Shown one piece after another: positions 1 through 64,000 of a stretch of 64,000 bases of DNA; position 1 is the stretch's first letter; the number at the start of each line of letters is the position of its first letter. The stretch comes from Niabella drilacis (GTDB taxonomy: Bacteria; Bacteroidota; Bacteroidia; Chitinophagales; Chitinophagaceae). The notes beneath the pieces were generated by a model that worked only from the letters and a program-made list of their open reading frames with translations, was not told the origin of the DNA and did not search any database. A program made the position numbers and the translations under genes. Where the stretch lies: contig NZ_FMZO01000002.1 of assembly GCF_900101395.1 (NCBI RefSeq), forward strand, positions 385,840 through 449,839, written 5' to 3'.

Positions 1-270
1 CTGCGGAAAGTCCAGCTGTAATGCACCCGCCACCGGGTAGGCGCTGCCCTGTGAATAATTCATCCCCTCCGGGGTTTTTATGGCGGACACGATCCTGTAA
101 ATGCGCTCCTTGTTTTGATGAAAATTATCAAAGCCGGTTTCATATTGGATCAATAAGAACACAAGCAGGCAGGCGGCAATGCCCACTGCCAGCCCGATGG
201 CATTAATGGTTACATAGGCTTTATGATTGCGTAAATTTTGCCAGGCGGTTTTTAAATAGTTTTTCAGCAT
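1..270 (-). CDS. ABC transporter permease, MacB/FtsX type (N-terminal part only)
   Basis: The reverse strand from 270 reads an uninterrupted 90-codon start of a protein opening MLKNYLKTAWQNLRNHKAYV. A hydrophobic segment follows at about residues 20-42, then FDNFHQNKERIYRIVSAI. This is the typical N-terminus of the roughly 800-residue Bacteroidota permeases of the MacB/FtsX family (first membrane helix, then the periplasmic MacB_PCD domain). Such proteins usually work with a MacB-like ATPase in efflux or lipoprotein-related export. The rest lies outside the window to the left, so completeness and partner genes cannot be judged. Family assignment is secure; substrate is unknown. Confidence 0.85.
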   Translation of the reverse strand, partial: MLKNYLKTAWQNLRNHKAYVTINAIGLAVGIAACLLVFLLIQYETGFDNFHQNKERIYRIVSAIKTPEGMNYSQGSAYPVAGALQLDFPQ

Positions 271-763
271 CGTAAATATATATATTATATGTAGCGTAAG
301 CGCAACAAACCAACGTACCAACAAAAATGCCATTTATCTATTGGTTTGAAAAGCAAAACAATGCAAAATTACAGCAAAGACAACATGTACGTTTTTGATA
401 CAGTGGCTGTTCATTTATAGGATGGTTCTGCTGATTACTTTGAAGAGCCGGCGACTGAAGGGACTGGGCGGAACCACGCAATCATTGTTCTGGAAGCTGC
501 TCCAAGCAAATATCACTTTTAAAATATCGGCAGTGCCTAAGGTTTAAAAATTAAGAGATGTGTCGTTCATTATTGTCTCATAAAAATTCCTATTTTAGCA
601 AGGCAATCAACCTTAACGGAATGAAGCACAATTGAAATATAGAAGCGTGACGGCAAATAACAGCAGTAACAAATACGATTTTATCGAAGATTATAAGTGA
701 TTGTAACTGAATTGGCATATTCTGCCGTCAAGCCGCACTCCCAAAATTAAACTATAACGATCA
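271..763. other. Intergenic region between divergent permease and rhomboid genes
   Basis: I see no protein-coding gene in these 493 bases. The part next to the permease is A/T rich and should hold its promoter. A -7-like box TATTTTAG lies at 591-598, followed by about 165 bases with a run (ACGATTTTATCGAAGATTATAAG, split here as ACGATTTTATCG and AAGATTATAAG) that loosely resembles the leader found before several accessory genes further right. The rhomboid gene may therefore have a long untranslated leader. No clear hairpin terminator was found. Confidence 0.4.
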
Positions 764-2347
764 ATGAAAGGACTTTCAGACAAACTGCGAATCATCTATA
801 AACCATTTTTATTTATCGGCATCGGGTTTATTTTATTATATACGCTTTTAAACTGGCTGTTATTTATAAAAGCTGCTATACCGTTAAAAGAAGACATCAT
901 CGAATTCTGGCTGCCCTTTGGTCTTCCCTGGATACCCATTTTAATTTGGTTAAGACCGAGGATTAAGCTTTTGAGCTTTAAAAATGATAACGCTGCCTTT
1001 GGTTATCAGTTCCTGGCTTCATTGGCAATTGCGCTTCCAACGATTATTGCACAGCAATACCTGGTTACAGCAACCGGTAAACTGACGCGGCTGGACAACA
1101 TCAGCCAGATCGAAAAATCGGAAAAGACCAAATACTATGCGCTTAAGAATTATTATATCGACAAAGAGCATATCGCCATTCAAAATACGGCTACAGTAAC
1201 GGGGAAACATAATGAAAATTTTAATATGCTGATCTATGTTGCAATGCCGGTATTAATAAATGGTTCGGATACTGTAAAGCCAGGTAATGCATACTGGCTT
1301 GGAAAAAGGTATTCCGAGCGCATTAGTAACCGGCTGAGTGCGCAGGAGAAGGATGATAAATACAAGGCTTTTGCGGAAAAGGCGCAAACCGATTTTGAAC
1401 AGACGGACTTTAGTAAGTTTAGTTATTTGGAGGTGATTGGGAATACAGATGATCATAACGAATATAATAACGCTTTAAAGAAGTTAAATTCCAATACTTC
1501 CGGAAACAATATTTTTTTTGAGGCAAAGACCGGATCCTTTGCATCCAGGAACGGTAAAAAGCTTCCCTGGGTTTTTGGCTCTTTTGCTATAGGAGCAATC
1601 GTCTGGTTGCTATTGCTGTTATTTCCCAAGCTCAACGTTCGGCGGTTAAAACAATTTAAAAGCGGCGGCTCAGGTAAAGACAGCGATCTGAGAGATATAT
1701 TTGAGTTAATGATTCCCAGGCAAGGTTTTTTTATAACGCCCCTCATTATTGATCTGAATGTTCTGATTTATCTGGTTATGGTTTTTTCCGGGCTTGGGCT
1801 TATTTCTTTCAAAGCTGAGGACCTGATCCATTGGGGCGCAAACCTTGGACCGCTGACAACAGATGGGCAGTGGTGGCGGTTACTTACCAGTACCTTTTTG
1901 CATGGCGGACTGTTGCATATCCTGGCTAATATGTACGGATTATTGTTTGTCGGCATTTTTTTGGAGCCGCTTTTAGGCCGGTCGAAGTTTTTGTTGGTTT
2001 ACCTTATAACAGGCATTATAGGTAGTATGGCCAGTATCTGGTGGTATGATGCTACTGTTAGCGTTGGTGCGTCAGGTGCCATTTTTGGACTTTATGGCTG
2101 TTTCCTTGCGTTGTTGCTTTTAAAAGTATTTCCGCCTGATTTTGGGAAAGCATTTTTAACAAGCACGCTGGTGTTTGTAGGATTTAATTTATTGATGGGT
2201 ATTACCGGCGGCATTGACAATGCTGCACATATTGGCGGTCTTCTGAGTGGGTTTTTGTTGGGATGCGTACTGGCAGGACCTGTTAAGCATAAAGCAGTGG
2301 GCCTGGTTGCGAACGAGCCTCAAGAGCGTAAAAGTAATACTGCTTAA
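764..2347 (+). CDS. Rhomboid family intramembrane serine protease
   Basis: The protein has 527 residues. An N-terminal extension of about 300 residues holds two or three membrane segments near residues 12-35, 48-62 and 75-95, a soluble stretch, then another helix near 275-290. The C-terminal 200 residues form the rhomboid core. They contain WWRLLTSTFLHGGLLHILAN, the nucleophile motif GASGAIFG with Ser437, and the catalytic histidine His489 in DNAAHIGG. Rhomboids cut transmembrane substrates inside the inner membrane. The long N-terminal half is unusual for a minimal rhomboid (about 200 residues) but occurs in Bacteroidota homologues. The ATG at 764 lacks an obvious Shine-Dalgarno site. The gene converges on the NIPSNAP gene. 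Substrate unknown. Confidence 0.93.
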   Translation: MKGLSDKLRIIYKPFLFIGIGFILLYTLLNWLLFIKAAIPLKEDIIEFWLPFGLPWIPILIWLRPRIKLLSFKNDNAAFGYQFLASLAIALPTIIAQQYLVTATGKLTRLDNISQIEKSEKTKYYALKNYYIDKEHIAIQNTATVTGKHNENFNMLIYVAMPVLINGSDTVKPGNAYWLGKRYSERISNRLSAQEKDDKYKAFAEKAQTDFEQTDFSKFSYLEVIGNTDDHNEYNNALKKLNSNTSGNNIFFEAKTGSFASRNGKKLPWVFGSFAIGAIVWLLLLLFPKLNVRRLKQFKSGGSGKDSDLRDIFELMIPRQGFFITPLIIDLNVLIYLVMVFSGLGLISFKAEDLIHWGANLGPLTTDGQWWRLLTSTFLHGGLLHILANMYGLLFVGIFLEPLLGRSKFLLVYLITGIIGSMASIWWYDATVSVGASGAIFGLYGCFLALLLLKVFPPDFGKAFLTSTLVFVGFNLLMGITGGIDNAAHIGGLLSGFLLGCVLAGPVKHKAVGLVANEPQERKSNTA

Positions 2348-2415
2348 AGGGAGGTGCCTGTTTCCACCTGGCACAAGTCAGAGATCTATACCTGCCCCTT
2401 GCCCTGCATAGGCCA

Positions 2416-3198
2416 CTACACCTGCGAGTAAGCCGTCGGCACCAAAAAAGCATTGCTGATCTTAGAAATCGTATTGGCATACTGGGCATCTCCGATTAGC
2501 CGTTTCCACTCCTGGTCCGCCACAAAGGTGCCCCAGCCTTTATCCCGTTCCTCCATATTATTGCAGGTAAGCATATAAGTAATGCGCGGCAGCTTATCGC
2601 CAGCAATCACTTCACCAAAAAACACCGGGTTTAGTTTTGCCCGCATAAAAATATCGAACTCTCCGTCGTGGAACATCTTCACTTTTCTTTTTACCGCGTC
2701 TTCACTATAGCCCTCATAGGTCCGCAATTCAAATATGCGGGGTGCGCCCGGCGGCACCGCTATCACAGGCCAGCCATCAAAGGCCGTCATCAGGGAAGCG
2801 GTAAAACGACTGTATACCGGTTTGTCAGCCGGTATGCTGTTATACGCTGCACTGTTCTTCATATAATCAGCATCCGCTTTTAGCTTAGTGTTTACTAATA
2901 AATAGCTGTCAATAGACGCATAGGGAACCAGCAAATATAATTTCGCCGGTTCCGTCTCTTTCCATTCCTTAAAAACGCCCACTGTTTTTACCCCATATTT
3001 GTTCAGCGCCGGTATCAGCGCCGTTTTAAAATATTGCTCCAGCTGGCCCTTGTCCACCCCAAAGCGCATTTCATATTCGCGCCATTCATATATTTCTTTT
3101 TGCGCCGCCGGTCGCTCACCGGCTGATGCGGTGGTGCTCATTGTGGCAATACCGGCAGTAGCTGCCAATGAAGAGTGAAGGAATTTCCTGCGTTTCAT
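2416..3198 (-). CDS. NIPSNAP family protein with twin-arginine-like signal
   Basis: The protein has 260 residues and starts MKRRKFLHSSLAATAG, a twin-arginine-like export signal with a cleavable Ala-rich end near residue 27. The mature part begins with a first ferredoxin-like NIPSNAP unit (YEWREYEMRFG, about residues 38-140). A second unit opens at about residue 155 with IFELRTYEGYSEDAVKRKV, matching the two-repeat form common in Bacteroidota. Members are small alpha/beta proteins of unclear role, often predicted periplasmic. It is transcribed towards the rhomboid gene with 68 bases between the stop codons. No partner gene is adjacent. Confidence 0.88.
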   Translation of the reverse strand: MKRRKFLHSSLAATAGIATMSTTASAGERPAAQKEIYEWREYEMRFGVDKGQLEQYFKTALIPALNKYGVKTVGVFKEWKETEPAKLYLLVPYASIDSYLLVNTKLKADADYMKNSAAYNSIPADKPVYSRFTASLMTAFDGWPVIAVPPGAPRIFELRTYEGYSEDAVKRKVKMFHDGEFDIFMRAKLNPVFFGEVIAGDKLPRITYMLTCNNMEERDKGWGTFVADQEWKRLIGDAQYANTISKISNAFLVPTAYSQV

Positions 3199-3686
3199 TA
3201 TGAATGATTTTAGTGTGTTGATTTATTGGTACAATCTTGTTCTGTACAGGTATTTAAAAATAAGTCATCTTTTTGGTATCATTAAATAAAATAGCACCCG
3301 CACGCGGTTTTTAGCGGGGGTGAGGGATTGTTTTTATGGTCCCTGCTGCAGTGCCGATGGCAGCGGTCTTGCGTCGCACTCTTGTGCTGCGGTGCATAGA
3401 GCGACTGTTTATTGGTACGATATGGGCGGCTGGTGGCCATTGAGCGCCCGGTAAGTATCCTTATCACCGTTTATAAAGTGCCATTGGCCCGGCGGATCAT
3501 TGCAACTCCGGTATTAATTCCGGGAACAAAAGTGGCTCCCGGGCGAGGGAGTGCCGCAGGCTGCTCATAAAGGCGGTGCCTTCCGGTATTGCAGCATACA
3601 CTCAAAGCACCATTTAATCAATAAGTTATGTGTAATCATAAAAACAGTATATTAGCAAAATAGAATAAATTTTAACCTGGTAACTA
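3199..3686. repeat. Intergenic region with dispersed repeats A and B and a promoter
   Basis: There is no credible gene here. Bases 3333-3400 match a GC-rich repeat (family B: 'GGTCCC.GCTGCAGTGC..ATGGCAGCGGTC' then CACTCTTGTGCTGCGGTGCA). Related copies lie at about 20584, 22250, 23618 and 32334. Bases 3475-3560 match the start of a second family (A: GGCCCGGC.GATCATTGCAACTCCGG then ATTCCGGGA.C..AA), also at about 8280, 16570, 18200 and 22385. A -7-like box TATATTAG at 3648-3655, followed by CAAAA, probably starts transcription of the downstream accessory genes. Coordinates of repeat copies are approximate and by eye. Confidence 0.6.
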
Positions 3687-3881
3687 ATGGGAAACTGGAG
3701 CGCCAAGATTGATGCTAACGACACTTTTCAGGATGTGTATCAAAATTTTTTTGATTTGTACAATCGGGGACAACAGCCATCAGTTGTTTCCAGCGCAGTT
3801 CAAAAAGACTTTGCTGATATGTTTAATGATAGCGCCTATTTTTGTAGAGACGAAGTTCATATTGAGTGGGAACGATCATGA
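3687..3881 (+). pseudogene. Truncated small protein gene (N-terminal remnant)
   Basis: The reading frame starts MGNWSAKIDANDTFQDVYQN and continues FFDLYNRGQQPSVVSSAV, then ends after 64 residues with a sequence that looks unlike a natural C-terminus. The opening resembles uncharacterised 'MG.W' proteins of about 150 residues that open with a short acidic helix. I recall similar proteins but cannot name a family. The gene follows the TATATTAG promoter by about 30 bases, so it was probably the original first gene here. I infer that its 3' part was lost when the segment carrying the 3956 gene arrived. It could instead be a real 64-residue protein. Confidence 0.5.
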
Positions 3882-3955
3882 AACACCCTTCAGATTTTTA
3901 GCCTGTTCAGCATCATATCTTAACGCTTACGCATACCAGCAAATAACCTGCGCTA

Positions 3956-4750
3956 ATGGCATACAACGAAGAGGAAATTTTATCAGAATTTGACCTGGCT
4001 TTTGAAGGAACGCCAAGTAGCAGGTTTCCGGAAGGCGGCCCGCAGGATATTAAATACAACTTCTTTCTCGACCTTGAACATGGATATTGTGAAACGGCAG
4101 GAAGCAAAATTCATCTGTTTGCAGATACTGCAAGATGGGTGGCTGTCTTCGAAAAAAATGGTTACCAGAACCGCGGAGGAGTAGCTGGAGCAGAGCTTAC
4201 TTATATTGGCAATTGTGTTGATTACCCTGTTAATCGTTATCCCGAGCGGAATTATATATCGAATGTTTCCGAAATTGTTTTAATAGATGGAGAAGAATAT
4301 GAGCGAATACAAAATAAAGAAGGAGATGGTTTGGAAACGTTCGAACTCATTGATCCCAATACCAGAGAAATAAAAGTACGCGATCGATACATTCCATTTG
4401 ATAATGATTACAGGAACTATAAAAAATTTGGAATCGAAATAAGAGATTATGACAATCCCAAAAAACTGATCGGGTTCGGAGATCTTATCCGGTATTTTAA
4501 TGAAACGGATCCGGCAATCATTGCGGTAACGGATGATGAAATCCGAAGGCACATTCCGCGCGATATTCCAAAATTGATGACGATTAACGAGTTCTATTTT
4601 TCCAGTGCCTATAATAAAGAAAATCCGCCAAGTAGCGTTGAAACCTATCAGTTGATTGCAAAGGTTCTAACTAACCAGGATATTTCTTACTGGGAACCGG
4701 TATTGGCTCCGAATAATAGTTGGAGGAATTGGGAATCGGGGAATTTATAA
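3956..4750 (+). CDS. Conserved hypothetical protein (264 aa), immunity-protein-like
   Basis: The product is a 264-residue soluble acidic protein with no signal peptide or membrane segment. It starts MAYNEEEILSEFDLAFEGTP and ends with a region rich in aromatic residues (SWRNWESGNL). Strings such as FFLDLEHGYC and WVAVFEKNGYQNRGG suggest an alpha/beta fold of the kind seen in orphan immunity or SUKH-like proteins, but I cannot assign a named family. It lies 74 bases after the truncated gene and 75 bases before a lipoprotein gene on the same strand. It may belong to a transcript beginning at 3648. The role is unknown. Confidence 0.75.
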   Translation: MAYNEEEILSEFDLAFEGTPSSRFPEGGPQDIKYNFFLDLEHGYCETAGSKIHLFADTARWVAVFEKNGYQNRGGVAGAELTYIGNCVDYPVNRYPERNYISNVSEIVLIDGEEYERIQNKEGDGLETFELIDPNTREIKVRDRYIPFDNDYRNYKKFGIEIRDYDNPKKLIGFGDLIRYFNETDPAIIAVTDDEIRRHIPRDIPKLMTINEFYFSSAYNKENPPSSVETYQLIAKVLTNQDISYWEPVLAPNNSWRNWESGNL

Positions 4751-4825
4751 TAACAAAAATGACACAGCCGCTTATGAATAACCTTTTGTTGATGTTTTTT
4801 AACAGTAAGCTAAGGTGAGTTGGTT

Positions 4826-5665
4826 ATGATGATCTATTTCAAAACAATACTATTAATGATGTTATTCGGATTATTTAGCTGTAAACACAACAGGAAAAAA
4901 GACGACGTATTTGAAGTATTCAAATCACAAATGGAGAAACAGGGTATGAAAATTGATTCGGTTGATGAAGAAGGGCTTGTATATGTGACTAAAGATGATC
5001 TTACATTGAAAATCAGTCTCGATAATTTGAGGAAGGACTACGCCAGGGATAAAGACACTGCTGTTATAACAGATTTTGTGAAAACAATGGCCTCGTATAC
5101 GTTGGATCTTCCCGCTTCCTGGGAGGAAGTAAAGGATGATATTTATATTTCGTTATTCCCCGGCGATTACGCGTTTGAGGACTTTTTAAATGAAACGGTA
5201 ACTGAAAATGTTAGCAAAGTATATGTTCATAGAAAATCTGGTGAGCTGACATGGGTGTCGGGCGAGGATCTTAATAAATGGAATATAACATCGGAGTTAC
5301 TGGCAGCCCAGGCTGATGAAAATGCAAACAAATTGCTGGAACGGGTATCCATAAAAATAGATATGGTGGAAGGTCATAAGTTGGGTTTTATTGATGTGGA
5401 GCAAACTACTTTAAAGGGCGCCTTGCTTTTTGCTTCGGGGATGAAGAAGAAGCTGAGGGCTGATTTTGGAGTTCCTTTTTATGCGGTGATTCCCGTAAGG
5501 GATTTTTGCTATCTGTTTTCGGAAAAAGATCTTGACTTTTTTTCAAAGAAGATGGGGCCTACGGTTGTAGAAGAATATAGGCAATCCGCGTACCCCATTA
5601 CAACGGAGATTTTAAAATTCACTGATAAGGGTGTTGAATCGGTTGGTAAGTATCCGGTGAAATAA
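4826..5665 (+). CDS. DUF1444 (YtpQ)-like lipoprotein
   Basis: I take the ATG at 4826 as the start because a purine-rich AAGGTGAG lies just upstream at 4812-4819; a TTG at 4820 is less likely. The protein opens with a hydrophobic segment ending LMMLFGLFSCKH, a lipoprotein signal with the lipidated Cys at about residue 19. The remaining 260 residues follow the order of DUF1444/YtpQ proteins: an N-terminal 'V..KDDLTLKISLDNLRKDY' strand-helix unit, a central basic region (VSKVYVHRKSGELTWV), then a C-terminal domain with DLPFY-type strands (FGVPFYAVIPVRDFCYLF). Cytoplasmic family members have no known activity; a lipoprotein form is uncommon. Family assignment is moderate. Confidence 0.7.
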   Translation: MMIYFKTILLMMLFGLFSCKHNRKKDDVFEVFKSQMEKQGMKIDSVDEEGLVYVTKDDLTLKISLDNLRKDYARDKDTAVITDFVKTMASYTLDLPASWEEVKDDIYISLFPGDYAFEDFLNETVTENVSKVYVHRKSGELTWVSGEDLNKWNITSELLAAQADENANKLLERVSIKIDMVEGHKLGFIDVEQTTLKGALLFASGMKKKLRADFGVPFYAVIPVRDFCYLFSEKDLDFFSKKMGPTVVEEYRQSAYPITTEILKFTDKGVESVGKYPVK

Positions 5666-5790
5666 ATTCTTTGTTTCTATCTTGTGATAATTTATTGTAT
5701 TAGCCTGGTGCCGGCTGTATCGAATGGAAGCCATTTAAAAAAACAAAGAGAAAGATAATTTCAGAAATAAAAGTCTGCTATTTATACTAT

Positions 5791-6270
5791 ATGCTTAAAC
5801 TGTATAAACTTATAGATCATCAGCTTTATTATTGGGAGACCTGGGAACAAAGTAAGCGTGCTGCAATTATTCATTGGGGTATAGTTGGACAACGGGGACA
5901 AACGAAGTTGATTAAAAAGGGAATCTTTTCCGGTGTCAGGGAGAAAATTCAGAAGGAAATCAATAAAAAAACAGCAGCAGGCTATGCCGCGTTTGCTGAT
6001 GACAAAATGATTTCTTTGGAGGTTGAGTATCGGGTTAATGGTTTTGGAACCGACGCCGAGCTTGATAAGCGACACCAGTTGGAAAACCGGTTGGATGAGT
6101 TATTGGGTTGGACCGGACTCGGGCATGTGAATGGCGGCAGTATTGGTAGCGGAACAATGGAAGCTGGCTGTTGCGTTGTAGATTTTGATATTGCAAAGGC
6201 CGTAATCGAAAACGATTTGAAGAATACTGAATTTGCCGATTATTCAAGGATATTCAAAATAGGCGAATAG
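5791..6270 (+). CDS. WGR-domain-like small protein
   Basis: The product has 159 residues. The first 75 residues follow the WGR pattern: LYYWETWEQSKRAAIIHWGI, then VGQRGQT, then KEINKKTAAGYAAF. WGR domains bind nucleic acid in PARPs and in several bacterial proteins. The remaining 80 residues (ELDKRHQLENRLDELLGWTG, then a Gly-rich stretch and CCVVDFDIAKAVI) match no domain I can name. They look like the partner half seen in Bacteroidota WGR-type or immunity-like proteins. The gene stands alone, with 125 bases upstream and a non-coding stretch downstream. DNA binding is an inference from the domain. Confidence 0.7.
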   Translation: MLKLYKLIDHQLYYWETWEQSKRAAIIHWGIVGQRGQTKLIKKGIFSGVREKIQKEINKKTAAGYAAFADDKMISLEVEYRVNGFGTDAELDKRHQLENRLDELLGWTGLGHVNGGSIGSGTMEAGCCVVDFDIAKAVIENDLKNTEFADYSRIFKIGE

Positions 6271-6325
6271 CCGGTAGTGCTTCCGTACCATCTTTTAGAA
6301 GGAACCGGGAAATAGTATATCTGCT

Positions 6326-6724
6326 TCACCAATTGGCCCCGGTCTGGGAAAAGGTTCCCAGATTAAGCCCCTTTACAAGCTTGCCGGCCCTCAACGCAGC
6401 TTGTTCCAGCACCGCACAGGCCGCCAGTTTGTACGCTGTCAATGCCTGTTGGGTGAGGGAGCAGCGTTTCATGGCATCAATTACGGTTAATTCCATATGC
6501 AACAGGGCCGCTTTTTGCAATGAGTCTGGCGGCGCGGTGGGAAGCATGGCTTGAATCAGCAACATTTTTTGATACAGCTGTTTGTAGCGCTGCTGCATTT
6601 TATTTGTTGCACTATTGTGTGTTGCAATATTTTTTTGCAACGAAAATAATTGCAACAAAACCGGCTGTCCGGTGTTGTGTGGACCGGCCTTATTCATACC
6701 TACCCTTCCGGTAGACAGGAACAC
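6326..6724 (-). CDS. Possible small helical protein (uncertain gene)
   Basis: A 132-codon frame on the minus strand encodes a protein that from residue 43 on is mostly helical: MQQRYKQLYQKMLLIQAMLP, then LHMELTVIDAMKRCSLTQQ. Regular heptad-like spacing and a sensible composition support a real product. The first 40 residues (MFLSTGRVGMNKAGPHNTGQ) look less natural, so the start may be an inner ATG at about 6595. No family is recognised and no clear promoter is seen. The opposite strand also contains moderately long frames, which weakens the case. Confidence 0.4.
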   Translation of the reverse strand: MFLSTGRVGMNKAGPHNTGQPVLLQLFSLQKNIATHNSATNKMQQRYKQLYQKMLLIQAMLPTAPPDSLQKAALLHMELTVIDAMKRCSLTQQALTAYKLAACAVLEQAALRAGKLVKGLNLGTFSQTGANW

Positions 6725-7054
6725 TCATTGATGTTGCAGTGCAGGCGGCATCAGTGTTGTTTGTGGCCACCCGGGCGACTGGTAGAACATGGCGCTAAAG
6801 CTAAACCTAAATAGCGGCAAATGCGGTCATCCGGCTACCGGCTATAATTCTGAAAAATAGCTATATTAGCTAAACAATTATTTAGCGAAAGCAGCAACAG
6901 CCAACACACGGATGCCGGAGCGGTTACGGATAAAAAATCATTTTCAACAAAAAACAATGGACAAGCAGCAATTTTATCTCAAACTCAATGTTTAAAAACG
7001 ATTGAGAGTAAGTAGGTGGGAATGCATGTGTAAATAAAAACTCGATGAACCCCA
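6725..7054 (+). promoter_or_regulatory. Promoter and leader before NERD-domain gene
   Basis: There is no gene in these 330 bases. A -7-like box TATATTAG lies at 6862-6869 and leaves an untranslated leader of roughly 185 bases. Parts of that leader (GCCGGAGCGGTTACGGA near 6913 and AAAACGATTGAGAGTAAG near 6996) resemble the leaders at 8590-8700, 18590-18700 and 24030-24140 that precede other accessory genes. Confidence 0.5.
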
Positions 7055-8158
7055 ATGTGTCAGGTCTATAATACAGTCGGTTCTTTAACAACAATCAAAG
7101 ATCATTTGTATCAAAATAATATCAATGAATTTAATTCTTTGAATGAGGTAATCACCTTTCAAAAAAATTATGCTGCTTACCAACAACAGATTATTTCCGA
7201 TCACGAATATTTAGTAGAGCAGGAAAAACACACTCTCAACGCGGACATTTTACAATTAAATGAGTCTATCAAGGCTAAAAAAAATGAATTAGAATATAAG
7301 CTGCGTAATGAAATTGGGAGGTTAGAGCAAAAGGTAAACAATTTATTAAACTCAACTCCAAGCAATTTTATTCAAAAGATTCGTAATTTCTTAAAAGTAC
7401 GATATTATAAAAAGAAGATCCATCATAATAAGTTCAACTTTGATTCAAAAATAGCGTATTCAATGAGACAATTAGTTTCGGTACATGCGCAAAAAAATGC
7501 TAGGTATCAATTTATTCTTTCGCGCTTTGTGGATGCCGTAAATGAAAGCTGTTTAATTCCGCTAAAAGAGCTTGAAAGAAAGAAAAGAATCATTGACGAA
7601 ATAAATACTTCTATTTACGGGGCAATGGGAGAACAGAAGGTCGTAAAGGAGTTAGAGCGCTTGTCAGACGAGTATGTTTTGATAAATGACTGTTTTCTTT
7701 CATTCTCAGCTCCTATTTATAATCGGCAGACGAATGAATATATAAATACAGTTCAAATAGACCATATTCTTGTTTCCCCGGCAGGCATTTTTCTCATCGA
7801 AACAAAAAATTGGAGTAAAAAATCGTTGAATAATTTGAATTTATATTCTCCTGTTCAGCAAATAAAAAGAGCAAATTTTGCGCTATTTAAAATACTTACC
7901 AAGAGCATAGAAAGTTATAATTTTCCTGTTAATCAGCATCATTGGGGTGATAGAAAAATTCCTCTAAGGAATCTTATTGTATTGATAAACTCAAAGCCGA
8001 GCGAAGAGTTTCAATATGCGAAGATTCTACAACTTAATGAACTGCTTGGGTTTATTAAATATTTCAAACCCGTCTTTTCAAACAAAGAAACGGAGGATAT
8101 AGCAGGTTATTTACTAAATCTTATCCGGCAGAGAATAATCAACATAGGGCATGTCTGA
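7055..8158 (+). CDS. NERD domain protein with N-terminal coiled coil
   Basis: The protein has 367 residues. Residues 1-175 are mainly charged helices with strong coiled-coil character, such as LQLNESIKAKKNELEYKLRN. From about residue 188 a NERD (nuclease-related) domain begins: GAMGEQKVVKELERL, then VQIDHILVSPAGIFLIETKN. It shows the G-x-x-GE helix, the D of 'DHILV' and the E-x-K of 'ETKNW' expected of the PD-(D/E)XK-like core. NERD proteins occur with helicases and signalling domains in plasmids and defence loci, and nuclease activity is predicted for the fold. This one stands alone under its own promoter. I infer a possible defence or DNA-processing role. Confidence 0.85.
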   Translation: MCQVYNTVGSLTTIKDHLYQNNINEFNSLNEVITFQKNYAAYQQQIISDHEYLVEQEKHTLNADILQLNESIKAKKNELEYKLRNEIGRLEQKVNNLLNSTPSNFIQKIRNFLKVRYYKKKIHHNKFNFDSKIAYSMRQLVSVHAQKNARYQFILSRFVDAVNESCLIPLKELERKKRIIDEINTSIYGAMGEQKVVKELERLSDEYVLINDCFLSFSAPIYNRQTNEYINTVQIDHILVSPAGIFLIETKNWSKKSLNNLNLYSPVQQIKRANFALFKILTKSIESYNFPVNQHHWGDRKIPLRNLIVLINSKPSEEFQYAKILQLNELLGFIKYFKPVFSNKETEDIAGYLLNLIRQRIINIGHV

Positions 8159-8786
8159 AGTGCTGATCTGGAAACTCTATTCAAGCAAATCACAGATCAG
8201 TGCCTGCTTTTTACTCTATTCCTTAAACGCCCGCCCCCAAACCTCCCTGTTCTACCAATGCTATACCCACACGACCCGTCCCGGGTCCATCGGCCGGCAG
8301 ATCATTACCATGCCGAAATTTATTCCGGAAGCCAAAAAATACTCTGGAGCGGGAGTGCCATCGGCGCGGCCCATAGCAGCGCCCGCATGTCTCCCTGGTC
8401 TCCCGGTCCCAACAATGCATGCATATACACCACCACCCGCTGCATTTGCAAAGCAATACCTCCCTTACGGTTTTCCGTAAAAATGCACTGCTGCTGAGGA
8501 ATATATTTGTACAAACCGCCGGAGAGGGGCTTTTTGTAGGTAAAAAAGTATGTATATTAGCAAAGTAACCATTTGGAAAATTGTAACTGCTGAAGAACAA
8601 ATACCAGAACGGTTGCGGAACGAATAAATTCTTAATTAATACAAGCTGTTGCATACCTGTATTTAAGCAGTTACGAACGATTATAAGCGTTTGATAATTG
8701 TATCGATCGGCGAGTTGTCAGTTTATTTAATGGATGGCTGTGTATCTAAGCTGTCTGGACAAAACAACAATAAATCTTTTAACGCC
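8159..8786 (+). repeat. Repeat-promoter-leader module upstream of DUF2130 gene
   Basis: This stretch has no gene. Bases 8225-8535 are repeat family A, including GGCCGGCAGATCATTACCAT, TTTATTCCGGAAGCCAAAA and the dyad TTACGG-TTTT-CCGTAA at 8465-8480. The dyad is followed 73 bases later by a promoter box TATATTAG (8553-8560) with TTTTTG at 8531-8536. A leader of over 200 bases follows. Its pieces (ACCAGAACGGTTGCGGAA, GTATTTAAGCAGTTAC and GAACGATTATAAGCGTTTG) recur before the genes at 18714 and 24181. Module copies keep the same order and nearly the same spacing, so this is a repeated unit and not just repeated promoters. Confidence 0.65.
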
Positions 8787-10052
8787 ATGAACGAAATCAT
8801 TTGCCCGAATTGCAACAAGGCTTTTAAAGTTGATGAAGCAGGATATGCGGATATCATTAAGCAAGTCCGTAACCACCAATTTGAAGAAGAATTACAAGCC
8901 CGGCTTTCGCTTGCTGAAAAGGAAAAAGAAGGTGCCGTAAAATTAGCCGAAGCCAATGTTAGAAATGCTTTACAGGAACAACTTGCAAAGAAAGACAAAG
9001 AGCTCACTGAATTAAACGCAAGAAATCAGTTGGCGTTGTCAGAACAGATAGGCAGGAAAGATGCGGAAATTACCCAGTTAAAATCAAAAATTGAAAATGT
9101 TGAAGTTGAGAAAAAGCTTGCGGTGAACGAAGCTGTTCAAAAGGTTGAGAAAGAGCGAGATGATTTGAAAAGCGATTTAAAGACAAAAGAATTGGAAAAA
9201 CAAAATCTTGAAAGTTCTTTAAAGCAACAATATTTTACTGAATTGCAAAATAAGGATGCAATAATCAAATACAAAGATGATGAGATTGCCCGGGTCAAAG
9301 ACATGAAGCTAAGGCTATCTACAAAAATGATAGGTGAAACACTGGAACAGCATTGTGAGACCGAATTTAATAAACTTCGTGCAACAGCTTTTCAAAGCGC
9401 TTATTTTGAAAAAGACAACGACTCAAAGTCTGGCAGCAAAGGTGATTTTATTTACAGGGAAACTGATGAAGCAGGCAATGAAATCATTTCAATAATGTTT
9501 GAAATGAAAAACGAAGGCGACGAAACAGCAACAAAAAAAAGAAACGAGGATTTTTTAAAAGAACTGGACAAAGACCGCTGCGAAAAGAAATGCGAATACG
9601 CTATCCTCGTTTCGCTTTTAGAGGCAGAGAGTGAATATTATAATTCGGGGATTGTAGACGTTTCTCATAAATATAAAAAGATGTATGTTGTCCGTCCGCA
9701 GTTTTTCATACCCATCATTACATTACTCCGTAATGCCGCCATGAACTCATTGCAATACAAAGCGGAACTTGCAATTATAAGAAATCAAAATATAGATATC
9801 GCAAATTTTGAAGAAAAAATAAATACGTTTAAAGAAGGGTTTGCAAGAAATTACGAGCTGGCAAGCCGTAAATTCAAAACAGCTATTGAAGAAATTGACA
9901 AAACGATTACGCATTTGGAAAAGACTAAAGAAGCCTTGCTTTCATCCGATAACAATCTTCGCCTTGCGAATCAAAAAGCGGAGGATCTGACCATCAAAAA
10001 ATTAACGCACGGAAACGCCACAATGAAATCTAAATTTGACGAACTTAAATAA
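8787..10052 (+). CDS. DUF2130 domain protein (coiled coil plus RmuC-like nuclease fold)
   Basis: An earlier in-frame start exists at 8691, but [20 protein letters not shown] at 8787 is the usual DUF2130 opening. It has a CxxC half-knuckle, so I prefer the ATG at 8787. The 421-residue product has a Cys-x-x-Cys N-terminus, a coiled coil to about residue 185, the conserved DUF2130 core ([52 protein letters not shown]) and a second coiled coil at the end. The GDF and E-x-K motifs suggest a PD-(D/E)XK-like nuclease fold related to RmuC; that is an inference. Its stop codon sits 14 bases before the ATG of the helicase gene, or overlaps its TTG start, so the two are probably translated together. Confidence 0.88.
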
Positions 10053-10065
10053 ATTGCCAGAACAC

Positions 10066-13000
10066 ATGCAGGAACAATCAGCTCTTTTAATACATAAGCA
10101 TACACTGCCCTTTTTAAACATCTCGTTATATCTGAACGATATTAAGCCCGTTTTGTCGTTGTCAATTGAAAATACTTCCGATGAAGACGCTGCTCAATTG
10201 GATGTAAGAATAACTGCCGACCTTCCCTGTATTGAAGTCTTCACCTATACTGTTTCATCTGTTCCTGCTAAAAAGCATGTAAAAATCCCGGTTGAGCAGT
10301 TGAAAGTAAACCGCGATTTTCTCAACAAGATTTCAGAAACTGAAAAGGCAAACCTTGCCATTGAGGTGCTTGTAAAAGAAGTTGTCCTGCTCAAAGAAAC
10401 GATTGCAATAAATATTCACCCGCTGGAATATTTTGGCGGGTTGCAGGTATTGCCCGAATTGATAGCGACCTATGTTACCCCAAATCATCCCTACGTCTAT
10501 CACATCAAGCGAAAAGCGGTTGAGATATTAGCGCAGCAGGGATTAAGAACGGCCTTTGAAGGCTATCAGAGCAATGATCCGGAACGGGTGTTGCAGATGA
10601 TGTCGGCTATATATTCCGCAATACAACGCGAGGGCATTGTTTACAGCTCATTGCCCCCGGGTTATGAGGAAACCGGGCAAAGGTTGCGGTTATTGAATAC
10701 GATTCAGCAGGAAAAGTTCGGAAACTGTATTGACCTTAGTTTGCTATTTGCCGCTTGTTTGGAAGCCGTTGGCTTAAATCCAATTCTAATAATAGTTCGT
10801 GAACATGCTTTTGTTGGTTGTTGGTTGCAGGATGATAAATTTTCTGAGGTTATTAATGACGACAAAACCGCCATTACCAAGCGGCTTTCAAAAGGCATTC
10901 GTGAGATGGCAGCTGTTGAAGCAACAAGTGTGTGCAAAGGGAATAACATCAAATTTAGTGATGCGCTCAATGCAGGCGAAGCGCAGTTAGTTCAAAAAGA
11001 GGATTTTTTGCTTTCGGTGGATATAAAACGTGCAAGAACGCTGCGGATACGTCCGTTGCCGCTGTTGACAAATGAAACAGGAACGCGGTTAGATGAGGAG
11101 GCGTTAAAGCAAACGGAAACGGCTGCAATGGAAAAACACTTTGAGATCGGTACCATTTATCAGGACGAGCTCTTGCAGGGTAAGATGCCAAAAACGAAAC
11201 AAAAAATATGGGAACGAAAGCTGTTAGATTTATCGCTCCGTAACAATTTGCTGAATTTGCATATGACCCGTAATATGCTTCAGCTGGTAGATATAGATAT
11301 TAATAACCTGGAAGATACGTTATCCGATGGGAAAAGTTTTGCTATTCTTCCTAATCCAAATGCAGAGGTATTGCGAAAATATAATTTGTTTTCGCAACCG
11401 ATTCATCATTCATCGCCATTATACCAATTAGCAAATGATGAGCTAAAACACAGTCGTTTATTAACGCACTATCATCAGCAGGATTTAGATAACATTCTCA
11501 TATATATTCATAAAAATGCAAAGCAGGCAATTGACGAGAACGGTTCAAGTACTTTGTATTTGGCAATTGGACTACTTAAATGGTTTGACAGAAAAACGCC
11601 GGAACAACCGCGATACGCACCCATTCTGTTATTGCCGGTAGAAATAAGCCGGAGATCAGTAAATAGCCGGTTTACATTAAAAAGCCGCGAAGAAGAAACC
11701 ATGATAAATATTACGCTCGTGGAATTTCTCCGGCAGGAATACGAACTGAATCTGGGAGCATTAGAGCAGCTGCCTGCTGATGAAAAAGGGGTTGATGTGG
11801 CAAAAGTGATGGGCATTTTGCGCAGGGCCATTATGCAGTTGAAGGGTTGGGATGTAGAGGAGCAGTTGGTTTTGGGTAATTTCTCATTCAGCAAACTAAT
11901 ACTTTGGAAAGATATCGTAGTGCACCAGGAAGCACTGCTTAAAAGCGACATGGTGCGGAGTTTGGTAGATGGTAAATTACAGCTTAATGAGCATCACGAA
12001 CCACGTTCTGCCGGTGATTTCGACAATATTCAATCGCAGTCGGTAATATTACCCATACCAACTGATATTTCGCAAATGGAGGCCGTGCTTACTGCACAAC
12101 AAGGGAGCAGTTTTGTTTTACACGGTCCCCCCGGTACAGGCAAATCTCAAACCATTACCAATATTATAGCGGATGCATTGTATCGTGGAAAAAGAGTATT
12201 GTTTGTAGCTGCAAAAAAGGCAGCTTTAGACGTGGTACACAGGCGACTGGAGCAGATCGGGCTTGCTCCGTTTACGCTGGAGCTACACTCTAATAAATCT
12301 AAAAAATCGGACGTATTAGCGCAGTTGGCAACATCAATTGAAACGGTAAAGAATGCCCGGATAGCTGATTTTCAACAGGAGGCACAACGGCTGGATACTG
12401 CAAAAAGATCTATCAGTGAATATGTAAATGTGCTGCACCAGAAGCAGCAAACGGGATGGAGTTTATACGACAGTATTACTGCGTTGGAGAATTACAGCGA
12501 TAAAAAAAGTCCGGATAATTTTATTCCCGAAACAGCGCTGCAGCAATTAAACGCAACACGCTGGCAGCAATGGACGGATTGGCTCCCGCAGTTTCAATCG
12601 ATACTAAAGCTGCTGGTTCATCCTTCTGAAAATCCGCTGACCGCTTTGTCTTTACCGCAGTATGCTCCTTCAGTAAATGATGCGATCTTACAGCAGACAC
12701 AAAAACTATTAAGCCTTTTACAGGAGGTGCAGGGTAAATCATCCGCGTTGGCTAAGGCAATATACTTTCCTTTTTCAATCCAGTCTAAAACAGAGTGGGA
12801 ACAATTTGTTGAGGTTATAAAGGCTTTTCAACAACTGCCTGACGTTCCTTTAGAACTGATACGCTATTTATCTGACAAAGAAAATTACAGCGTTTACGAG
12901 GAGTGGAGTAAGACGTTCCGGCAATATACGCAGGTGATTGCTACAATACATAATTTACCTGACACACCGTCGGAGTTTAGTCACTATCTTTCGGACAGTG

Positions 13001-16000
13001 AAAATTACAATGTATATGAGGAGTGGAGCAAGACATTCGCTCAATATCTATCTGCATTAAATAGGATTTTGCAAGATTATAACCGCAGTATTTTGAATAC
13101 AGACATTTCAGCTGCAGAAATGCAATGGAAACAGGCCCAGCGAAGTTGGTTCTTGCCAAAATGGTTGCAAACAAGGAAAATCAAAAAACAATTATCTGCT
13201 TTTCGAAATACTCCATTTAGCAATAAAAGCGAAGTTGATCAGTTTTTTGTCAGCCATAATCAGTTACAGGAAGTGCAAAGAACCTTACAGGAAAACCGCT
13301 TCGTGGAACTGCAAAAGGCATTAAAAAACTTATTCAAAGGGGAGCAGACGGATGTTTCGGATATTGATAAGAAGGCGGCATTCATTCAGGATTTGAATAG
13401 CCAGCGGCAGGAAATAAAACGATTTTTACAGCAAAGCCGGTTTGTAACGGTGCAACAATCGTTAAAAAACTTATACAAAGATGAACGAACAGATCTATCC
13501 GATATCGAAAATAAAGCTGCATCAGTTAAGCATTTGAGCAGGATAACAAACAATTGGGAACGGAATGCGCTTGATAAATGGGTTCAGACATGGCAGGATA
13601 AAGGCTTACACTATTCTGATGAGGTGCGACAAAAGAATCGCACCGCAATTGATGACTTTATAAGGCTTACATCAGTCTTCAGCGAGCAAAGGGAAAATTA
13701 CAAAATACTTACGGGTATTCGTTTCGGGCAGGAAGAAAACTGGAATAATGAAGTTATTAAACAGCTGCAGCATATACAGGCGCACCTCCCGCATTTAAAA
13801 AATTGGATGAACTATCTGCAGCTTTGTAAGCAGGGCGAAGCTTTGCAATTGCAATGGCTTATAAACGCATACGAAAATCAATGGTGCAATGCTGAAGATA
13901 TTTCAGATTATTTCCATTTTACGGTTCATGCTTCCGTTGCACGACAAATTATTTCACAGCACGAGGCGTTAAGTTTGTTCAACGCCGCATTGTTTGAAAG
14001 TAAAATTGAGCAGTACAAGAAAATTGTGAAAGACTTTCAATACCTGACCATTCAGGAGTTGCGGGCAAAATTGGCCGCACAGCTGCCGGATACTACTGCC
14101 GAAGCAATGCAAAGTTCGGAAGTTGGCATTTTACAACGAGCTATTAAAAACAGGGGCAGGGGATTGAGTATAAGAAAGCTGTTTGACCAAATACCCGCGT
14201 TACTTCCCCGAATTGCGCCCTGTATGCTAATGAGCCCGATTTCAGTGGCACAGTATTTTGACGTAAACACAAAACATTTTGATCTTTTAATTTTTGATGA
14301 GGCATCACAGCTTCCAACCTGTGAAGCAGTCAGTGCCCTGGCAAGAGCAAAACAGGCAGTGATTGTTGGTGACCCAAAACAAATGCCACCCACTTCCTTT
14401 TTTAGCACCATAAAACTGGATGAAGAAAATATGGATGTGGAGGATTTGGAAAGTATTTTGGATGATTGCTTATCCCTATCTGTTCCTTCAAAATATTTAT
14501 TGCGGCATTATCGCAGCAAACACGAAAGTTTAATTGCATTTAGTAACGCGAATTATTATGAAAATAAACTTCTTACATTCCCTTCGTCAGATGATTTAAA
14601 CCGTAAAGTGAAGTATCATCATGTGGAAGGATTTTACGACAAGGGAAAAACCCGAACCAATACCTTTGAGGCAGATGAAATTATACACTACATCCAGTCG
14701 CATTACAGCAACCCGCAAAAACGTAAGTTAAGTGTGGGTGTTGTTACGTTTAGCCAGGTACAGCAAAATCTGATTGAGGAAAAGCTGCAAAAGCTGTTTA
14801 TGAGTGACCCGGAACTGGAGGAATACGCAAATGAAAAGGATGAAACTTTGTTTGTTAAAAACCTGGAAAATGTGCAGGGGGATGAACGGGACATTATTCT
14901 GTTTTCCGTTTGCTATGCACCTGATGAAGAAGGTAAAATGAGTATGAATTTTGGACCATTGAATCGGGATGGAGGCTGGCGCAGGTTAAATGTAGCTGTA
15001 ACCCGGGCCCGTTATGAAATGCATATGTTCGCAACATTGCAGGCGGACAAAATTGATATGAACCGTACATCTGCCGAAGGTGTAGCGGGACTGAAAGCAT
15101 TTTTGCAATTCGCAGAAAAGGGACATTTAGGGGTTCGTCCCGAAGATGTTCAGGATGCCTTAAGCAAGCAACATTTATCTGTATCTGTTAGCAAAAAGCT
15201 GCAGGAAAGAGGATTGGAGGTTAGATGTAATATTGGCACTTCGGGATTTAAAGTAGATATTGGTATTGTACATCCCGATAAGCCGCAGCAATATATCCTG
15301 GGGATTGTAATCGACGGGTATTACTATTACAATGCCCAGACCGCCAACGACAGGGAAATGGTAATGCCTTCCGTACTAAAGGCATTGGGTTGGAACCTTC
15401 ATCGTATTTGGACGATTGACTGGCATGAAAATGCCGGTAAAATTATTGATACAATAGTTGAACGGGTAAAGCAGTTGCAAACAGCGGCCGAAATTAAAGA
15501 GGTAACTGACGCCGGACCGGCTGCAGCGCGTTTATTTGAACCTGTTAAAGCTCTGCCAGCGGAACCGACAATCATCAATGTTGCAAGCAAGCAGAAGCCT
15601 TATGTAAATTATACGTTAACTGCTATTCCTAATGCCAGTAGTGAAACAATATTTGAGTTTCAAAATCGTAATACCATAAAACAACAGATACAATATTTAG
15701 TTAATGCAGAAGCCCCGATTAGTAAGAATTTATTGTATAAGAAAGTATTACAGGCATGGAATATCAGTCGTGCAGGTACAAGGCTGGACAGGTATTTGGA
15801 AGAAATTATAAGAGAGATCAATTTAGTGCATACGACACATCATCAGCTGTTTTATTGGAACAACAACACAACGTTAGATCACTACCGTAGCAATGACATA
15901 GAGAAGCGAAATATGGAGGATATAGCCCCTGAAGAAATCTTAGTTGCTTTGCAGGAAGTTGTAACAAACAATTTAAGCATTGAAGAAGATGAGCTGCTTC

Positions 16001-16149
16001 GTTACCTGGCCCGCACTTTTGGCTTTTCCAAGGTGGGGAGACAGATTGACACCTTATTGCGTTATGTGATTGACAGGGCAGTACGACAAGGTAAATTGAG
16101 AAGAGAAAATGATCGGGTGAAATTGGGTAGCAAATGGATGACTGTTTAG
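10066..16149 (+). CDS. DUF4011/DUF3320 superfamily 1 helicase fused to a Vsr-like nuclease
   Basis: The giant protein has 2,027 residues from ATG 10066; a TTG at 10036 inside the preceding gene is an alternative. It has an N-terminal beta-rich region with a transglutaminase-like patch (EKFGNCIDLSLLFAACLEAV), then DUF4011 at about residues 370-650 (IWERKLLDLSLRNNLLNLH). An SF1 helicase follows: Walker A GPPGTGKSQT near residue 687, Walker B LLIFDEASQLP near 1407, motif V VQGDERDII and motif VI LNVAVTRAR near 1641. A long helical insertion splits the helicase. At about residue 1727 begins an MTES_1575/DUF559-type endonuclease (FKVDIGIVHP, VIDGYYYYNA, LGWNLHRIWTIDW), and DUF3320 closes the protein. 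The architecture matches the single-gene antiviral candidate called Hhe in defence catalogues (from memory). Confidence 0.9.
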   Translation: MQEQSALLIHKHTLPFLNISLYLNDIKPVLSLSIENTSDEDAAQLDVRITADLPCIEVFTYTVSSVPAKKHVKIPVEQLKVNRDFLNKISETEKANLAIEVLVKEVVLLKETIAINIHPLEYFGGLQVLPELIATYVTPNHPYVYHIKRKAVEILAQQGLRTAFEGYQSNDPERVLQMMSAIYSAIQREGIVYSSLPPGYEETGQRLRLLNTIQQEKFGNCIDLSLLFAACLEAVGLNPILIIVREHAFVGCWLQDDKFSEVINDDKTAITKRLSKGIREMAAVEATSVCKGNNIKFSDALNAGEAQLVQKEDFLLSVDIKRARTLRIRPLPLLTNETGTRLDEEALKQTETAAMEKHFEIGTIYQDELLQGKMPKTKQKIWERKLLDLSLRNNLLNLHMTRNMLQLVDIDINNLEDTLSDGKSFAILPNPNAEVLRKYNLFSQPIHHSSPLYQLANDELKHSRLLTHYHQQDLDNILIYIHKNAKQAIDENGSSTLYLAIGLLKWFDRKTPEQPRYAPILLLPVEISRRSVNSRFTLKSREEETMINITLVEFLRQEYELNLGALEQLPADEKGVDVAKVMGILRRAIMQLKGWDVEEQLVLGNFSFSKLILWKDIVVHQEALLKSDMVRSLVDGKLQLNEHHEPRSAGDFDNIQSQSVILPIPTDISQMEAVLTAQQGSSFVLHGPPGTGKSQTITNIIADALYRGKRVLFVAAKKAALDVVHRRLEQIGLAPFTLELHSNKSKKSDVLAQLATSIETVKNARIADFQQEAQRLDTAKRSISEYVNVLHQKQQTGWSLYDSITALENYSDKKSPDNFIPETALQQLNATRWQQWTDWLPQFQSILKLLVHPSENPLTALSLPQYAPSVNDAILQQTQKLLSLLQEVQGKSSALAKAIYFPFSIQSKTEWEQFVEVIKAFQQLPDVPLELIRYLSDKENYSVYEEWSKTFRQYTQVIATIHNLPDTPSEFSHYLSDSENYNVYEEWSKTFAQYLSALNRILQDYNRSILNTDISAAEMQWKQAQRSWFLPKWLQTRKIKKQLSAFRNTPFSNKSEVDQFFVSHNQLQEVQRTLQENRFVELQKALKNLFKGEQTDVSDIDKKAAFIQDLNSQRQEIKRFLQQSRFVTVQQSLKNLYKDERTDLSDIENKAASVKHLSRITNNWERNALDKWVQTWQDKGLHYSDEVRQKNRTAIDDFIRLTSVFSEQRENYKILTGIRFGQEENWNNEVIKQLQHIQAHLPHLKNWMNYLQLCKQGEALQLQWLINAYENQWCNAEDISDYFHFTVHASVARQIISQHEALSLFNAALFESKIEQYKKIVKDFQYLTIQELRAKLAAQLPDTTAEAMQSSEVGILQRAIKNRGRGLSIRKLFDQIPALLPRIAPCMLMSPISVAQYFDVNTKHFDLLIFDEASQLPTCEAVSALARAKQAVIVGDPKQMPPTSFFSTIKLDEENMDVEDLESILDDCLSLSVPSKYLLRHYRSKHESLIAFSNANYYENKLLTFPSSDDLNRKVKYHHVEGFYDKGKTRTNTFEADEIIHYIQSHYSNPQKRKLSVGVVTFSQVQQNLIEEKLQKLFMSDPELEEYANEKDETLFVKNLENVQGDERDIILFSVCYAPDEEGKMSMNFGPLNRDGGWRRLNVAVTRARYEMHMFATLQADKIDMNRTSAEGVAGLKAFLQFAEKGHLGVRPEDVQDALSKQHLSVSVSKKLQERGLEVRCNIGTSGFKVDIGIVHPDKPQQYILGIVIDGYYYYNAQTANDREMVMPSVLKALGWNLHRIWTIDWHENAGKIIDTIVERVKQLQTAAEIKEVTDAGPAAARLFEPVKALPAEPTIINVASKQKPYVNYTLTAIPNASSETIFEFQNRNTIKQQIQYLVNAEAPISKNLLYKKVLQAWNISRAGTRLDRYLEEIIREINLVHTTHHQLFYWNNNTTLDHYRSNDIEKRNMEDIAPEEILVALQEVVTNNLSIEEDELLRYLARTFGFSKVGRQIDTLLRYVIDRAVRQGKLRRENDRVKLGSKWMTV
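12832..13050 (+). repeat. Internal tandem duplication A in the helicase gene
   Basis: Two adjacent segments of about 100 bases encode near-identical peptides: LSDKENYSVYEEWSKTFRQY at about 12868-12927 and LSDSENYNVYEEWSKTFAQY at about 12988-13047. The unit is roughly 40 residues and lies in the helical insertion between the helicase motor halves. Differences are spread through the copies, so the duplication is not brand new. Confidence 0.8.
13277..13536 (+). repeat. Internal tandem duplication B in the helicase gene
   Basis: Two segments of about 115 bases, separated by about 25 bases, encode RFVELQKALKNLFKGEQTDV and RFVTVQQSLKNLYKDERTDL, each followed by SDI(D/E).KAA. They lie some 230 bases after duplication A in the same helical insertion and extend its coiled or helical arm. 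Confidence 0.8.
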
Positions 16150-16770
16150 TAGGACCAGATAAGAAAAGGTCGATAATAGGGTATTGTTATAAAGGAGAAA
16201 GTTGCTGCATAGCAGTTGAATTGTTTTGTAATTACAGCGGTGGCTGGCAGCCTTAATAAGGATGATGATCAATGCCCGTAAACAATGAAGACAACAACAG
16301 AGAAAAAATTTGATAAGCTAGTCTAAGAAGGTATTTTACCAGGTTTTGAAACCTCCTGGATTTAAAAAGAAGGCGTACAAATTTTATCTGCAAAGAACGG
16401 AATCAGGACAAATAATCAATATTCAAAAAAGCACCTGGTATGCAAAAGACCATAAAAACATGCATTTGGATATACTAAAATGGCCAATGTGTAAAAGAAT
16501 AATAGGTAACGCCAAGGACCCAAGCCTCCCTGTTCTACCAATGCCAATACCCATACGACCCATTCCAGGGCCATCGGCCCGGCAGATCATTGCAATGCTG
16601 GAATTTATTCCGGATGCCAAAATACGCTACGGAGCGGGCAGTGCCATAGGCACTGCCCATTGTCTCCCAAGTCTCCCCGTCCCACCAATCCCGGTATATA
16701 ATTACAAAAAATAGTATTTTAGCAAGACAACAAATAGCAAACGAAAACATTCATTAAAAAACACTGCAAT
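16150..16770 (+). repeat. Intergenic region with family A repeat and promoter
   Basis: A 122-codon frame exists at 16346-16714, but its C-terminal half is the translation of repeat A, so I do not call a gene. Bases about 16505-16690 carry repeat A (AAGCCTCCCTGTTCTACCAA, GGCCCGGCAGATCATTGCAA, TTTATTCCGGATGCCAAAA, ACGGAGCGGGCAGTGCCATA). A -7-like box TATTTTAG at 16715-16722, followed by CAAG, is the likely promoter for the gene at 16771. Confidence 0.6.
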
Positions 16771-17442
16771 ATGGGCTTGGACATGCGGCCAATGGGAAAA
16801 CCCAAACCGGGATTTGAAAAAAGATTTGAAGAGGTTTTTATAATGGTAACCCAGAATAAAATACCAAAGCGAAAGCTTATAGATAAGCTAAAAGGCAAAA
16901 AGCAGCAAACCAAAGAAGCACTGCTACAGGAGTGGCGGGCAAACCAAATCCCAAGTTATGAGGCTTTAAAAGCGCCAAGAGTAGGCAGGGATAAAGAAGC
17001 TGATAACTGGATCAGAAGTCGATACGATGAACTGGAGCAAAAACCTTTATTGGAAAGTTTTTTAAAAGAATATGAAGGATATTACGTAATTGAATTAGCC
17101 AAAGAGTTGGATGGCGTTCCTGTTTACATCGCCATGGGGCAGGATGAGAATGTTTTCAGGGGAGAATTTCTTCGGAATTGTGTTGATATATTGGGCGAAG
17201 ACCTTGCATATCAAGCGTGGAGTTCCAAATTTGCGACGGAAACATTGGATTATGGCAATAAGTTAATGGTTACTGCTGATAGGTTGGCGGAGGAAAATGG
17301 ATTGAAGCATTTAAAGGAACAGCGACTACCACCCGATGCAGATGAGGATACTATGGAAAGTAAGTTGCACATTGTGTATTCATTAGCCCGGTGGCTGATA
17401 TTTTACGGGAAAAACGGACATGGATATGAAGCAGACTTTTAG
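16771..17442 (+). CDS. Conserved hypothetical protein (223 aa)
   Basis: The product is a 223-residue soluble protein starting MGLDMRPMGKPKPGFEKRFE. It is rich in charged helices in its first half and ends with the distinctive LHIVYSLARWLIFYGKNGHG. I recall full-length homologues in diverse bacteria that keep the 'MGLD.RP.GKP' start, the central YEGYYVIELAKELDGVPVYI and the 'FYGKNGHGYEAD' end, so the gene looks intact. I know no function; such proteins are often annotated only as hypothetical. The next gene's reading frame overlaps its 3' end, but that gene's likely start is 86 bases downstream. Confidence 0.82.
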   Translation: MGLDMRPMGKPKPGFEKRFEEVFIMVTQNKIPKRKLIDKLKGKKQQTKEALLQEWRANQIPSYEALKAPRVGRDKEADNWIRSRYDELEQKPLLESFLKEYEGYYVIELAKELDGVPVYIAMGQDENVFRGEFLRNCVDILGEDLAYQAWSSKFATETLDYGNKLMVTADRLAEENGLKHLKEQRLPPDADEDTMESKLHIVYSLARWLIFYGKNGHGYEADF

Positions 17443-17527
17443 AAACAATATTTCTGGCTGTATTGCCTTTCTGACTCTGGCTCGCGGGCTCTTAGCCTTA
17501 AAACAAAAAAACTTCAACCTAATAAAC

Positions 17528-18184
17528 ATGGAGCGATCAAAACTGGTATTAATGATGAGCATTTTGCTTAGCTTGCTTGGGTGTGCGGAACCAAAAGAAA
17601 GAAGGCACGAAATGTCTAAGGAAGAAGAAAAGCAGATCCTTCAATATTATGAAACACTCCACAATAGGCCCATTTACAAAGGGCTTACCGGAAACATCAT
17701 TGATACAGTTCCGGACGACAGACTTTTACAGGTAGTATTTGATAATCTGGGAGAGCAGCTTCCAAAGGATTATGAAAAAGAATATGAAACGGTTATGACC
17801 TGGAATAAATCGATGCAGGCTATTTATATGATCTGGCTGCTGGAAGCTGAGGTGAATAACGGCGGTTATAACCAGTTTTACTATAACCCCAGCGGACAGT
17901 TTTACCCACTCCTGCCGGATGCATTAAGACGGGTGGGGGCCAGCCAATTTGCAGCGCTTACGCAAAAAGCGAATGATACCTATCAAAAGGAAAATACAAG
18001 GATAACGAAATATCAGGATGGATCGTCGGAGGGATTTAGTAAATCGTATGACAATAACCCGCTTGATGTTTATGATGATGCTTTTTATGCGCTCTATAAA
18101 AAAGAAAATCTTCAACAAATTCAGGTGGATTACATAAGGAAACATAAGCAGGACTTTGTGAGCGAGCTAATAGGGACTAAATAA
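17528..18184 (+). CDS. DMP19 family (DUF4375) lipoprotein
   Basis: An upstream in-frame start at 17420 overlaps the previous gene. The ATG at 17528 is better, because it gives a lipoprotein signal (MERSKLVLMMSILLSLLGCA, Cys at residue 19). The domain that follows carries the family hallmark NGGYNQFYYNPSG after a helical EAEVN segment (about residues 113-130), then DALRRVGA and a C-terminal helix ending in IRKHKQDFVSELIG. In Neisseria the DMP19 protein is a DNA mimic that blocks a repressor. Most bacterial DUF4375 proteins have no known role and often appear as orphan immunity-like genes. A periplasmic, lipid-anchored form would not fit DNA mimicry. Confidence 0.82.
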   Translation: MERSKLVLMMSILLSLLGCAEPKERRHEMSKEEEKQILQYYETLHNRPIYKGLTGNIIDTVPDDRLLQVVFDNLGEQLPKDYEKEYETVMTWNKSMQAIYMIWLLEAEVNNGGYNQFYYNPSGQFYPLLPDALRRVGASQFAALTQKANDTYQKENTRITKYQDGSSEGFSKSYDNNPLDVYDDAFYALYKKENLQQIQVDYIRKHKQDFVSELIGTK

Positions 18185-18713
18185 CAGGTTTTTATAAAGG
18201 GCCATTGACCCGGCAGATCATTGCAACTCAGGAATTTATTCCGGGAGCCAAAACATACTCCGGAGCGGGGAGATCCATCGGTCCGCCCGCCTGCCCGAAT
18301 GAATTCATTCAGGCGGGGATGACCCGGTCGGACGGGCACGGCCCATATGTTCCAATACTGGCGCAGGTCTCTGACCTGTGCCTGCTTGTTACTTTATCTC
18401 TTAAATGCCGTCTGCAAACCTCCCTGTCCCACCAACTCAGGTACACCACCCGCCAAGGCAATACTTCCCGTTACTGTTCCCCATAAAAACGCTTTGTTAA
18501 GGAATATATAAACCAACGGGATACTTTTTCACCAATTGCAAAAAATAAGTACATTAGCGCAACAACCGTTTTGTAAAGTTGTCTCAAGCATGGATACCAG
18601 AACGGTTACAAAGCGACTGGATTTAGTAAGTGTTGAATATCCGTATTTAAGTATTTACAAACGATTATAAGCGTTTAATAGTTACGGTAGTTGGAAAGCG
18701 ACCAGGTAATGCC
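18185..18713 (+). repeat. Repeat-promoter-leader module upstream of the 18714 gene
   Basis: No gene is present. Bases about 18190-18520 are repeat family A (TTGACCCGGCAGATCATTGC, TTTATTCCGGGAGCCAAAA, CTCCGGAGCGGGGA) with extra insertions and a degenerate form of the TTACGG/CCGTAA dyad near 18472. A promoter box TACATTAG lies at 18550-18557. The leader repeats elements of the other modules: TACCAGAACGGTTACAAAG near 18595 and TTACAAACGATTATAAGCGT near 18654. Confidence 0.6.
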
Positions 18714-19385
18714 ATGAGAGACTACAAACTAAAAAATATCGACCCGGATGACATTGGCGATTTACTCGTTAAAGTTGAAAAATCATTTGATATTAAGTTT
18801 GGTGAAACTGAATTATTGCACATTTCGACTTTTGGCGAACTTTGTGACCACATCGCTAATAAAATTGAACTTGACAATACTGATGATTGTACGAGCCAGC
18901 AAGCGTTTTATAAATTGCGTGACGCAATTTCATCAACACTTCAAACAGCCAAAAAGAACCTCCCGACAAATTTTCCTCTTGCAGATCTTTTCCCACGACA
19001 AAGCAGACGCTTACAAATAACAAAGTTGGAAGCACATTTAGGGTTTAAACTTAATATCCTGCGGCCGCCATATTGGGTGATCGGGATACTTACTGTTTTA
19101 CTTCTGGTAGCTTTTGTTACGCTTTTCTTTGATTGGCAAACAGGACTTGCAGGATTGGTCTTTTCGATTGCAGGATTTTGGTTTGCAAATAAAACCGGCA
19201 ACGAACTTGACTTAAAAACGCTTGGACAGGTAGCTGATAAAATGACAAGGGAGCATTATTTAAAATCAAGACGTAGTCCAAGGACATTTAATAAGAAAGA
19301 AATAGAAAAAGTATTAACGGATTGGTTCAGTAACGACTTAGGTTTAGATAAAAGTGAGCTGACAAGAGAGGCAAAATTTGTATGA
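18714..19385 (+). CDS. Membrane protein with ACP-like ends
   Basis: The product has 223 residues. Residues 1-50 (DPDDIGDLLVKVEKSFDIKF, then ISTFGELCDHIANKI) have the helix spacing of an acyl carrier protein. They lack the DSL serine that carries phosphopantetheine, so the domain is probably a degenerate fold or a protein interaction module. Two membrane helices follow at about residues 120-140 and 143-162. The C-terminal 40 residues (KKEIEKVLTDWFSNDLGLDK) again look like ACP helix I. I know of similar Bacteroidota proteins with no assigned function. The gene has its own module-type leader and a start that lacks an obvious Shine-Dalgarno site. The ACP resemblance was read by eye. Confidence 0.78.
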   Translation: MRDYKLKNIDPDDIGDLLVKVEKSFDIKFGETELLHISTFGELCDHIANKIELDNTDDCTSQQAFYKLRDAISSTLQTAKKNLPTNFPLADLFPRQSRRLQITKLEAHLGFKLNILRPPYWVIGILTVLLLVAFVTLFFDWQTGLAGLVFSIAGFWFANKTGNELDLKTLGQVADKMTREHYLKSRRSPRTFNKKEIEKVLTDWFSNDLGLDKSELTREAKFV

Positions 19386-19452
19386 GCTTTGCGGTTCGGC
19401 CACAATAAAAACCTTGAACCTTGTGTAACAGTATTTACAAATAGAACTATAA

Positions 19453-19851
19453 ATGAACCAGTCTGATTTTTCTAATATTGTTAAAGAATTTATTATTAGA
19501 AGTTGTCCTGAATTTGCCGGAAAAATTTTGTACTATGAAGATGATTCATTTGATTGTGAACTAAGAAGCGAGTCAGATTTATTTTCAATATGGATCGCGA
19601 CATATAATTGTGAAATTACAATTGGTTTAAGAGACCCGCTTGGAAAATCTGATATTCACACGCATATAGAGTTCAATCATTATGACAACGAAGATTTTGA
19701 AGATGCTTTTAATTATTTGAAAAATTTTATTGAGCGTATTAAAACTGAAAAATTAATTCTTGTTAAAAAGAATGATGAAAATTATGACTGGTTGGATGTT
19801 GATGATTTTCGTGGATCAATTCATTCTAAAATTAGTTGGAAAAGGAATTAA
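19453..19851 (+). CDS. Hypothetical protein (132 aa), immunity-like
   Basis: The product is a small acidic protein starting MNQSDFSNIVKEFIIRSCPE, with alternating strands (KILYYEDDSFDCELRSE, LFSIWIATYNCEITIGLRD) and a long C-terminal helix (DAFNYLKNFIERIKTEKLI). Size, charge and layout are typical of orphan immunity proteins, but I cannot name the family. It lies 67 bases after the membrane protein gene and about 100 bases before the next gene on the same strand. Base composition is A/T rich compared with its downstream neighbour. Confidence 0.72.
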   Translation: MNQSDFSNIVKEFIIRSCPEFAGKILYYEDDSFDCELRSESDLFSIWIATYNCEITIGLRDPLGKSDIHTHIEFNHYDNEDFEDAFNYLKNFIERIKTEKLILVKKNDENYDWLDVDDFRGSIHSKISWKRN

Positions 19852-19951
19852 AACCAGACCTAAGATTTTTAACCAGGAAAGCGATTGGATCATTCTGTTA
19901 CGGCGACAACAAACCAGTAAATCCTTAACAATTACAATAAATCCGCAGGTT

Positions 19952-20494
19952 ATGCAACACACTATGAGATATTTATTAATGGCAATTATCCCATTTTTGG
20001 CCGTCCATGCTGTTGCCCAGACGGAAACGGTGAAAATTTTCAAAAAAACAGAATATAGTAATGGTAACTTTTACCGGCAGAGCTACGACACTATAAAAGT
20101 AGCCCAGGAGCCTGTGGATATTTATTTTTTCAAAAAACACTTCAACTTCCCTTATGACCTGCCCGGTAAGTTTACAGACGAGGCACTTAAAAACAGGACC
20201 GTATCCGTTTGGCGAAATCCAAATGGCAAAAAGGAGGATAAAGGTAATTGGGAAAACACGTACACCTACGACCGTTTAGGGCGTGTCACCAACTATACCT
20301 ATTCAGGTTGCTTCTTATGTTCAAATCTTCCTTACAACTACAGCGTAACCTACAACAAGGACGGACAAATTGAGGCGCTTAACGAAACAATCAATAACCT
20401 GCAAAGTTTCAGGTTCTACTATGATGCCCAAGGTGCTATTGTAAAACTTGAAAAATACATATCCGGCAAATTGCAGACGGAATTGGTAAACTGA
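19952..20494 (+). CDS. Secreted hypothetical protein with YD/RHS-like strands
   Basis: The frame is open from 19760, but that part overlaps the preceding gene. The ATG at 19952 (or 19964) gives a clean signal peptide ending FLAVHAVAQ. The mature protein of about 155 residues has short repeating strands of the YD-repeat kind: YTYDRLGRVTNYTYSG, YSVTYNKDGQIEALNE, FYYDAQGAIVKLEKY. It looks like a small single-domain secreted protein, related in style to the protein at 43142-44188. A periplasmic or secreted location is likely; no function is known. Confidence 0.7.
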   Translation: MQHTMRYLLMAIIPFLAVHAVAQTETVKIFKKTEYSNGNFYRQSYDTIKVAQEPVDIYFFKKHFNFPYDLPGKFTDEALKNRTVSVWRNPNGKKEDKGNWENTYTYDRLGRVTNYTYSGCFLCSNLPYNYSVTYNKDGQIEALNETINNLQSFRFYYDAQGAIVKLEKYISGKLQTELVN

Positions 20495-20830
20495 CCTGCA
20501 GTGCCCAACCGGGGGTTAGGCTATGCGGCAGGGGCTACAGGTACTCCCGGCAGCAATCAGCATATACAGGCAGCTAAATAATTTTTATGATCCCGGCTGT
20601 AGTGCCAGTAGCAGCGGTATCCCGCTAAAAGCGGGATCGCACTCTTGTGCTGCGGTGCAGGTGGCATCCGTTGAGTATCAGAAAATACCATCAATTTTTT
20701 ACCAATTATAAAAAATAAGTATATTAGCAATGCAGCCAATTGATCTCTCTTTGAGATTGCTATTGAAATTAGTATTTATTAAAAATGAACAAATTTTTGG
20801 TAATCTTAACCATATGGCCTTAAATTTGTT
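20495..20830 (+). repeat. Family B repeat and promoter before the TAC operon
   Basis: Bases 20584-20662 are repeat family B. They include the inserted small hairpin ATCCCGCTAAAAGCGGGAT and the conserved CACTCTTGTGCTGCGGTGCA. A promoter box TATATTAG with CAA following lies at 20720-20727, about 120 bases before the first gene of the operon. No protein gene is seen. Confidence 0.6.
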
Positions 20831-20848
20831 CTTAACTTATAAGTTAAG
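20787..20848 (+). promoter_or_regulatory. Candidate operator of the TAC operon: nested inverted repeats
   Basis: Two dyads abut the first gene. GAACAAATTT at 20787-20796 pairs with AAATTTGTTC at 20822-20831. A perfect 18-base palindrome, CTTAACTTATAAGTTAAG, spans 20831-20848 and ends directly at the TTG start codon. XRE-type antitoxins usually repress their own operon by binding such palindromes. That the downstream HTH protein binds here is an inference. Confidence 0.65.
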
Positions 20849-21340
20849 TTGATCGTTTATTTTGAACTAATTGAAGACTTATGTAGTAAACGCGTTGACG
20901 TCTATACTGTTAGGATAGATGATGAAGCGGCTTTTGAGTATGAAAAATATTATGAGAAGGAATTTGTACAGCATGATGAAGAGCGGGACTTTATCGATAG
21001 TGCGCTCGAAGAGATTAGAAAAAGGGGGGCTTTAAGAAGATATTTTCGCAACGAAGGGCCGGCAGATGCGTTACCAAATGGTGTTCCTGATGAAATTGTA
21101 AAGTTGAATGAGAATGATCAGGGAATCAGGCTTTATTGTATCCGTCTTTCAGATAATGTATTGATCCTGTTAAATGGAGATATAAAAACTATACAGGACC
21201 CAAAAGATTGTCCAAACGTTAGAAAGCATTTTTTGTTTGCCCAACGACTTGCCTGCTTTTTAACGACATATATTTTTGAGGAGGGAATAGATCTGGTAAA
21301 TGACAGGTACTGTTTTCATAAAAAGGAGGTTGAGTTATGA
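20849..21340 (+). CDS. Putative HigB/RelE-like toxin of a TAC module
   Basis: The product has 163 residues. The only start I can find is TTG at 20849: the frame is closed by TAA a few codons upstream and no ATG comes soon after. Residues 25-70 are charged helices. Then LRRYFRNEGPADALPNG and IRLYCIRLSDNVLILLNGDI follow the strand pattern of RelE/HigB-type RNases ('G.R.Y......IVLLHG..K'). The match is by pattern and position, not strong sequence identity. Its stop overlaps the ATG of the next gene by four bases, showing tight coupling to an HTH antitoxin and a SecB-like protein, the order known for toxin-antitoxin-chaperone systems such as HigB1-HigA1-Rv1957 of Mycobacterium tuberculosis. Confidence 0.65.
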   Translation: MIVYFELIEDLCSKRVDVYTVRIDDEAAFEYEKYYEKEFVQHDEERDFIDSALEEIRKRGALRRYFRNEGPADALPNGVPDEIVKLNENDQGIRLYCIRLSDNVLILLNGDIKTIQDPKDCPNVRKHFLFAQRLACFLTTYIFEEGIDLVNDRYCFHKKEVEL

Positions 21341-21762
21341 AATTAAAAAATTATAAACAGAGAATAGAAAGCATCCCGGAATTTACAAAACGGGAGGCTA
21401 AGCATAGCTTAGATATCCTGGATCGCATTCATGAACTGCTTCAGGAAAAATTTGGAGGTAGGCAAAAACTGCTTGCTGAAAAAATGGGAAAGAAAGAGGC
21501 GGAGATTTCCAGGTGGATCAATGGTAATCATAATTTTACTATGAAAACCATTTCCAAACTTGAGGCAGCATTTGGTGCACCAATCATTGCTGTTTGCACC
21601 AGTGATGTTGATGCTGATTTTGAACAGGTAAAATCTCCATTCAATACATTTCATAAAACCGTTTTTGTTTCTGAAGCCGGGTTAAGAGAAGAAAGGCAAT
21701 TAAGTTTTACAGAAGTAAAAATGACGCTTGCCGATGAAGAGATAGATGAAATGAGTATCTGA
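21337..21762 (+). CDS. XRE-family antitoxin (HigA-like) of a TAC module
   Basis: The product has 141 residues. A helix-turn-helix domain spans about residues 22-85: GGRQKLLAEKMGKKEAEISR, then WINGNHNFTMKTISKLEAAF, a clear XRE fold. The C-terminal tail of about 50 residues (FNTFHKTVFVSEAGLREERQ) is flexible. In studied TAC systems such a tail is the chaperone-addiction region that the SecB-like protein binds; applying this here is an inference. It overlaps the toxin gene by 4 bases and the SecB-like gene by 1 base (TGATG). The protein is the likely binder of the 18-base palindrome upstream. Confidence 0.85.
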   Translation: MKLKNYKQRIESIPEFTKREAKHSLDILDRIHELLQEKFGGRQKLLAEKMGKKEAEISRWINGNHNFTMKTISKLEAAFGAPIIAVCTSDVDADFEQVKSPFNTFHKTVFVSEAGLREERQLSFTEVKMTLADEEIDEMSI

Positions 21763-22217
21763 TGAGCACAGAAAAGAATTTTAATATTGAACTGTTAAGC
21801 GTTGAAGATATACGCATACAAAATGCGTCTATCAATAGCCCGCAGCATTCGACTGCCCCAGGTGATAGTGAGTTTGATATCAATATATCCCTAAAGCCGG
21901 GCATTAATATTGATCAAAAAAAAATGTTGCTTGTATTTGTTTGTGAAGCGTTGTCCAAATCCAGGGATGCGCAAAGCTCAATGGAGGCATCCTGTAAATT
22001 TGAAATTGCATATATCTTTCATGTTAAAAATCTTAAGGACTTAATCACAGAGCAGGAGGATCATGTTCAGGTGGATGATGAGCTGGCTACAAGCGTAGTA
22101 AATATTGCTTATTCCACTTCAAGGGGAATCATTTTTACCCGTTGCCAGGGCACTGTTTTTAACAGGCTAATCCTCCCCGTTACTTCTACAAAAGAACTAA
22201 CAAAAATGCTAAAGTAA
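21762..22217 (+). CDS. SecB-like chaperone of a TAC module
   Basis: The product has 151 residues. The first half contains FDINISLKPGINIDQKKMLL, a SecB-like beta-sheet region. The end (ATSVVNIAYSTSRGIIFTRC, then QGTVFNRLILPVTST) matches the SecB C-terminal helix-turn pattern 'Y..SR......GT.F....LPV.....L'. General SecB is not part of the basic gene set in Bacteroidota, so a solitary copy next to an HTH antitoxin is best explained as a TAC chaperone that stabilises the antitoxin. The ATG overlaps the antitoxin stop codon. Confidence 0.78.
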   Translation: MSTEKNFNIELLSVEDIRIQNASINSPQHSTAPGDSEFDINISLKPGINIDQKKMLLVFVCEALSKSRDAQSSMEASCKFEIAYIFHVKNLKDLITEQEDHVQVDDELATSVVNIAYSTSRGIIFTRCQGTVFNRLILPVTSTKELTKMLK

Positions 22218-22633
22218 ATACATGGGCCGGTAGTACGGCTTTTTTTTACTGTATCCGTTGTAGTCCCAGCGATCGGGATGGCAGCGGTATCCCGCTAAAA
22301 GCGGGATCGCACTCTTGTGCTGCAGTGCAGATGGCGGCAGTTAAGCACCAGCACCCCAATACCGGAACAACCCACATCAAAGGCCATCGGCCTGGCCACG
22401 TCTTTACAACTCCGGAATTTATTCCGGAAGCCAAAACCGGCTACGGAGCGGGGGAGCGCCCTCGGCGCGGTCCATAGCATCGCCCGCACGTCCCCCCCGG
22501 TCTCCCTGTCCCATCAATGCATGCATATACACCACCACCCGCCGCATTTGCAAAGCAATACCTCCTCCCTTACGGAAATCCGTAAAATGCCAGCTGCCGC
22601 ATTTCATAGTTTCGTGCGATAAAAAAAATACTT
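22218..22633. repeat. Family B and A repeats, with dyad
   Basis: Bases 22250-22330 are repeat B with the hairpin ATCCCGCTAAAAGCGGGAT. Bases about 22370-22560 are repeat A (CCGGAATTTATTCCGGAAGC, CTACGGAGCGGG). The dyad TTACGG-AAAT-CCGTAA lies at 22570-22585. No gene is supported; several open frames here are translations of the repeats. Confidence 0.6.
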
Positions 22634-23197
22634 ATGATTATGATGTTCGCGAAATTTAGAGTTAGCACATTGCCCTTGTTTTTTAAACTGTTCATGCTGC
22701 TGTTTTTTCTGGGATCTTGTAAGAAAGCAGCCAATGACTTGCAAAAGCAACCGGAGCCCACTCCAACAGTTTTTGCTTACGAGGTTCATTGCGATTTGTG
22801 TCATATAACTTATAATGATTTAAATGGTGAAAGCAGGACTGTAAGAAATAATACCGGTAAATGGAGTTTTAATATCCTGGGGAAAACACCATCAAACCTC
22901 AAGCTAAGTGTTGTCACAACGTTGCCGGGCTATCAGTCCATTCAGGCATACATTCTGAAGGATGGGGAGGTGGTTTACGGAGATCTTGGCTATAATCGTG
23001 CAGAGATTACCTACAGTACGGTTAATGGTAAGGGCACCTCCAGTTTTGGAAGTTATATACCGTCAACTTCACCAGGGGGAAGCGATCAAAATGGAGGTAC
23101 TTCTTCGAGTTCGTCTGTATGTGGTGCAAAAAACAAAACAGGAGGATATTGCAAAAGAGTAGTTGCTGGTGGTGGCAGATGCTGGCAACACCGGTAA
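22634..23197 (+). CDS. Lipoprotein with C-terminal Cys/His metal-binding-like tail
   Basis: The product has 187 residues. A long hydrophobic start ends LFMLLFFLGSCKK, a lipoprotein signal with Cys near residue 29. Residues 45-135 form a beta-rich domain (VFAYEVHCDLCHITYNDLNG, with a CxxC pair). A Ser/Gly-rich linker follows. The last 25 residues read VCGAKNKTGGYCKRVVAGGG then RCWQHR, a C-x(n)-C-x(n)-C-x2-H tail that recurs at the end of unrelated Bacteroidota surface and nuclease proteins. I infer it binds a metal ion. The gene ends exactly where an IstB remnant begins, so sequence beyond the tail may have been lost. Confidence 0.78.
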   Translation: MIMMFAKFRVSTLPLFFKLFMLLFFLGSCKKAANDLQKQPEPTPTVFAYEVHCDLCHITYNDLNGESRTVRNNTGKWSFNILGKTPSNLKLSVVTTLPGYQSIQAYILKDGEVVYGDLGYNRAEITYSTVNGKGTSSFGSYIPSTSPGGSDQNGGTSSSSSVCGAKNKTGGYCKRVVAGGGRCWQHR

Positions 23198-23482
23198 TTG
23201 GGAAGTAACAGTGGTCGAGCCATTCGCGTAGCGATCTTCCGGTATCTGTAACAGTGTCATCCTCATATCATAGGTAAGCGGCGGTGGTCCAAAATCGTCA
23301 AAGATCCATAAAGGCGTTTTTGACAGCTGGTTGAGTAATTTGATATAGGATCCGTCCAGGCGCGCAGCGGTAAGGGCCTCAACAAAACGGTTCATAGCAA
23401 AATAGAATGCCCGGTGCCCCGCATCGCCGCACCATAGCATCGCCGCCGCACAACCTCCGGTTGCCGTTCTTATAAGGGTTTC
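23198..23482 (-). pseudogene. istB: IstB (IS21 family helper) remnant
   Basis: Read on the minus strand, this segment gives GDAGHRAFYFAMNRFVEALT, ARLDGSYIKLLNQL, IFDDFGPPPLTYDMRMTLLQ and EDRYANGSTTVTSQLPV. These correspond to the middle of IstB, the AAA+ helper of IS21 transposition ('DGSY.KL...', Walker B 'L.LDDFG..PL', sensor 'STI.TSQLPV'). The Walker A end and the C-terminal end are missing and no IstA lies nearby, so it is an inactive fragment of an ancient insertion. The upstream flank is Ala/Cys-rich and unlike IstB. Confidence 0.85.
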
Positions 23483-24180
23483 CGGAACTTTTTTTTGAGT
23501 GTGTTTTGCAGACTTTAAATGGCTGCATTTTTTATGTGAGTGCCATACGGCCATCAGCATTACCCATCAGCGACCCCCTTACGGTTTTCCGTAAAAATGC
23601 TTTTCTCTTGGTGTATATATATGGTCCCGGCTGCAGTGCGTATGGCAACGGTCTTGCGTCGCACTCTTGTGCTGTAGTACAGGTAGCATCGATATCCCGC
23701 TGAAAGCGGGATCACTCACTTGTGCTGCGGTGTCCCGATAGCGATCGGGAGCATCAGTTTAGCGCCCCGTGTCCCGCGTCCTCCAAACGTAAATGCGTGC
23801 CCCATTTCCCCCCGGTCCTAATGTCCCCCAATGCAAGTACACGCCGGCCCACCACGCCCGATTCCTCCAAATCTTAGCAATTAATTCCCTTACGGTTTTC
23901 CGTAAAAACGCGCGGTTGTTGAAGAATATATTTGTACAAACCGCCGGGGATGGCTTTTGTCAAATAAAAAAAATATGTATATTAGCAAACAACTATTTGG
24001 AAAAGTAAAACTGCTAAAGAACAACTACCACGACGGTTGCGGAAATAATAATTTTTTAACCAGTAAAAGCTATTAAATAGCCGTGTTTAGGCGTTTACAA
24101 GCGATTATAAACGTTTATAAATTGCGGTAAACGATGAGTTGGTAGCTACGTGTCAATCTTTATTCTAATTTGTATTTAAT
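23483..24180 (+). repeat. Repeat-promoter-leader module upstream of the defence genes
   Basis: No gene is present in about 700 bases. A dyad TTACGG-TTTT-CCGTAA lies at 23579-23594, followed by repeat B at about 23618-23740 (which contains a TCCCGATAGCGATCGGGA hairpin at 23733-23750). A degenerate repeat A follows, then a second TTACGG dyad at 23890-23905. Exactly 73 bases after that dyad comes a promoter box TATATTAG (23978-23985) with TTTTG at 23955-23959. The leader shares TTTGGAAAAGTAAAACTGCT-like, CGACGGTTGCGGAA and ACAAGCGATTATAAACG pieces with the modules at 8550 and 18550. Confidence 0.65.
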
Positions 24181-25335
24181 ATGGCAAAGAGAACTAAATC
24201 CGCTGTAAAAAAAGCCGCGAGCAAAACAGCAACAAAGGCTATTGAATCTGCAAAGGTAAAAAAGCAAATTTCTAATACAGACTTGCCAAGAAAGACCCTA
24301 GAGGAATGTCTTGATGTAGCAAGACCGATTCATGAAACCTATGCTGACTCAAATGTTTCTTGGGACGAAATAGCTGCTGCATTAAGTCGTGGGTCACAAA
24401 CTGCGGCGTTTAAATATTTAGTTTGGGGGGCACAGGCTTATGGATTAATACTTCGAGATGGTGAAGCATACCAGCTTACGGAAACTTCAAGAAAAATATT
24501 TGCCCCAGAATCAGAAGCCGAAAGGAGAGAGAGCCTAATTAAAGCAAGTACAATACCCACAATTCTGAGCCGATTTTATACAGATTATAATGGAAAATTT
24601 CTTCCCGAGGGTGAGTTTTTTGACAATATTCTGAACTCTCGGTATTCTATTCCGAAGGACAGAATTAACGAAGCAAAGGATATCATTCTTAGTAACGCAA
24701 GGTACTGTGGTTTGCTAATCGAACATGACTCTGGAAAGATGACTATTCGACTTGAGGGAGCTCCAATAAGGAACGAATCTCAACCCGAAATATCAATTCA
24801 ATCTGAGATTGATAATGGCAGTTCAGAGATTGACTCTGAAAACATTTGCTTTTATATTACTCCAATTGGGGATGAGGGTACAGAAGTCAGAAGACATGCC
24901 GATATGTTGCTGAAACATTTAATAGAACCTGCCTTTGCAAAATTTAATTATAAAGTTATTAGAGCTGACAAAATAGAAAAATCAGGTCTTATTAGTCAGC
25001 AAATATTTGAATATTTGGTTTCTTGTAAAATATGTGTTGCAGACCTTTCTTATGGTAATCCCAACGCATTTTATGAATTAGGGATTCGGCATATGATAAA
25101 GAAGCCTTCAATTCAAATCATCAGAAAAGGTGATAAAATTCCTTTCGATGTTTCGCAGGGGCGAACAATAACCGTTGATATATCTGACACGTACACCGTA
25201 ATGGACAAGATTGAGTCTGCGAAAAATGAACTGATGGAGCATATTAAGGCAATATTGGATCCATCATCGAGTGGCCAATCTGACGACAATCCTGTAGCGG
25301 TTTATCTTCCAAAACTCACAATTAGGATGATATAA
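24181..25335 (+). CDS. Winged-helix plus deoxyribosyltransferase/TIR-like domain protein
   Basis: The product has 384 residues. Residues 1-35 are Lys/Ala rich. Residues 35-200 form a DUF5343-like winged-helix region (SRGSQTAAFKYLVWGAQAYG, then LILRDGEAYQLTETSRKIF). Residues 220-345 form a Rossmann-like domain with FYITPIGDEGTEVRRHADML, YKVIRADKIEKSGLISQQIF, VADLSYGNPNAFYELGIRH and IPFDVSQGRTI. The 'ADLS..NPN.FYELG' motif with its Glu is shared by nucleoside deoxyribosyltransferase and TIR-like NAD-cleaving families, and points to a nucleotide or NAD substrate. It lies 99 bases before a CD-NTase gene on the same strand, so it may belong to the CBASS operon. Activity and membership are inferences. 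Confidence 0.75.
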   Translation: MAKRTKSAVKKAASKTATKAIESAKVKKQISNTDLPRKTLEECLDVARPIHETYADSNVSWDEIAAALSRGSQTAAFKYLVWGAQAYGLILRDGEAYQLTETSRKIFAPESEAERRESLIKASTIPTILSRFYTDYNGKFLPEGEFFDNILNSRYSIPKDRINEAKDIILSNARYCGLLIEHDSGKMTIRLEGAPIRNESQPEISIQSEIDNGSSEIDSENICFYITPIGDEGTEVRRHADMLLKHLIEPAFAKFNYKVIRADKIEKSGLISQQIFEYLVSCKICVADLSYGNPNAFYELGIRHMIKKPSIQIIRKGDKIPFDVSQGRTITVDISDTYTVMDKIESAKNELMEHIKAILDPSSSGQSDDNPVAVYLPKLTIRMI

Positions 25336-25434
25336 TGTACAACTGTCAACAATAACATCGCCTATAAAGGAGCTTGAGATCGAAATATTTGCTACCGATA
25401 ATACTCTGCCATTAACCGTAAGTTTAAACCAACT

Positions 25435-26496
25435 ATGCCAAAGAATTATAGACAACTAACTGAATCTGTTCGTAACAGAATAAATCCAGAACATCGCGCC
25501 TTGACAAAGGCATTCTCCGATGAGCTATCAACTATATCATACAGCGATGTCCTAGTATTTATTAGAACTGCTATGAAAGGTGTTGAACCTGAATACACAC
25601 AAAAAAGCAAAGATGCGGGAGAAAGAGTTAAAGAGCATCTATCGAAAGAGCTTTCGCAGGTTAGCTTTAAATATCAAGGCTCAGTAATGACCAATACGCA
25701 CATTAAAGCATATAGTGACATAGACTTACTTACAATTTCAGAAAAATTTTACCAAGCTGATAATTATGAAATAAGACAAATACTTGAAAATTCTGACCGA
25801 AGAGCAAAATACTATTCATTATCGATAAACAAAATGGAGAAAGAATTAAACGCTTCTTCCTATCAAGGTAATTCTCTCGACGATTTACGATATAATAGAA
25901 CTAAAAGCGAAGAAGTATTGTCTGAGGTTTATAGTATTTGTGATACATCAAAGCCTAAATCAATAAAAATAGAAAATCTAAGCCTGAAAAGAGAAGTTGA
26001 TATTGTTATTGCGAACTGGTATGATGATGTGAAATCAGTTATTAATGATAAAGGAGAATATAGAGGTATTCAAATTTATAATAAAGAAAAACACCAAAGA
26101 GAAAACGCCGACTTTCCTTTCCTAAGTATTATGAGAATTAATGAAAGAGGAAACGAAACAACTGGCAGAGTTAAAAAAATGATTCGGTTTATCAAAAATA
26201 TAAAAGCATTATCAGACCACGAAATAAAACTGTCGAGTTTTGACATTAATGCAGTTTGTTATGATATAGGAATAGAAAAATACAAAAGCCTTTCTTTCTA
26301 CCAATTAGTTCCGGTTATATACAATCAACTAAAAAGTATATGCGAAAATAAAACTCATTCAGACAATATTGTTTCAGTTGATGGGCGTGAATACATATTT
26401 CGTTATAATTCAGAAAAGCTTAAGAATTTGAAATTAGTTTTGAATGAACTTCAATCAATTTATTTAGACTTGTATACAAACATTCTATCCAAATGA
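25435..26496 (+). CDS. CBASS cyclic nucleotide synthase (CD-NTase)
   Basis: The product has 353 residues. The nucleotidyltransferase signature is GSVMTNTHIKAYSDIDLL, with Gly82-Ser83 and metal-binding Asp95 and Asp97. The third catalytic acid is Asp189 in REVDIVIANW. Spacing fits the CD-NTase (cGAS/DncV-like) family rather than other Pol-beta enzymes. In CBASS the enzyme makes a cyclic nucleotide signal after phage infection. Its last codons overlap the next gene (ATGA, 4 bases), which encodes a TIR-STING effector. Known STING-linked CD-NTases of Bacteroidota belong to clade E and make 3',3'-cyclic di-GMP; that product is expected but not shown here. I leave the symbol empty because the clade was not tested. 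Confidence 0.88.
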   Translation: MPKNYRQLTESVRNRINPEHRALTKAFSDELSTISYSDVLVFIRTAMKGVEPEYTQKSKDAGERVKEHLSKELSQVSFKYQGSVMTNTHIKAYSDIDLLTISEKFYQADNYEIRQILENSDRRAKYYSLSINKMEKELNASSYQGNSLDDLRYNRTKSEEVLSEVYSICDTSKPKSIKIENLSLKREVDIVIANWYDDVKSVINDKGEYRGIQIYNKEKHQRENADFPFLSIMRINERGNETTGRVKKMIRFIKNIKALSDHEIKLSSFDINAVCYDIGIEKYKSLSFYQLVPVIYNQLKSICENKTHSDNIVSVDGREYIFRYNSEKLKNLKLVLNELQSIYLDLYTNILSK

Positions 26497-27431
26497 TAAA
26501 AAAAAGATTATTTATCGGTTCTTCCTCGGAAGAATTAAAAACTGCTGAAATTGTTAAAGAAGTACTATTGAAAGACTTTGAAGTAACAATTTGGAATGAC
26601 AATGTATGGGATACCGCCGTATTTAAAATTAATCAGAATTTTTTAGCAGATCTGCTGAAAGCGTCTTTACAATTCGACTTCGGGATTCTAATTGGGACAA
26701 AAGATGACAAAGTAATGTTCAGAGAGGTTGAAATGATTCAGCCGCGAGATAATGTTTTATTTGAATTGGGTTTATTCACAGGAAGATTAGGCACTTCAAA
26801 ATGTGCATTCCTAATAGACAAGGAAATAAAACTTCCATCAGACTTTAATGGTTTGACACTTGCGAGATTTGATTCGACAAATGAAGCTACAGTTATCGCA
26901 GGTGCTAATTCAATAAAGGATTTATTTTTAGCAAGTGCCGATGACGAAATAAACTTTTTTCCGTCAGCGACTTTAGCCTCTGTTTATTACGAAAATTTAA
27001 TTGTTCCTATTTGCCGTTTTATTATTGATAACAATGGATTTACAAAAGGCGATACACATTATCAAAAATGCAAACTGAATATAATAGTGCCGGAAAGGAT
27101 TAATCAAGATGTGAATTTACAATTTGAAAAATTAAAAGGACTATTTACAACAGAAAATGTATCATTTAAGTACTCAGGACGTCCAAGACAAATTAGTGTG
27201 GACACTCAAATAAAGAATGACACACTTGAATTTATTGACTTTCCAACCATTATTACAGGAATAAATCACGCAATTTCAAACCTACTGCCAAACGATTTCA
27301 ATAAACAAAGTCCTGATTATAGTTCAATCCTTGACCGAGAATTGCGTCGTTTTATAACAACTTTGAAAAAACTTTTAATTAGAGGCGGCTTTGATGAAAT
27401 GGTAAATGTAAAAAGAGATTCCGAATTATAA
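26493..27431 (+). CDS. TIR-STING effector of CBASS (CAP12-like)
   Basis: The product has 312 residues. The N-terminal TIR-type domain (residues 1-150) opens KRLFIGSSSEELKTAEIV and carries NVLFELGLFTGRLG, with Glu91 as the expected catalytic residue for NAD+ cleavage. The C-terminal part (about residues 165-305) follows bacterial STING: ASVYYENLIVPICRFIID, KLNIIVPERINQDVNLQF and LRRFITTLKKLLIRGGFD. Published bacterial TIR-STING proteins bind cyclic di-GMP, form filaments and destroy NAD+ to stop growth during infection. Length and arrangement match those proteins from Bacteroidota. It is translated as a unit with the preceding synthase gene; no further CBASS genes such as Cap2/Cap3 are present, which fits a minimal type I system. 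Confidence 0.88.
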   Translation: MIKKRLFIGSSSEELKTAEIVKEVLLKDFEVTIWNDNVWDTAVFKINQNFLADLLKASLQFDFGILIGTKDDKVMFREVEMIQPRDNVLFELGLFTGRLGTSKCAFLIDKEIKLPSDFNGLTLARFDSTNEATVIAGANSIKDLFLASADDEINFFPSATLASVYYENLIVPICRFIIDNNGFTKGDTHYQKCKLNIIVPERINQDVNLQFEKLKGLFTTENVSFKYSGRPRQISVDTQIKNDTLEFIDFPTIITGINHAISNLLPNDFNKQSPDYSSILDRELRRFITTLKKLLIRGGFDEMVNVKRDSEL

Positions 27432-27440
27432 AATCCTGTC

Positions 27441-27570
27441 GTTAACAAGGTATTGTCAAAGCGGGGCTGAAATGCTTCGATTGGACATTTGTGCAAGATT
27501 CTACCGTCGTTCTTCGATTGAACTTTTGTGCTAAAATTTTTCGCGTTCGGCAATACCCCAAACGTTGGAT
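27441..27570. repeat. attC-like palindromic element after the CBASS operon
   Basis: This 130-base element starts 10 bases after the TIR-STING stop. It has GTTAAC near its left end, GGTATTG at 27449-27455 paired with CAATACC at 27551-27557, and GTTGGAT at 27564-27570, which fits the GTTRRRY core of integron attC sites. Inside are two copies of a CTTCGATTG(G/A)AC.TTTGTGC unit at 27475 and 27513. The left core does not fit the RYYYAAC consensus, so the match is partial. Similar long palindromes occur between single genes in other Bacteroidota genomes. Confidence 0.5.
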
Positions 27571-27604
27571 ATCATTTTAAACAACATTCATTATTTAAAT
27601 TAGT

Positions 27605-28699
27605 ATGAAGCTATCATCCAAGAACATCTTATTTTTATTAGCGGTCTTTTTACTGATTACAAGTTCTCTTCTGTTTTTTATTGGACCCGAGTTCATTCAG
27701 GCAAGATATTATGATTTGCCTAGTCAAGAAGTGCGGAGTCAAATGGGAGATACGTTTGGAGGGACTATGGGGCCAGTCATAGCATGGATTGCAGCAATAT
27801 TAACGTTTGCTGCGTTTTATATCCAATATGAAGCCAATAAAGAACAAAGACGCCAGTTCGCTAAGCAAGCTGATGATACAGTAATTGAAAGATTTGAAAA
27901 TCGATTTTTTGAATTAGTTAGATTGCATAGGGAAAATGTTGAAGAACAAAATATTCAAGATATCATAATAGGACGTAAGGTTTTTACAACATATTATTTT
28001 GAGTTGAGGTATATCTATTTCGTTGTTGAAAGCACACACGATGCCAATATGCCTGTATCTCCATTAACTAAAGAAGAATTGACGAATCTTGCATATTTAA
28101 TATTTTTTTTTGGAATAGGTCATACTACCCAAGATGTTTTCGCTCATATTACACCAAGATATATAACTGAAGATTTTTTTACTAAAACGATAGAAAGACT
28201 TGAACGTGAGAAAAGCAATTATAGAAGAATCGCATCTGAAATTGAAATTGCTAGAACTAGACCTGGATTACCTATGCCTTCGCTCGAAGATCTAGTAGTT
28301 GAGTACAAAGGGAAAAGGGCAGTTTTTATGCAAGTCTACCAGCCGTTTACTGGTCATGGAACGAAAATAGGGCATTATTTCAGGCATTTATTTCAAACTG
28401 TTAGGTATGTCACAAATCAGGAAAATCCTTTATTTAGCAAAAGTGTTAAATATTCTTATATAAAAATTTTAAGAGCTCAGCTATCAAACTTTGAGCAAAT
28501 AATTCTTTATTATAATTCAGTATCATTATTAGGAGAGGCATGGATAGGAAGAGACTACATCAAAGAATATAAGTTACTTATTAATCTGCCATTGTCATTC
28601 GCAGATTTTGGAATTGAACCTGAAGAAAAGTTTAGAGCTGAAATTATAGGAGACAAAGATTTCTTTGACTGGAATACATTAAAGCATGCCCTATCATAA
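27605..28699 (+). CDS. Putative abortive infection protein (putAbiC type) with two membrane helices
   Basis: The product has 364 residues. It starts with a helix (ILFLLAVFLLITSSLLFFIG, about residues 9-28) and has a second (VIAWIAAILTFAAFYIQYEA, about residues 58-77). A charged soluble domain follows with the family signature GTKIGHYFRHLFQTVRYV near residue 255 and the C-terminal LRAQLSNFEQIILYYNSVS. I assign it to the putative phage abortive infection (putAbiC) family, whose founding member is the lactococcal AbiC protein. Homologues appear as single defence genes or as membrane partners in larger systems. It sits between an attC-like element and a decayed FRG gene, consistent with an independent cassette. 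The mechanism is unknown. Confidence 0.82.
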   Translation: MKLSSKNILFLLAVFLLITSSLLFFIGPEFIQARYYDLPSQEVRSQMGDTFGGTMGPVIAWIAAILTFAAFYIQYEANKEQRRQFAKQADDTVIERFENRFFELVRLHRENVEEQNIQDIIIGRKVFTTYYFELRYIYFVVESTHDANMPVSPLTKEELTNLAYLIFFFGIGHTTQDVFAHITPRYITEDFFTKTIERLEREKSNYRRIASEIEIARTRPGLPMPSLEDLVVEYKGKRAVFMQVYQPFTGHGTKIGHYFRHLFQTVRYVTNQENPLFSKSVKYSYIKILRAQLSNFEQIILYYNSVSLLGEAWIGRDYIKEYKLLINLPLSFADFGIEPEEKFRAEIIGDKDFFDWNTLKHALS

Positions 28700-29183
28700 A
28701 TAAAGGTTTTAAGTTTGAAGTTTCGATGAGTGTAGAAAATTTAGGCCTCAGCATTTTTGTATAAGGAAGATTGAAAATGTTTGTATCTTTTACAGGGTCG
28801 AAAATGGTATCATTATATGCTCTGTAAAAATAAAAATGTCCATTACGCTCATCTTTGTCTTTACATGCAAACTATAGCGCAACTAAAGCGTTGGTAGACG
28901 AGTCTAGTAGACGTATAGCCATGCCGTGATGTTGTGCAATAGTCAGTAGATCAAGATCTGTGATAGTCTCTTTCGGTAAAAAACGAGACCACCTAAGTCT
29001 AAGTTCATTAAGCATTTTCTTCTCAATCGTTTCTGTGTTCCTGTCAGGAAATGATCGGGCAATTTTAGGTATTAATGGCCGCAAGGCTGCCCTCTAAACA
29101 GGTTTACTGTGCCTTCTTTAGGCTTACCAGTTTATAAACGTAAGAATGAAGTCTTCCCACCCATTCCATGTACTTTCTTTCAT
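28700..29183 (-). pseudogene. Decayed FRG-domain gene
   Basis: On the minus strand from ATG 29181-29183 the sequence reads MKESTWNGWEDFILTFINW and stops. In a second frame it continues KPKEGTVNLFRGQ, holding the FRG motif. In a third it reads PLIPKIARSFPDRNTETIEK, then LTIAQHHGMAIRLLDSSTNA and LVAL, followed by an in-frame TAG where Tyr is normal, then FACKDKDERNGHFYFYRAYN and further FRG-like sequence to about 28705. So at least two frameshifts and one nonsense codon break the gene, and its 3' end is lost against the putAbiC gene. FRG domains occur in phage-defence and stress proteins. Only the central part keeps a long open frame. Confidence 0.82.
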
Positions 29184-29375
29184 TTTATTTTAGGCTTTTG
29201 TAACTATTAACTTCTTTTGAAAGATAGCTTCTTATCAGCGGTCTTTATTATTTTTATTTCAAGCTTGTACATTCAAGAATAACTTGACAATAAACATCAT
29301 TCCTCCAGCTCAAACTCAAAGTCCATCAACTCTTTGAAATGCGCTTCCCGTGCTTCTTTGCTAAGTTGTTTAAAT

Positions 29376-30149
29376 TTATAATCTTTCCTCAATCCAAGAA
29401 AAAAGTAATTCTGAGAGCATCGCCAAGTGGTTGTTGACATTTTTTAATACTTGAGCAGCTTCATCTAGGTCAATGTCTTCGCCAATGTAATCGCTTAACT
29501 TAATACCGCTTGGGAAAGTTATGTTGTAACTCAAGTCCGGCTGTAGCCCTTTTATTTTAATATTTGCATGATGCTTTAAGTTGTGTGACCATTTAATTAA
29601 CTGGTCTACATCTTTGTTGCCATATAAATTTTTTAGAAACTTTTCTAAAAAATCTCTACTCTTTAGGTTGTCGATCTTTTTCGCTTTGGTCTTTACATTC
29701 AATTTTGAACAACGCCTTAACTCAGCAGAATAGTTTTCTTTATCAATCATTTTATTCTCATCGCAGAAATTGAAGCTAAACCATATTATTTGAAGCAAAT
29801 AATCGATCACGATGTTATATGAAAGGATGGCATTTTTAAGAAATTCGGATCTGTAATATAGTTGCCCAATATACCCCCCTCTCCATTCAATAGGGCTTTT
29901 AAAAAGTTTTGTATATGATTGGATTAAAGCAGCCTTGGCGCTGCCTCCTGCGTGATATAATTGATTACATTTTGTAATTGCTATTGAAAACGATACCTGA
30001 TTTTCTCCTTCTGCCGAAACGACACTAATCTGTCCCTTTTTGATAACAGGGAATTGTAATAGTGATTCTGCAAAACTATTCTGGTCTTCAATGAATTCGG
30101 AAAGTGTAAATCGCTTTCCTTTATATTCAAGAATTAGATAATCTGTCAT
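29376..30149 (-). CDS. Hypothetical protein (257 aa), possibly HEPN-like
   Basis: The product is a soluble 257-residue protein starting MTDYLILEYKGKRFTLSEFI, with a beta-rich N-terminal third and a helical remainder (FLKNAILSYNIVIDYLLQII, then KWSHNLKHHANIKIKGL). The helical half resembles Cthe_2314-type HEPN proteins, where a related 'N.LKHR.N' stretch occurs, but the R-x4-6-H motif of active HEPN nucleases is not clear. I therefore treat HEPN as a suggestion. It lies in the defence island on the strand opposite the CBASS and putAbiC genes and about 90 bases from an XRE regulator gene on the same strand, which may control it. Confidence 0.72.
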   Translation of the reverse strand: MTDYLILEYKGKRFTLSEFIEDQNSFAESLLQFPVIKKGQISVVSAEGENQVSFSIAITKCNQLYHAGGSAKAALIQSYTKLFKSPIEWRGGYIGQLYYRSEFLKNAILSYNIVIDYLLQIIWFSFNFCDENKMIDKENYSAELRRCSKLNVKTKAKKIDNLKSRDFLEKFLKNLYGNKDVDQLIKWSHNLKHHANIKIKGLQPDLSYNITFPSGIKLSDYIGEDIDLDEAAQVLKNVNNHLAMLSELLFSWIEERL

Positions 30150-30236
30150 AATACTTAGTTTGGTTGTTTTAAAAGAATGGCAGAGGCAGGCTTCTGGTTA
30201 CATTATCTGCGTAAGAATAAATATCGGTACAGTTTT

Positions 30237-30467
30237 CTACCGCTTAATTAAGCTAAAAAACCTCTCAAGCGTTAAGTCTCTTGCCGTACACATTTTGTGT
30301 AGGGTATAAAGGCTGATTTTATATGATGTTTTTTTAAAGTCTGCTATTTGCCGTATTGTTTTTTCATCTACATCATGTTCATCTGCAAAAGAACGCATAG
30401 AGCCTTCCCATTGGGCTATCCATTCCTTATTAATGTAGTTGCATATATCGGCGCTAAGATCAAGCAT
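30237..30467 (-). CDS. Small XRE-family transcriptional regulator
   Basis: The frame is open from 30530, but the extra 21 residues (MFFQMRGKIRKIFFYKIF...) are unnatural, so I place the start at the ATG giving MLDLSADICNYINKEW. The 76-residue product is essentially one helix-turn-helix domain: SMRSFADEHDVDEKTIRQIA, then SLYTLHKMCTARDLTLERFF. A promoter-like TACATTG is visible on the same strand about 60 bases upstream. It is probably a regulator of the hypothetical gene that follows at 30149 or of an antitoxin-type unit; no toxin is recognised beside it. Confidence 0.8.
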   Translation of the reverse strand: MLDLSADICNYINKEWIAQWEGSMRSFADEHDVDEKTIRQIADFKKTSYKISLYTLHKMCTARDLTLERFFSLIKR

Positions 30468-30602
30468 TAAGCAAATAAAAATCTTATAAAAAAATATTTT
30501 GCGGATTTTGCCCCGCATTTGAAAAAACAATGTATATTTGTTGTGAATAAAATATTTTTGCGACTACTTCATAAACTTATTTGAAGCATTCGCTTTAAAT
30601 CT

Positions 30603-30712
30603 CGACTTGAAACCTGAGAAATTTCTAAGTACACGAGATGATAAGCAGAATGGCTCACGACCTAGGCGTGGGCTCTCTTATCCGTGTACAGGCTTCTCAG
30701 GGCCTCAAGTCG
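30603..30712. repeat. Long imperfect inverted repeat (about 110 bases)
   Basis: CGACTTGA at 30603-30610 pairs with TCAAGTCG at 30705-30712. Inside this, CCTGAGAA pairs with TTCTCAGG and TACACG with CGTGTA, giving one long imperfect hairpin centred near 30660. A GTTGAGC follows at 30717, which fits the GTTRRRY pattern of attC cores. It may be a cassette boundary, an RNA hairpin or a terminator. Confidence 0.5.
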
Positions 30713-30767
30713 GTAAGTTGAGCACCATGCCTTTTTTGTGCGGGTGCCCGGCCTAAAACTTATCGTT

Positions 30768-31271
30768 ATGAACAATGCCGTTGCTATACCCGCACCCAAC
30801 ACCAACACCCCTTTTAACGAAGCACAGTGGCTGCAAGTACTGTTTCTGCTGGCAGATACCCAAAGCTGGCTGCAACAATTGCAGGAGGGGCTTATATGGC
30901 AGCTGCCGGTAAAGAATCGTAAAAAACTATTGCGCAAAGGCTGGTACCTAACCGCATCCGCCCTGGCGCATATTTTAGAACGCCACTATTATAAAGTACC
31001 CCGCCACCCGCTCGCCAGCAAGTTTACCCTACCCATACCCGATATTGCCGCCGCTATACGGGATGCTTACCAGCAGCCACCCGCGCCCATGCCGGATAGC
31101 GACCTGCAGCAACGCGTGTGGGATACGGGCGCACCGCTGGGCTATGATACCACCGGCAGGGTGGTAAGCGTGCTTACCGTCATCAGCACCGCCGCCGGGG
31201 AAATTGTAACGGCTTTTCCGGGTACGGTAGATCCGCGGGGGCAGAGGGGTAATCCCGTTTCGCCGCCCTGA
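30768..31271 (+). CDS. Candidate RNase-type toxin domain protein
   Basis: A GTG at 30738 is possible, but ATG 30768 (MNNAVAIPAPNTNTPFNEAQ) is preferred. The 167-residue product has a short N-terminal helical part and then LTASALAHILERHYYKVPRH, FTLPIPDIAAAIRDAY and VISTAAGEIVTAFPG. The pattern 'HIL.RH......F......I...I.........G..VTAFPG' is that of C-terminal RNase toxin domains of secreted polymorphic toxins (BECR-like fold), with conserved His, Arg-His and a Thr before the final strand. It is small, lacks a delivery domain and is followed by a possible immunity gene. Toxin function is an inference from the pattern. Confidence 0.65.
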   Translation: MNNAVAIPAPNTNTPFNEAQWLQVLFLLADTQSWLQQLQEGLIWQLPVKNRKKLLRKGWYLTASALAHILERHYYKVPRHPLASKFTLPIPDIAAAIRDAYQQPPAPMPDSDLQQRVWDTGAPLGYDTTGRVVSVLTVISTAAGEIVTAFPGTVDPRGQRGNPVSPP

Positions 31272-31350
31272 AGATCCGCCACGTAAAAAAGAAATGCTGC
31301 GTTACCTGCAGATGACAGCCGCTGTGATCCCGTTCCGGAGCAAAGGAAGA

Positions 31351-31625
31351 AAAGCCCACCCGATGAAAAAGAATCAAAAAGGTGCACGTATTTTCTCTTA
31401 GAAGGTCGTCCGCCGGGCAGTGAAAAGGGAAAGCAAGCAAAATGGCGGCGGCGGATAGCGAGGCAAGTGTATGGCCCGTCGCCAAAGCCTGAAGCGCCGG
31501 TTTCCCTGGTCCCGCCCCCCGGCGAAGAACAAATGGCGGGATTCACCTCCTGGCGGACAAGATTTTTGCTCCACTTTTCATCGACTGGAAAAGTGGAAAA
31601 GAAAAACAGCAACAGATCTTAATAT
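31351..31625 (+). repeat. Direct repeat C, left copy
   Basis: This 275-base unit recurs at 32456-32738. Shared strings include CGATGAAAAAGAA, GTCCGCCGGGCAGTGAAAA, GAATGGCGGCGGCGGATAGC-like sequence and GGCCCGTCGCCAAAGCCTGA. It ends with a perfect hairpin, TCCACTTTTC (31570-31579) and GAAAAGTGGA (31588-31597), that may terminate transcription. There is no gene in 31272-31726. Confidence 0.75.
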
Positions 31626-31726
31626 ATTCCGATTTGCCGAAAGTGTTTGTCAGTGCTGCATTTATTTGGTGTTCGCAAACGGAAAGTTCGGCATAAAGAA
31701 AGAATCATCCACCTAAAAAAAATAAT

Positions 31727-32305
31727 ATGCAAGCCTTAAAAACAACCGATCCCTTTCACACCGGGGGCTGGAGCCTGGAGCGCACCACCGATCCGTACCG
31801 CGTATTTGCCCTCTGCTTTTACCATGCCGGGGATATACATGAGTTTCGCCAATGGCTGTTACACATCTTCCTTTTTATAGAGCGGTTTGAGGGGCAAACA
31901 AAAGTGCCGCCCTTTACCCTCTGTTGCGCGTTTATGGCCATTGATTCTGTCATTGATGCCGCCCATTATATTTATGAAAATGAGCTGGAGCCGGACCGGC
32001 AGCCGGATTTAAGCACCGTTGCAGCCGAGCCCTTACCCGGTCAGCAACAGTTTGCTTCCTATTTTATAGAGGAGGAGCCGGCCGATATCCGCAAGGTGAT
32101 TGAGCAGTTTTTTACCTATCGAACCTGGGATGAGTGGAAGTCCGACCTGAGCCTGGTCCTGTATAACGGTGTAACGGAGCATGCTGTTGGCGTGGAGCTG
32201 GATGAGTTTTCCGTATGGTATTATTTAATGAAGCTGCTGGAAGCGGCGTATATTCAATCCCGGGGAGTGGTTATTTATGAGCTTTGCGGTTTTACAGAGC
32301 CTTGA
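31727..32305 (+). CDS. Hypothetical protein (192 aa), candidate immunity protein
   Basis: The product is an acidic, mostly helical 192-residue protein starting MQALKTTDPFHTGGWSLERT. It is rich in Trp, Tyr and Phe (YRVFALCFYHAGDIHEFRQW, then DEFSVWYYLMKLLEAAYIQS). No signal peptide or membrane segment is visible. Its position downstream of the candidate toxin, its acidic character and its lack of any enzyme motif suggest immunity. I do not recognise a family. It lies between two copies of direct repeat C. Confidence 0.72.
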   Translation: MQALKTTDPFHTGGWSLERTTDPYRVFALCFYHAGDIHEFRQWLLHIFLFIERFEGQTKVPPFTLCCAFMAIDSVIDAAHYIYENELEPDRQPDLSTVAAEPLPGQQQFASYFIEEEPADIRKVIEQFFTYRTWDEWKSDLSLVLYNGVTEHAVGVELDEFSVWYYLMKLLEAAYIQSRGVVIYELCGFTEP

Positions 32306-32455
32306 CGGGGCGGTCAGCGCCAGTCTGCAATTTTTTATGGTCCCGGCTTTAGTGCTTATGGCAGCTTCGTTGTGTCACTCACTTGAGCTGCGGTGCATAT
32401 AGCATCAGTTTAGCCCGCATGTCCCCCAGGTCTCCCTGTCCCCCAAGCCGTGTGA
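32306..32455. repeat. Family B repeat
   Basis: Bases 32334-32410 are a copy of repeat B (TTTTTATGGTCCCGGCTTTA, then TCACTCACTTGAGCTGCGGT). They are followed by the CCCGCATGTCCCCCAGGTCT tail normally seen in repeat A. No gene. Confidence 0.6.
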
Positions 32456-32738
32456 AAGAACCCGCCCGATGAAAAAGAAACAATAAGGTGAATGTATTCT
32501 TTCTTAGAAGATAGTCCGCCGGGCAGTGAAAAGGAAAATCAAGCGGAATGGCGGCGGCGGATAGCCCGGCATGTGTGTGGCCCGTCGCCAAAGCCTGAAG
32601 CGCCGATTTTCCTGGTCCCGCCACCTGGCGAAGAACAGGCGGGCGGGAGCGGACAAGTCCCGATAGCAATCGGGATTTGCTCCACTTTTCATTCCCGATT
32701 GATCGGGAGAAAAGTGGAAAAAATAAAAGCCAAATATT
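32456..32738 (+). repeat. Direct repeat C, right copy
   Basis: This copy is about 80-85% similar by eye to 31351-31625. It differs by insertion of a TCCCGATAGCAATCGGGA hairpin and by a longer terminal hairpin built around CCACTTTTC and GAAAAGTGG with an inner TCCCGAT/ATCGGGA stem. The two copies flank the gene at 31727. Confidence 0.75.
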
Positions 32739-32845
32739 AATCGACGCCTATTAAAAATCAGGGCTGTTCGTGTTCCTTCGTAACAGTATTTACAGGTGCG
32801 TGAGGACACGCACCTTGGTATTCGGTGTCTCCCAAGCCGCGTTTC

Positions 32846-32881
32846 TAAAAAACAAACCAGCGGAAATAAATCCCGCTGGTT
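32846..32881 (-). terminator. Rho-independent terminator-like hairpin of the efflux operon
   Basis: AACCAGCGG at 32855-32863 pairs with CCGCTGGTT at 32873-32881. On the minus strand the stem is followed by GTTTTTT, so it should stop transcription of the efflux cluster. Confidence 0.7.
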
Positions 32882-32923
32882 GCACAGATACACTCAAAAA
32901 ACAAATCTGCTCTTTATGCGCCA

Positions 32924-32967
32924 AACCTGTTAGGTCTGTATACCGCGGCGGGCAGACCTAACAGGTT
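32924..32967. repeat. Perfect 15-bp stem overlapping the end of the MFS gene
   Basis: AACCTGTTAGGTCTG at 32924-32938 is perfectly complementary to CAGACCTAACAGGTT at 32953-32967. The stem includes the stop codon of the MFS gene. It could be a terminator or anti-decay hairpin. The motif looks like a dispersed Bacteroidota palindrome. Confidence 0.7.
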
Positions 32968-34190
32968 GCCACCTCCACCGCAGGTGTTTGCTTTACCCAC
33001 CGCTGACCGGCCAGCAATAGCACCAGCGCCAGCAACCCGCTGGCGGCAATAATGATGGCCAGGGGGGCTGGTGTTTTATTATCAAACACACCCGTAAGCG
33101 CTGCGGCCAGGGCACCCAGTCCCATTTGCAGTGCACCTAATAAAGCCGAAGCACTGCCCGCCTCCTTGCTAAAAGGCAGGATGCTCAACGCCGCGGTATT
33201 GGGAGAACTGATACCCAACGTACAGAAAAGGAGAAAGATAACGGCGATGGTACCATACAATCCTAAAATACCGCTAGTAATACCCGCCAGCAGCACAAAC
33301 CCAATGATCGTTTGCAACAGGATGGATGCGGTAACCAGCTGCTCACTGGAATATTTTTTTAATAAGACCGCATTTAACTGGCTGCTGCCGATAAGCCCCG
33401 CCGCTATAATGGCGAAGATGGCACCATACGCGGTTTTGGATACGCCAAAATATTCCATAAACAAATAGGGCGAACCGGAGAGGTAGGCAAAGAGCCCCGC
33501 AAAGGAAATGCCACCCGCGAAGGCATAGGTAAAGAACTGCGGATTTTTTAATACCCCGCCAAAGGCATTGAGGATGGGCCGCGGTTTTAAGGACACCGAT
33601 GCATCCGGCGCGCGGCTTTCCCGGAACCGGAAAATAACAGCGGCCAGGGTAGCGGCGGCGATCAGCGCCAGGATGATAAATACATCCTGCCATTGATAAT
33701 AGGCCACCACGTAGCTGCCAAAGGTGGGCGCCAGGATGGGGGATACTCCTAATAAAAGAATGAGCAGGGATAATACCTTGGCATTATCTTCCAGCGGAAA
33801 CAGGTCGCGGGTAATGGCCCGTGGTGCTACCATGGATACGCAGCAACCCAGGGCCTGGATGAACCGCAACACGATCAACGCTTCCGGTGTGCGTACCAGC
33901 ACACAACCAATGGATGCGGCTATGTAAATGACCAACCCGATGATGAGCGGGCGCTTTCTGCCATAACGGTCCAGCAACGGCCCACTGATCAGCTGCCCGA
34001 TGCAAAGCCCGATAAAGAAGCTGGACAGGGAATAGGCAATGGTGTTGATGGAGGTATGCAGGTCTTTTGCCATGGCCGGAAAGCCGGGCAGGTACATATC
34101 TATGGAAAACGGACCAATGGCGGTGAGTAAGCCAAGGATGGCGATGAGCACGATCCTTGTTCGCTTATTATTAATATCAGTTGTTTGCAT
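32958..34190 (-). CDS. Bcr/CflA-type MFS drug exporter
   Basis: Translation from ATG 34188-34190 gives MQTTDINNKRTRIVLIAILG. A longer frame from 34301 would overlap the previous gene and looks unnatural. The 410-residue protein has 12 predicted membrane helices. The family motifs are PFSIDMYLPGFPAMA in helix 1, GQLISGPLLDRYGRKRPLI between helices 2 and 3, and RFIQALGCCVSMVAPRAITR in helix 4-5. Bcr/CflA proteins export drugs such as bicyclomycin or chloramphenicol using the proton gradient. It is the last gene of the minus-strand efflux cluster, starting 101 bases after the outer membrane factor gene. The substrate is not predictable. Confidence 0.93.
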   Translation of the reverse strand: MQTTDINNKRTRIVLIAILGLLTAIGPFSIDMYLPGFPAMAKDLHTSINTIAYSLSSFFIGLCIGQLISGPLLDRYGRKRPLIIGLVIYIAASIGCVLVRTPEALIVLRFIQALGCCVSMVAPRAITRDLFPLEDNAKVLSLLILLLGVSPILAPTFGSYVVAYYQWQDVFIILALIAAATLAAVIFRFRESRAPDASVSLKPRPILNAFGGVLKNPQFFTYAFAGGISFAGLFAYLSGSPYLFMEYFGVSKTAYGAIFAIIAAGLIGSSQLNAVLLKKYSSEQLVTASILLQTIIGFVLLAGITSGILGLYGTIAVIFLLFCTLGISSPNTAALSILPFSKEAGSASALLGALQMGLGALAAALTGVFDNKTPAPLAIIIAASGLLALVLLLAGQRWVKQTPAVEVATC

Positions 34191-34291
34191 AAAAACAATT
34201 GTTTTATTGGAACGCAAAACATTTTCCTTTTTTACCGCAAAGGCGCAATGATTACGCAAAGGGTGCAAGGCGGCAGGGAAGATGTGCTGCA

Positions 34292-35713
34292 CTATTTCCA
34301 TCCGCCGCCGAGAGAGCGGTACAAATCTACCGCGGCGCTCAGCTGCAAACGGTGTATGTTGGCGAGGTTGAGCTCCGACTGCAATACATTGGATTGTGCG
34401 GAGAGCACCTCTATATAATTGGCCATACCGCTTTTAAACAGCAGCCGCGCATTTTTTATGGCCAGCTGTAAGGTATCTGCCTGGTTGCTGGCAATGGTCT
34501 TTTGCTCCTTTAATTTTTCCGTGGCCACCAGGGCATCCGATACTTCGCCAATGGCCGTAAGTACAGACTGGCGGAACTCCAGCACCGATTGCTCCCGCTG
34601 GATCTTTGCCGTTTCCAGCTCTGTCTTTAACCGGCGCTGCTGAAACACAGGTTGGGTTACATTCCCCAGCAGGGTACCAAACAGGGATGCGGGTATATTA
34701 AACCAGTTATTGGCCAGGTAGGAGTTTAACCCGCCCTGCGCGGTAATGGACAGGCTGGGATACATATTGGCCTGGGCAATACCGGCTTTTGCATTGGCGG
34801 TGATGAGCTCCATTTCCCTGGCGCGCACGTCGGGCCTCCGGCTAACGATAGCGGAAGGGATACCGGGCGTTAACCATTGCGGCACATCGGAGCTGAAAAG
34901 TCCTTTGCCCCGCTCTACGGCCGCGGGCAGACTGCCGGTTAAAATGCTGAGTGCATTTTCCTGTATGGCGATGTTCTGCTCCAGCTGGGGAATGAGCAGG
35001 GCGGTGGATTGCTTTTGTGCCTCTACCTGTTGTACGGCAAGGGTGGTTACCTCACCGGCGTTGCGCTGCAGCTGGGTAAAGCGGAGCGTACTATCCGTTA
35101 ATGCCAGGTTCTTTTTGGCGATGTTCAGCTGCTCATCCAGCATCAGCAGGTTATAATACCCTTGTGCAATATTGGATACGATCTGCGTTTGCACGGCTTT
35201 TGAAGCCTCGTAGGTTTGCAGGTACCCAGCCATGGTGGCTTCTTGCTGGCGGCGGATCTTGCCCCAGATATCGGCCTCCCAGGTAAGGTTAAAGGCGGCA
35301 TTGAAATCTTCCACATGCTGCTTTTTGATAAAGCTGCCGATGCTTAACCCGTTTAAACTGTTGTTAGACGGGTTGGTGGTTTGCCCGGTTACGCTAAAGC
35401 TAAGCTGGGGCAGCTGCAACAATTTGGCCTGCTTTAAGGTTTGCTCAGATGCGGCTACGCGTTTGAGCGCGATCTGCAGGTCGTAATTATAGCTAACACC
35501 CTTGCTGATGAGGCTTTGCAAAGCAGGATCTGTAAAGAACTGCTTCCACTCCACATCGGCAATGCTGCTGGTATCGGCCGTGGCCACTGCGCGAAATTCC
35601 TGTGGCAGCGGCACTTCCGGGCGTTTATATGCTTGTCCTACTTTACAGGATGCCGCCGTAACCAATAATGCGATCACCGGCAGCAGGTATTGTAGGGTAT
35701 GTCTTCTTTTCAT
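34292..35713 (-). CDS. RND efflux outer membrane lipoprotein (NodT/OprM family)
   Basis: The start at 35713 gives MKRRHTLQYLLPVIALLVTA and a lipidation site in the sequence AASCKVGQAYKRPEVPLPQE, the usual opening of the NodT/OprM family; an ATG at 35728 is also possible. The 473-residue protein contains the paired TolC-like repeats with helical hairpins (LQIALKRVAASEQTLKQAKL; TNPSNNSLNG; VSRRPDVRAREMELITANAK). It should form the trimeric outer membrane channel of the tripartite pump encoded just upstream. The spacing to the pump gene (280 bases) is filled by dispersed repeats, so it may be transcribed separately as well. Confidence 0.93.
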   Translation of the reverse strand: MKRRHTLQYLLPVIALLVTAASCKVGQAYKRPEVPLPQEFRAVATADTSSIADVEWKQFFTDPALQSLISKGVSYNYDLQIALKRVAASEQTLKQAKLLQLPQLSFSVTGQTTNPSNNSLNGLSIGSFIKKQHVEDFNAAFNLTWEADIWGKIRRQQEATMAGYLQTYEASKAVQTQIVSNIAQGYYNLLMLDEQLNIAKKNLALTDSTLRFTQLQRNAGEVTTLAVQQVEAQKQSTALLIPQLEQNIAIQENALSILTGSLPAAVERGKGLFSSDVPQWLTPGIPSAIVSRRPDVRAREMELITANAKAGIAQANMYPSLSITAQGGLNSYLANNWFNIPASLFGTLLGNVTQPVFQQRRLKTELETAKIQREQSVLEFRQSVLTAIGEVSDALVATEKLKEQKTIASNQADTLQLAIKNARLLFKSGMANYIEVLSAQSNVLQSELNLANIHRLQLSAAVDLYRSLGGGWK

Positions 35714-35993
35714 ATTTAAATAATTCATAGTTGATTTTGATCCTTTTGAAGAACTTTTTATGATGCTATTTACTTTCTGTCGTCATGCTGAGCGAATCCC
35801 GCATGGCGGGAGTAGCCGAAGCATCTCTGAGTTATCATACCGTCCGATATTTGTGAGACCCTTCGGCTCCACTTCGTTGCGCTCACGGTGACGAAACAAA
35901 ATTTGGGTCAAGCTGAACTTGTTTCAGCTTCTATGCGCGGCTCACATGGACCCTGAAACAAGTTCAGGGTGACCATAAGTGTGTTTGCAACGA
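35714..35993. repeat. REP-like dispersed repeats between pump genes
   Basis: The gap holds sequences typical of Bacteroidota REP-like elements: GTCATGCTGAGCGAATCCCG, CATGGCGGGAGTAGCCGAAG, CCCTTCGGCTCCACTTCGTT, and a GAACTTGTTTCAG / CTGAAACAAGTTC inverted pair near 35915-35965. The same CTGAAACAAGTTCAG string occurs near 39364. No gene. Confidence 0.65.
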
Positions 35994-38900
35994 CTATCCC
36001 AATTCCCAATCCTCATCATCATCTGCTCTTTTTGCTACGATCTTTTCCTGCAAATACTGGAAGATGATGTATAGCACGGGAATGATGAACACACCCAGCA
36101 ACACACCGGTAAGCATACCCCCTACGGTACTGTAGCCGATGGAGTGGTTACCGATGGCGGAGGCGCCTTTTGCAAATACCAGGGGCAACATACCCACGAT
36201 AAAGGCAAAGGAGGTCATCAATATCGGGCGCAGGCGCAGCCTGGAGGCTTCCAGCGCCGAGGCTACCAGGCTCATGCCTTTTCTTCGCCGCTGTACCGCG
36301 TACTCCACAATCAGGATGGCGTTCTTGGCCAACAGCCCGATGAGCATGATCAACCCGATCTGTACATAAATATTATTTTCCAGTCCGGCAAAGCCGATGA
36401 ACATAAATACACCCAGTATACCCGCGGGTACGGTAAGGATCACCGCCAGGGGCAGCACATAACTTTCGTACTGGGCCGCCAGGAGGAAGTATACAAAGAT
36501 GATGCTGAGCAGGAAGATATATACCTGCTGACTGCCGGCGCTCCGTTCCTCACGGGTAATACCCGTCCACTCATACGAGTAACCTCTTGGCAGGGCTGTC
36601 TTTGCCGTTTCCTCAATGGCACGGATGGCATCCCCCGTACTAAAGCCCGGCTTGGGCACCCCGTTAATCGTAACCGCATTAAAGAGGTTGTTACGGGTTA
36701 CGGTTTCCGGACCAAATACCCGCTTCAAGGTAACCAGTGTTTTCACCGGTACCATTTCGCCCAGGTTGTTCTTTACAAAAATACCATCCAGGGAGGCGGG
36801 GTCTTTACGGTAGGGAATATCTGCCTGCGCCATTACGCGGTAGTATTTACCAAAACGGTTAAAGTCGGATACGAAGCTGCTGCCAAAATAGATCTGCATG
36901 GTCTGCATCAGCTCGCTTACGGATACACCTAATTGTTTGGCTTTTATAAAATCCGTTTCGATGGTATACTGCGGGTTGCCGGCGGCAAACGTGGTAAATG
37001 CATACGCGATCTCCTTCCGCTGCATCAGCGCGCCGATAAAGGCTCCCGCGGTATTGCCCAGCTTTTCCAGCGGACCATTGGTACGGTCCTGCAACATAAA
37101 CTCAAAACCACTTACGTTACCAAAACCCTGAACGGTAGGGAAGTTGAAGAAGAAGGTATTGGCGTCCTTTACCGAAGTAACCTTGCGGGTAAGGGTGGCC
37201 GCAATTTCATCCGGGTTCTTCAGCTTGCCGCGTTTGTCCACATCCTTCAGCCGGATAAAGCCGGCGGCATAAGGAGATGCACTGGCGCTGCTGATAAAGT
37301 TCAGTCCGTCGATAACCCAAAGGTTATTGGTCGATTCTTCCTGTTTGATGATCTTATCAATTTCCGCGGTGGCTTTATGGGTGCGGTGCAGTGAACTACC
37401 CGGAGGTGTGTTTACGGCATACAGCACAAAGCCCTGGTCCTCCGTAGGAATAAAGCCGGAAGGCGTTTTTTTGATGAGCCAGTAACTAACCCCGGCGATG
37501 AGCACCAGCCCAGCAATGGCGATCCACTTTCTGCGGATGAGGAATTTTAAACTGCCGATATACCGGTTGGTGAGGGTGCGGAACCCTGCATTGAACGCGG
37601 TAAAGAAGCGGGCCATAAATCCTTTCTTTTCGTGCGGATGTCCTTTTTCGCCCGGTGTATGCGGGTTTTTAAGGAACAGGGCACAAAGCGCCGGGCTGAG
37701 CGTTAACGCGTTTACTGCGGAGATTAAGATGGCGATGGCCAGTGTAAAGGCAAACTGCCGGTAGAATACACCCGCCGGGCCCTGCATAAAGCCAACGGGT
37801 ACAAATACTGCGGCCATTACCAATGTAATGGAGATGATGGCGCCGGAGATCTCGTTCATGGACTGCACCGTAGCCTTGCGCACCGGCATGTCTTTATGCT
37901 CCATTTTTGCATGCACGGCCTCCACTACCACAATGGCGTCATCCACCACAATACCAATGGCCAGTACCAGCGCAAAGAGCGTTAACAAATTAATGGTAAA
38001 CCCAAAGAGCTGTAGGAAGAAGAAGGTACCCACGATGGCCACCGGCACGGCAATGGCCGGTATGAGGGTAGAACGGAAGTCCTGCAGGAAGATGAACACT
38101 ACGATAAACACCAGTATAAAGGCAATGATCAATGTTTCCCGTACCTGGTGGATGGAGGCATCCAGGAACTCCTTGGAGTTGTACATGGTAACGGGTTTGA
38201 TGCCTTTGGGCATGGTGGTATACAGTTCACCCAGCTGCTTTTCTACTTCTGTAAGGATCTCATTGGCATTGGACCCGGCGGTTTGTAAGATCGCAAAACC
38301 GGAAACGGGTTTCCCGTTCAGCCGGTTATTGGCATTGTAGGTAAAGGCGCCAAATTCCACGCGGGCCAGGTCTTTCAGCTTTAACACGGAACCATTAGGG
38401 TTGGCCTTGATGATGATATTTTCGTAATCCTCATGCTGGTTCAGCTTGCCTTTATATTTCAATACATATTCAAATACCTCATCGCTATTCTGTCCTAACC
38501 GTCCGGGGGCTGCTTCCAGGCTCTGGTCCCGGATGGCGCTTAATACATCCTGTGGGGAGAGATTGTTGGCCGCCAGGCGGTCCGGTTTCAGCCAGATCCG
38601 CATGGAGTAATCCTTGGCGCCAAATACCTGGGCCTGGGCCACACCGGGGATCCGCTGTATCTGCGGGATTACGTTGATCTTAAGATAGTTTTCCAGGAAC
38701 AGTTCATCATACTGGGCACTGTCTTCACTGTAAAGCCCGGTGAACATGATAAAACTGTTCTGCACCTTTTGGGTGGAGATGCCCGACTGCACTACTTCCT
38801 GGGGGATCTGATTCACGGCTTTGGAAACGCGGTTCTGCACGTTTACCGAAGCAATATCGGGGTCGGTACCCTGTTTGAAAAATACCGTAAGGGTCATGGT

Positions 38901-39158
38901 ACCGTCGTTGCTGGAGTTGGAGGTCATGTAGGTCATGTTCTCCACACCGTTAATGGCTTCTTCCAGCGGAGTGGCCACGGAACGCGCTACTACCTCGCCG
39001 TTGGCACCGGGATAGGTGGCGGTAACCTGTACGCTGGGCGGCGCAATGTCCGGGAACAGGGTAACAGGAAGCGCAAAGAGTGAAAGAATACCCAGCAAAA
39101 GCAGGATAATGGAAATAACCGTGGATAACACGGGTCGTTGTATAAATTTCTTTAGCAT
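35994..39158 (-). CDS. AcrB-like RND multidrug efflux permease (HAE1 family)
   Basis: The product has 1,054 residues, the normal AcrB length. It begins MLKKFIQRPVLSTVISIILL (helix 1). Helix 4 carries the proton-relay pair Asp406-Asp407 in GIVVDDAIVVVEAVHAKM. The second half repeats the layout with GLLAKNAILIVEYAV and a final helix ending FQYLQEK. Porter-domain signatures (VTATYPGANGEVVARSVATP and PGLRGFS-free PTEDQGFVLYAVNTPPGSSL) match the HAE1 class, which exports hydrophobic drugs. It pairs with the adaptor encoded 270 bases upstream and the channel downstream. The inner membrane trimer is expected. Confidence 0.97.
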   Translation of the reverse strand: MLKKFIQRPVLSTVISIILLLLGILSLFALPVTLFPDIAPPSVQVTATYPGANGEVVARSVATPLEEAINGVENMTYMTSNSSNDGTMTLTVFFKQGTDPDIASVNVQNRVSKAVNQIPQEVVQSGISTQKVQNSFIMFTGLYSEDSAQYDELFLENYLKINVIPQIQRIPGVAQAQVFGAKDYSMRIWLKPDRLAANNLSPQDVLSAIRDQSLEAAPGRLGQNSDEVFEYVLKYKGKLNQHEDYENIIIKANPNGSVLKLKDLARVEFGAFTYNANNRLNGKPVSGFAILQTAGSNANEILTEVEKQLGELYTTMPKGIKPVTMYNSKEFLDASIHQVRETLIIAFILVFIVVFIFLQDFRSTLIPAIAVPVAIVGTFFFLQLFGFTINLLTLFALVLAIGIVVDDAIVVVEAVHAKMEHKDMPVRKATVQSMNEISGAIISITLVMAAVFVPVGFMQGPAGVFYRQFAFTLAIAILISAVNALTLSPALCALFLKNPHTPGEKGHPHEKKGFMARFFTAFNAGFRTLTNRYIGSLKFLIRRKWIAIAGLVLIAGVSYWLIKKTPSGFIPTEDQGFVLYAVNTPPGSSLHRTHKATAEIDKIIKQEESTNNLWVIDGLNFISSASASPYAAGFIRLKDVDKRGKLKNPDEIAATLTRKVTSVKDANTFFFNFPTVQGFGNVSGFEFMLQDRTNGPLEKLGNTAGAFIGALMQRKEIAYAFTTFAAGNPQYTIETDFIKAKQLGVSVSELMQTMQIYFGSSFVSDFNRFGKYYRVMAQADIPYRKDPASLDGIFVKNNLGEMVPVKTLVTLKRVFGPETVTRNNLFNAVTINGVPKPGFSTGDAIRAIEETAKTALPRGYSYEWTGITREERSAGSQQVYIFLLSIIFVYFLLAAQYESYVLPLAVILTVPAGILGVFMFIGFAGLENNIYVQIGLIMLIGLLAKNAILIVEYAVQRRRKGMSLVASALEASRLRLRPILMTSFAFIVGMLPLVFAKGASAIGNHSIGYSTVGGMLTGVLLGVFIIPVLYIIFQYLQEKIVAKRADDDEDWELG

Positions 39159-39428
39159 GATATCGAGTTGTAAGTATGCTGTGCGTAAATAATGGAGTAA
39201 AAGATCCCTGTGCGGCAGGGGCTGCTGCTTTATCAGGACGCTTTTACAGCGGTGTGCTGTGCCGCGAAGAATAAGTTTTGTTGAAAGGGTTGATCAAAAA
39301 GCCCGTTTGTCATGCCGGCCACCGCGGCGGATCGACATCTGATAATCGTCTCTTAATAGATTCTGAAACAAGTTCAGAATGACAGACCTCTATTAAACAG
39401 ACTTTTTGATCAACCTAAATATTTCCCG
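39159..39428. repeat. Short dispersed repeats between adaptor and pump genes
   Basis: This 270-base gap has an inverted pair, AAAGGGTTGATCAAAAAGCC near 39285 and GACTTTTTGATCAACC near 39400, enclosing TCTGAAACAAGTTCAGAATG (near 39362). That last string is shared with the gap at 35950. No gene is supported. Confidence 0.6.
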
Positions 39429-40604
39429 TTAAATCGGATTCGCCTTTAACACGCTGTCGGCTGAAACGATCTGCGGCTGAATCGGCGTTCCGTCTTTTAA
39501 ATTACCGGTGCCGGAGAGCACGATTTTTTCGCCTTTGGAAAGTCCTTTGTTTACAAAGTAGTAGTAGGAGGTTTTACCGGAAACGGCAATGGGTTTGCTG
39601 GTTACCTTGTTGCTGCTGTCTACTGTAAATACAAATACTTTATCCTGGATCTCGAACGTAGCTTCCTGTGGTACCACCAATACTTCGTTAAAGAGCTGAG
39701 GCAGGCGGATCTTGCCGGTATTGCCGCTTCTTAATATTTTATTGGGGTTGGGGAAGGACGCGCGGAAGTTAATGGCGCCGATGGTTTTGTCAAACTGCCC
39801 CTGAACCAGTTCGATCTTTCCTTGCTGCGGATAAATGGTATTATCGGCCAGCAGCAATTCAACAGAAGGAACGTTCTTCAGTTTCTGCTCAATGGTTTCG
39901 CCCGCGTACTTGTTTTTAAAGGCAATGAAGTCGGGCTCACTCATGGAGAAGTAGGCGTACATCGTGTTCACTTCACTCAGCACGGTAAGCGGCTGCGTTT
40001 CACCGCGGCCTACCAGGCTACCGGTTTTGAACGGGATGCTGCCGATATAACCGCTTACGGGCGCCTTGATCAGTGTATAACCTACATTGATCTGCGCGTT
40101 GCCCACCATGGCCCTGGCCTGCGCCAGTGCGGCGGTGGCGGCGTTGTAGTTGGCCTTTGCGGTTTTCAGCTGTACGTCGGAGATCACGGCGTTATCTACC
40201 AGTGGTTTCAGACGGTCCAGGTCTACCTGTGCCTTTTGTACATTGGCCTGTGCAGCCAGTACATTGGCGCGTGCGTTGTTCAGCGCTTCGTTATATAACT
40301 GGGCGTTGATCTTAAATAACGGTTGCCCTGCGGTTACGTAAGCGCCTTCGTCTACGTAGATCTTCTCCAGGTAGCCGTCTACCTGGGGCCGTACTTCCAC
40401 GTTTACCTTTCCTTCCAGCGAAGCCGAAAATTCCTGGTAAACGGTTACGGGTGATACGGGCGTGCCCATTACCGGCAGTGCCGGTGCCTGGTCTTGAGGG
40501 CTGGGGTTTGCCGAGCCGCTTGTGCAGCTGTGCAGCGATATGGAAAGCGCAATAAGCGCAGGTACAATAATGCTTGTGTGGATGGTATGGTTGTTTGCTT
40601 TCAT
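39429..40604 (-). CDS. AcrA-like periplasmic adaptor (HlyD/MFP family) lipoprotein
   Basis: An ATG at 40655 adds 17 unnatural residues. From 40604 the product is a 391-residue lipoprotein (MKANNHTIHTSIIVPALIAL, with a lipidated Cys in SLHSCTSGS). Family landmarks follow in order: barrel-sandwich strand YVTAGQPLFKINAQLYNEAL, the alpha-hairpin (ARANVLAAQANVQKAQVDLD, then KLLVDN-type turn and AKANYNAATAALAQARAMV), APVSGYIGSIPFKTGSLVG, and a C-terminal membrane-proximal domain. It should bridge the RND pump and the outer membrane channel. It is the first structural gene after the divergently controlled TetR gene on the same strand. Confidence 0.94.
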   Translation of the reverse strand: MKANNHTIHTSIIVPALIALSISLHSCTSGSANPSPQDQAPALPVMGTPVSPVTVYQEFSASLEGKVNVEVRPQVDGYLEKIYVDEGAYVTAGQPLFKINAQLYNEALNNARANVLAAQANVQKAQVDLDRLKPLVDNAVISDVQLKTAKANYNAATAALAQARAMVGNAQINVGYTLIKAPVSGYIGSIPFKTGSLVGRGETQPLTVLSEVNTMYAYFSMSEPDFIAFKNKYAGETIEQKLKNVPSVELLLADNTIYPQQGKIELVQGQFDKTIGAINFRASFPNPNKILRSGNTGKIRLPQLFNEVLVVPQEATFEIQDKVFVFTVDSSNKVTSKPIAVSGKTSYYYFVNKGLSKGEKIVLSGTGNLKDGTPIQPQIVSADSVLKANPI

Positions 40605-40808
40605 CTGTAGTGTTGTTTTTTGAGTCAAAGAAATACATATCCTGCCGGGGTGCATACCGGAGAAAGGCGCCCAGGGTATTGCCGGGGCCAGTGATCCTGC
40701 TAATAATGCAATTTCTGCGTGTTAGGGAGTGGCAACCATTGCCCGTTGTCATCCCGCAGCGAAATGCACTAAAAAATAATTACTATTTGAATTGTCGTCT
40801 TTTTTGGC

Positions 40809-41405
40809 TTAAAGATTTTCTATAATGTTCACCACCATTTGATCGAGCACCGATACATTCATTGTTTGCGGAACATCAGCGCTTCTTGCGATCATGATTG
40901 AAGTAAAACCATGTATTGCCGACCAGAAAGCGTGCGTTTTATAACACGCGGATTCAATATTGGTTTTCTTTTCAACGATTATTTTTTTTATGATTTCATA
41001 AATTATATCCTGTAAGGCTCCAAATTCTGTTTTCATCTTTCCTTCTCCGCAACAAGGCATGCCTACGCCAAACATGAGTTTGAAATAGCTCCGGTTCTTG
41101 AGCGCAAACTTCCAGTAGGTATCTACCAGTGCTTTCAGCTCTTCCCGTGGCGACGCCTTTTTTGAGATGGCTTTGTGAATATTTGACAGCAGCAGTTTAA
41201 AACCGTCCTGCGAAATCTCAAAAAGAATGGCTTCCTTGTTGGCGAAATGATCGTAGATCACGGGTGCGCTGTATTCGATGGCATCTGCGATCTTTCGAAT
41301 GGACAACGATTCCCAGCCTTCATTCTTTACCAGCTGCAAGGCTGCGTCGATGATCTTCTTCCGGATCATTTCTTTTTCTCTCAATTTGCGCTCTGCTACA
41401 CTCAT
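40809..41405 (-). CDS. TetR/AcrR family repressor of the efflux cluster
   Basis: The product has 198 residues. The N-terminal TetR DNA-binding domain reads IIDAALQLVKNEGWESLSIR, KIADAIEYSAPVIYDHFANK and EAILFEI. The C-terminal domain matches the WHG-type TetR ligand-binding region (KALVDTYWKFALKNRSYFKL and THAFWSAIHGFTSIMIARS). It contains a CC pair (GMPCCGEGKM) that might sense redox state or metal; that is speculation. It is the first gene of the minus-strand cluster, 204 bases before the adaptor gene. A short palindrome in its own promoter region suggests autoregulation. Confidence 0.93.
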   Translation of the reverse strand: MSVAERKLREKEMIRKKIIDAALQLVKNEGWESLSIRKIADAIEYSAPVIYDHFANKEAILFEISQDGFKLLLSNIHKAISKKASPREELKALVDTYWKFALKNRSYFKLMFGVGMPCCGEGKMKTEFGALQDIIYEIIKKIIVEKKTNIESACYKTHAFWSAIHGFTSIMIARSADVPQTMNVSVLDQMVVNIIENL

Positions 41406-41420
41406 AAAAAATAAATTTAC

Positions 41421-41433
41421 CTAACAGTGTTAG
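41421..41433 (-). promoter_or_regulatory. Candidate TetR operator palindrome
   Basis: CTAACA-G-TGTTAG is a perfect 6+1+6 palindrome 16 bases upstream of the TetR start codon. It overlaps the likely promoter region, with TTTGC on its upstream side and TAAATTTA on its downstream side (minus strand). This is a typical place for TetR autoregulation. Binding is inferred. Confidence 0.55.
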
Positions 41434-41786
41434 CAAAGTTAACGGTGTTTTGAAGCTACTTCCAAATTTTTTTTGAAATGCTTCCAGCTCAAACGTTTGT
41501 TAGTGCCAACCCGTTGGTAGTTACTTCCTTAAAGTGTTGTAATTGTAGACAAAGCACCTGCGTATTGCTTAATACTGTTCTTTAAAAAAGGTAACCTGAT
41601 TTTTTTGCTACGGCTCAAAAGTAATTCAAAAAACTAATAAACCAAATAATTACTTTGTTTAATTTGTGTGAAATAATTGTTACGAAACGCTGCTGTTTTA
41701 TTTGGAGGACCGAAGCTAAAACAGGGAAGTGACAACAGTATGTCAGGATGCTTTTTAGCTTTTGATAAAGATGGTGCCGGTTTTTT
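41434..41786. other. Intergenic region between TetR and DUF1016 genes
   Basis: This 353-base stretch is A/T rich. I see promoter-like TTTAATTTG and TTACTTTG strings near 41650 but no convincing gene. A 62-codon frame from a TTG at 41677 overlaps the end of the DUF1016 gene and has no supporting features. Confidence 0.4.
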
Positions 41787-42896
41787 CTACAATAATTTTT
41801 TCAAGGCATCAGCGTCGGGTAATATTTTTCTCAGACGGGCCGGCAACTGTTTACTGGTTTTGTAGGTGGCAACGCCCATTGCATTGTGCATGCTTTTAAA
41901 GGCATATTCCAGGACTTTATTATTCTTTTCTTTGCAAAGGATGATGCCAATGCTATTATGTTCGTGGGGAAGCTTTACCTGGTCGTCCAGCAGGTTCAGG
42001 TAAAAATTAAGCTTGCCTGCGTATTCAGGTTTAAACCTGCCCTTTTTTAATTCAATCGCCACCAGGCACTGCAATACGCGGTTAAAGAACAGCAGGTCAG
42101 TAAAAAATTCTTCTTCGTTAACCATCAGCCGGTACTGCGTGCCCATAAAGGCAAATCCTGTTCCCAGGGACAGGATGAACTGTCTTATATTATTGATGAT
42201 CTTACTCTCAAACACCCGTTCATCATCCTCCGGACTGATATTAATAAAATCGAGCAGGTATTCATCTTTGAAGGTATCCAAAGCACGTGCGGCTATTGTT
42301 TTGGGGAGCGCTTTCTGAAAATTATTAGGCAACTTCCCTTTCTTGTGATAGAGGCGGCTTTCGATATGATGTTGTAAAAGGATCACCGTCCAGTGATGGG
42401 CCACAGCTTGCCGCATATAATAGATCCGTTCGTTTAACTCTTTGCATTTGTTTATTACCAGCATATGATGGGTGAAGCTAAGTGCGGTAAAAATGGTGTC
42501 AATAAACGGAGCATCTAATTGGGCAGTTGGCGACTGCCCAATTGTGTTTTTTAATGAAGAACGCGACTTTTGTTTTGAGGAGACCGGTAATTGGGCAGTT
42601 GACGACTGCCCAATTAGACCCCCCTGATAACATTCATAAAACTGCCGCATATTTTTCAGGCTCCTGTAAGAAAAACCGCGCAAACCTGGTAACTCTTTTT
42701 GCAAGTCGGCAGCGATTTGCTGCAACACTTTATCTCCCCAGCTGGCAGCGGTCAATTTTTCGTGCAGGCTGCGGCCAATACTGAAGTATAATAAAAGTAA
42801 CTCGCGATTCACCAGTTTTGCTGCCTGATAGCGGCTTTGTAATATCTGTTTCTTTACTGTTTGTACAAATTGGAGATAAGGTTTTCCTGGTTTCAT
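41787..42896 (-). CDS. DUF1016/YhcG PD-(D/E)XK nuclease with in-frame palindrome insertions
   Basis: The product has 369 residues. It starts with the DUF1016 N-terminal helical domain (LVNRELLLLYFSIGRSLHEK, then GFSYRSLKNMRQFYECY) and continues with the family core (LSFTHHMLVINKCKELNERI and YYMRQAVAHHW). The C-terminal nuclease domain contains FFTDLLFFNRVLQCLVAIEL and KKGRFKPEYAGKLNFYL, with the D and E-x-K of the PD-(D/E)XK site. YhcG proteins often work with restriction-modification or recombination genes; none is adjacent here. Residues about 95-127 are an insertion (IGQSSTAQLPVSSKQKSRSS, then a second IGQSPTAQL) encoded by two palindromic DNA elements, so activity may or may not be kept. 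Confidence 0.88.
   Translation of the reverse strand: MKPGKPYLQFVQTVKKQILQSRYQAAKLVNRELLLLYFSIGRSLHEKLTAASWGDKVLQQIAADLQKELPGLRGFSYRSLKNMRQFYECYQGGLIGQSSTAQLPVSSKQKSRSSLKNTIGQSPTAQLDAPFIDTIFTALSFTHHMLVINKCKELNERIYYMRQAVAHHWTVILLQHHIESRLYHKKGKLPNNFQKALPKTIAARALDTFKDEYLLDFINISPEDDERVFESKIINNIRQFILSLGTGFAFMGTQYRLMVNEEEFFTDLLFFNRVLQCLVAIELKKGRFKPEYAGKLNFYLNLLDDQVKLPHEHNSIGIILCKEKNNKVLEYAFKSMHNAMGVATYKTSKQLPARLRKILPDADALKKLL
42517..42543. repeat. 27-bp palindromic element inside the DUF1016 gene, copy 1
   Basis: AATTGGGCAGT-(TGGCG)-ACTGCCCAATT forms a perfect 11-bp stem with a 5-base loop. It lies in frame in the DUF1016 coding sequence and encodes IGQSPTAQL. Confidence 0.9.
42589..42615. repeat. 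27-bp palindromic element inside the DUF1016 gene, copy 2
   Basis: AATTGGGCAGT-(TGACG)-ACTGCCCAATT differs from copy 1 by one loop base. It is also read in frame, encoding IGQSSTAQL. The copies start 72 bases apart, a multiple of three, which keeps the frame. Confidence 0.9.
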
Positions 42897-43141
42897 ATTG
42901 GTGTTTTTTAGATCAGGTATTTGATGCCGTCCGGAGACGGCCTTTTCATGGGGGATATTAGCAGTATAAATATATAAAAAAAATATATAAATATAGTGTT
43001 ATGCGGTTTTCTTTCTTTTCGCAACGAGCAGCGGTATAGTGTTTCCCGGCCAAAGGGAGCAGGATTATACGTGACAGTCAGATGCAATGAGCCATAATTT
43101 CCGGCATTTGCTGCTTTTTATTCTTGATGTTGCATCTGGCT

Positions 43142-44188
43142 TTAGCGATAAAAGGTATACGTGACCTCCAGTAACCGGTCTTCAAAATAATCTGCTACTT
43201 TGGCGAATGCCGACTTGCGCTGGATGGAGGTTAAAAAGCCCTCGTTATTGTAAGTCATGGTTAATGTGCTAACGATCTGTCCGCCCCATTCATTTTCCAT
43301 CCGGACCAGGTTCTGGTTTTTGTCGTAACTGTATTGCTCATTCCGTGGATCCGGCCGGTTTGGGTTTTCCCGTATGCCCGTCAGTAAACCATTCTGGTAA
43401 TTATAATATTCGGAAGGCGTTAATTTGGCGTCGCAGTCCCTGTGAAGAAACAGGAGTACCGGTACTCCATTCTTATAATAAAAAGTTTTACGACTGCTGC
43501 AGGTGTCCCGGTCCTGGTATTGTTTTTTAAAATCAAATATTTCGGTCTGTTCTACGGCGTTGGCGCCATTTTCCGTATAGTACCGGTAGTGCCGGGATGA
43601 AAAATTATTTTCCTCGATTTGCTTTTCGTAAAAAGCGTCACCAGGGGCATGTCCGTTTATAAGGGACCAATAGCTGCCAGGTACTGTTTGGTAATTCATG
43701 ATACTGCCTTTTTGCGGCCTGCCGGGCATGTCTGCGTCCAGGGTGAAGTTCCGGATAACGGAAAGCGTTCCTTCCTCATTGTAGGCATATTTACTGGCTC
43801 TTACGAGCCCGTTGTGGTAATCGATTTGAGCGGTATAGTCGATATTGCCGGTGGCCGTATAACCATAAACGGTATAAAATACGGTATCTGTTTGTTCGCC
43901 CTCCCGCTGCAGGGTAATAAAACCAGTTGTTCTTCCGTTGGTATCAAAAGAATAATGATAATCGCGTCCGGTCTTGTCCTGATCGTACAGTATAAGGGTT
44001 TTGACTTTTTTTGATTTTATAAACGCCGGGTTGAATGGAAAAACCGTTTTGGAAAAATAGCCCTCCTCCTCAAAAGGCGTTACCTTGTAAAATGGCGGCG
44101 TTTGAGCAATACCGGTATAGGCGATTGTTATAGTAACACCGGTAAAGAGACAGGTTAAGTAAAGGGAGATCATTTTCGGGTGCTTCAT
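43142..44188 (-). CDS. Secreted hypothetical protein with YD-like repeats
   Basis: The product has 348 residues with a signal peptide (MKHPKMISLYLTCLFTGVTI, cleavage after TGIAQ at about residue 29). The mature part consists of short strands with turn motifs resembling YD/RHS-type repeats: YHYSFDTNGRTTGFITLQRE, YGYTATGNIDYTAQIDYH, YAYNEEGTLSVIRNF, YSYDKNQNLVRMENE and MTYNNEGFLTSIQRK. Such beta-repeat proteins are common, secreted and uncharacterised in Bacteroidota. It is transcribed alone; its start is 120 bases from the divergent metalloprotein gene. No enzyme motif is seen. Confidence 0.78.
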   Translation of the reverse strand: MKHPKMISLYLTCLFTGVTITIAYTGIAQTPPFYKVTPFEEEGYFSKTVFPFNPAFIKSKKVKTLILYDQDKTGRDYHYSFDTNGRTTGFITLQREGEQTDTVFYTVYGYTATGNIDYTAQIDYHNGLVRASKYAYNEEGTLSVIRNFTLDADMPGRPQKGSIMNYQTVPGSYWSLINGHAPGDAFYEKQIEENNFSSRHYRYYTENGANAVEQTEIFDFKKQYQDRDTCSSRKTFYYKNGVPVLLFLHRDCDAKLTPSEYYNYQNGLLTGIRENPNRPDPRNEQYSYDKNQNLVRMENEWGGQIVSTLTMTYNNEGFLTSIQRKSAFAKVADYFEDRLLEVTYTFYR

Positions 44189-44282
44189 GCTACAAAAATA
44201 GTTTTCTGCGGGGAGTTGAAGGTTTTATTTTTTATTTGAATGGTATCTTTTGAAGATTATAAAATGGAATGATGAAAGATCG

Positions 44283-44290
44283 TATCTTGC
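44283..44290 (+). promoter_or_regulatory. Promoter -7 box of the HExxH protein gene
   Basis: TATCTTGC fits the Bacteroidota -7 consensus (TAnnTTTG) with one difference. It lies 18 bases before the ATG at 44309, implying a short leader. No clear -33 TTTG is seen at the usual distance. Confidence 0.5.
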
Positions 44291-44308
44291 TAAAGCTATT
44301 TATTTTAT

Positions 44309-45091
44309 ATGTTTCGTCTTTTTCCTAAGAAAAGCGGGGATTGCCCCATAGATCCGGATACGCGTCTCTGGATGGAAAACGCATTTTTGTGGCTGGCCCG
44401 GCAATTTGGAGAGGGGGGAATTGTTTCCCTGCCCTTGCTATATCCAACACCTGAGTGTTTTCCTGTCCGGTACGACGGCTCAAAAGAATCGCTGTTAAAG
44501 ACAGGATCCATTGTAGCCCGGCAAATGAATATTGATATCCGTACGGTTAATTTTGAAGTTTATGATCAGGACATCCAGGAACTGAGCAGCGGTTTTGGGC
44601 ATGGAATCTGGACTAATGTGGACAATGATAGCGGTGGCCTACTATCCTCCGGTTTATATTTTGATAAGAACGAAAAAGGCATATATGACATCCTGATTGA
44701 GAAAAGGAACCTGAACGATCCGGAAAGCCTGGTGGCTACCATTGCGCATGAATTCTCACATATAAAAATATTGGGCGAAAAAAGACTGGATTTTAATGAT
44801 GAAGAGCTGACCGATCTTACAACGGTGATCTTTGGGTTCGGCATCTTCAGCGCAAATGCAGCTTTTAAAGAATATAAATCATTTGAGGGATATGGACACC
44901 GTAGCCAGGGGTACTTAAAACAACGAGACTGGGGATATGCTTTGGCACTGTATGCTTATTACCGGGAGGAAACCGTTTTTGACTGGATAAAGTATCTCAC
45001 TCTTAATATCCGATCAGACTTTAAAAGGAGTATGGATTTCATCAATGCTAATAAGGACCGGGTTTTCATGGAGCCCTACATAAAGAAATAG
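44309..45091 (+). CDS. HExxH metalloprotease-like protein
   Basis: The product has 260 residues and no signal peptide. The motif VATIAHEFSHIKIL contains HEFSH, a HExxH zinc site, at about residue 149. Downstream, DEELTDLTTVIFGFGIFSAN provides an acidic residue that could be the third ligand (gluzincin-like). The N-terminal part (DTRLWMENAFLWLARQFGEG) is also typical of small cytosolic HExxH proteins with no assigned function. It is followed 52 bases later by a helix-hairpin-helix gene on the same strand. Peptidase activity is predicted, not shown. Confidence 0.82.
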   Translation: MFRLFPKKSGDCPIDPDTRLWMENAFLWLARQFGEGGIVSLPLLYPTPECFPVRYDGSKESLLKTGSIVARQMNIDIRTVNFEVYDQDIQELSSGFGHGIWTNVDNDSGGLLSSGLYFDKNEKGIYDILIEKRNLNDPESLVATIAHEFSHIKILGEKRLDFNDEELTDLTTVIFGFGIFSANAAFKEYKSFEGYGHRSQGYLKQRDWGYALALYAYYREETVFDWIKYLTLNIRSDFKRSMDFINANKDRVFMEPYIKK

Positions 45092-45143
45092 CGCTGGAAG
45101 GTTTCGCACAGCGATTTTATTGAGACAATATTTTGCAATAACA

Positions 45144-45419
45144 ATGGAAAGATCATCGATCATAAAAGAGCTGACCCGGATACCAGGGGTCGGAAAATCG
45201 ATTGCCACCGATTTATATAATATTGGCATCCGCCGCATTGAAGATCTGAAAGGCCGGGATCCTGAGCGGCTTTACAATGAGTCGAACCGGTTTGCCGGCT
45301 GCACACAGGACCGATGCCTGCTCTATGTGTTCCGTTGCGCGGTTTATTTTACAGACACTCCTCCGCATATGCGGGAAGCTGATAAACTGAAATGGTGGAA
45401 CTGGAAGAATGGAAAGTGA
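45144..45419 (+). CDS. Cdd1-like helix-hairpin-helix protein
   Basis: The ATG at 45144 (MERSSIIKELTRIPGVGKSI) is preferred to a TTG 24 bases upstream. The 91-residue product has a helix-hairpin-helix (LTRIPGVGKSIATDLYNIGI, then RRIEDLKGRDPERLY). The Cys-rich end of the 'pathogenicity locus' Cdd1 family follows (GCTQDRCLLYVFRCAVYF, WWNWK). Such proteins probably bind DNA or RNA. The gene ends at the start of a tandem repeat array. Confidence 0.88.
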   Translation: MERSSIIKELTRIPGVGKSIATDLYNIGIRRIEDLKGRDPERLYNESNRFAGCTQDRCLLYVFRCAVYFTDTPPHMREADKLKWWNWKNGK

Positions 45420-45481
45420 TGCCTTTTGTTGCTCAATATCGGTATTAAGTGTAATACGGGGTGCATCACATTTTTCGGATT

Positions 45482-46076
45482 GTTTTTAACGCAAAGGGCG
45501 CCAAGAATCCGGAATGTCGGCAATGAATGGATGGTGCTATTGGATGCCTTCGCGGAACCTTGGCGTTCCTTGCGGTTGAAAATGAACTGCAAAGTATCCG
45601 GTAATAAAAGATGATTCGTTCGTTGTTTTTTAACGCAAAGTGCGCAAGGAATCCGCAAAGCCCGCAATGAAGGGATTGTGCTATTGGATGCCTTCGCGGA
45701 ACCTTAGCGTTCCTTGCGGTTGAAAATTGAACTGCAAAAGTATCCGATAAAGAAAAGGTGATTCGTTCGTTGTTTTTTAACGCAAAGTGCGCCAAGAATC
45801 CGCAATGTCGGCAATGAATGGATGGTGCTATTGGATACCTTTGCGGCCTTCGCGGAACCCTTGCATTCCTTGCGGTTGAAAATGAACTGCAAAGTATCCG
45901 GTAATAAAAGATGATTTGTTCGTTGTTTTTTAACGCAAAGTGCGCCAAGAATCCGCAAAGCCCGCAATGAAGGGATGGTGCTATTGGATGCCTTTGTGGC
46001 CTTTGCGAAGCCCTAACGTTCCTCGCGGTTGAAATTGAACTGCAAAGTATCCGATAATGAAAAAGGTGATTCGTCT
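45482..46076. repeat. Tandem array of four ~147-bp repeats
   Basis: AACGCAAAG(T/G)GCGC.AAGAATCC begins units at 45488, 45632, 45779 and 45932 (spacing 144, 147 and 153). Each unit continues GCAATGAA(T/G)GGAT, GTGCTATTGGATGCCTT, TTCCTTGCGGTTGAAAAT and CTGCAAAGTATCCG, and the last ends near 46076. The units differ by small indels, which explains why short frames on both strands look alike. No gene is supported. The consensus resembles the 'TTAACGCAAAGGCGCAAAG' family of dispersed Bacteroidota repeats. Confidence 0.85.
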
Positions 46077-46145
46077 GCTGTTTTCACTATCCATTCAGAA
46101 GTTGATGGGATAACAGTAATTTTACCAAAACAGTGTATCGTTTAT

Positions 46146-46793
46146 ATGAAACATCCCTACCTGATCCTGGCCATCATCTTGATGATTACCTTGCTGCTGA
46201 TCTTTGACCGGCTGGAGTTGAGGACCCGGCGCATGCGGGATAGGGCAGAGCAAGGAGAAGCCTCTGACGGGATGTTGCCTAAAGATAAAGTTCCCAATGA
46301 TAAACTGATTGTTGCGGAGGGGATGCATGAAGACCTCATAAAACGAATCATCCGGGATTTTTGCGGGTGGCATAACCGGGAAATGCTGCAGGTGATACCA
46401 GTGGTGACAAGAATAACGGACCAGCAGTTTGCCATAACCTTTCCGTATGATGTTTCGTTTGACATCTTTTGCTCTTTTATAAATTATCTGAATTACCCCA
46501 AAGGATATAACCGGCGCTTTTATGCCATGGGCTGGACCACCACCCGGCTAACGGATCTGTGGATGACTGCAGAAAGCGCCGGCAAACAGGTGCTCTTGTT
46601 TGTTCCGGATGCTGACCGGGAATATGATCATGTTTTTATGACAACTGTGGATCAGATGGGGTATCAACTTGGTTTTTCCACTGAAATGGCGCTGCTGCTT
46701 GAACATCCAGCCCGGCCGTATTGCACGCCTCCGTTTACCACCGGTGATCTGGCGGGCAGGGATACGGTTGCGGTTTCGTTTAGTGAAACCTGA
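46146..46793 (+). CDS. Hypothetical membrane-anchored protein (215 aa)
   Basis: A longer frame from a TTG at 46029 includes repeat sequence, so I choose ATG 46146. The product starts with one membrane helix (MKHPYLILAIILMITLLLIF). A charged linker and a soluble domain of about 140 residues follow (FAITFPYDVSFDIFCSFINY, then LNYPKGYNRRFYAMGWTTT). No family is recognised. It is expected to face the cytoplasm or periplasm from the inner membrane. Confidence 0.75.
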   Translation: MKHPYLILAIILMITLLLIFDRLELRTRRMRDRAEQGEASDGMLPKDKVPNDKLIVAEGMHEDLIKRIIRDFCGWHNREMLQVIPVVTRITDQQFAITFPYDVSFDIFCSFINYLNYPKGYNRRFYAMGWTTTRLTDLWMTAESAGKQVLLFVPDADREYDHVFMTTVDQMGYQLGFSTEMALLLEHPARPYCTPPFTTGDLAGRDTVAVSFSET

Positions 46794-46936
46794 CAGGCGG
46801 ATCGAAATATGCATGTGTGGTGGTGTAATAAAGTGCCCGGATGCCCGAGGCAATTGAAACTGCCGGTGGAATATCGCCGTTCCGCAGGACCTGGCCTGGT
46901 AGATGATGATGTGTTTTTTCAACAAGATAAATATGC

Positions 46937-46944
46937 TATTTTAG
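46937..46944 (+). promoter_or_regulatory. Promoter -7 box of the DUF2625 gene
   Basis: TATTTTAG followed by TGCC resembles the other -7 boxes in this window. It lies 48 bases before the ATG at 46992. Confidence 0.5.
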
Positions 46945-46991
46945 TGCCGGCACCAGATAAAGACAGTAATCCAATCGTATAATGTACACTT

Positions 46992-47753
46992 ATGGTAAAA
47001 ACACATAATGTTACGCGGCTTCTGTTGGTGGTGGCACTAATCATGATTACGGAAACCACAACCGCTCAAAAAAATATGAAACCTGTTAATGAACTGATCA
47101 ATACTTCCGATCCCGCCTGGCCCCTGGTTCAGGACTGGATCAAAAATGCAAAAAATAAGGTAGAGGTTTTACCGGCAGATTCCGCCAACGCAAAAGACGC
47201 ATTGGTAAAACTGCAGGTAACAACGCGTTCCCCCATGGGGGCCGTAGTTTATGAAACCGGCGGCTTGCTGATCGATGATGGCTGGATCCGGATCCTGGGA
47301 TCGGGGAGTGCAAAACTAAAACGCAGCTTGCCGGGCTGGAACAAGGGCAAAGCATTTAAAGACTACGGTGTACCTCCTTCATTTTTATTGATCGCGGATG
47401 ATGCTGTTGGCGGATTCTTCCTGCTGAATGGCGGGGCACTGGGTGAAGATGCGGGAAAAATATATTATTTCTCTCCGGATAACCTGGAATATGAACCCTT
47501 GGATATCGGCTATACCGATTTTCTGAATTTTTGTTTTAACAGCGACCTGGAGCGGTTCTATGAAGGCCATCGCTGGACGGGCTGGAGAAATGAAGTGGCA
47601 AAATTGGAAGGCGACAAGGTGTTTAATTTTTACCCGTTCCTGTGGACAAAAGAAGGAAAGGATATAAACAAAAACTCAAGGAAGATCATACCGGTTGAGG
47701 AACAGTACCTGCTGAACATTGATTTCCGGAAACAGCTGGGATCGGATCAATAG
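46992..47753 (+). CDS. DUF2625 family protein with signal peptide
   Basis: The product has 253 residues. A hydrophobic signal (LLLVVALIMITETTTAQ) ends near residue 26. The DUF2625 domain follows: MKPVNELINTSDPAWPLVQD, WIKNAKNKVEVLPADSANA, GGLLIDDGWIRILGSGSAKL, and the end DFLNFCFNSDLERFYEGHRW. The Escherichia coli homologue has no known function; its lone domain resembles SUKH-like immunity folds by inference. It overlaps the convergent gene on the other strand by 7 bases. Confidence 0.88.
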   Translation: MVKTHNVTRLLLVVALIMITETTTAQKNMKPVNELINTSDPAWPLVQDWIKNAKNKVEVLPADSANAKDALVKLQVTTRSPMGAVVYETGGLLIDDGWIRILGSGSAKLKRSLPGWNKGKAFKDYGVPPSFLLIADDAVGGFFLLNGGALGEDAGKIYYFSPDNLEYEPLDIGYTDFLNFCFNSDLERFYEGHRWTGWRNEVAKLEGDKVFNFYPFLWTKEGKDINKNSRKIIPVEEQYLLNIDFRKQLGSDQ

Positions 47754-48589
47754 CAGGAGTTGGCCTGCCCGTTGTCCGGAACTTTTTCAATCATTAAAAG
47801 CAGAAACAGCAGCCGGTTGCTCCGTTCTTCGTTAGATTCGGGCAAGGGTTCTATATGCCAGCCACTTGTTGCAGCTTTTCCAAAAACCGCAATGGCAGCA
47901 TCTTTCTTTGTCCTGGTTTCCTCGGCTTCCTTTTGATCAAAAAAACTGATGAAATCGGCTAAATAGCACCGGGATTTATCCAGAAGGAAGGTGAGTGTCG
48001 TTTGTGTTGGCATATCAGCGTCCGCCTTAAATTGCTGGTAATCGGGCATGATATTGAGCAACTGCAAATCGAGCATGTGCAATTCAAAAAGTTGTGGACT
48101 GTAGTTACGGCAGTTTCTGAAATGCTGGCTCGTAACGCGTAACTTCCATACTTTGCAGCAATTGCTGTATTCTTCCTTAATGTACCGGATCTTTGACCTG
48201 TGAGCAAAAAAAGGGTTGGGATATTGTAACCGGGTCTGCAGCAGTTGCGGAACATATGTGTGGCAATAGTAGGAAAGCAGCTGCTTTTTATACTCAATAT
48301 TACGCTTTATCTCTTCATCCTGCTGCTTCAGGAAGGCTATGTGAGTGGCTAAGCGGGCTTCGCGCCTTTCCAGGTAATGATCGAATTGCGCCGTATTAAG
48401 GATCTTTTGAAATATATGATCCTCATAGTCGTGATGTTCCCATGTGTTTAGGTAATATTCGGTATGGGTAGGGTATGGCTCATTTTGATGGCGTAGCAGG
48501 AATGCTGCCTGATCGTCCGTAAGATCAAGGCAGGCATATTGCTGTTTTATTTGTTTTATGTCTTCCTGATACAGATCGTTATTCATCAT
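47747..48589 (-). CDS. Hypothetical protein (280 aa)
   Basis: The product is soluble, helical and rich in Tyr, His and Cys, starting MMNNDLYQEDIKQIKQQYAC. Strong helices include HYLERREARLATHIAFLKQQ and DEEIKRNIEYKKQLLSYY. The C-terminal part (DLQLLNIMPDYQQFKADADM) is similar in style. I know of no domain. It ends head-on with the DUF2625 gene, with a 7-base overlap, which is compatible with real genes on both strands. Confidence 0.7.
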   Translation of the reverse strand: MMNNDLYQEDIKQIKQQYACLDLTDDQAAFLLRHQNEPYPTHTEYYLNTWEHHDYEDHIFQKILNTAQFDHYLERREARLATHIAFLKQQDEEIKRNIEYKKQLLSYYCHTYVPQLLQTRLQYPNPFFAHRSKIRYIKEEYSNCCKVWKLRVTSQHFRNCRNYSPQLFELHMLDLQLLNIMPDYQQFKADADMPTQTTLTFLLDKSRCYLADFISFFDQKEAEETRTKKDAAIAVFGKAATSGWHIEPLPESNEERSNRLLFLLLMIEKVPDNGQANSCY

Positions 48590-48616
48590 TGGTATGGATT
48601 AACAGTGAGAAACCGT

Positions 48617-49150
48617 TTAAAAAACATAAGCCAGTTTCAGCCCCAAATTGTGCTCGTTCACATTGACAGGGCGGTCCTTTTTATCAAACCGCGAACGGCC
48701 AACCTTTATCGCCACGTCAAAATGTTTGGCGAATTCATATCCCAGGGAAAAATAATAGGTAAAGCCTCCTGGTACCTTTTCACCGTTATTGCGGTAATGC
48801 ACATCGGTGGCAAAGGTATAACCCATGGCATCCTGTCCGTATAAGTTTTTAACAAGGGGCAGGGGATATTTGATCACGGCCAGTACCGGAATCGCATTAT
48901 AGGTGATGGTACCTGCTGGTATCAGGGGCCGGGTGCTGGCAAATCTTAAAAAGCCTGTATTTAACCCCAGGCCCAACCGTTCCTTTACCCATACTTCGCC
49001 CTGTACAGAAACGCCGGCACCCCAAAAACCGGGGTCATGATTAAAGGAGTGGAGGAACTCAGGACCGACATTGACCTTTATCTTTTGGGCATCAGCGTCA
49101 TAGGTGATTGCGAAGAGTGCCGCCAGTAAATATAATTTTTGCATTAGCAT
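48617..49150 (-). CDS. Outer membrane beta-barrel protein
   Basis: The product has 177 residues with a signal peptide (MLMQKLYLLAALFAITYDAD, then AQ at 21-22). Alternating amphipathic strands follow (VNVGPEFLHSFNHDPGFWG, VSVQGEVWVKERLGLGLNT, FTYYFSLGYEFAKHFDVAI), ending in Phe (LKLAYVF), the usual C-terminal signal of outer membrane barrels. About eight strands are expected. The function is unknown. Confidence 0.82.
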   Translation of the reverse strand: MLMQKLYLLAALFAITYDADAQKIKVNVGPEFLHSFNHDPGFWGAGVSVQGEVWVKERLGLGLNTGFLRFASTRPLIPAGTITYNAIPVLAVIKYPLPLVKNLYGQDAMGYTFATDVHYRNNGEKVPGGFTYYFSLGYEFAKHFDVAIKVGRSRFDKKDRPVNVNEHNLGLKLAYVF

Positions 49151-49181
49151 GATTGGTTATTGATTTTTTAATAATATGCCG

Positions 49182-49571
49182 CTACTGCTCATAGAGTTCG
49201 ACCGGCAACCCGTCGGGGTCAAAAAAGAACGTGAATTTCTTGCCCGTGTATTCATCTAACCGAAGGGGTTCAACGGGGATGCCGTTTGTCTGTAGCTGAT
49301 GAAGAGCCGCTTCTATGTCCGTTACCTCAAAGGCAATGTGCCGGAGCCCCCTGGCTTCAGGTCTTGTAGGGCGTACCGGTGGTGCTGGAAAAGAGAACAG
49401 CTCAATAAGGTATTGACCGTTAAGGGCAAGATCCGCCTTGTAAGAATCCCGTTCCTCCCGGTATACTTCCTGTAGTATCGCAAATCCCAGGATCTCTGTG
49501 TAAAATTTTTTTGAACGCTCATAATCGCTGCAAATGATAGCAATATGATGCATTTTTTTCAGATTCAGCAT
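49182..49571 (-). CDS. yaeR: VOC (glyoxalase-fold) protein of the YaeR type
   Basis: The product has 129 residues. It matches Escherichia coli YaeR and related GloA2-type proteins almost throughout: MHHIAIICSDYERSKKFYTE, ILGFAILQEVYREERDSYKA, DLALNGQYLIELFSFPAPP, RPTRPEARGLRHIAFEV and GKKFTFFFDPDGLPVELYEQ. Metal ligands of the VOC fold (His8, Glu55, His83 region, Glu127) are in place. The substrate is not established for YaeR. The gene follows the barrel gene on the same strand. It ends 75 bases beyond the alpha-2-macroglobulin gene's end in a different transcription unit. Confidence 0.92.
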   Translation of the reverse strand: MLNLKKMHHIAIICSDYERSKKFYTEILGFAILQEVYREERDSYKADLALNGQYLIELFSFPAPPVRPTRPEARGLRHIAFEVTDIEAALHQLQTNGIPVEPLRLDEYTGKKFTFFFDPDGLPVELYEQ

Positions 49572-49646
49572 ATTTTTTTTCTATATTCCGGTGTTCGTTC
49601 TATTGTACTATTCACCTATTAAAAATATTCACAGTACCGGTCTGAT

Positions 49647-52600
49647 TTACTTTGCTATGCTGACCCTTATTCCCTCACTATGTGCAGTAAACTCCGGCGC
49701 GTACATACATTGGATACTGGTGATGCCATTGCTGAAATTGCCGGCTACCGTGGCAAACAGGCTGTATTCAAAAACGTAGGTCCCTTTGGGCAGGTAACCA
49801 AAGAAGAAGTTGGTGCTGGCATCTTTTGTAGTTTCATAATAACCCAGTCCGCCCTGCCATTTATAGGAGCTGAGCACATTAGTGGGTTCAAAACTACTGG
49901 CCCGCATATCCTTCATGTGCACATACTCCATATCCCGGTCTGCCCGCAGTTCAATACGAACCTTGATCTTGTCACCTACTTTTACCACAACGCCCTCGGC
50001 TATGGGTGTTAATACCGGCCCCCGGTCGCTGTTGGTCTCAATAAATAGTTTTTTATTGAGCTTCAGGGGCGTTTCAGCAAACGTGATCTTATCAAGGTCC
50101 TCAAAATACTGCCAGTAAAGGCTCCCCCAGGTGGGTAAGGTGCTTCCCTGGGTGGGTGAGCCCGCTGGTGCTGTTACCGATACATTAACATTCCCCATTG
50201 CCGGACGCACTTTTTCCCCGGGGATGATCTTTTTGAAATACCCGGTACCGGCTTCTGTTTTCTCCAGTGCAGATGCTACTTTAAGTCCCCCAAGGTCAAT
50301 GGTTACTTCCGGGCTGATGGTTAGCCATTGGGTTCCCTGTAACAATAAAGCATAGCAGGCTTCTGCTGTAGCTTTCGTGCTTTCCCAATGGTTGGTCTGT
50401 TTATTTTTGAGCAACCAGGTCCTTAGATCGTCAGCCGTTTTTTTATCTTTTGAAATTTCTTCAAAAGCTTCAATGATCAATGCCTGCCGTTCGATAGGTG
50501 CGTCATACCACCACCAACTGCGGCCGGCATCTTTATAATACATACCCATTTCTTCATTGTTGACGGCTGTTTCCTGCAATGATCTTAAAATGGCTTTGGA
50601 GGTAGCCGCATCTCCTTTGCGGTACAGGGCCAGGGCTGTCATACCCTGCATATATTTGTTGGCTTTACTCCATGTTTGGGCGCTCCGTTCGGTAAAATAA
50701 GCAACGGCCTTCCTGTTATTGGGCGCAATGTTGATCTGGTCAAAGAAGCTGCGCATGTACAGGTACTGGATCACGTAATAGGAAGGAATATATTCATTCA
50801 GTTTTACATCCTGCCGGATAAGCGCGTCGTATTCCTCTTTTATTTTCCCGTCGAGGTAGGGTATGGCCCTGCTTACAATATTGTCCAGTTTTTGCGACTG
50901 CGATTTTTCGGTCGCATTTATTTTTTTGAGATGCCCGATGCCGGTAAGGATGTATTGGGTTATGTACCGATCGTCACGGCCGCCTTTAAACCAGACAAAG
51001 CCTCCGTTGGAACTTTGCAGCTGGCTGAGTTTATTGTATGCCTTGTTCAGCTCACTGCTCATGCGCACCAGGTCAAACAAGAGCGCAAGGTTCTTTTTCT
51101 GTTGTGTTTCGCTTTGCGCCTGCAATACCCAGGGTGTTTCTTCCAGCAGCACGGCCTTTAATTCCTGGTTCTTCTGCAGGTTGCTCAGCAATGCTGCAGT
51201 GTCGCGGGCTTTCCAGGTGTCAAAGATCGCCTTGATTTTCGGCGAGCTATTGGCAATGAGGGTTGCCAGCGAATTTGCATAGTAGCGGTTCCAGGTCTGT
51301 TCGGCACATTCATAAGGGTACTCCATCATGTAAGGCAATGCCTGTACGGCATACCATGCCGGGTTGGAGGTGTACTCTACAGTGAGCGCCTGTGTGGTAA
51401 GTGTTTCGCTGCTGCCGCTCCGGAGCAGTTTGTCGAAACTGAATTTTTTAGATCCGAAGCCACGAACCTGTAGCGGCAGGGTTTCGGTAACCAGCATACG
51501 GTTGGTAAGTACGGGAAGCATGTTTTCTTCGCCATCGCTTAAAGCAGCAGCTCCTTTATCTCCGGTCACTTTTGCAACAATCCGCCAGGTAACCGGCTTG
51601 CTGAACTGATAAGGGACTTCAACAGGAAAACTAACAGCCTCACTTTGCCCTGCTGCTACGGTAAAATATTGCTGTGGGATAACATTTTTAAACCAGCCGT
51701 CTACCGGTTCATTGGTTGCCGCGTCAAATAGCTGAAGGGTGGCAATGCCGGTTACTTCTTTTGAGGAGAGGTTGACTACTTTGCTGCTCAGCTCCATTTT
51801 GTCTCCTTCCCGCAGGAACCGGGGTATATTGGGCTGAACCATCAATTCTTTTTGGGTAATGATCTCTTTGGATGAATAACCCATGGCCAGGTCCTTGGTA
51901 TGTGCCAGGGCCTGGAACTTCCAGCGGGTGAGCGCCTCGGGCATGGTAAAACTAAAGCGGATATTGCCTTTGGCATCGGTCTTGAGATCGGGAAAAAAGA
52001 AGGCGGTCTCGTTAAAATTCTTCCGGATCTGTGTTTCGGGTGCTGGTTCTGGCTGATCCTGCTCAACCTCCGCTGCCTGCTTTTTTTCTTCCACGATCCC
52101 TTTGCCAGCAGCTGCCACCGGAGCAGGCAGTGCCTGCATGCGGCTTACAGATCCGGTAATAGCACTTTTTTTCTGTTTGCCATAACCGACCACCACTACT
52201 TCATCCAGGGCTGCCTGGTTCATGGCTACTCCTCCAATCGGGCCGCCCCATCCATTCGCATTCATTCCTTCAAAGAACGGTTTAAATAACTGGTCGTACT
52301 GCTTGTCAAAACTCTGGTGATCGAAAAGGAGGGTTTGTTTAACAAGGGCATATACGGTACTGAAGTTGGATCCTGTATTCCAGTTGCTGTGATGGTATGT
52401 TGTGTTCCAAATAGCCGGGAGCTGCCATTGATGGGGGGAGAACTGGTCAAGAGACGCATCGTACATGCTGGCCAGCAACTCTGCAGCAACTTTGTCTCCT
52501 TTATGACCACTCAGTTGTACACTCCATTTTTCCGCTGCACCTGGCAGGGTTTTGTCGCGGAAGGTTTCATAAGTAATGTTGAGCGCCTTATTGCTCCAGG

Positions 52601-55600
52601 GAACCATGATGGTATGGTCGCTGTTAAAAATACGGTTGTTTTTGACAAACATATAGCTGACGCCATAGCCACCCCGGTCCGCCTCCGTTGCGCTGAAATC
52701 AAATTTTTTAATCTCACCCCGGAGTGTAGTATAGGTATAGGCTGTTTTCCTCTTGTATAGTCCCTGTACCAGGAAGACATCCGGTGCTGAGCTGCCGATC
52801 CGGATCGTAGCTTTTTGACCTGGTTCGATGGCATCCGGTGCAATTGTCCAGAGGTATTGCGGGTAGGCCGGGCGTTGCTGGTTTGGTTCGTATACCTCTG
52901 CGTACCGGATATCTTTTATTTCCTTACCGTCTTTATCCTTTGTGGTGATGGTTATTGCATAGTAGCCCGGAGGAGTGTTTGCAGCAGCAAGAATGAATTT
53001 TCCGGTTGAGTCGGTTGGCCCTGATTGGGATTGTTCTTCTTTATCCTGCGGCCAGTTTGCAGGGTCTTGCTCGTTACTGTAGATATCATTCGGAAAATAA
53101 GTTATATAGTCTTTCCGGTTCATTACGAATTGATCAGGCTGTTCCCATAAACGGCTTCTCAATAACCGGGGCTCGGGTGTAAGACGGGTTATGGTCACCC
53201 GGATATCGGTTTTTTCAAATCCGCCTTCCATATTTTCCGTGCGGATCCATAAGGTCCTTAGCTGCTGCGCTGTTAACCGTCCCGGGATGGTGGTCTTTAA
53301 CAGTAATGATTTGTAACCTACGGAGATCCTTTTTTCACCGCTTCTCACTTCACCGTTTATATCGGTTACATCTGCATAAACCCTGTAATCGAATACGGGC
53401 TCCATCTTCGGGTCAATGGTAAGATCCGGGAGGGCATTGAAATTTACAGTGAACTTTCCGTCAGCGCCGGTTGTGGTTTCGCCCTGTGCAATCTCCGTTT
53501 GCTGTGGATTGACGGGCCACCAGTAGCGGGCTAAGATCCAGGGGTAGGGGAATCTTGCCTGGCGTACCACACGGTAGCTGACTTTTGCACCATCTACGGC
53601 ATTCCCTGCATAAGCTTTTGCGATACCGGTAACCCGGATGGTGTCATTTAATTGATACGTACCCTTCATCTTGTCAAAATCCGTATGGAAGGTAGGACGT
53701 TTGTATTCTTCCATTTTAAAAGATGTGGAGCCGAGGGTGGTGTAAATACTGAGATTACCGTTCAAACCTCCCTCCGACAGCCTGAATGTTCCGCTAAAGG
53801 AGCCAAATTCATTGGTTGTAACCTCCAGGTCTGAAATTTTCTGATGATTGGCATCATAAAGAGTGGCCGTTGTTTTGAAGGAGGGAAGGATCGCCGATCG
53901 TTTTGCCACCGGGTCATAACTTACCGCAATGCCCTTGAAATATACCGTTTGCCCCGGGCGATAGATACTCCGGTCCGTAAAAAGGAAAACGGTATTTCGT
54001 TTTTTCCGGTCTATGGTTTCATAATCATTATAATAATAATAGCCATTATAGGCTTCATCCATAAAAAAGCGTTCGCCTTCGTAGGTAATATCCAGCAGGT
54101 AACTGCCGCCTCTTCTGATCTTTGCCTGGGTTTCTGGATCCGGGGCGTTAAAAGAAAAATGCCCGTTTTTATCGGAGATTACCTCATCAATTTCAATGTT
54201 TTTGTATGAGCTTGATTTATAGTCGTATTCTTTTTGCCACACGGTAATATGGGCCTGCGATAGGGGCTGACCGCTGCTGCGATTCAGAACGAAATAGTCA
54301 TTCTTATTATTCACATAGCTGATGTTGGAGATATACACCAGTTGAAATGCAAGAATGTTTTTTTCTTCTGAGAAATCCTTGCTGAGCGATGTGACGATAT
54401 AATATTCCCCGGCAGGGAGGCCATCGGCCTTGATCTCTGCGCTGTGGTGTTTATGATCATCAGCTGCCGGCAGGGCCTGTTGCCATTCGTTTACCGGTTT
54501 TGCGGATCTCAGCATGTTCCAGTATCGTTCTTTCCCGTCGCGATCTGTTATCGAAGCCTTTAGTGCCTCTGTAGCTTTTATGGCGCGCAGGTAAATATGG
54601 GGTATGTTCCTGTAAGATACCAGTATCCGGAATGGTGCATCCGGCAGCGTAACCCTTTCCATCTGGAAGCTGAATTCGGGTTGTTTAACCTGTTGTAACA
54701 GGTTGTTTGCATTTACGCGGCCTTCGCTGTTTTCCGGGTTGCTTACGATTTGCTCCAGGATATTGCGCGCGCGCATCATATCCCGGTTCTCCGGATTTTT
54801 ATTGTTGTTGGGCAACTGCGCCTGGCTGTAATGCCATTGCGCCATCAGGAACCGGGCCTGCTGTGCCGCCGGGAGGGTAGTATATTTTTCCGCTATTTTT
54901 TGCAGGGCCTGGTAGTACAGCGTTTCTTTATCGGGGTGAACCGCATTCTGATAAACAAACAGGATGCGGCTGATGTCTGCATCTATGAGGGCATCTGGTT
55001 TTGTATCGCGGAGGTGGAACAGGAGCAGCTTTTGATAGAGCTGCAAGGCGTTAAGGGCTAAAGACGATGAGTCCCGGGTGTTAAACCGGGCGGTAACAAA
55101 GTCTGCCGCCGGTGCAAATGCCTCCTCCTGGCTGATCTTAAATGCATAAGCCGGCCGGGTCACCGACCGTTCTGAGCTTTTAAAATAATCCAGTGCCCGG
55201 AAGGTGAGCAGGTCGTACAGCGTGGGACGTAAATACCGGGCATTCCCTTTTTCGATAAGAGCGTCGTAATCTGCCAGTCGTACCTGGCGCAGCAGTATTT
55301 CATCCTTTAATGATTGCAGGTAAAGACCGCTGATCTTTTGTGTAAAGTCGTCGATGGTCCAGGTGGCCGGATCAGATTTCTGGAAACCAGAGGTATTCGT
55401 ACGGCTATAGAGCTTGTAGCGGCTGCGGTTGAAGTAGGACTGGTATACCCCGGCCAGGTAGCTGTTGAGCAGCGCCGTTACGGGGCCTTTGCTTTCCGTT
55501 ATCTCCTTTTCCAGTTCTGTGATACTGGCCAGTTCATTATTTTCACGGTTCTCGTTCTGGAGCTGGTTCATATAAACAAGTGTTTTTACCAGTTGCGCAT

Positions 55601-55793
55601 CCTGGCGGTCCGCTTTTGCCCGCTTGTAGATCTCTTTTACCGCATTGAGTGCAGATGCAGGCAGCCCTTTGCTGATATGATTTTCAACGGTCTTCCAGTC
55701 TGCTTCGTAGTTTTTGATGGTTTGTGCGTTTGATTTCATACAGGTAAACAGGATGCTCAGTAATAAAAATATGCCGCCGCTCTGAATTTTCAT
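49647..55793 (-). CDS. Alpha-2-macroglobulin family protein with SusC-like motif
   Basis: Choosing the ATG at 55793 gives 2,048 residues with a signal peptide (MKIQSGGIFLLLSILFTCMK, cleavage after SNAQ). The N-terminal ~550 residues are helical repeats. MG2 begins near residue 600 (FTDRSIYRPGQTVYFKGIA). The A2M domain near 1265 reads FFFPDLKTDAKGNIRFSFTM, and the thioester motif is YPYECAEQTW with Cys1496 and Gln1499, so the trap chemistry looks intact. A SusC-type string (DEVVVVGYGKQKKSAITGSV) sits near residue 1195 in a flexible region before the A2M domain. Bacterial members are periplasmic peptidase traps. Being over 2,000 residues, it is larger than E. coli YfhM. Confidence 0.93.
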   Translation of the reverse strand: MKIQSGGIFLLLSILFTCMKSNAQTIKNYEADWKTVENHISKGLPASALNAVKEIYKRAKADRQDAQLVKTLVYMNQLQNENRENNELASITELEKEITESKGPVTALLNSYLAGVYQSYFNRSRYKLYSRTNTSGFQKSDPATWTIDDFTQKISGLYLQSLKDEILLRQVRLADYDALIEKGNARYLRPTLYDLLTFRALDYFKSSERSVTRPAYAFKISQEEAFAPAADFVTARFNTRDSSSLALNALQLYQKLLLFHLRDTKPDALIDADISRILFVYQNAVHPDKETLYYQALQKIAEKYTTLPAAQQARFLMAQWHYSQAQLPNNNKNPENRDMMRARNILEQIVSNPENSEGRVNANNLLQQVKQPEFSFQMERVTLPDAPFRILVSYRNIPHIYLRAIKATEALKASITDRDGKERYWNMLRSAKPVNEWQQALPAADDHKHHSAEIKADGLPAGEYYIVTSLSKDFSEEKNILAFQLVYISNISYVNNKNDYFVLNRSSGQPLSQAHITVWQKEYDYKSSSYKNIEIDEVISDKNGHFSFNAPDPETQAKIRRGGSYLLDITYEGERFFMDEAYNGYYYYNDYETIDRKKRNTVFLFTDRSIYRPGQTVYFKGIAVSYDPVAKRSAILPSFKTTATLYDANHQKISDLEVTTNEFGSFSGTFRLSEGGLNGNLSIYTTLGSTSFKMEEYKRPTFHTDFDKMKGTYQLNDTIRVTGIAKAYAGNAVDGAKVSYRVVRQARFPYPWILARYWWPVNPQQTEIAQGETTTGADGKFTVNFNALPDLTIDPKMEPVFDYRVYADVTDINGEVRSGEKRISVGYKSLLLKTTIPGRLTAQQLRTLWIRTENMEGGFEKTDIRVTITRLTPEPRLLRSRLWEQPDQFVMNRKDYITYFPNDIYSNEQDPANWPQDKEEQSQSGPTDSTGKFILAAANTPPGYYAITITTKDKDGKEIKDIRYAEVYEPNQQRPAYPQYLWTIAPDAIEPGQKATIRIGSSAPDVFLVQGLYKRKTAYTYTTLRGEIKKFDFSATEADRGGYGVSYMFVKNNRIFNSDHTIMVPWSNKALNITYETFRDKTLPGAAEKWSVQLSGHKGDKVAAELLASMYDASLDQFSPHQWQLPAIWNTTYHHSNWNTGSNFSTVYALVKQTLLFDHQSFDKQYDQLFKPFFEGMNANGWGGPIGGVAMNQAALDEVVVVGYGKQKKSAITGSVSRMQALPAPVAAAGKGIVEEKKQAAEVEQDQPEPAPETQIRKNFNETAFFFPDLKTDAKGNIRFSFTMPEALTRWKFQALAHTKDLAMGYSSKEIITQKELMVQPNIPRFLREGDKMELSSKVVNLSSKEVTGIATLQLFDAATNEPVDGWFKNVIPQQYFTVAAGQSEAVSFPVEVPYQFSKPVTWRIVAKVTGDKGAAALSDGEENMLPVLTNRMLVTETLPLQVRGFGSKKFSFDKLLRSGSSETLTTQALTVEYTSNPAWYAVQALPYMMEYPYECAEQTWNRYYANSLATLIANSSPKIKAIFDTWKARDTAALLSNLQKNQELKAVLLEETPWVLQAQSETQQKKNLALLFDLVRMSSELNKAYNKLSQLQSSNGGFVWFKGGRDDRYITQYILTGIGHLKKINATEKSQSQKLDNIVSRAIPYLDGKIKEEYDALIRQDVKLNEYIPSYYVIQYLYMRSFFDQINIAPNNRKAVAYFTERSAQTWSKANKYMQGMTALALYRKGDAATSKAILRSLQETAVNNEEMGMYYKDAGRSWWWYDAPIERQALIIEAFEEISKDKKTADDLRTWLLKNKQTNHWESTKATAEACYALLLQGTQWLTISPEVTIDLGGLKVASALEKTEAGTGYFKKIIPGEKVRPAMGNVNVSVTAPAGSPTQGSTLPTWGSLYWQYFEDLDKITFAETPLKLNKKLFIETNSDRGPVLTPIAEGVVVKVGDKIKVRIELRADRDMEYVHMKDMRASSFEPTNVLSSYKWQGGLGYYETTKDASTNFFFGYLPKGTYVFEYSLFATVAGNFSNGITSIQCMYAPEFTAHSEGIRVSIAK

Positions 55794-55961
55794 ATAAAAA
55801 CGTTTATTGATAGATGCGCATTGTTGTAAAATTACATAAACCATGCACATTTCACCGTTGCCAACGGATAACCGGTGCAGAACGCAACAGGGAATCTGGT
55901 TTCTTCTGGTTGATGGGGATAAGATTTAGCAGATATCTGTAACAAATAGCGTACGCTTTTT

Positions 55962-55969
55962 TACATTTG
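55962..55969 (+). promoter_or_regulatory. Promoter -7 box of the pcm gene
   Basis: TACATTTG fits the Bacteroidota -7 consensus exactly. It lies only 7 bases before the ATG at 55977, so the transcript would begin almost at the start codon (leaderless or nearly so). No -33 box is clear. Confidence 0.5.
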
Positions 55970-55976
55970 CACACTT

Positions 55977-56633
55977 ATGAGGAGGACGTTAGAAGACACA
56001 TACAGGCATAAGGGATTAAGGAAAAAGCTGATCGATGTAATTAAGGAGAAGGGGATCACAGATGAAACGGTGCTGGAAGCTATGAACGCCATTCCCCGTC
56101 ATTTCTTTTTGGATTCAGCCTTTGATGATGTGGCCTATGAAGACCGTGCTTTTCCCATAGGGGAGGGGCAAACGATCTCACAGCCGTATACGGTTGCGTA
56201 CCAGTCGCAGCTGCTGGAAACTGTGCCCGGGCAGAAAGTGCTGGAAATTGGTACCGGCAGTGCCTACCAGGCTGTAGTACTGGCCAAAATGGGGTTAAAA
56301 GTGTTTACTATAGAGCGTCAGAAAAAATTGTTCGAGGAAAACAAGAAGTTCACCTATCTGAAACAGTTCCCGTTCATAAAATTTTTTTATGGAGATGGCT
56401 ACCAGGGATTGCCTACTTACGGGCCCTTTGACCGGGTGATCATCACGGCGGCGGCTCCGGAGATTCCTCAAAAGCTGATAGAACAGCTGAAGCCGGGAGG
56501 TATGATGGTGATCCCGGTAGGGGCCGGCAATGTACAGCAGATGCGACGGCTTCATAAACAGGCTGACGGAACCGTAAACGAGGAATTATTTGATAACTTT
56601 TCATTTGTGCCGATGCTTGCCGGCAAAAATTAA
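55977..56633 (+). CDS. pcm: Protein-L-isoaspartate O-methyltransferase
   Basis: The product has 218 residues. It shows the SAM-binding Rossmann domain in order: MNAIPRHFFLDSAFDDVAYE, DRAFPIGEGQTISQPYTVAY (the substrate-contact loop), VLEIGTGSAYQAVVLAKMG (motif I), FYGDGYQGLPTYGPFDRVII (motif II) and LKPGGMMVIPVG. The enzyme methylates abnormal isoaspartyl residues to allow repair of aged proteins. Length and motifs are normal. It starts a two-gene unit with the LysE gene, 10 bases downstream. Confidence 0.95.
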   Translation: MRRTLEDTYRHKGLRKKLIDVIKEKGITDETVLEAMNAIPRHFFLDSAFDDVAYEDRAFPIGEGQTISQPYTVAYQSQLLETVPGQKVLEIGTGSAYQAVVLAKMGLKVFTIERQKKLFEENKKFTYLKQFPFIKFFYGDGYQGLPTYGPFDRVIITAAAPEIPQKLIEQLKPGGMMVIPVGAGNVQQMRRLHKQADGTVNEELFDNFSFVPMLAGKN

Positions 56634-56643
56634 ATGATCTACT

Positions 56644-57330
56644 GTGACTGAACAACAGCGCGGAGGGTTGATACGTATTTTTTTTACCGGGATGCTGGTC
56701 AGTTTCCTGGGATCGTTGCCGTTGGGAACGTTAAATATTGCAGCCATGCAGATAGCGATCAGTCAAACGGTAAAAAATGCCCTGCTCTTTTCGTTGGGAT
56801 CGCTAACTGCGGAGATGGTTTATGTACGTCTTTCGCTGGTGGCGATGGATTGGGTGCGTAAGCAGGAAAAGATCTTCCGGTTGCTGGAATGGCTGACGCT
56901 GCTCATCATCGTAGCGCTTGCTGTTTCCAGCCTGTATGCAGCCATGCATCCTTCACAGGGAAAAAACATCATACTCAACAATAACCTGCCTTCTTATTTG
57001 CTGGGGCTTACCATGAGCGCTGTAAACCCGGTGCAGATCCCGTTCTGGTTTGGGTGGAGCACAGTATTATTTACTAAGAATGTGCTGAAACCTAAAGCGT
57101 CTTATTATAATTTTTATATTGTGGGAATTGGTCTGGGTACCTTGCTGGGAAACTGTATATTTATTTTTGGTGGCCGGCTGATCGCTAATAAGATCCAGAA
57201 CAATCAGTCAGTGATGAACTATATTATCGGGGGGGTATTTGTGGTTACCGCCCTGATCCAGGCCTGGCGGATGTTTGTAAAAAAGAAAGATATCAGCGCC
57301 AGGCTGCATGAAACGGAGCAGAAAGACTGA
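56644..57330 (+). CDS. LysE family exporter
   Basis: The start is GTG at 56644, ten bases after the pcm stop. The 228-residue protein has six predicted membrane helices. The LysE pattern begins FFTGMLVSFLGSLPLGTLNI with SLPLG in helix 1. SLGSLTAEMVYVRL and SYLLGLTMSAVNPVQIPFWF follow, the last carrying the NP motif of helix 4. LysE transporters export amino acids or related compounds; specificity is unknown. Coupling with pcm suggests shared expression, not necessarily shared function. Confidence 0.9.
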   Translation: MTEQQRGGLIRIFFTGMLVSFLGSLPLGTLNIAAMQIAISQTVKNALLFSLGSLTAEMVYVRLSLVAMDWVRKQEKIFRLLEWLTLLIIVALAVSSLYAAMHPSQGKNIILNNNLPSYLLGLTMSAVNPVQIPFWFGWSTVLFTKNVLKPKASYYNFYIVGIGLGTLLGNCIFIFGGRLIANKIQNNQSVMNYIIGGVFVVTALIQAWRMFVKKKDISARLHETEQKD

Positions 57331-57344
57331 CGGGGCGTTCAGGC

Positions 57345-58089
57345 TTACTGAAACAGTGCCTCCATCGTAAGGTTATTTTCAACAAGATTGGTATAGTAAT
57401 CATTTTGCTTTACACCATTGGTTGTAATCATGGTAATGAACACCATTTTGCGTGTTCGGGTGCGTTCCCTGAATACGTTTAACTTATTTGCCAGTTCTGC
57501 GGCATAGCGTTTATCAATCGAAAATTCAGCCCGGGAAAATTTGATCTCACAGATGTTAATACGGCGGTCTGCCCGGTCAATCAGCAGGTCGATCTGGGCC
57601 CCGGGATCTGTGTGGGTCCCTGTTTGTATCCAGGAGGCAGCGGAGCCGCAAATGACCACCAGCAGATCGTCCCGGCGGGAAGCGTACATGTTCCCGAAAT
57701 AACCAAAGGAGGAAAGAAACCCCGATTTGTGGCTGTCCAGCCAGGGAAGCTCATCAAAGAAAATGATTTTTTTCTTTTTCTCTTTTAGTGTATCGATACA
57801 ATCCCGCAATTGATAAAAGGCTTCCTGCCAGCTTGAGGGAGGCGTTTTGTTTTTTCGCTGTGGAAAGCTGAAGCCAGCTGTTTTGCAAAAATGAGCAGTT
57901 GCTGCGCTGTGTTTCCTTCAAGCTGACCACTGCAGCTAAAGATCATATGGGGCTTAAAGAATGTTTTGACCAGAAAGGTTTTACCAACTCTTCGCCTTCC
58001 ATAGATGGCCAGCAGCTCCGGTTCCCGGGATTCCAGCAGCCGTTGCAGTGTGCGGATTTCTTCTTCCCTGCCATGATTGTTTCGTTCAT
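57345..58089 (-). pseudogene. Broken AAA ATPase gene (DUF234-type, archaeal ATPase family)
   Basis: From ATG 58087-58089 the start codon is in one frame, while NHGREEEIRTLQRLLESREP, ELLAIYGRRRVGKTFLVKTF (Walker A GRRRVGKT) and ASAFHSEKT follow in another. A frameshift in an A-run then leads to SSWQEAFYQLRDCIDTLKEK, KKIIFFDELPWLDSHKSGFL (Walker B) and VVICGSAASWI. The text then jumps directly to GAQIDLLIDRADRRINICEI, KFSRAEFSIDKRY, the C-terminal PD-(D/E)XK-like part. An internal region of perhaps 150-200 residues (DNA-binding wing) is missing. At least one frameshift and one deletion make it inactive. The left end ends near ...NLVENNLTMEALFQ. Confidence 0.85.
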
Positions 58090-58100
58090 GCGTGCCTCTA

Positions 58101-58146
58101 ATTATCCGCCATAACTTGTTTTTAAATATGAGTTATGGCGGATAAT
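58101..58146. promoter_or_regulatory. 16-bp perfect inverted repeat upstream of the ATPase pseudogene
   Basis: ATTATCCGCCATAACT (58101-58116) is perfectly complementary to AGTTATGGCGGATAAT (58131-58146) around a 14-base spacer. It lies 12 bases before the ATPase start. I recall similar TATGGCGGATA dyads before this ATPase family in other Bacteroidota, so it may be an autoregulatory site. It may instead be a terminator between this gene and the Fe-S gene. Confidence 0.8.
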
Positions 58147-58252
58147 ATTTTAGAGCATCAGAAAATAATACGTTCGGATGAGCAGTTGCGTTGGTGCCCC
58201 TGCAGCGATATGAGGCATTTCCGGATCATGGAACGGGGGAGGAGTGGGACAA

Positions 58253-59563
58253 TTACATCGTCTGTGCCCAGGCATCCCGGTCGTCGGGGCTGAACTTCCA
58301 GGGAGCAAAGTTGTTCTCCACATTGCTGAACATGTTGTTCCATTCCTGCGGGGCATTGCTTTCTTCCATTACCAGGTAGCGGCGCAGCTGAAGAATAATG
58401 TCGAGCGGGTTAATGCTCACGGGGCATTCCTGTACGCAGGCGTTACAGGTGGTACAGGCTCTTAATGCTTCTACAGAAATATAGTCGTGGAGCAGGCTTT
58501 TACCGTCTTCTTTCCACTCTTTATGCTGGTTGATGCTTTTCCCGATCTCTTCGGCACGATCACGGGTATCCATCATGATCTTACGGGGAGACAGCAGTTT
58601 GCCCGTGCTGTTTGCAGGACAGGCGGCACTGCAACGCCCGCATTCCGTGCAGCTGTAAGCATCCAGCAGGTTTTTCCAGCTCAGGTCGGTAATGTCTTTT
58701 GCCCCAAAACGGGCAGGAGGGGCCGCATCGGCCGGTGCCAGCTCGGGCTGCATGGCATACAATACCTCGTTTTGCACGGAAGGCATATTCTCCATTGCTC
58801 CCATGGGAGTAAGCCGTGCATAATAGGCATTGGGGAATGCCAGCAGGATATGCAGGTGTTTGGAGTAGGGCAGGTAATTTAAAAAAGCCAGGATGCCAAT
58901 AATATGCAGCCACCAGCAGGCCCGCTCCAGCAATTCCAGTGCCCCATCAGAAAGTCCGCTGATCAACGGCTGAAGATGTTGTGATACGATAAAATTTCCG
59001 GTGAAATGGGTGGCCCCGCGGGATTGCAGCAGGGTATCGCTGGCATTCATCGTAAGGAACAGCGCCATCAGCACGATCTCTGTGATCAGGATATAATTGG
59101 CATCACTGCGGGGCCAGCCATTGAGATCTTTGCTTAAAAACCGCCGGATCTTCAGCACATTTCTCCGGATCAGGAAAACGGCACAGAAGGTCAGTACCGC
59201 CAGTGCCAGGAGCTCAAACGCATTGATCAGGAACGTATAAAAACCTCCGAGCAGGCCGGCAAACAGCCGGTGGGTACCCAACACCCCGTCCAGGATGATC
59301 TCGAGGACCTCAATATTAATGATGATAAACCCGGCATAGACAAAAAAATGCAGCACGCCTACCAGCGGGTTCCGGAACATCTTTTTTTGTCCCAGGGCCA
59401 GCAGCAAAACATTCCGCCAGCGCTGATCCGGGTGGTCATTGATGACCTCATCCCGCCCCAGGTTGATGTTGCGGCGTATCTGCTTTATTTTTTTTGAGAA
59501 AAATACAACAGCGAGAATAAATAAAAGGACAAATAAAATTTGTTGAGCAATTTGCATGAGCAT
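58253..59563 (-). CDS. Membrane (Fe-S)-binding oxidoreductase subunit (HdrC/GlpC/NarI-like)
   Basis: The product has 436 residues. The first 230 residues hold about five membrane helices with a NarI/HdrE-like layout and conserved His residues (VGVLHFFVYAGFIIINIEVL, CWWLHIIGILAFLNYLPYSK). The C-terminal half holds two 4Fe-4S motifs: CTECGRCSAACP near residue 310 and CTTCNACVQECP near 380. This layout suggests electron transfer between the membrane quinone pool and a cytosolic CCG-domain partner. In many Bacteroidota a CCG/HdrB-like gene follows directly; here it is absent and the ATPase pseudogene follows instead. The partner may lie elsewhere. Confidence 0.9.
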   Translation of the reverse strand: MLMQIAQQILFVLLFILAVVFFSKKIKQIRRNINLGRDEVINDHPDQRWRNVLLLALGQKKMFRNPLVGVLHFFVYAGFIIINIEVLEIILDGVLGTHRLFAGLLGGFYTFLINAFELLALAVLTFCAVFLIRRNVLKIRRFLSKDLNGWPRSDANYILITEIVLMALFLTMNASDTLLQSRGATHFTGNFIVSQHLQPLISGLSDGALELLERACWWLHIIGILAFLNYLPYSKHLHILLAFPNAYYARLTPMGAMENMPSVQNEVLYAMQPELAPADAAPPARFGAKDITDLSWKNLLDAYSCTECGRCSAACPANSTGKLLSPRKIMMDTRDRAEEIGKSINQHKEWKEDGKSLLHDYISVEALRACTTCNACVQECPVSINPLDIILQLRRYLVMEESNAPQEWNNMFSNVENNFAPWKFSPDDRDAWAQTM

Positions 59564-59639
59564 TCAGTTACAAAGTGCTAATTTACGGCTTCCTTTATAA
59601 GTAAAGGCATTTTGAACGTAAAAATCAAACAGACAGCAG

Positions 59640-60131
59640 GTGAAAAAATATTTATTGAATGCAGAGACGGTGGAGAAGAAGCTGCAGCGGCTGGCATTGG
59701 AACTGGTTGAGAACAACCTGGGGGCGGAAAGCCTGATTTTAGTGGGGATCGAGGAGAATGGTGTGGTGCTGGCTAAAAATATCCGGCAACGGATCCAGAA
59801 AAATAGCAGGATCCCTACGGAATTGCTGACCCTGAGGCTGAATAAGAAGAAACCGGAGGCGGTAACACTTAGCAGGGAGATGGACTTTACCGGTAAAGTG
59901 ATCGTCCTGATTGATGATGTGACCAATAGCGGCCAAACCCTGCTTTATGCGCTAAAGCCGTTCCTGGATTACCATCCTGCCCGGATCCAGACATTGGTAC
60001 TGGTGGAGCGGACCCATACATTATTTCCCATTACACCGGATTATAGAGGTATTTCCCTGGCCACCACGCTACAGGATCATATCTATGTGGAAGTGGATGG
60101 AGATAAGGTTACAGGAGCGTATCTTGCTTAG
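59640..60131 (+). CDS. Phosphoribosyltransferase family protein (PyrR-like)
   Basis: The start is GTG at 59640. The 163-residue protein has a PyrR-like order: LQRLALELVENNLGAESLIL, VGIEENGVVLAKNIRQRIQK, then the PRPP-binding loop VIVLIDDVTNSGQTLLYALK near residue 93 and VLVERTHTLFPITPDYRGIS. PyrR proteins regulate pyrimidine genes and have weak uracil phosphoribosyltransferase activity; Bacteroidota copies are often annotated only as phosphoribosyltransferase. It is divergent from the Fe-S gene, with 76 bases between start codons. Confidence 0.88.
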   Translation: MKKYLLNAETVEKKLQRLALELVENNLGAESLILVGIEENGVVLAKNIRQRIQKNSRIPTELLTLRLNKKKPEAVTLSREMDFTGKVIVLIDDVTNSGQTLLYALKPFLDYHPARIQTLVLVERTHTLFPITPDYRGISLATTLQDHIYVEVDGDKVTGAYLA

Positions 60132-60255
60132 TTTTAAATTCCGGGTTCAGTTCAACGTCTGAAGTTTAAGTTCGTTTCGTATTCGGAGATCTATCGCCTA
60201 TTCACCATTGTCTATTGCCCCAAGCCCCGCCTGGCTTCAAATTCCAGGCGCCTGC

Positions 60256-61137
60256 TCAGGAAAACACTTTTTCCAGGAATTTTTTCATCTCCTCCCAGGA
60301 AGCTTTGTCGGCGGCTTCATCATATTTGATGTCCATCTTGAATTTTTCGCCGGTGGCGGTTGCTCCCGGGTTTGTAAAAGCGTGTTTGGCGTTCGGATAC
60401 CCTATGAACTGCATATTGGCATTGGCCGCCTCCATTTCCTTTTTAAACTCATTAACAGTGCTTACAGGAACAAAAGAATCAGCATCGCCATTCAAAACCA
60501 GGATGGAGGGTATGATGCTCCCCTTTCGGGCTGTGATGCCGTTATTCTCCAGTCCGCCATGAAAACTTACAACACCCTTCAGGTTTTCGCCAAGACGCGC
60601 CATATTCAATACCATTGAACCTCCGAAGCAATACCCGATGGCTGCAATTTTTGAGGTGTCTGCCTGCGGGTAGGATTTTGCGATGGCCAGCGCATTATCA
60701 AAACGCTCCTGTGCCAGCTGTGGGTTTTTATAATATTTCATGGCCTCGCTGCCGGCATCTTTAGGGTTATCCAGTATCTTGCCATTGCCATACATATCTA
60801 CAACCAGTGCAAAATAGCCCAGTTCCGCAATTTGTTTAGCACGCTCCTTTATATAGTCGGTAACTCCCCACCATTCGGGGATGATCAGTACAATAGGTTT
60901 TCTGCCCGCATTGGCGCTGTCATAAGCCATTATACTGGTAAAAGTCTTGATCCCGTCTTCATATTCAACCGGCTCCGTTTTTACATGCGGAAGCTCCCGT
61001 ACAACTACCCCGCTGGTTGTAGCAACGCTGTCGGCGTCTGTGCCCGCAGGAGGTGTTTTATCTGTTCCGTCATTACAGGATATCAGGAACAGGAACATAC
61101 ATGCGGAAAAAAAATAGGAGATCTGTTTTACGATCAT
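60256..61137 (-). CDS. Dienelactone hydrolase family lipoprotein
   Basis: The product has 293 residues. A lipoprotein signal (MIVKQISYFFSACMFLFLIS, then CNDG) is followed by the alpha/beta-hydrolase core. PIVLIIPEWWGVTDYIKERA is an oxyanion-loop region, and IAAIGYCFGGSMVLNMARL holds the nucleophile Cys in GYCFGG near residue 168, as in dienelactone hydrolases. The acid is likely Asp in LNGDADSFVPVSTV near 218 and the His is in YPNAKHAFTNPG near 256. The substrate is unknown; it acts outside the inner membrane if the lipoprotein signal is functional. Confidence 0.9.
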   Translation of the reverse strand: MIVKQISYFFSACMFLFLISCNDGTDKTPPAGTDADSVATTSGVVVRELPHVKTEPVEYEDGIKTFTSIMAYDSANAGRKPIVLIIPEWWGVTDYIKERAKQIAELGYFALVVDMYGNGKILDNPKDAGSEAMKYYKNPQLAQERFDNALAIAKSYPQADTSKIAAIGYCFGGSMVLNMARLGENLKGVVSFHGGLENNGITARKGSIIPSILVLNGDADSFVPVSTVNEFKKEMEAANANMQFIGYPNAKHAFTNPGATATGEKFKMDIKYDEAADKASWEEMKKFLEKVFS

Positions 61138-61232
61138 AGTAGAAGGTTTGTCTGAATATACGAATAAGATTTTAAATGTAGTACCGGATGCAAATTTATT
61201 CTAAAAGCCACAATTTTCCTTTAATAAAATTG

Positions 61233-61240
61233 TATCTTGC
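61233..61240 (+). promoter_or_regulatory. Promoter -7 box of cmk
   Basis: TATCTTGC preceded by AATAAAATTG fits the local -7 style. It lies 54 bases before the preferred ATG of cmk and rules out the upstream in-frame start at 61237 as part of the coding region. Confidence 0.5.
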
Positions 61241-61293
61241 CAGTGAATTTATTCTGGTGGGATCCTGTGTTTTCAGGAGGTACAATTGGTAAG

Positions 61294-61971
61294 ATGAAAA
61301 AAATTGTTGTAGCGATAGACGGGTGGTCCAGTTGTGGAAAAAGTACTCTGGCAAAACAGATGGCCAAGGAGTTGGGGTATATCTATGTAGATAGTGGGGC
61401 GATGTACCGGGCCATTACCCTTTATTTTCTGCGGAATCATGTAGACTGGAATGAAAAGAAAGCAGTTAAGAAGGCTTTAAAAGACATTGAACTGGATTTC
61501 CGGCTGAACGAACAGAATGAAAATGTGGAGATCTACCTTAACGACGAAAATGTGGAGTACCTCGTCCGTGACCTTATTGTTGCCGAAAAAGTGAGCGAAG
61601 TGGCAGCTATAAGATCCGTCAGGGAATTTGCCGTGGCGCAGCAACAAAAGCTGGGGAAGAAGAAAGGCATTGTTATGGATGGAAGGGATATCGGAACGGT
61701 GGTTTTCCCCAAAGCCGAACTGAAAATATTTATGACCGCGGACAACGCGGTGCGTGTTGAAAGAAGATTCAGGGAACTGGTGGAAAAGAATCCCAATATA
61801 ACGATTGAAGAAGTGGCTGAGAATATACAGATGCGTGATTACATCGACTCCAACCGGGAAGTAAGCCCGTTACGTCGGGCTGAAGATGCCGTTGTAATTG
61901 ATAATACGAAGCTGACCCAGGAAGAACAGCTGAAAAAAGCCTTAAAGCTTGCAAAAAATATAACGGGATAA
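61294..61971 (+). CDS. cmk: (d)CMP kinase
   Basis: ATG 61294 is chosen because it gives the normal MKKIVVAIDGWSSCGKSTLA opening with the P-loop GWSSCGKS. The 225-residue protein continues YVDSGAMYRAITLYFL, VMDGRDIGTVVFPKAELKIF (the conserved GRDIGTVV) and ENIQMRDYIDSNREVSPLRR. The enzyme phosphorylates CMP and dCMP using ATP and is normally essential for nucleotide supply. Length and motifs are typical. It is followed by the oxidoreductase gene after 68 bases. Confidence 0.97.
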   Translation: MKKIVVAIDGWSSCGKSTLAKQMAKELGYIYVDSGAMYRAITLYFLRNHVDWNEKKAVKKALKDIELDFRLNEQNENVEIYLNDENVEYLVRDLIVAEKVSEVAAIRSVREFAVAQQQKLGKKKGIVMDGRDIGTVVFPKAELKIFMTADNAVRVERRFRELVEKNPNITIEEVAENIQMRDYIDSNREVSPLRRAEDAVVIDNTKLTQEEQLKKALKLAKNITG

Positions 61972-62039
61972 CGAATCGCCCTGGCCCTTCAGTCCACCGG
62001 CGATATTGTGGTTTTCCGAATCTTTTAAACGATGATTAC

Positions 62040-63155
62040 ATGAGTACACGCCGGAATTTCCTTCAGACAATGGGGCTATCAGCCCTGGGTGTTTATGCAT
62101 TCAATGGGTTGAATGCCCGGTCTGTTTTAACAGCAGCACCGGTAGCCGGGGGGCCGGTACTGCGGGTGGCCTTAATGGGATTGGGGGGATATGCCAGCCG
62201 TGTTGCGGAATCTATGCAACAATCCAGGCGCGCAAAAATCACAGGTCTTATCAGTGGTACACCCGAAAAACTGAAAAGCTGGGGCGAAAAATACGGAGTA
62301 CCGGAAAACAGCCGGTATAATTATGAAAGTTTTGATGCCGTCAAAAATAACCCGGATATAGATGCGGTCTATGTCATTACCCCCAATGCATTGCATCATG
62401 ATCAGGTGATCCGTTGTGCAGCAGCGGGGAAACATGTGATCTGCGAAAAACCGATGGGACTGAATGCAAAAGAAGGGCGGGAAATGGTGGCTGCCTGTAA
62501 AAAGGCGGGGAAGCAATTGCTGGTGGGCTACCGGATGCATTTTGAACCACTTACACTGGAAATACACCGGATGCGTATGGCAGGAGAGCTAGGGGCGGTT
62601 AAGTTTTTTCAGGGACTGTCCGGTTTCCGGATCGGTGATCCCACGCAGTGGAGGCTTAATAAAGCACTTGCGGGAGGAGGGGCTCTTATGGATATTGGCA
62701 TTTATGCGTTAAATGGCTGCCGGTATATGGTAGGGGAAGAGCCGGTATGGGTAACGGCACAGGAGACGAAGACCGACCGGGTAAAATTTAAAGAAGGCGT
62801 AGATGAAACAATTACGTTTCAGCTGGGATTCCCCGGCGGGGTAACCGCTTCCTGCCTTTCTTCTTATAATATGAATAACCTTGACCGCTTTTTCCTGAAC
62901 GGTGAGAAAGGGTTTGCTGAGCTGCAGCCCGCATCCAGTTACGGACCTATTAAAGGACGTACCAACAAAGGCCCGCTGGAGCTGACAACTGACCGTCCGC
63001 AACAAGCGGTTCAGATGGATGAGATGGCTGCCATTATTCTTGATGGCAGGAAGCCGGTAATCCCTGTAGATGGAGAGGAAGGCCTCCGTGACCTGGTGAT
63101 CATTGATGCGATCTACAAAGCTGTAAAAACCGGGGGAAAGGTCAAGCTGGTATGA
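62040..63155 (+). CDS. Gfo/Idh/MocA oxidoreductase with twin-arginine signal
   Basis: The product has 371 residues. It starts MSTRRNFLQTMGLSALGVYA, a twin-arginine signal. The NAD(P)-binding fold follows (VLRVALMGLGGYASRVAESM, then AVYVITPNALHHDQVIRCAA and GKHVICEKPMGLNAKEGREM, with the family EKP). The C-terminal domain reads GGGALMDIGIYALNGCRYMV and GVDETITFQLGFPGGV. Members are sugar or polyol oxidoreductases, and in glucose-fructose oxidoreductase the enzyme is exported with its NADP. The substrate here is unknown. It may share a transcript with cmk. Confidence 0.93.
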   Translation: MSTRRNFLQTMGLSALGVYAFNGLNARSVLTAAPVAGGPVLRVALMGLGGYASRVAESMQQSRRAKITGLISGTPEKLKSWGEKYGVPENSRYNYESFDAVKNNPDIDAVYVITPNALHHDQVIRCAAAGKHVICEKPMGLNAKEGREMVAACKKAGKQLLVGYRMHFEPLTLEIHRMRMAGELGAVKFFQGLSGFRIGDPTQWRLNKALAGGGALMDIGIYALNGCRYMVGEEPVWVTAQETKTDRVKFKEGVDETITFQLGFPGGVTASCLSSYNMNNLDRFFLNGEKGFAELQPASSYGPIKGRTNKGPLELTTDRPQQAVQMDEMAAIILDGRKPVIPVDGEEGLRDLVIIDAIYKAVKTGGKVKLV

Positions 63156-63275
63156 TCCAGCCTCTCGTTTTATCAGCCTTTCACCTTTAGCTGATTCCTG
63201 TTTTTTGATAGCTGAAGACCAAATTTATGCTGCTTATTTCCAAACTGCGCACTATTTTTATACAAAATTTAGCTT

Positions 63276-64000
63276 ATGCCAATCAGAATGACGGATGATC
63301 CGAACAGCGGGGATAATGATTTTAATGATGACCGCGGTGGAGGTGGTTCTGGTCCGGGCGGCGGTGGAGGCGGACTGTTTGGACTCCTGCCCTTACTGCT
63401 GGGGCTGTTCAGGGGAAAGGGAATTATTGTATTGGTTGTAATTGCCGCCGCTGTTTATTTTTTGGGTGGACGTGGCGGTTGCGGTAATATCGGCGGCCTG
63501 AGTGATGCCGCACAACAGCTGTTTTCTCAAAGCGGGTACAGCTACAATCCCAATGAGTTTAATAAGGCCCATATTTATGAAGGTCTGGAGGAGAATAACG
63601 GGAAAAATCCGCTGCCGGAAGCTGTTTCCCTTCTGCGTTTTGCACCAAAGCGGGGCGACCAGGGGCAGCAGGGAAGTTGTGTGGCCTGGAGCAGTGCCTA
63701 TGCGGCACAAACGATCCTGACGGCTGCGGCAACCGGGCAGGACCCCAATAATATTGCGTTCAGCCCCTCATACCTGTATAACCAGATCCGGTTGGGAGCC
63801 GATTGCCAGGGCTCGTATATACAACGGGCCATGGAGGCGATGAAAGCAAACGGTGGCGTTGCATTGCGCAACTATCCTTATGACGATCAGGATTGCAGCA
63901 GAACACCCGATGGTGCAGTGGTACAGGAAGGGCGCCAGCACACCATCCATGGTTTTACAAGACTTACACAGGGTGATAATTTAAACCAGATCAGTGTGCG
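63276..64000 (+). CDS. Papain-like C1 family peptidase (start; runs off the window)
   Basis: From ATG 63276 a frame stays open to the end (241 codons). The first 45 residues are Asp/Gly rich, and a Gly-rich stretch and a membrane helix follow (GIIVLVVIAAAVYFLGG). The C1 domain begins LPEAVSLLRFAPKRGDQGQQ, then GSCVAWSSAYAAQTI. The oxyanion Gln and catalytic Cys occur in QGQQGSCVAW, near residue 136. FSPSYLYNQIRLG and NGGVALRNYPYD match the rest of the papain fold; the His and Asn lie outside the window. It probably acts as a membrane-anchored cysteine peptidase facing the periplasm. Confidence 0.88.
   Translation, partial: MPIRMTDDPNSGDNDFNDDRGGGGSGPGGGGGGLFGLLPLLLGLFRGKGIIVLVVIAAAVYFLGGRGGCGNIGGLSDAAQQLFSQSGYSYNPNEFNKAHIYEGLEENNGKNPLPEAVSLLRFAPKRGDQGQQGSCVAWSSAYAAQTILTAAATGQDPNNIAFSPSYLYNQIRLGADCQGSYIQRAMEAMKANGGVALRNYPYDDQDCSRTPDGAVVQEGRQHTIHGFTRLTQGDNLNQISV

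Follow-up and report, generated by a model that had tools for sequence, protein, structure and literature searches.

Within the window, the 64,000-nucleotide stretch of DNA analysed here, the ORF list contains three overlapping forward-strand genes encoding proteins of 163 (P1), 141 (P2), and 151 (P3) amino acids (Table 1). The overlaps of 4 and 1 bases reported in the initial annotation were exact when re-read from the ORFs, with P1 ending at 21340, past the P2 ATG at 21337, and the P2 stop codon (TGA, 21760–21762) sharing its last base with the P3 ATG at 21762. The gene order had also been recognised as that of a toxin-antitoxin-chaperone (TAC) system, and relatives of P1, P2, and P3 recur in the same order across the Bacteroidota, so that the arrangement is more than chance; the overlapping genes and the recurring order place toxin, antitoxin, and SecB-like chaperone in one predicted operon, the TAC layout. 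The coordinate first given as the beginning of the operon, 20787, is no gene start; an inverted repeat begins there. An ATG at 20785–20787 was rejected as a gene start, as it opens 12 codons only.

Table 1. Features of the P1-P2-P3 operon and its surroundings (positions within the window).
Feature	Position	Strand	Basis
10-base inverted repeat, GAACAAATTT / AAATTTGTTC	20787..20796 / 20822..20831		
TTTG, 21 bases upstream of the -7 box, possible -33 element	20796..20799	+	sequence
TAAATTTG, presumed Bacteroidota-type -7 promoter box	20821..20828	+	pattern TAnnTTTG
CTTAACTTATAAGTTAAG, 18-base perfect palindrome, candidate operator abutting the P1 start codon	20831..20848	.	sequence, conservation
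P1, toxin, 163 aa, TTG start	20849..21340	+	ORF; PADLOC PDC-M64; alignment; predicted structure
P2, XRE/HTH_3 antitoxin, 141 aa	21337..21762	+	Pfam HTH_3; PDC-M64C
P2 C-terminal tail, 54 aa, candidate chaperone-addiction region	21598..21759	+	tail length vs P3 presence across loci
P3, SecB-fold chaperone, 151 aa	21762..22217	+	predicted fold; PDC-M64 model
62-base repeat with short hairpin, CCCGCTnAAAGCGGG	20596..20657; 22266..22327; 23671..23732		
CBASS locus	24181..27431		
384-aa protein	24181..25335		TIR effector model (9e-11)
CBASS cyclase	25435..26496		
CBASS TIR-STING effector	26493..27431		
AbiC-like gene	27605..28699		Pfam putAbiC (5e-19)

As first described, the TTG start codon of P1 lies directly 3' of a perfect 18-base palindrome, CTTAACTTATAAGTTAAG, which occurs once in the window even with three mismatches allowed (0.02 expected) and has a single site genome-wide when two mismatches are allowed. 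The length of the palindrome is matched in 0.03 of single-base shuffles (60 shuffles per upstream region), which taken alone is suggestive but not decisive. Across 47 loci, the palindrome with at most one mismatch is present in 17 (nine exact), of which 16 directly abut a TTG and one is a base off, and 14 of these 17 loci possess the pattern TAnnTTTG 27–28 bases before the start. In the window this pattern is represented by TAAATTTG, which we take to be the -7 box from the Bacteroidota consensus TAnnTTTG, and the upstream TTTG is presumably, by the same promoter consensus, a possible -33 element. The inverted repeat formed by GAACAAATTT and AAATTTGTTC surrounds this putative promoter and shares one base with the operator. 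A scan of 396 genomes of the order gave five exact copies of CTTAACTTATAAGTTAAG, all of them directly next to the TTG start of a P1 gene, and no site for the pattern read backwards. At some other loci the P1 start codon is apparently a GTG that coincides with, or lies inside, a site of the related type ACTTATAAGTG. When the most upstream start was taken, a rule that overstates some P1 lengths, P1 began with TTG at 23, GTG at 13, and ATG at 11 of the 47 loci, and ATG opened 45 of 47 P2 and 34 of 39 P3 genes. Based on the conservation of the site at the P1 start and on these start-codon counts, the candidate operator probably has a double role, repressing the operon and fixing the choice of a weak start codon for P1.

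P1 is predicted to adopt a BECR/RelE-type fold (model pLDDT 94.8), and the top VIA-align structural matches are HigB and RelE, with ParE toxins among the lower rows. The RelE/HigB-like identity proposed for this 163-residue protein is therefore supported by the model, and no non-RelE fold was found. Its similarity in sequence is low, and P1 had no Pfam family at E ≤ 1 and fell below the curated cut-off of Gp49 (PF05973), a family matched by two of 37 P1 relatives (best, 4.5e-4). Sequence comparison of P1 and P3 with solved structures, as single proteins and as profiles, returned nothing meaningful, and a profile-profile comparison did match P1 to Gp49 (P 5e-6). The suggestion that P1 may be a new toxin branch stands in so far as there is no Pfam match and only a single, sub-threshold NCBIfam model, but the family is already in PADLOC-DB as the candidate PDC-M64, whose model P1 matches at 4.3e-29.

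P1 shares 17–43% identity with other members of alignment A1 and 66% with L069, and two columns in all, R94 and K113, are invariant among 37 aligned relatives. The spacing of these residues (19) is within the range of 18–20 found for the last two catalytic residues of HigB/RelE, and in the profile alignment R94 falls on the arginine of the corresponding HigB strand and K113 on the lysine that comes after the next one. Passages in PMC9098466 propose that R68, R77, and K95 of the TAC HigB are counterparts of RelE K54, R61, and R81 and liken the same residues to R68, R73, and K92 of pneumococcal HigB; a conserved P1 counterpart of HigB R68 was absent from the 37-sequence alignment. This absence, the low sequence similarity, and the shared fold of the ParE toxins in the lower structural rows would all be compatible with a protein of RelE/ParE fold that has another activity (e.g., gyrase or another target) or that is a weak or inactive toxin. 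Such a reading is improbable, however, given that HigB and RelE, not ParE, occupy the top structural rows and that P1 has a Gp49-type profile match and an arginine and lysine at catalytic spacing. P1 is most likely a HigB-like toxin predicted to cut mRNA on the ribosome.

P2 possesses an HTH_3 domain above the Pfam cut-off (1.6e-8), matches PDC-M64C at 4.8e-26, and carries a tail of 54 aa, in line with the XRE antitoxin with a long tail described at first. In the 47 P1-driven loci (duplicates L053, L054, L056, and L073 left out; the window's own locus and four mutually close relatives, L020, L022, L025, and L026, included), P2 tails measure 34–90 aa in all 39 loci with P3 and 2–31 aa in seven of the eight without, while the eighth, L045, combines a 60-aa tail with a divergent third ORF. 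A later set of 40 further loci, less L149 (P2 missed by the adjacency rule and present in another frame) and L132 (contig end), was divided at a tail length of 32 aa, a threshold derived from the first set; long tails occurred with and without a chaperone at 27 and four loci, respectively, and short tails at two and four (n = 37, Fisher p 0.013; n = 38, p 0.004 with L116, which is the Runella locus L059 again). Among the four long-tailed loci lacking a chaperone, L154 resembles L045 in having a divergent third gene, and L131, L137, and L141 gave no chaperone with the P3 or bridge profile in six frames downstream. Overall, the long tail goes with P3 as a strong tendency with exceptions, and no law, and with those exceptions the C-terminal extension of the antitoxin is absent from chaperone-less relatives.

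The divergent third ORF of L045 and L154 (153 aa), found after long-tailed antitoxins, resembles P3 in its C-terminal part only; that of L045 weakly matches the P3 profile and does not match that of SecB, and this ORF may represent another chaperone branch. Within the tails, one aromatic pattern was enriched (22 of 40 vs 11.1 in shuffles), an exploratory result for a pattern chosen after looking from five tried. The last residue is A, S, I, V, or G in 32 of 40 antitoxin tails, and the antitoxins of the chaperone-less L059 and L067 likewise end in AA, so these ClpXP-like ends are only a tendency.

The third protein had been called SecB-like, which holds for its predicted structure, a SecB fold by VIA-align as in the third protein of TAC systems, but not for its sequence profile: P3 matched no Pfam family at E ≤ 1, missing the curated cut-off of SecB (PF02556), and one of 37 P3 relatives had a PF02556 match (5.6e-3). 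This cut-off is passed by the third genes of L049 and L051, two related operons, and P3 itself matches its PDC-M64 model at 3e-24. An ordinary two-gene toxin-antitoxin pair followed by an unrelated third gene, which would account for the lack of a direct Pfam match, is hardly tenable with the predicted SecB fold, the same gene order throughout the family, and the correlation of tail and chaperone. General SecB was found, as the initial annotation had it, not to be universal in the phylum, with PF02556 present in three of the 99 Bacteroidota genomes searched, and in two of these three (those of L049 and L051) the SecB gene takes third position in an operon with related P1 and P2 genes. PF02556 had no match in the window's own genome; as the P3 genes of this genome escape the model, another diverged SecB could be missed there as well.

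The PADLOC model for P3 matched in 14 of 149 genomes, the window's own included, where it matched three times, and all three copies (L002, which is the window, L015, and L016) are preceded by P1- and P2-type genes. That P3 is a chaperone for general export, standing in for SecB in a genome without a PF02556 match and coupled to the toxin-antitoxin pair by chance, is very improbable in light of these preceding genes, the small number of genomes with the model, and the tendency of P3 to follow the P2 tail. The two further TAC-like operons of this genome lie at G000:C33:28120-29468 (L015, L018) and G000:C16:56579-56968 (L016), the latter with a more diverged toxin carrying the motif LRLYAIRL...TGSAIKLT.

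Of the 396 genomes searched in the order, 54 had a match to the P1 model, as did 31 of the 296 searched in the phylum. On the P1 tree (43 rows, with the broken or short P1 of L063, L072, L030, and L039 left out and L045 counted as chaperone-bearing for its divergent third ORF), the presence or absence of P3 needs seven changes, at least five of which are forced by well-supported branches. In Flavihumibacter fluminis (L061) antitoxin tail and chaperone are both present, and in Flavihumibacter profundi (L062) the antitoxin stops soon after the HTH part, and an 11-residue match to chaperone residues 18–28 (90.9% identity, E 0.04) follows the antitoxin match at a distance of no more than 12 bases, a layout that could result from a single deletion of the tail and the chaperone start. 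The toxin end of L062 also differs, and the locus may therefore be decaying. It is possible, as a tentative proposal, that chaperone sensing in this Bacteroidota toxin family is a detachable unit, the tail and the SecB-fold chaperone having been jointly acquired or lost on several occasions, at times through one deletion (L061/L062), and that, with hosts mostly lacking general SecB, a chaperone without an export task would be a pure decoy sensor of phage proteins. No P1 relatives were found in phages or, by peptide patterns, in IMG/VR, where the combination of operator and TTG was also not found. One plasmid with a P1 relative was found, B. thetaiotaomicron NZ_CP103284.1, on which the same three-gene set (L074, 59688-61030), annotated as hypothetical, HTH regulator, and hypothetical, lies near genes for a DUF4041 protein and a phage antirepressor.

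Downstream of the operon is a predicted defence island, consisting of a CBASS locus with a cyclase and a TIR-STING effector and, directly behind it, an AbiC-like gene for a putative abortive infection protein. The 384-aa protein at the start of the CBASS locus also matches a TIR effector model. Copies of the REP-like repeat CCCGCTnAAAGCGGG flank the TAC operon on both sides, with a third copy further downstream.

The reading of P1-P2-P3 as a tripartite TAC operon of the HigB-HigA-SecB type, which we consider likely, is supported by the order of the genes, the predicted folds, the conservation of the family and of the operator, and the correlation of tail and chaperone; with it goes a mechanism in which we infer the RNase activity, repression, chaperone dependence, and phage trigger. 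P2 would bind P1 and repress the operon through the palindrome, which would overlie the start of transcription beside the start codon of the toxin, and its C-terminal tail would render it prone to aggregation or proteolysis unless held by P3. Diversion of P3, for which a freshly synthesised phage structural protein is the most plausible cause, would lead to the loss of P2 and the release of P1, and the resulting stop of translation would constitute abortive infection. A true TAC operon could also be kept as a stabilising or stress module with no part in phage defence, as TAC systems are described in PMC11618068 as well characterised outside the phage context, the phage trigger is a step that we infer, and the scattered presence in the order and phylum fits any mobile toxin-antitoxin module. 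This is rather unlikely in view of the defence genes just downstream, the listing of PDC-M64 by PADLOC as a candidate defence system, and the restriction of phages by two E. coli TAC systems, CmdTAC and MqsRAC, described in PMC9519451. Surplus CmdC or MqsC is reported there to remove or reduce the protection.

The tripartite TAC reading supplies a function hypothesis for a widespread candidate defence family for which we found none. Additionally, related toxins with and without a chaperone, whose antitoxin tails mostly differ accordingly, provide a natural experiment on chaperone addiction, and such natural pairs, for example Flavihumibacter fluminis with both tail and chaperone and Runella aurantiaca with neither, make testable the idea of a transferable tail-plus-chaperone unit, of which PMC5105189 reports a laboratory demonstration by Bordes et al.

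Among known systems, all three genes match the models of PDC-M64 in PADLOC-DB 2.0.0 (4e-29, 5e-26, and 3e-24, in a library that gives no cut-offs), a candidate defence system for which the library names no function and which is read here as a TAC system. A full-text literature search found no paper on PDC-M64 by name and nothing joining "toxin-antitoxin-chaperone" with "Bacteroidota", while the older name Bacteroidetes does give papers. CmdTAC (PD-T4-9) has a similar three-gene logic under chaperone control, and one of 19 P3 relatives matched the PD-T4-9_C model (0.0085). Unlike CmdT, described in PMC11618068 as an ADP-ribosyltransferase, P1 has a RelE/HigB fold, and CmdA, with its two N-terminal helices and a C-terminal part described as unstructured, differs from P2, which contains an HTH_3 domain. 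A CmdT-like ADP-ribosyltransferase was rejected as the identity of P1, for which the PADLOC models give no such support. Two-component HigBA systems of the Gp49 family, an ordinary pair of which (L052) is carried by the same genome, share the toxin-first order, the fold, and an XRE antitoxin with P1-P2-P3, but lack the chaperone and the long antitoxin tail.

The order of toxin, antitoxin, and chaperone is common to the operon and to HigBAC and the M. tuberculosis TAC (HigB1-HigA1-SecBTA, Rv1955-1957), as are a HigB-fold toxin, an antitoxin with a C-terminal extension, and a SecB-fold chaperone, and the best structural rows for the P1 and P3 models include 7nbu and 5mtw, the latter a structure containing an antitoxin peptide. 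According to Gerdes (PMC11980606), the trigger of HigBAC is the major tail protein of phage lambda. The operon differs from HigBAC in its Bacteroidota hosts, in a longer P1 (163 aa) with N-terminal strands E2-7 and E17-23, and in a P1 family that includes chaperone-less, short-tailed members. The operon has the testable sequence and structure features of a TAC system, with exceptions to the tail rule among its relatives, while P1 and P3 fall short of the curated cut-offs of Gp49 and SecB, respectively. It has diverged from known TAC systems but can still be recognised as related to them, and a HigBAC-like logic with a HigB-type toxin is, by analogy, its best reading.
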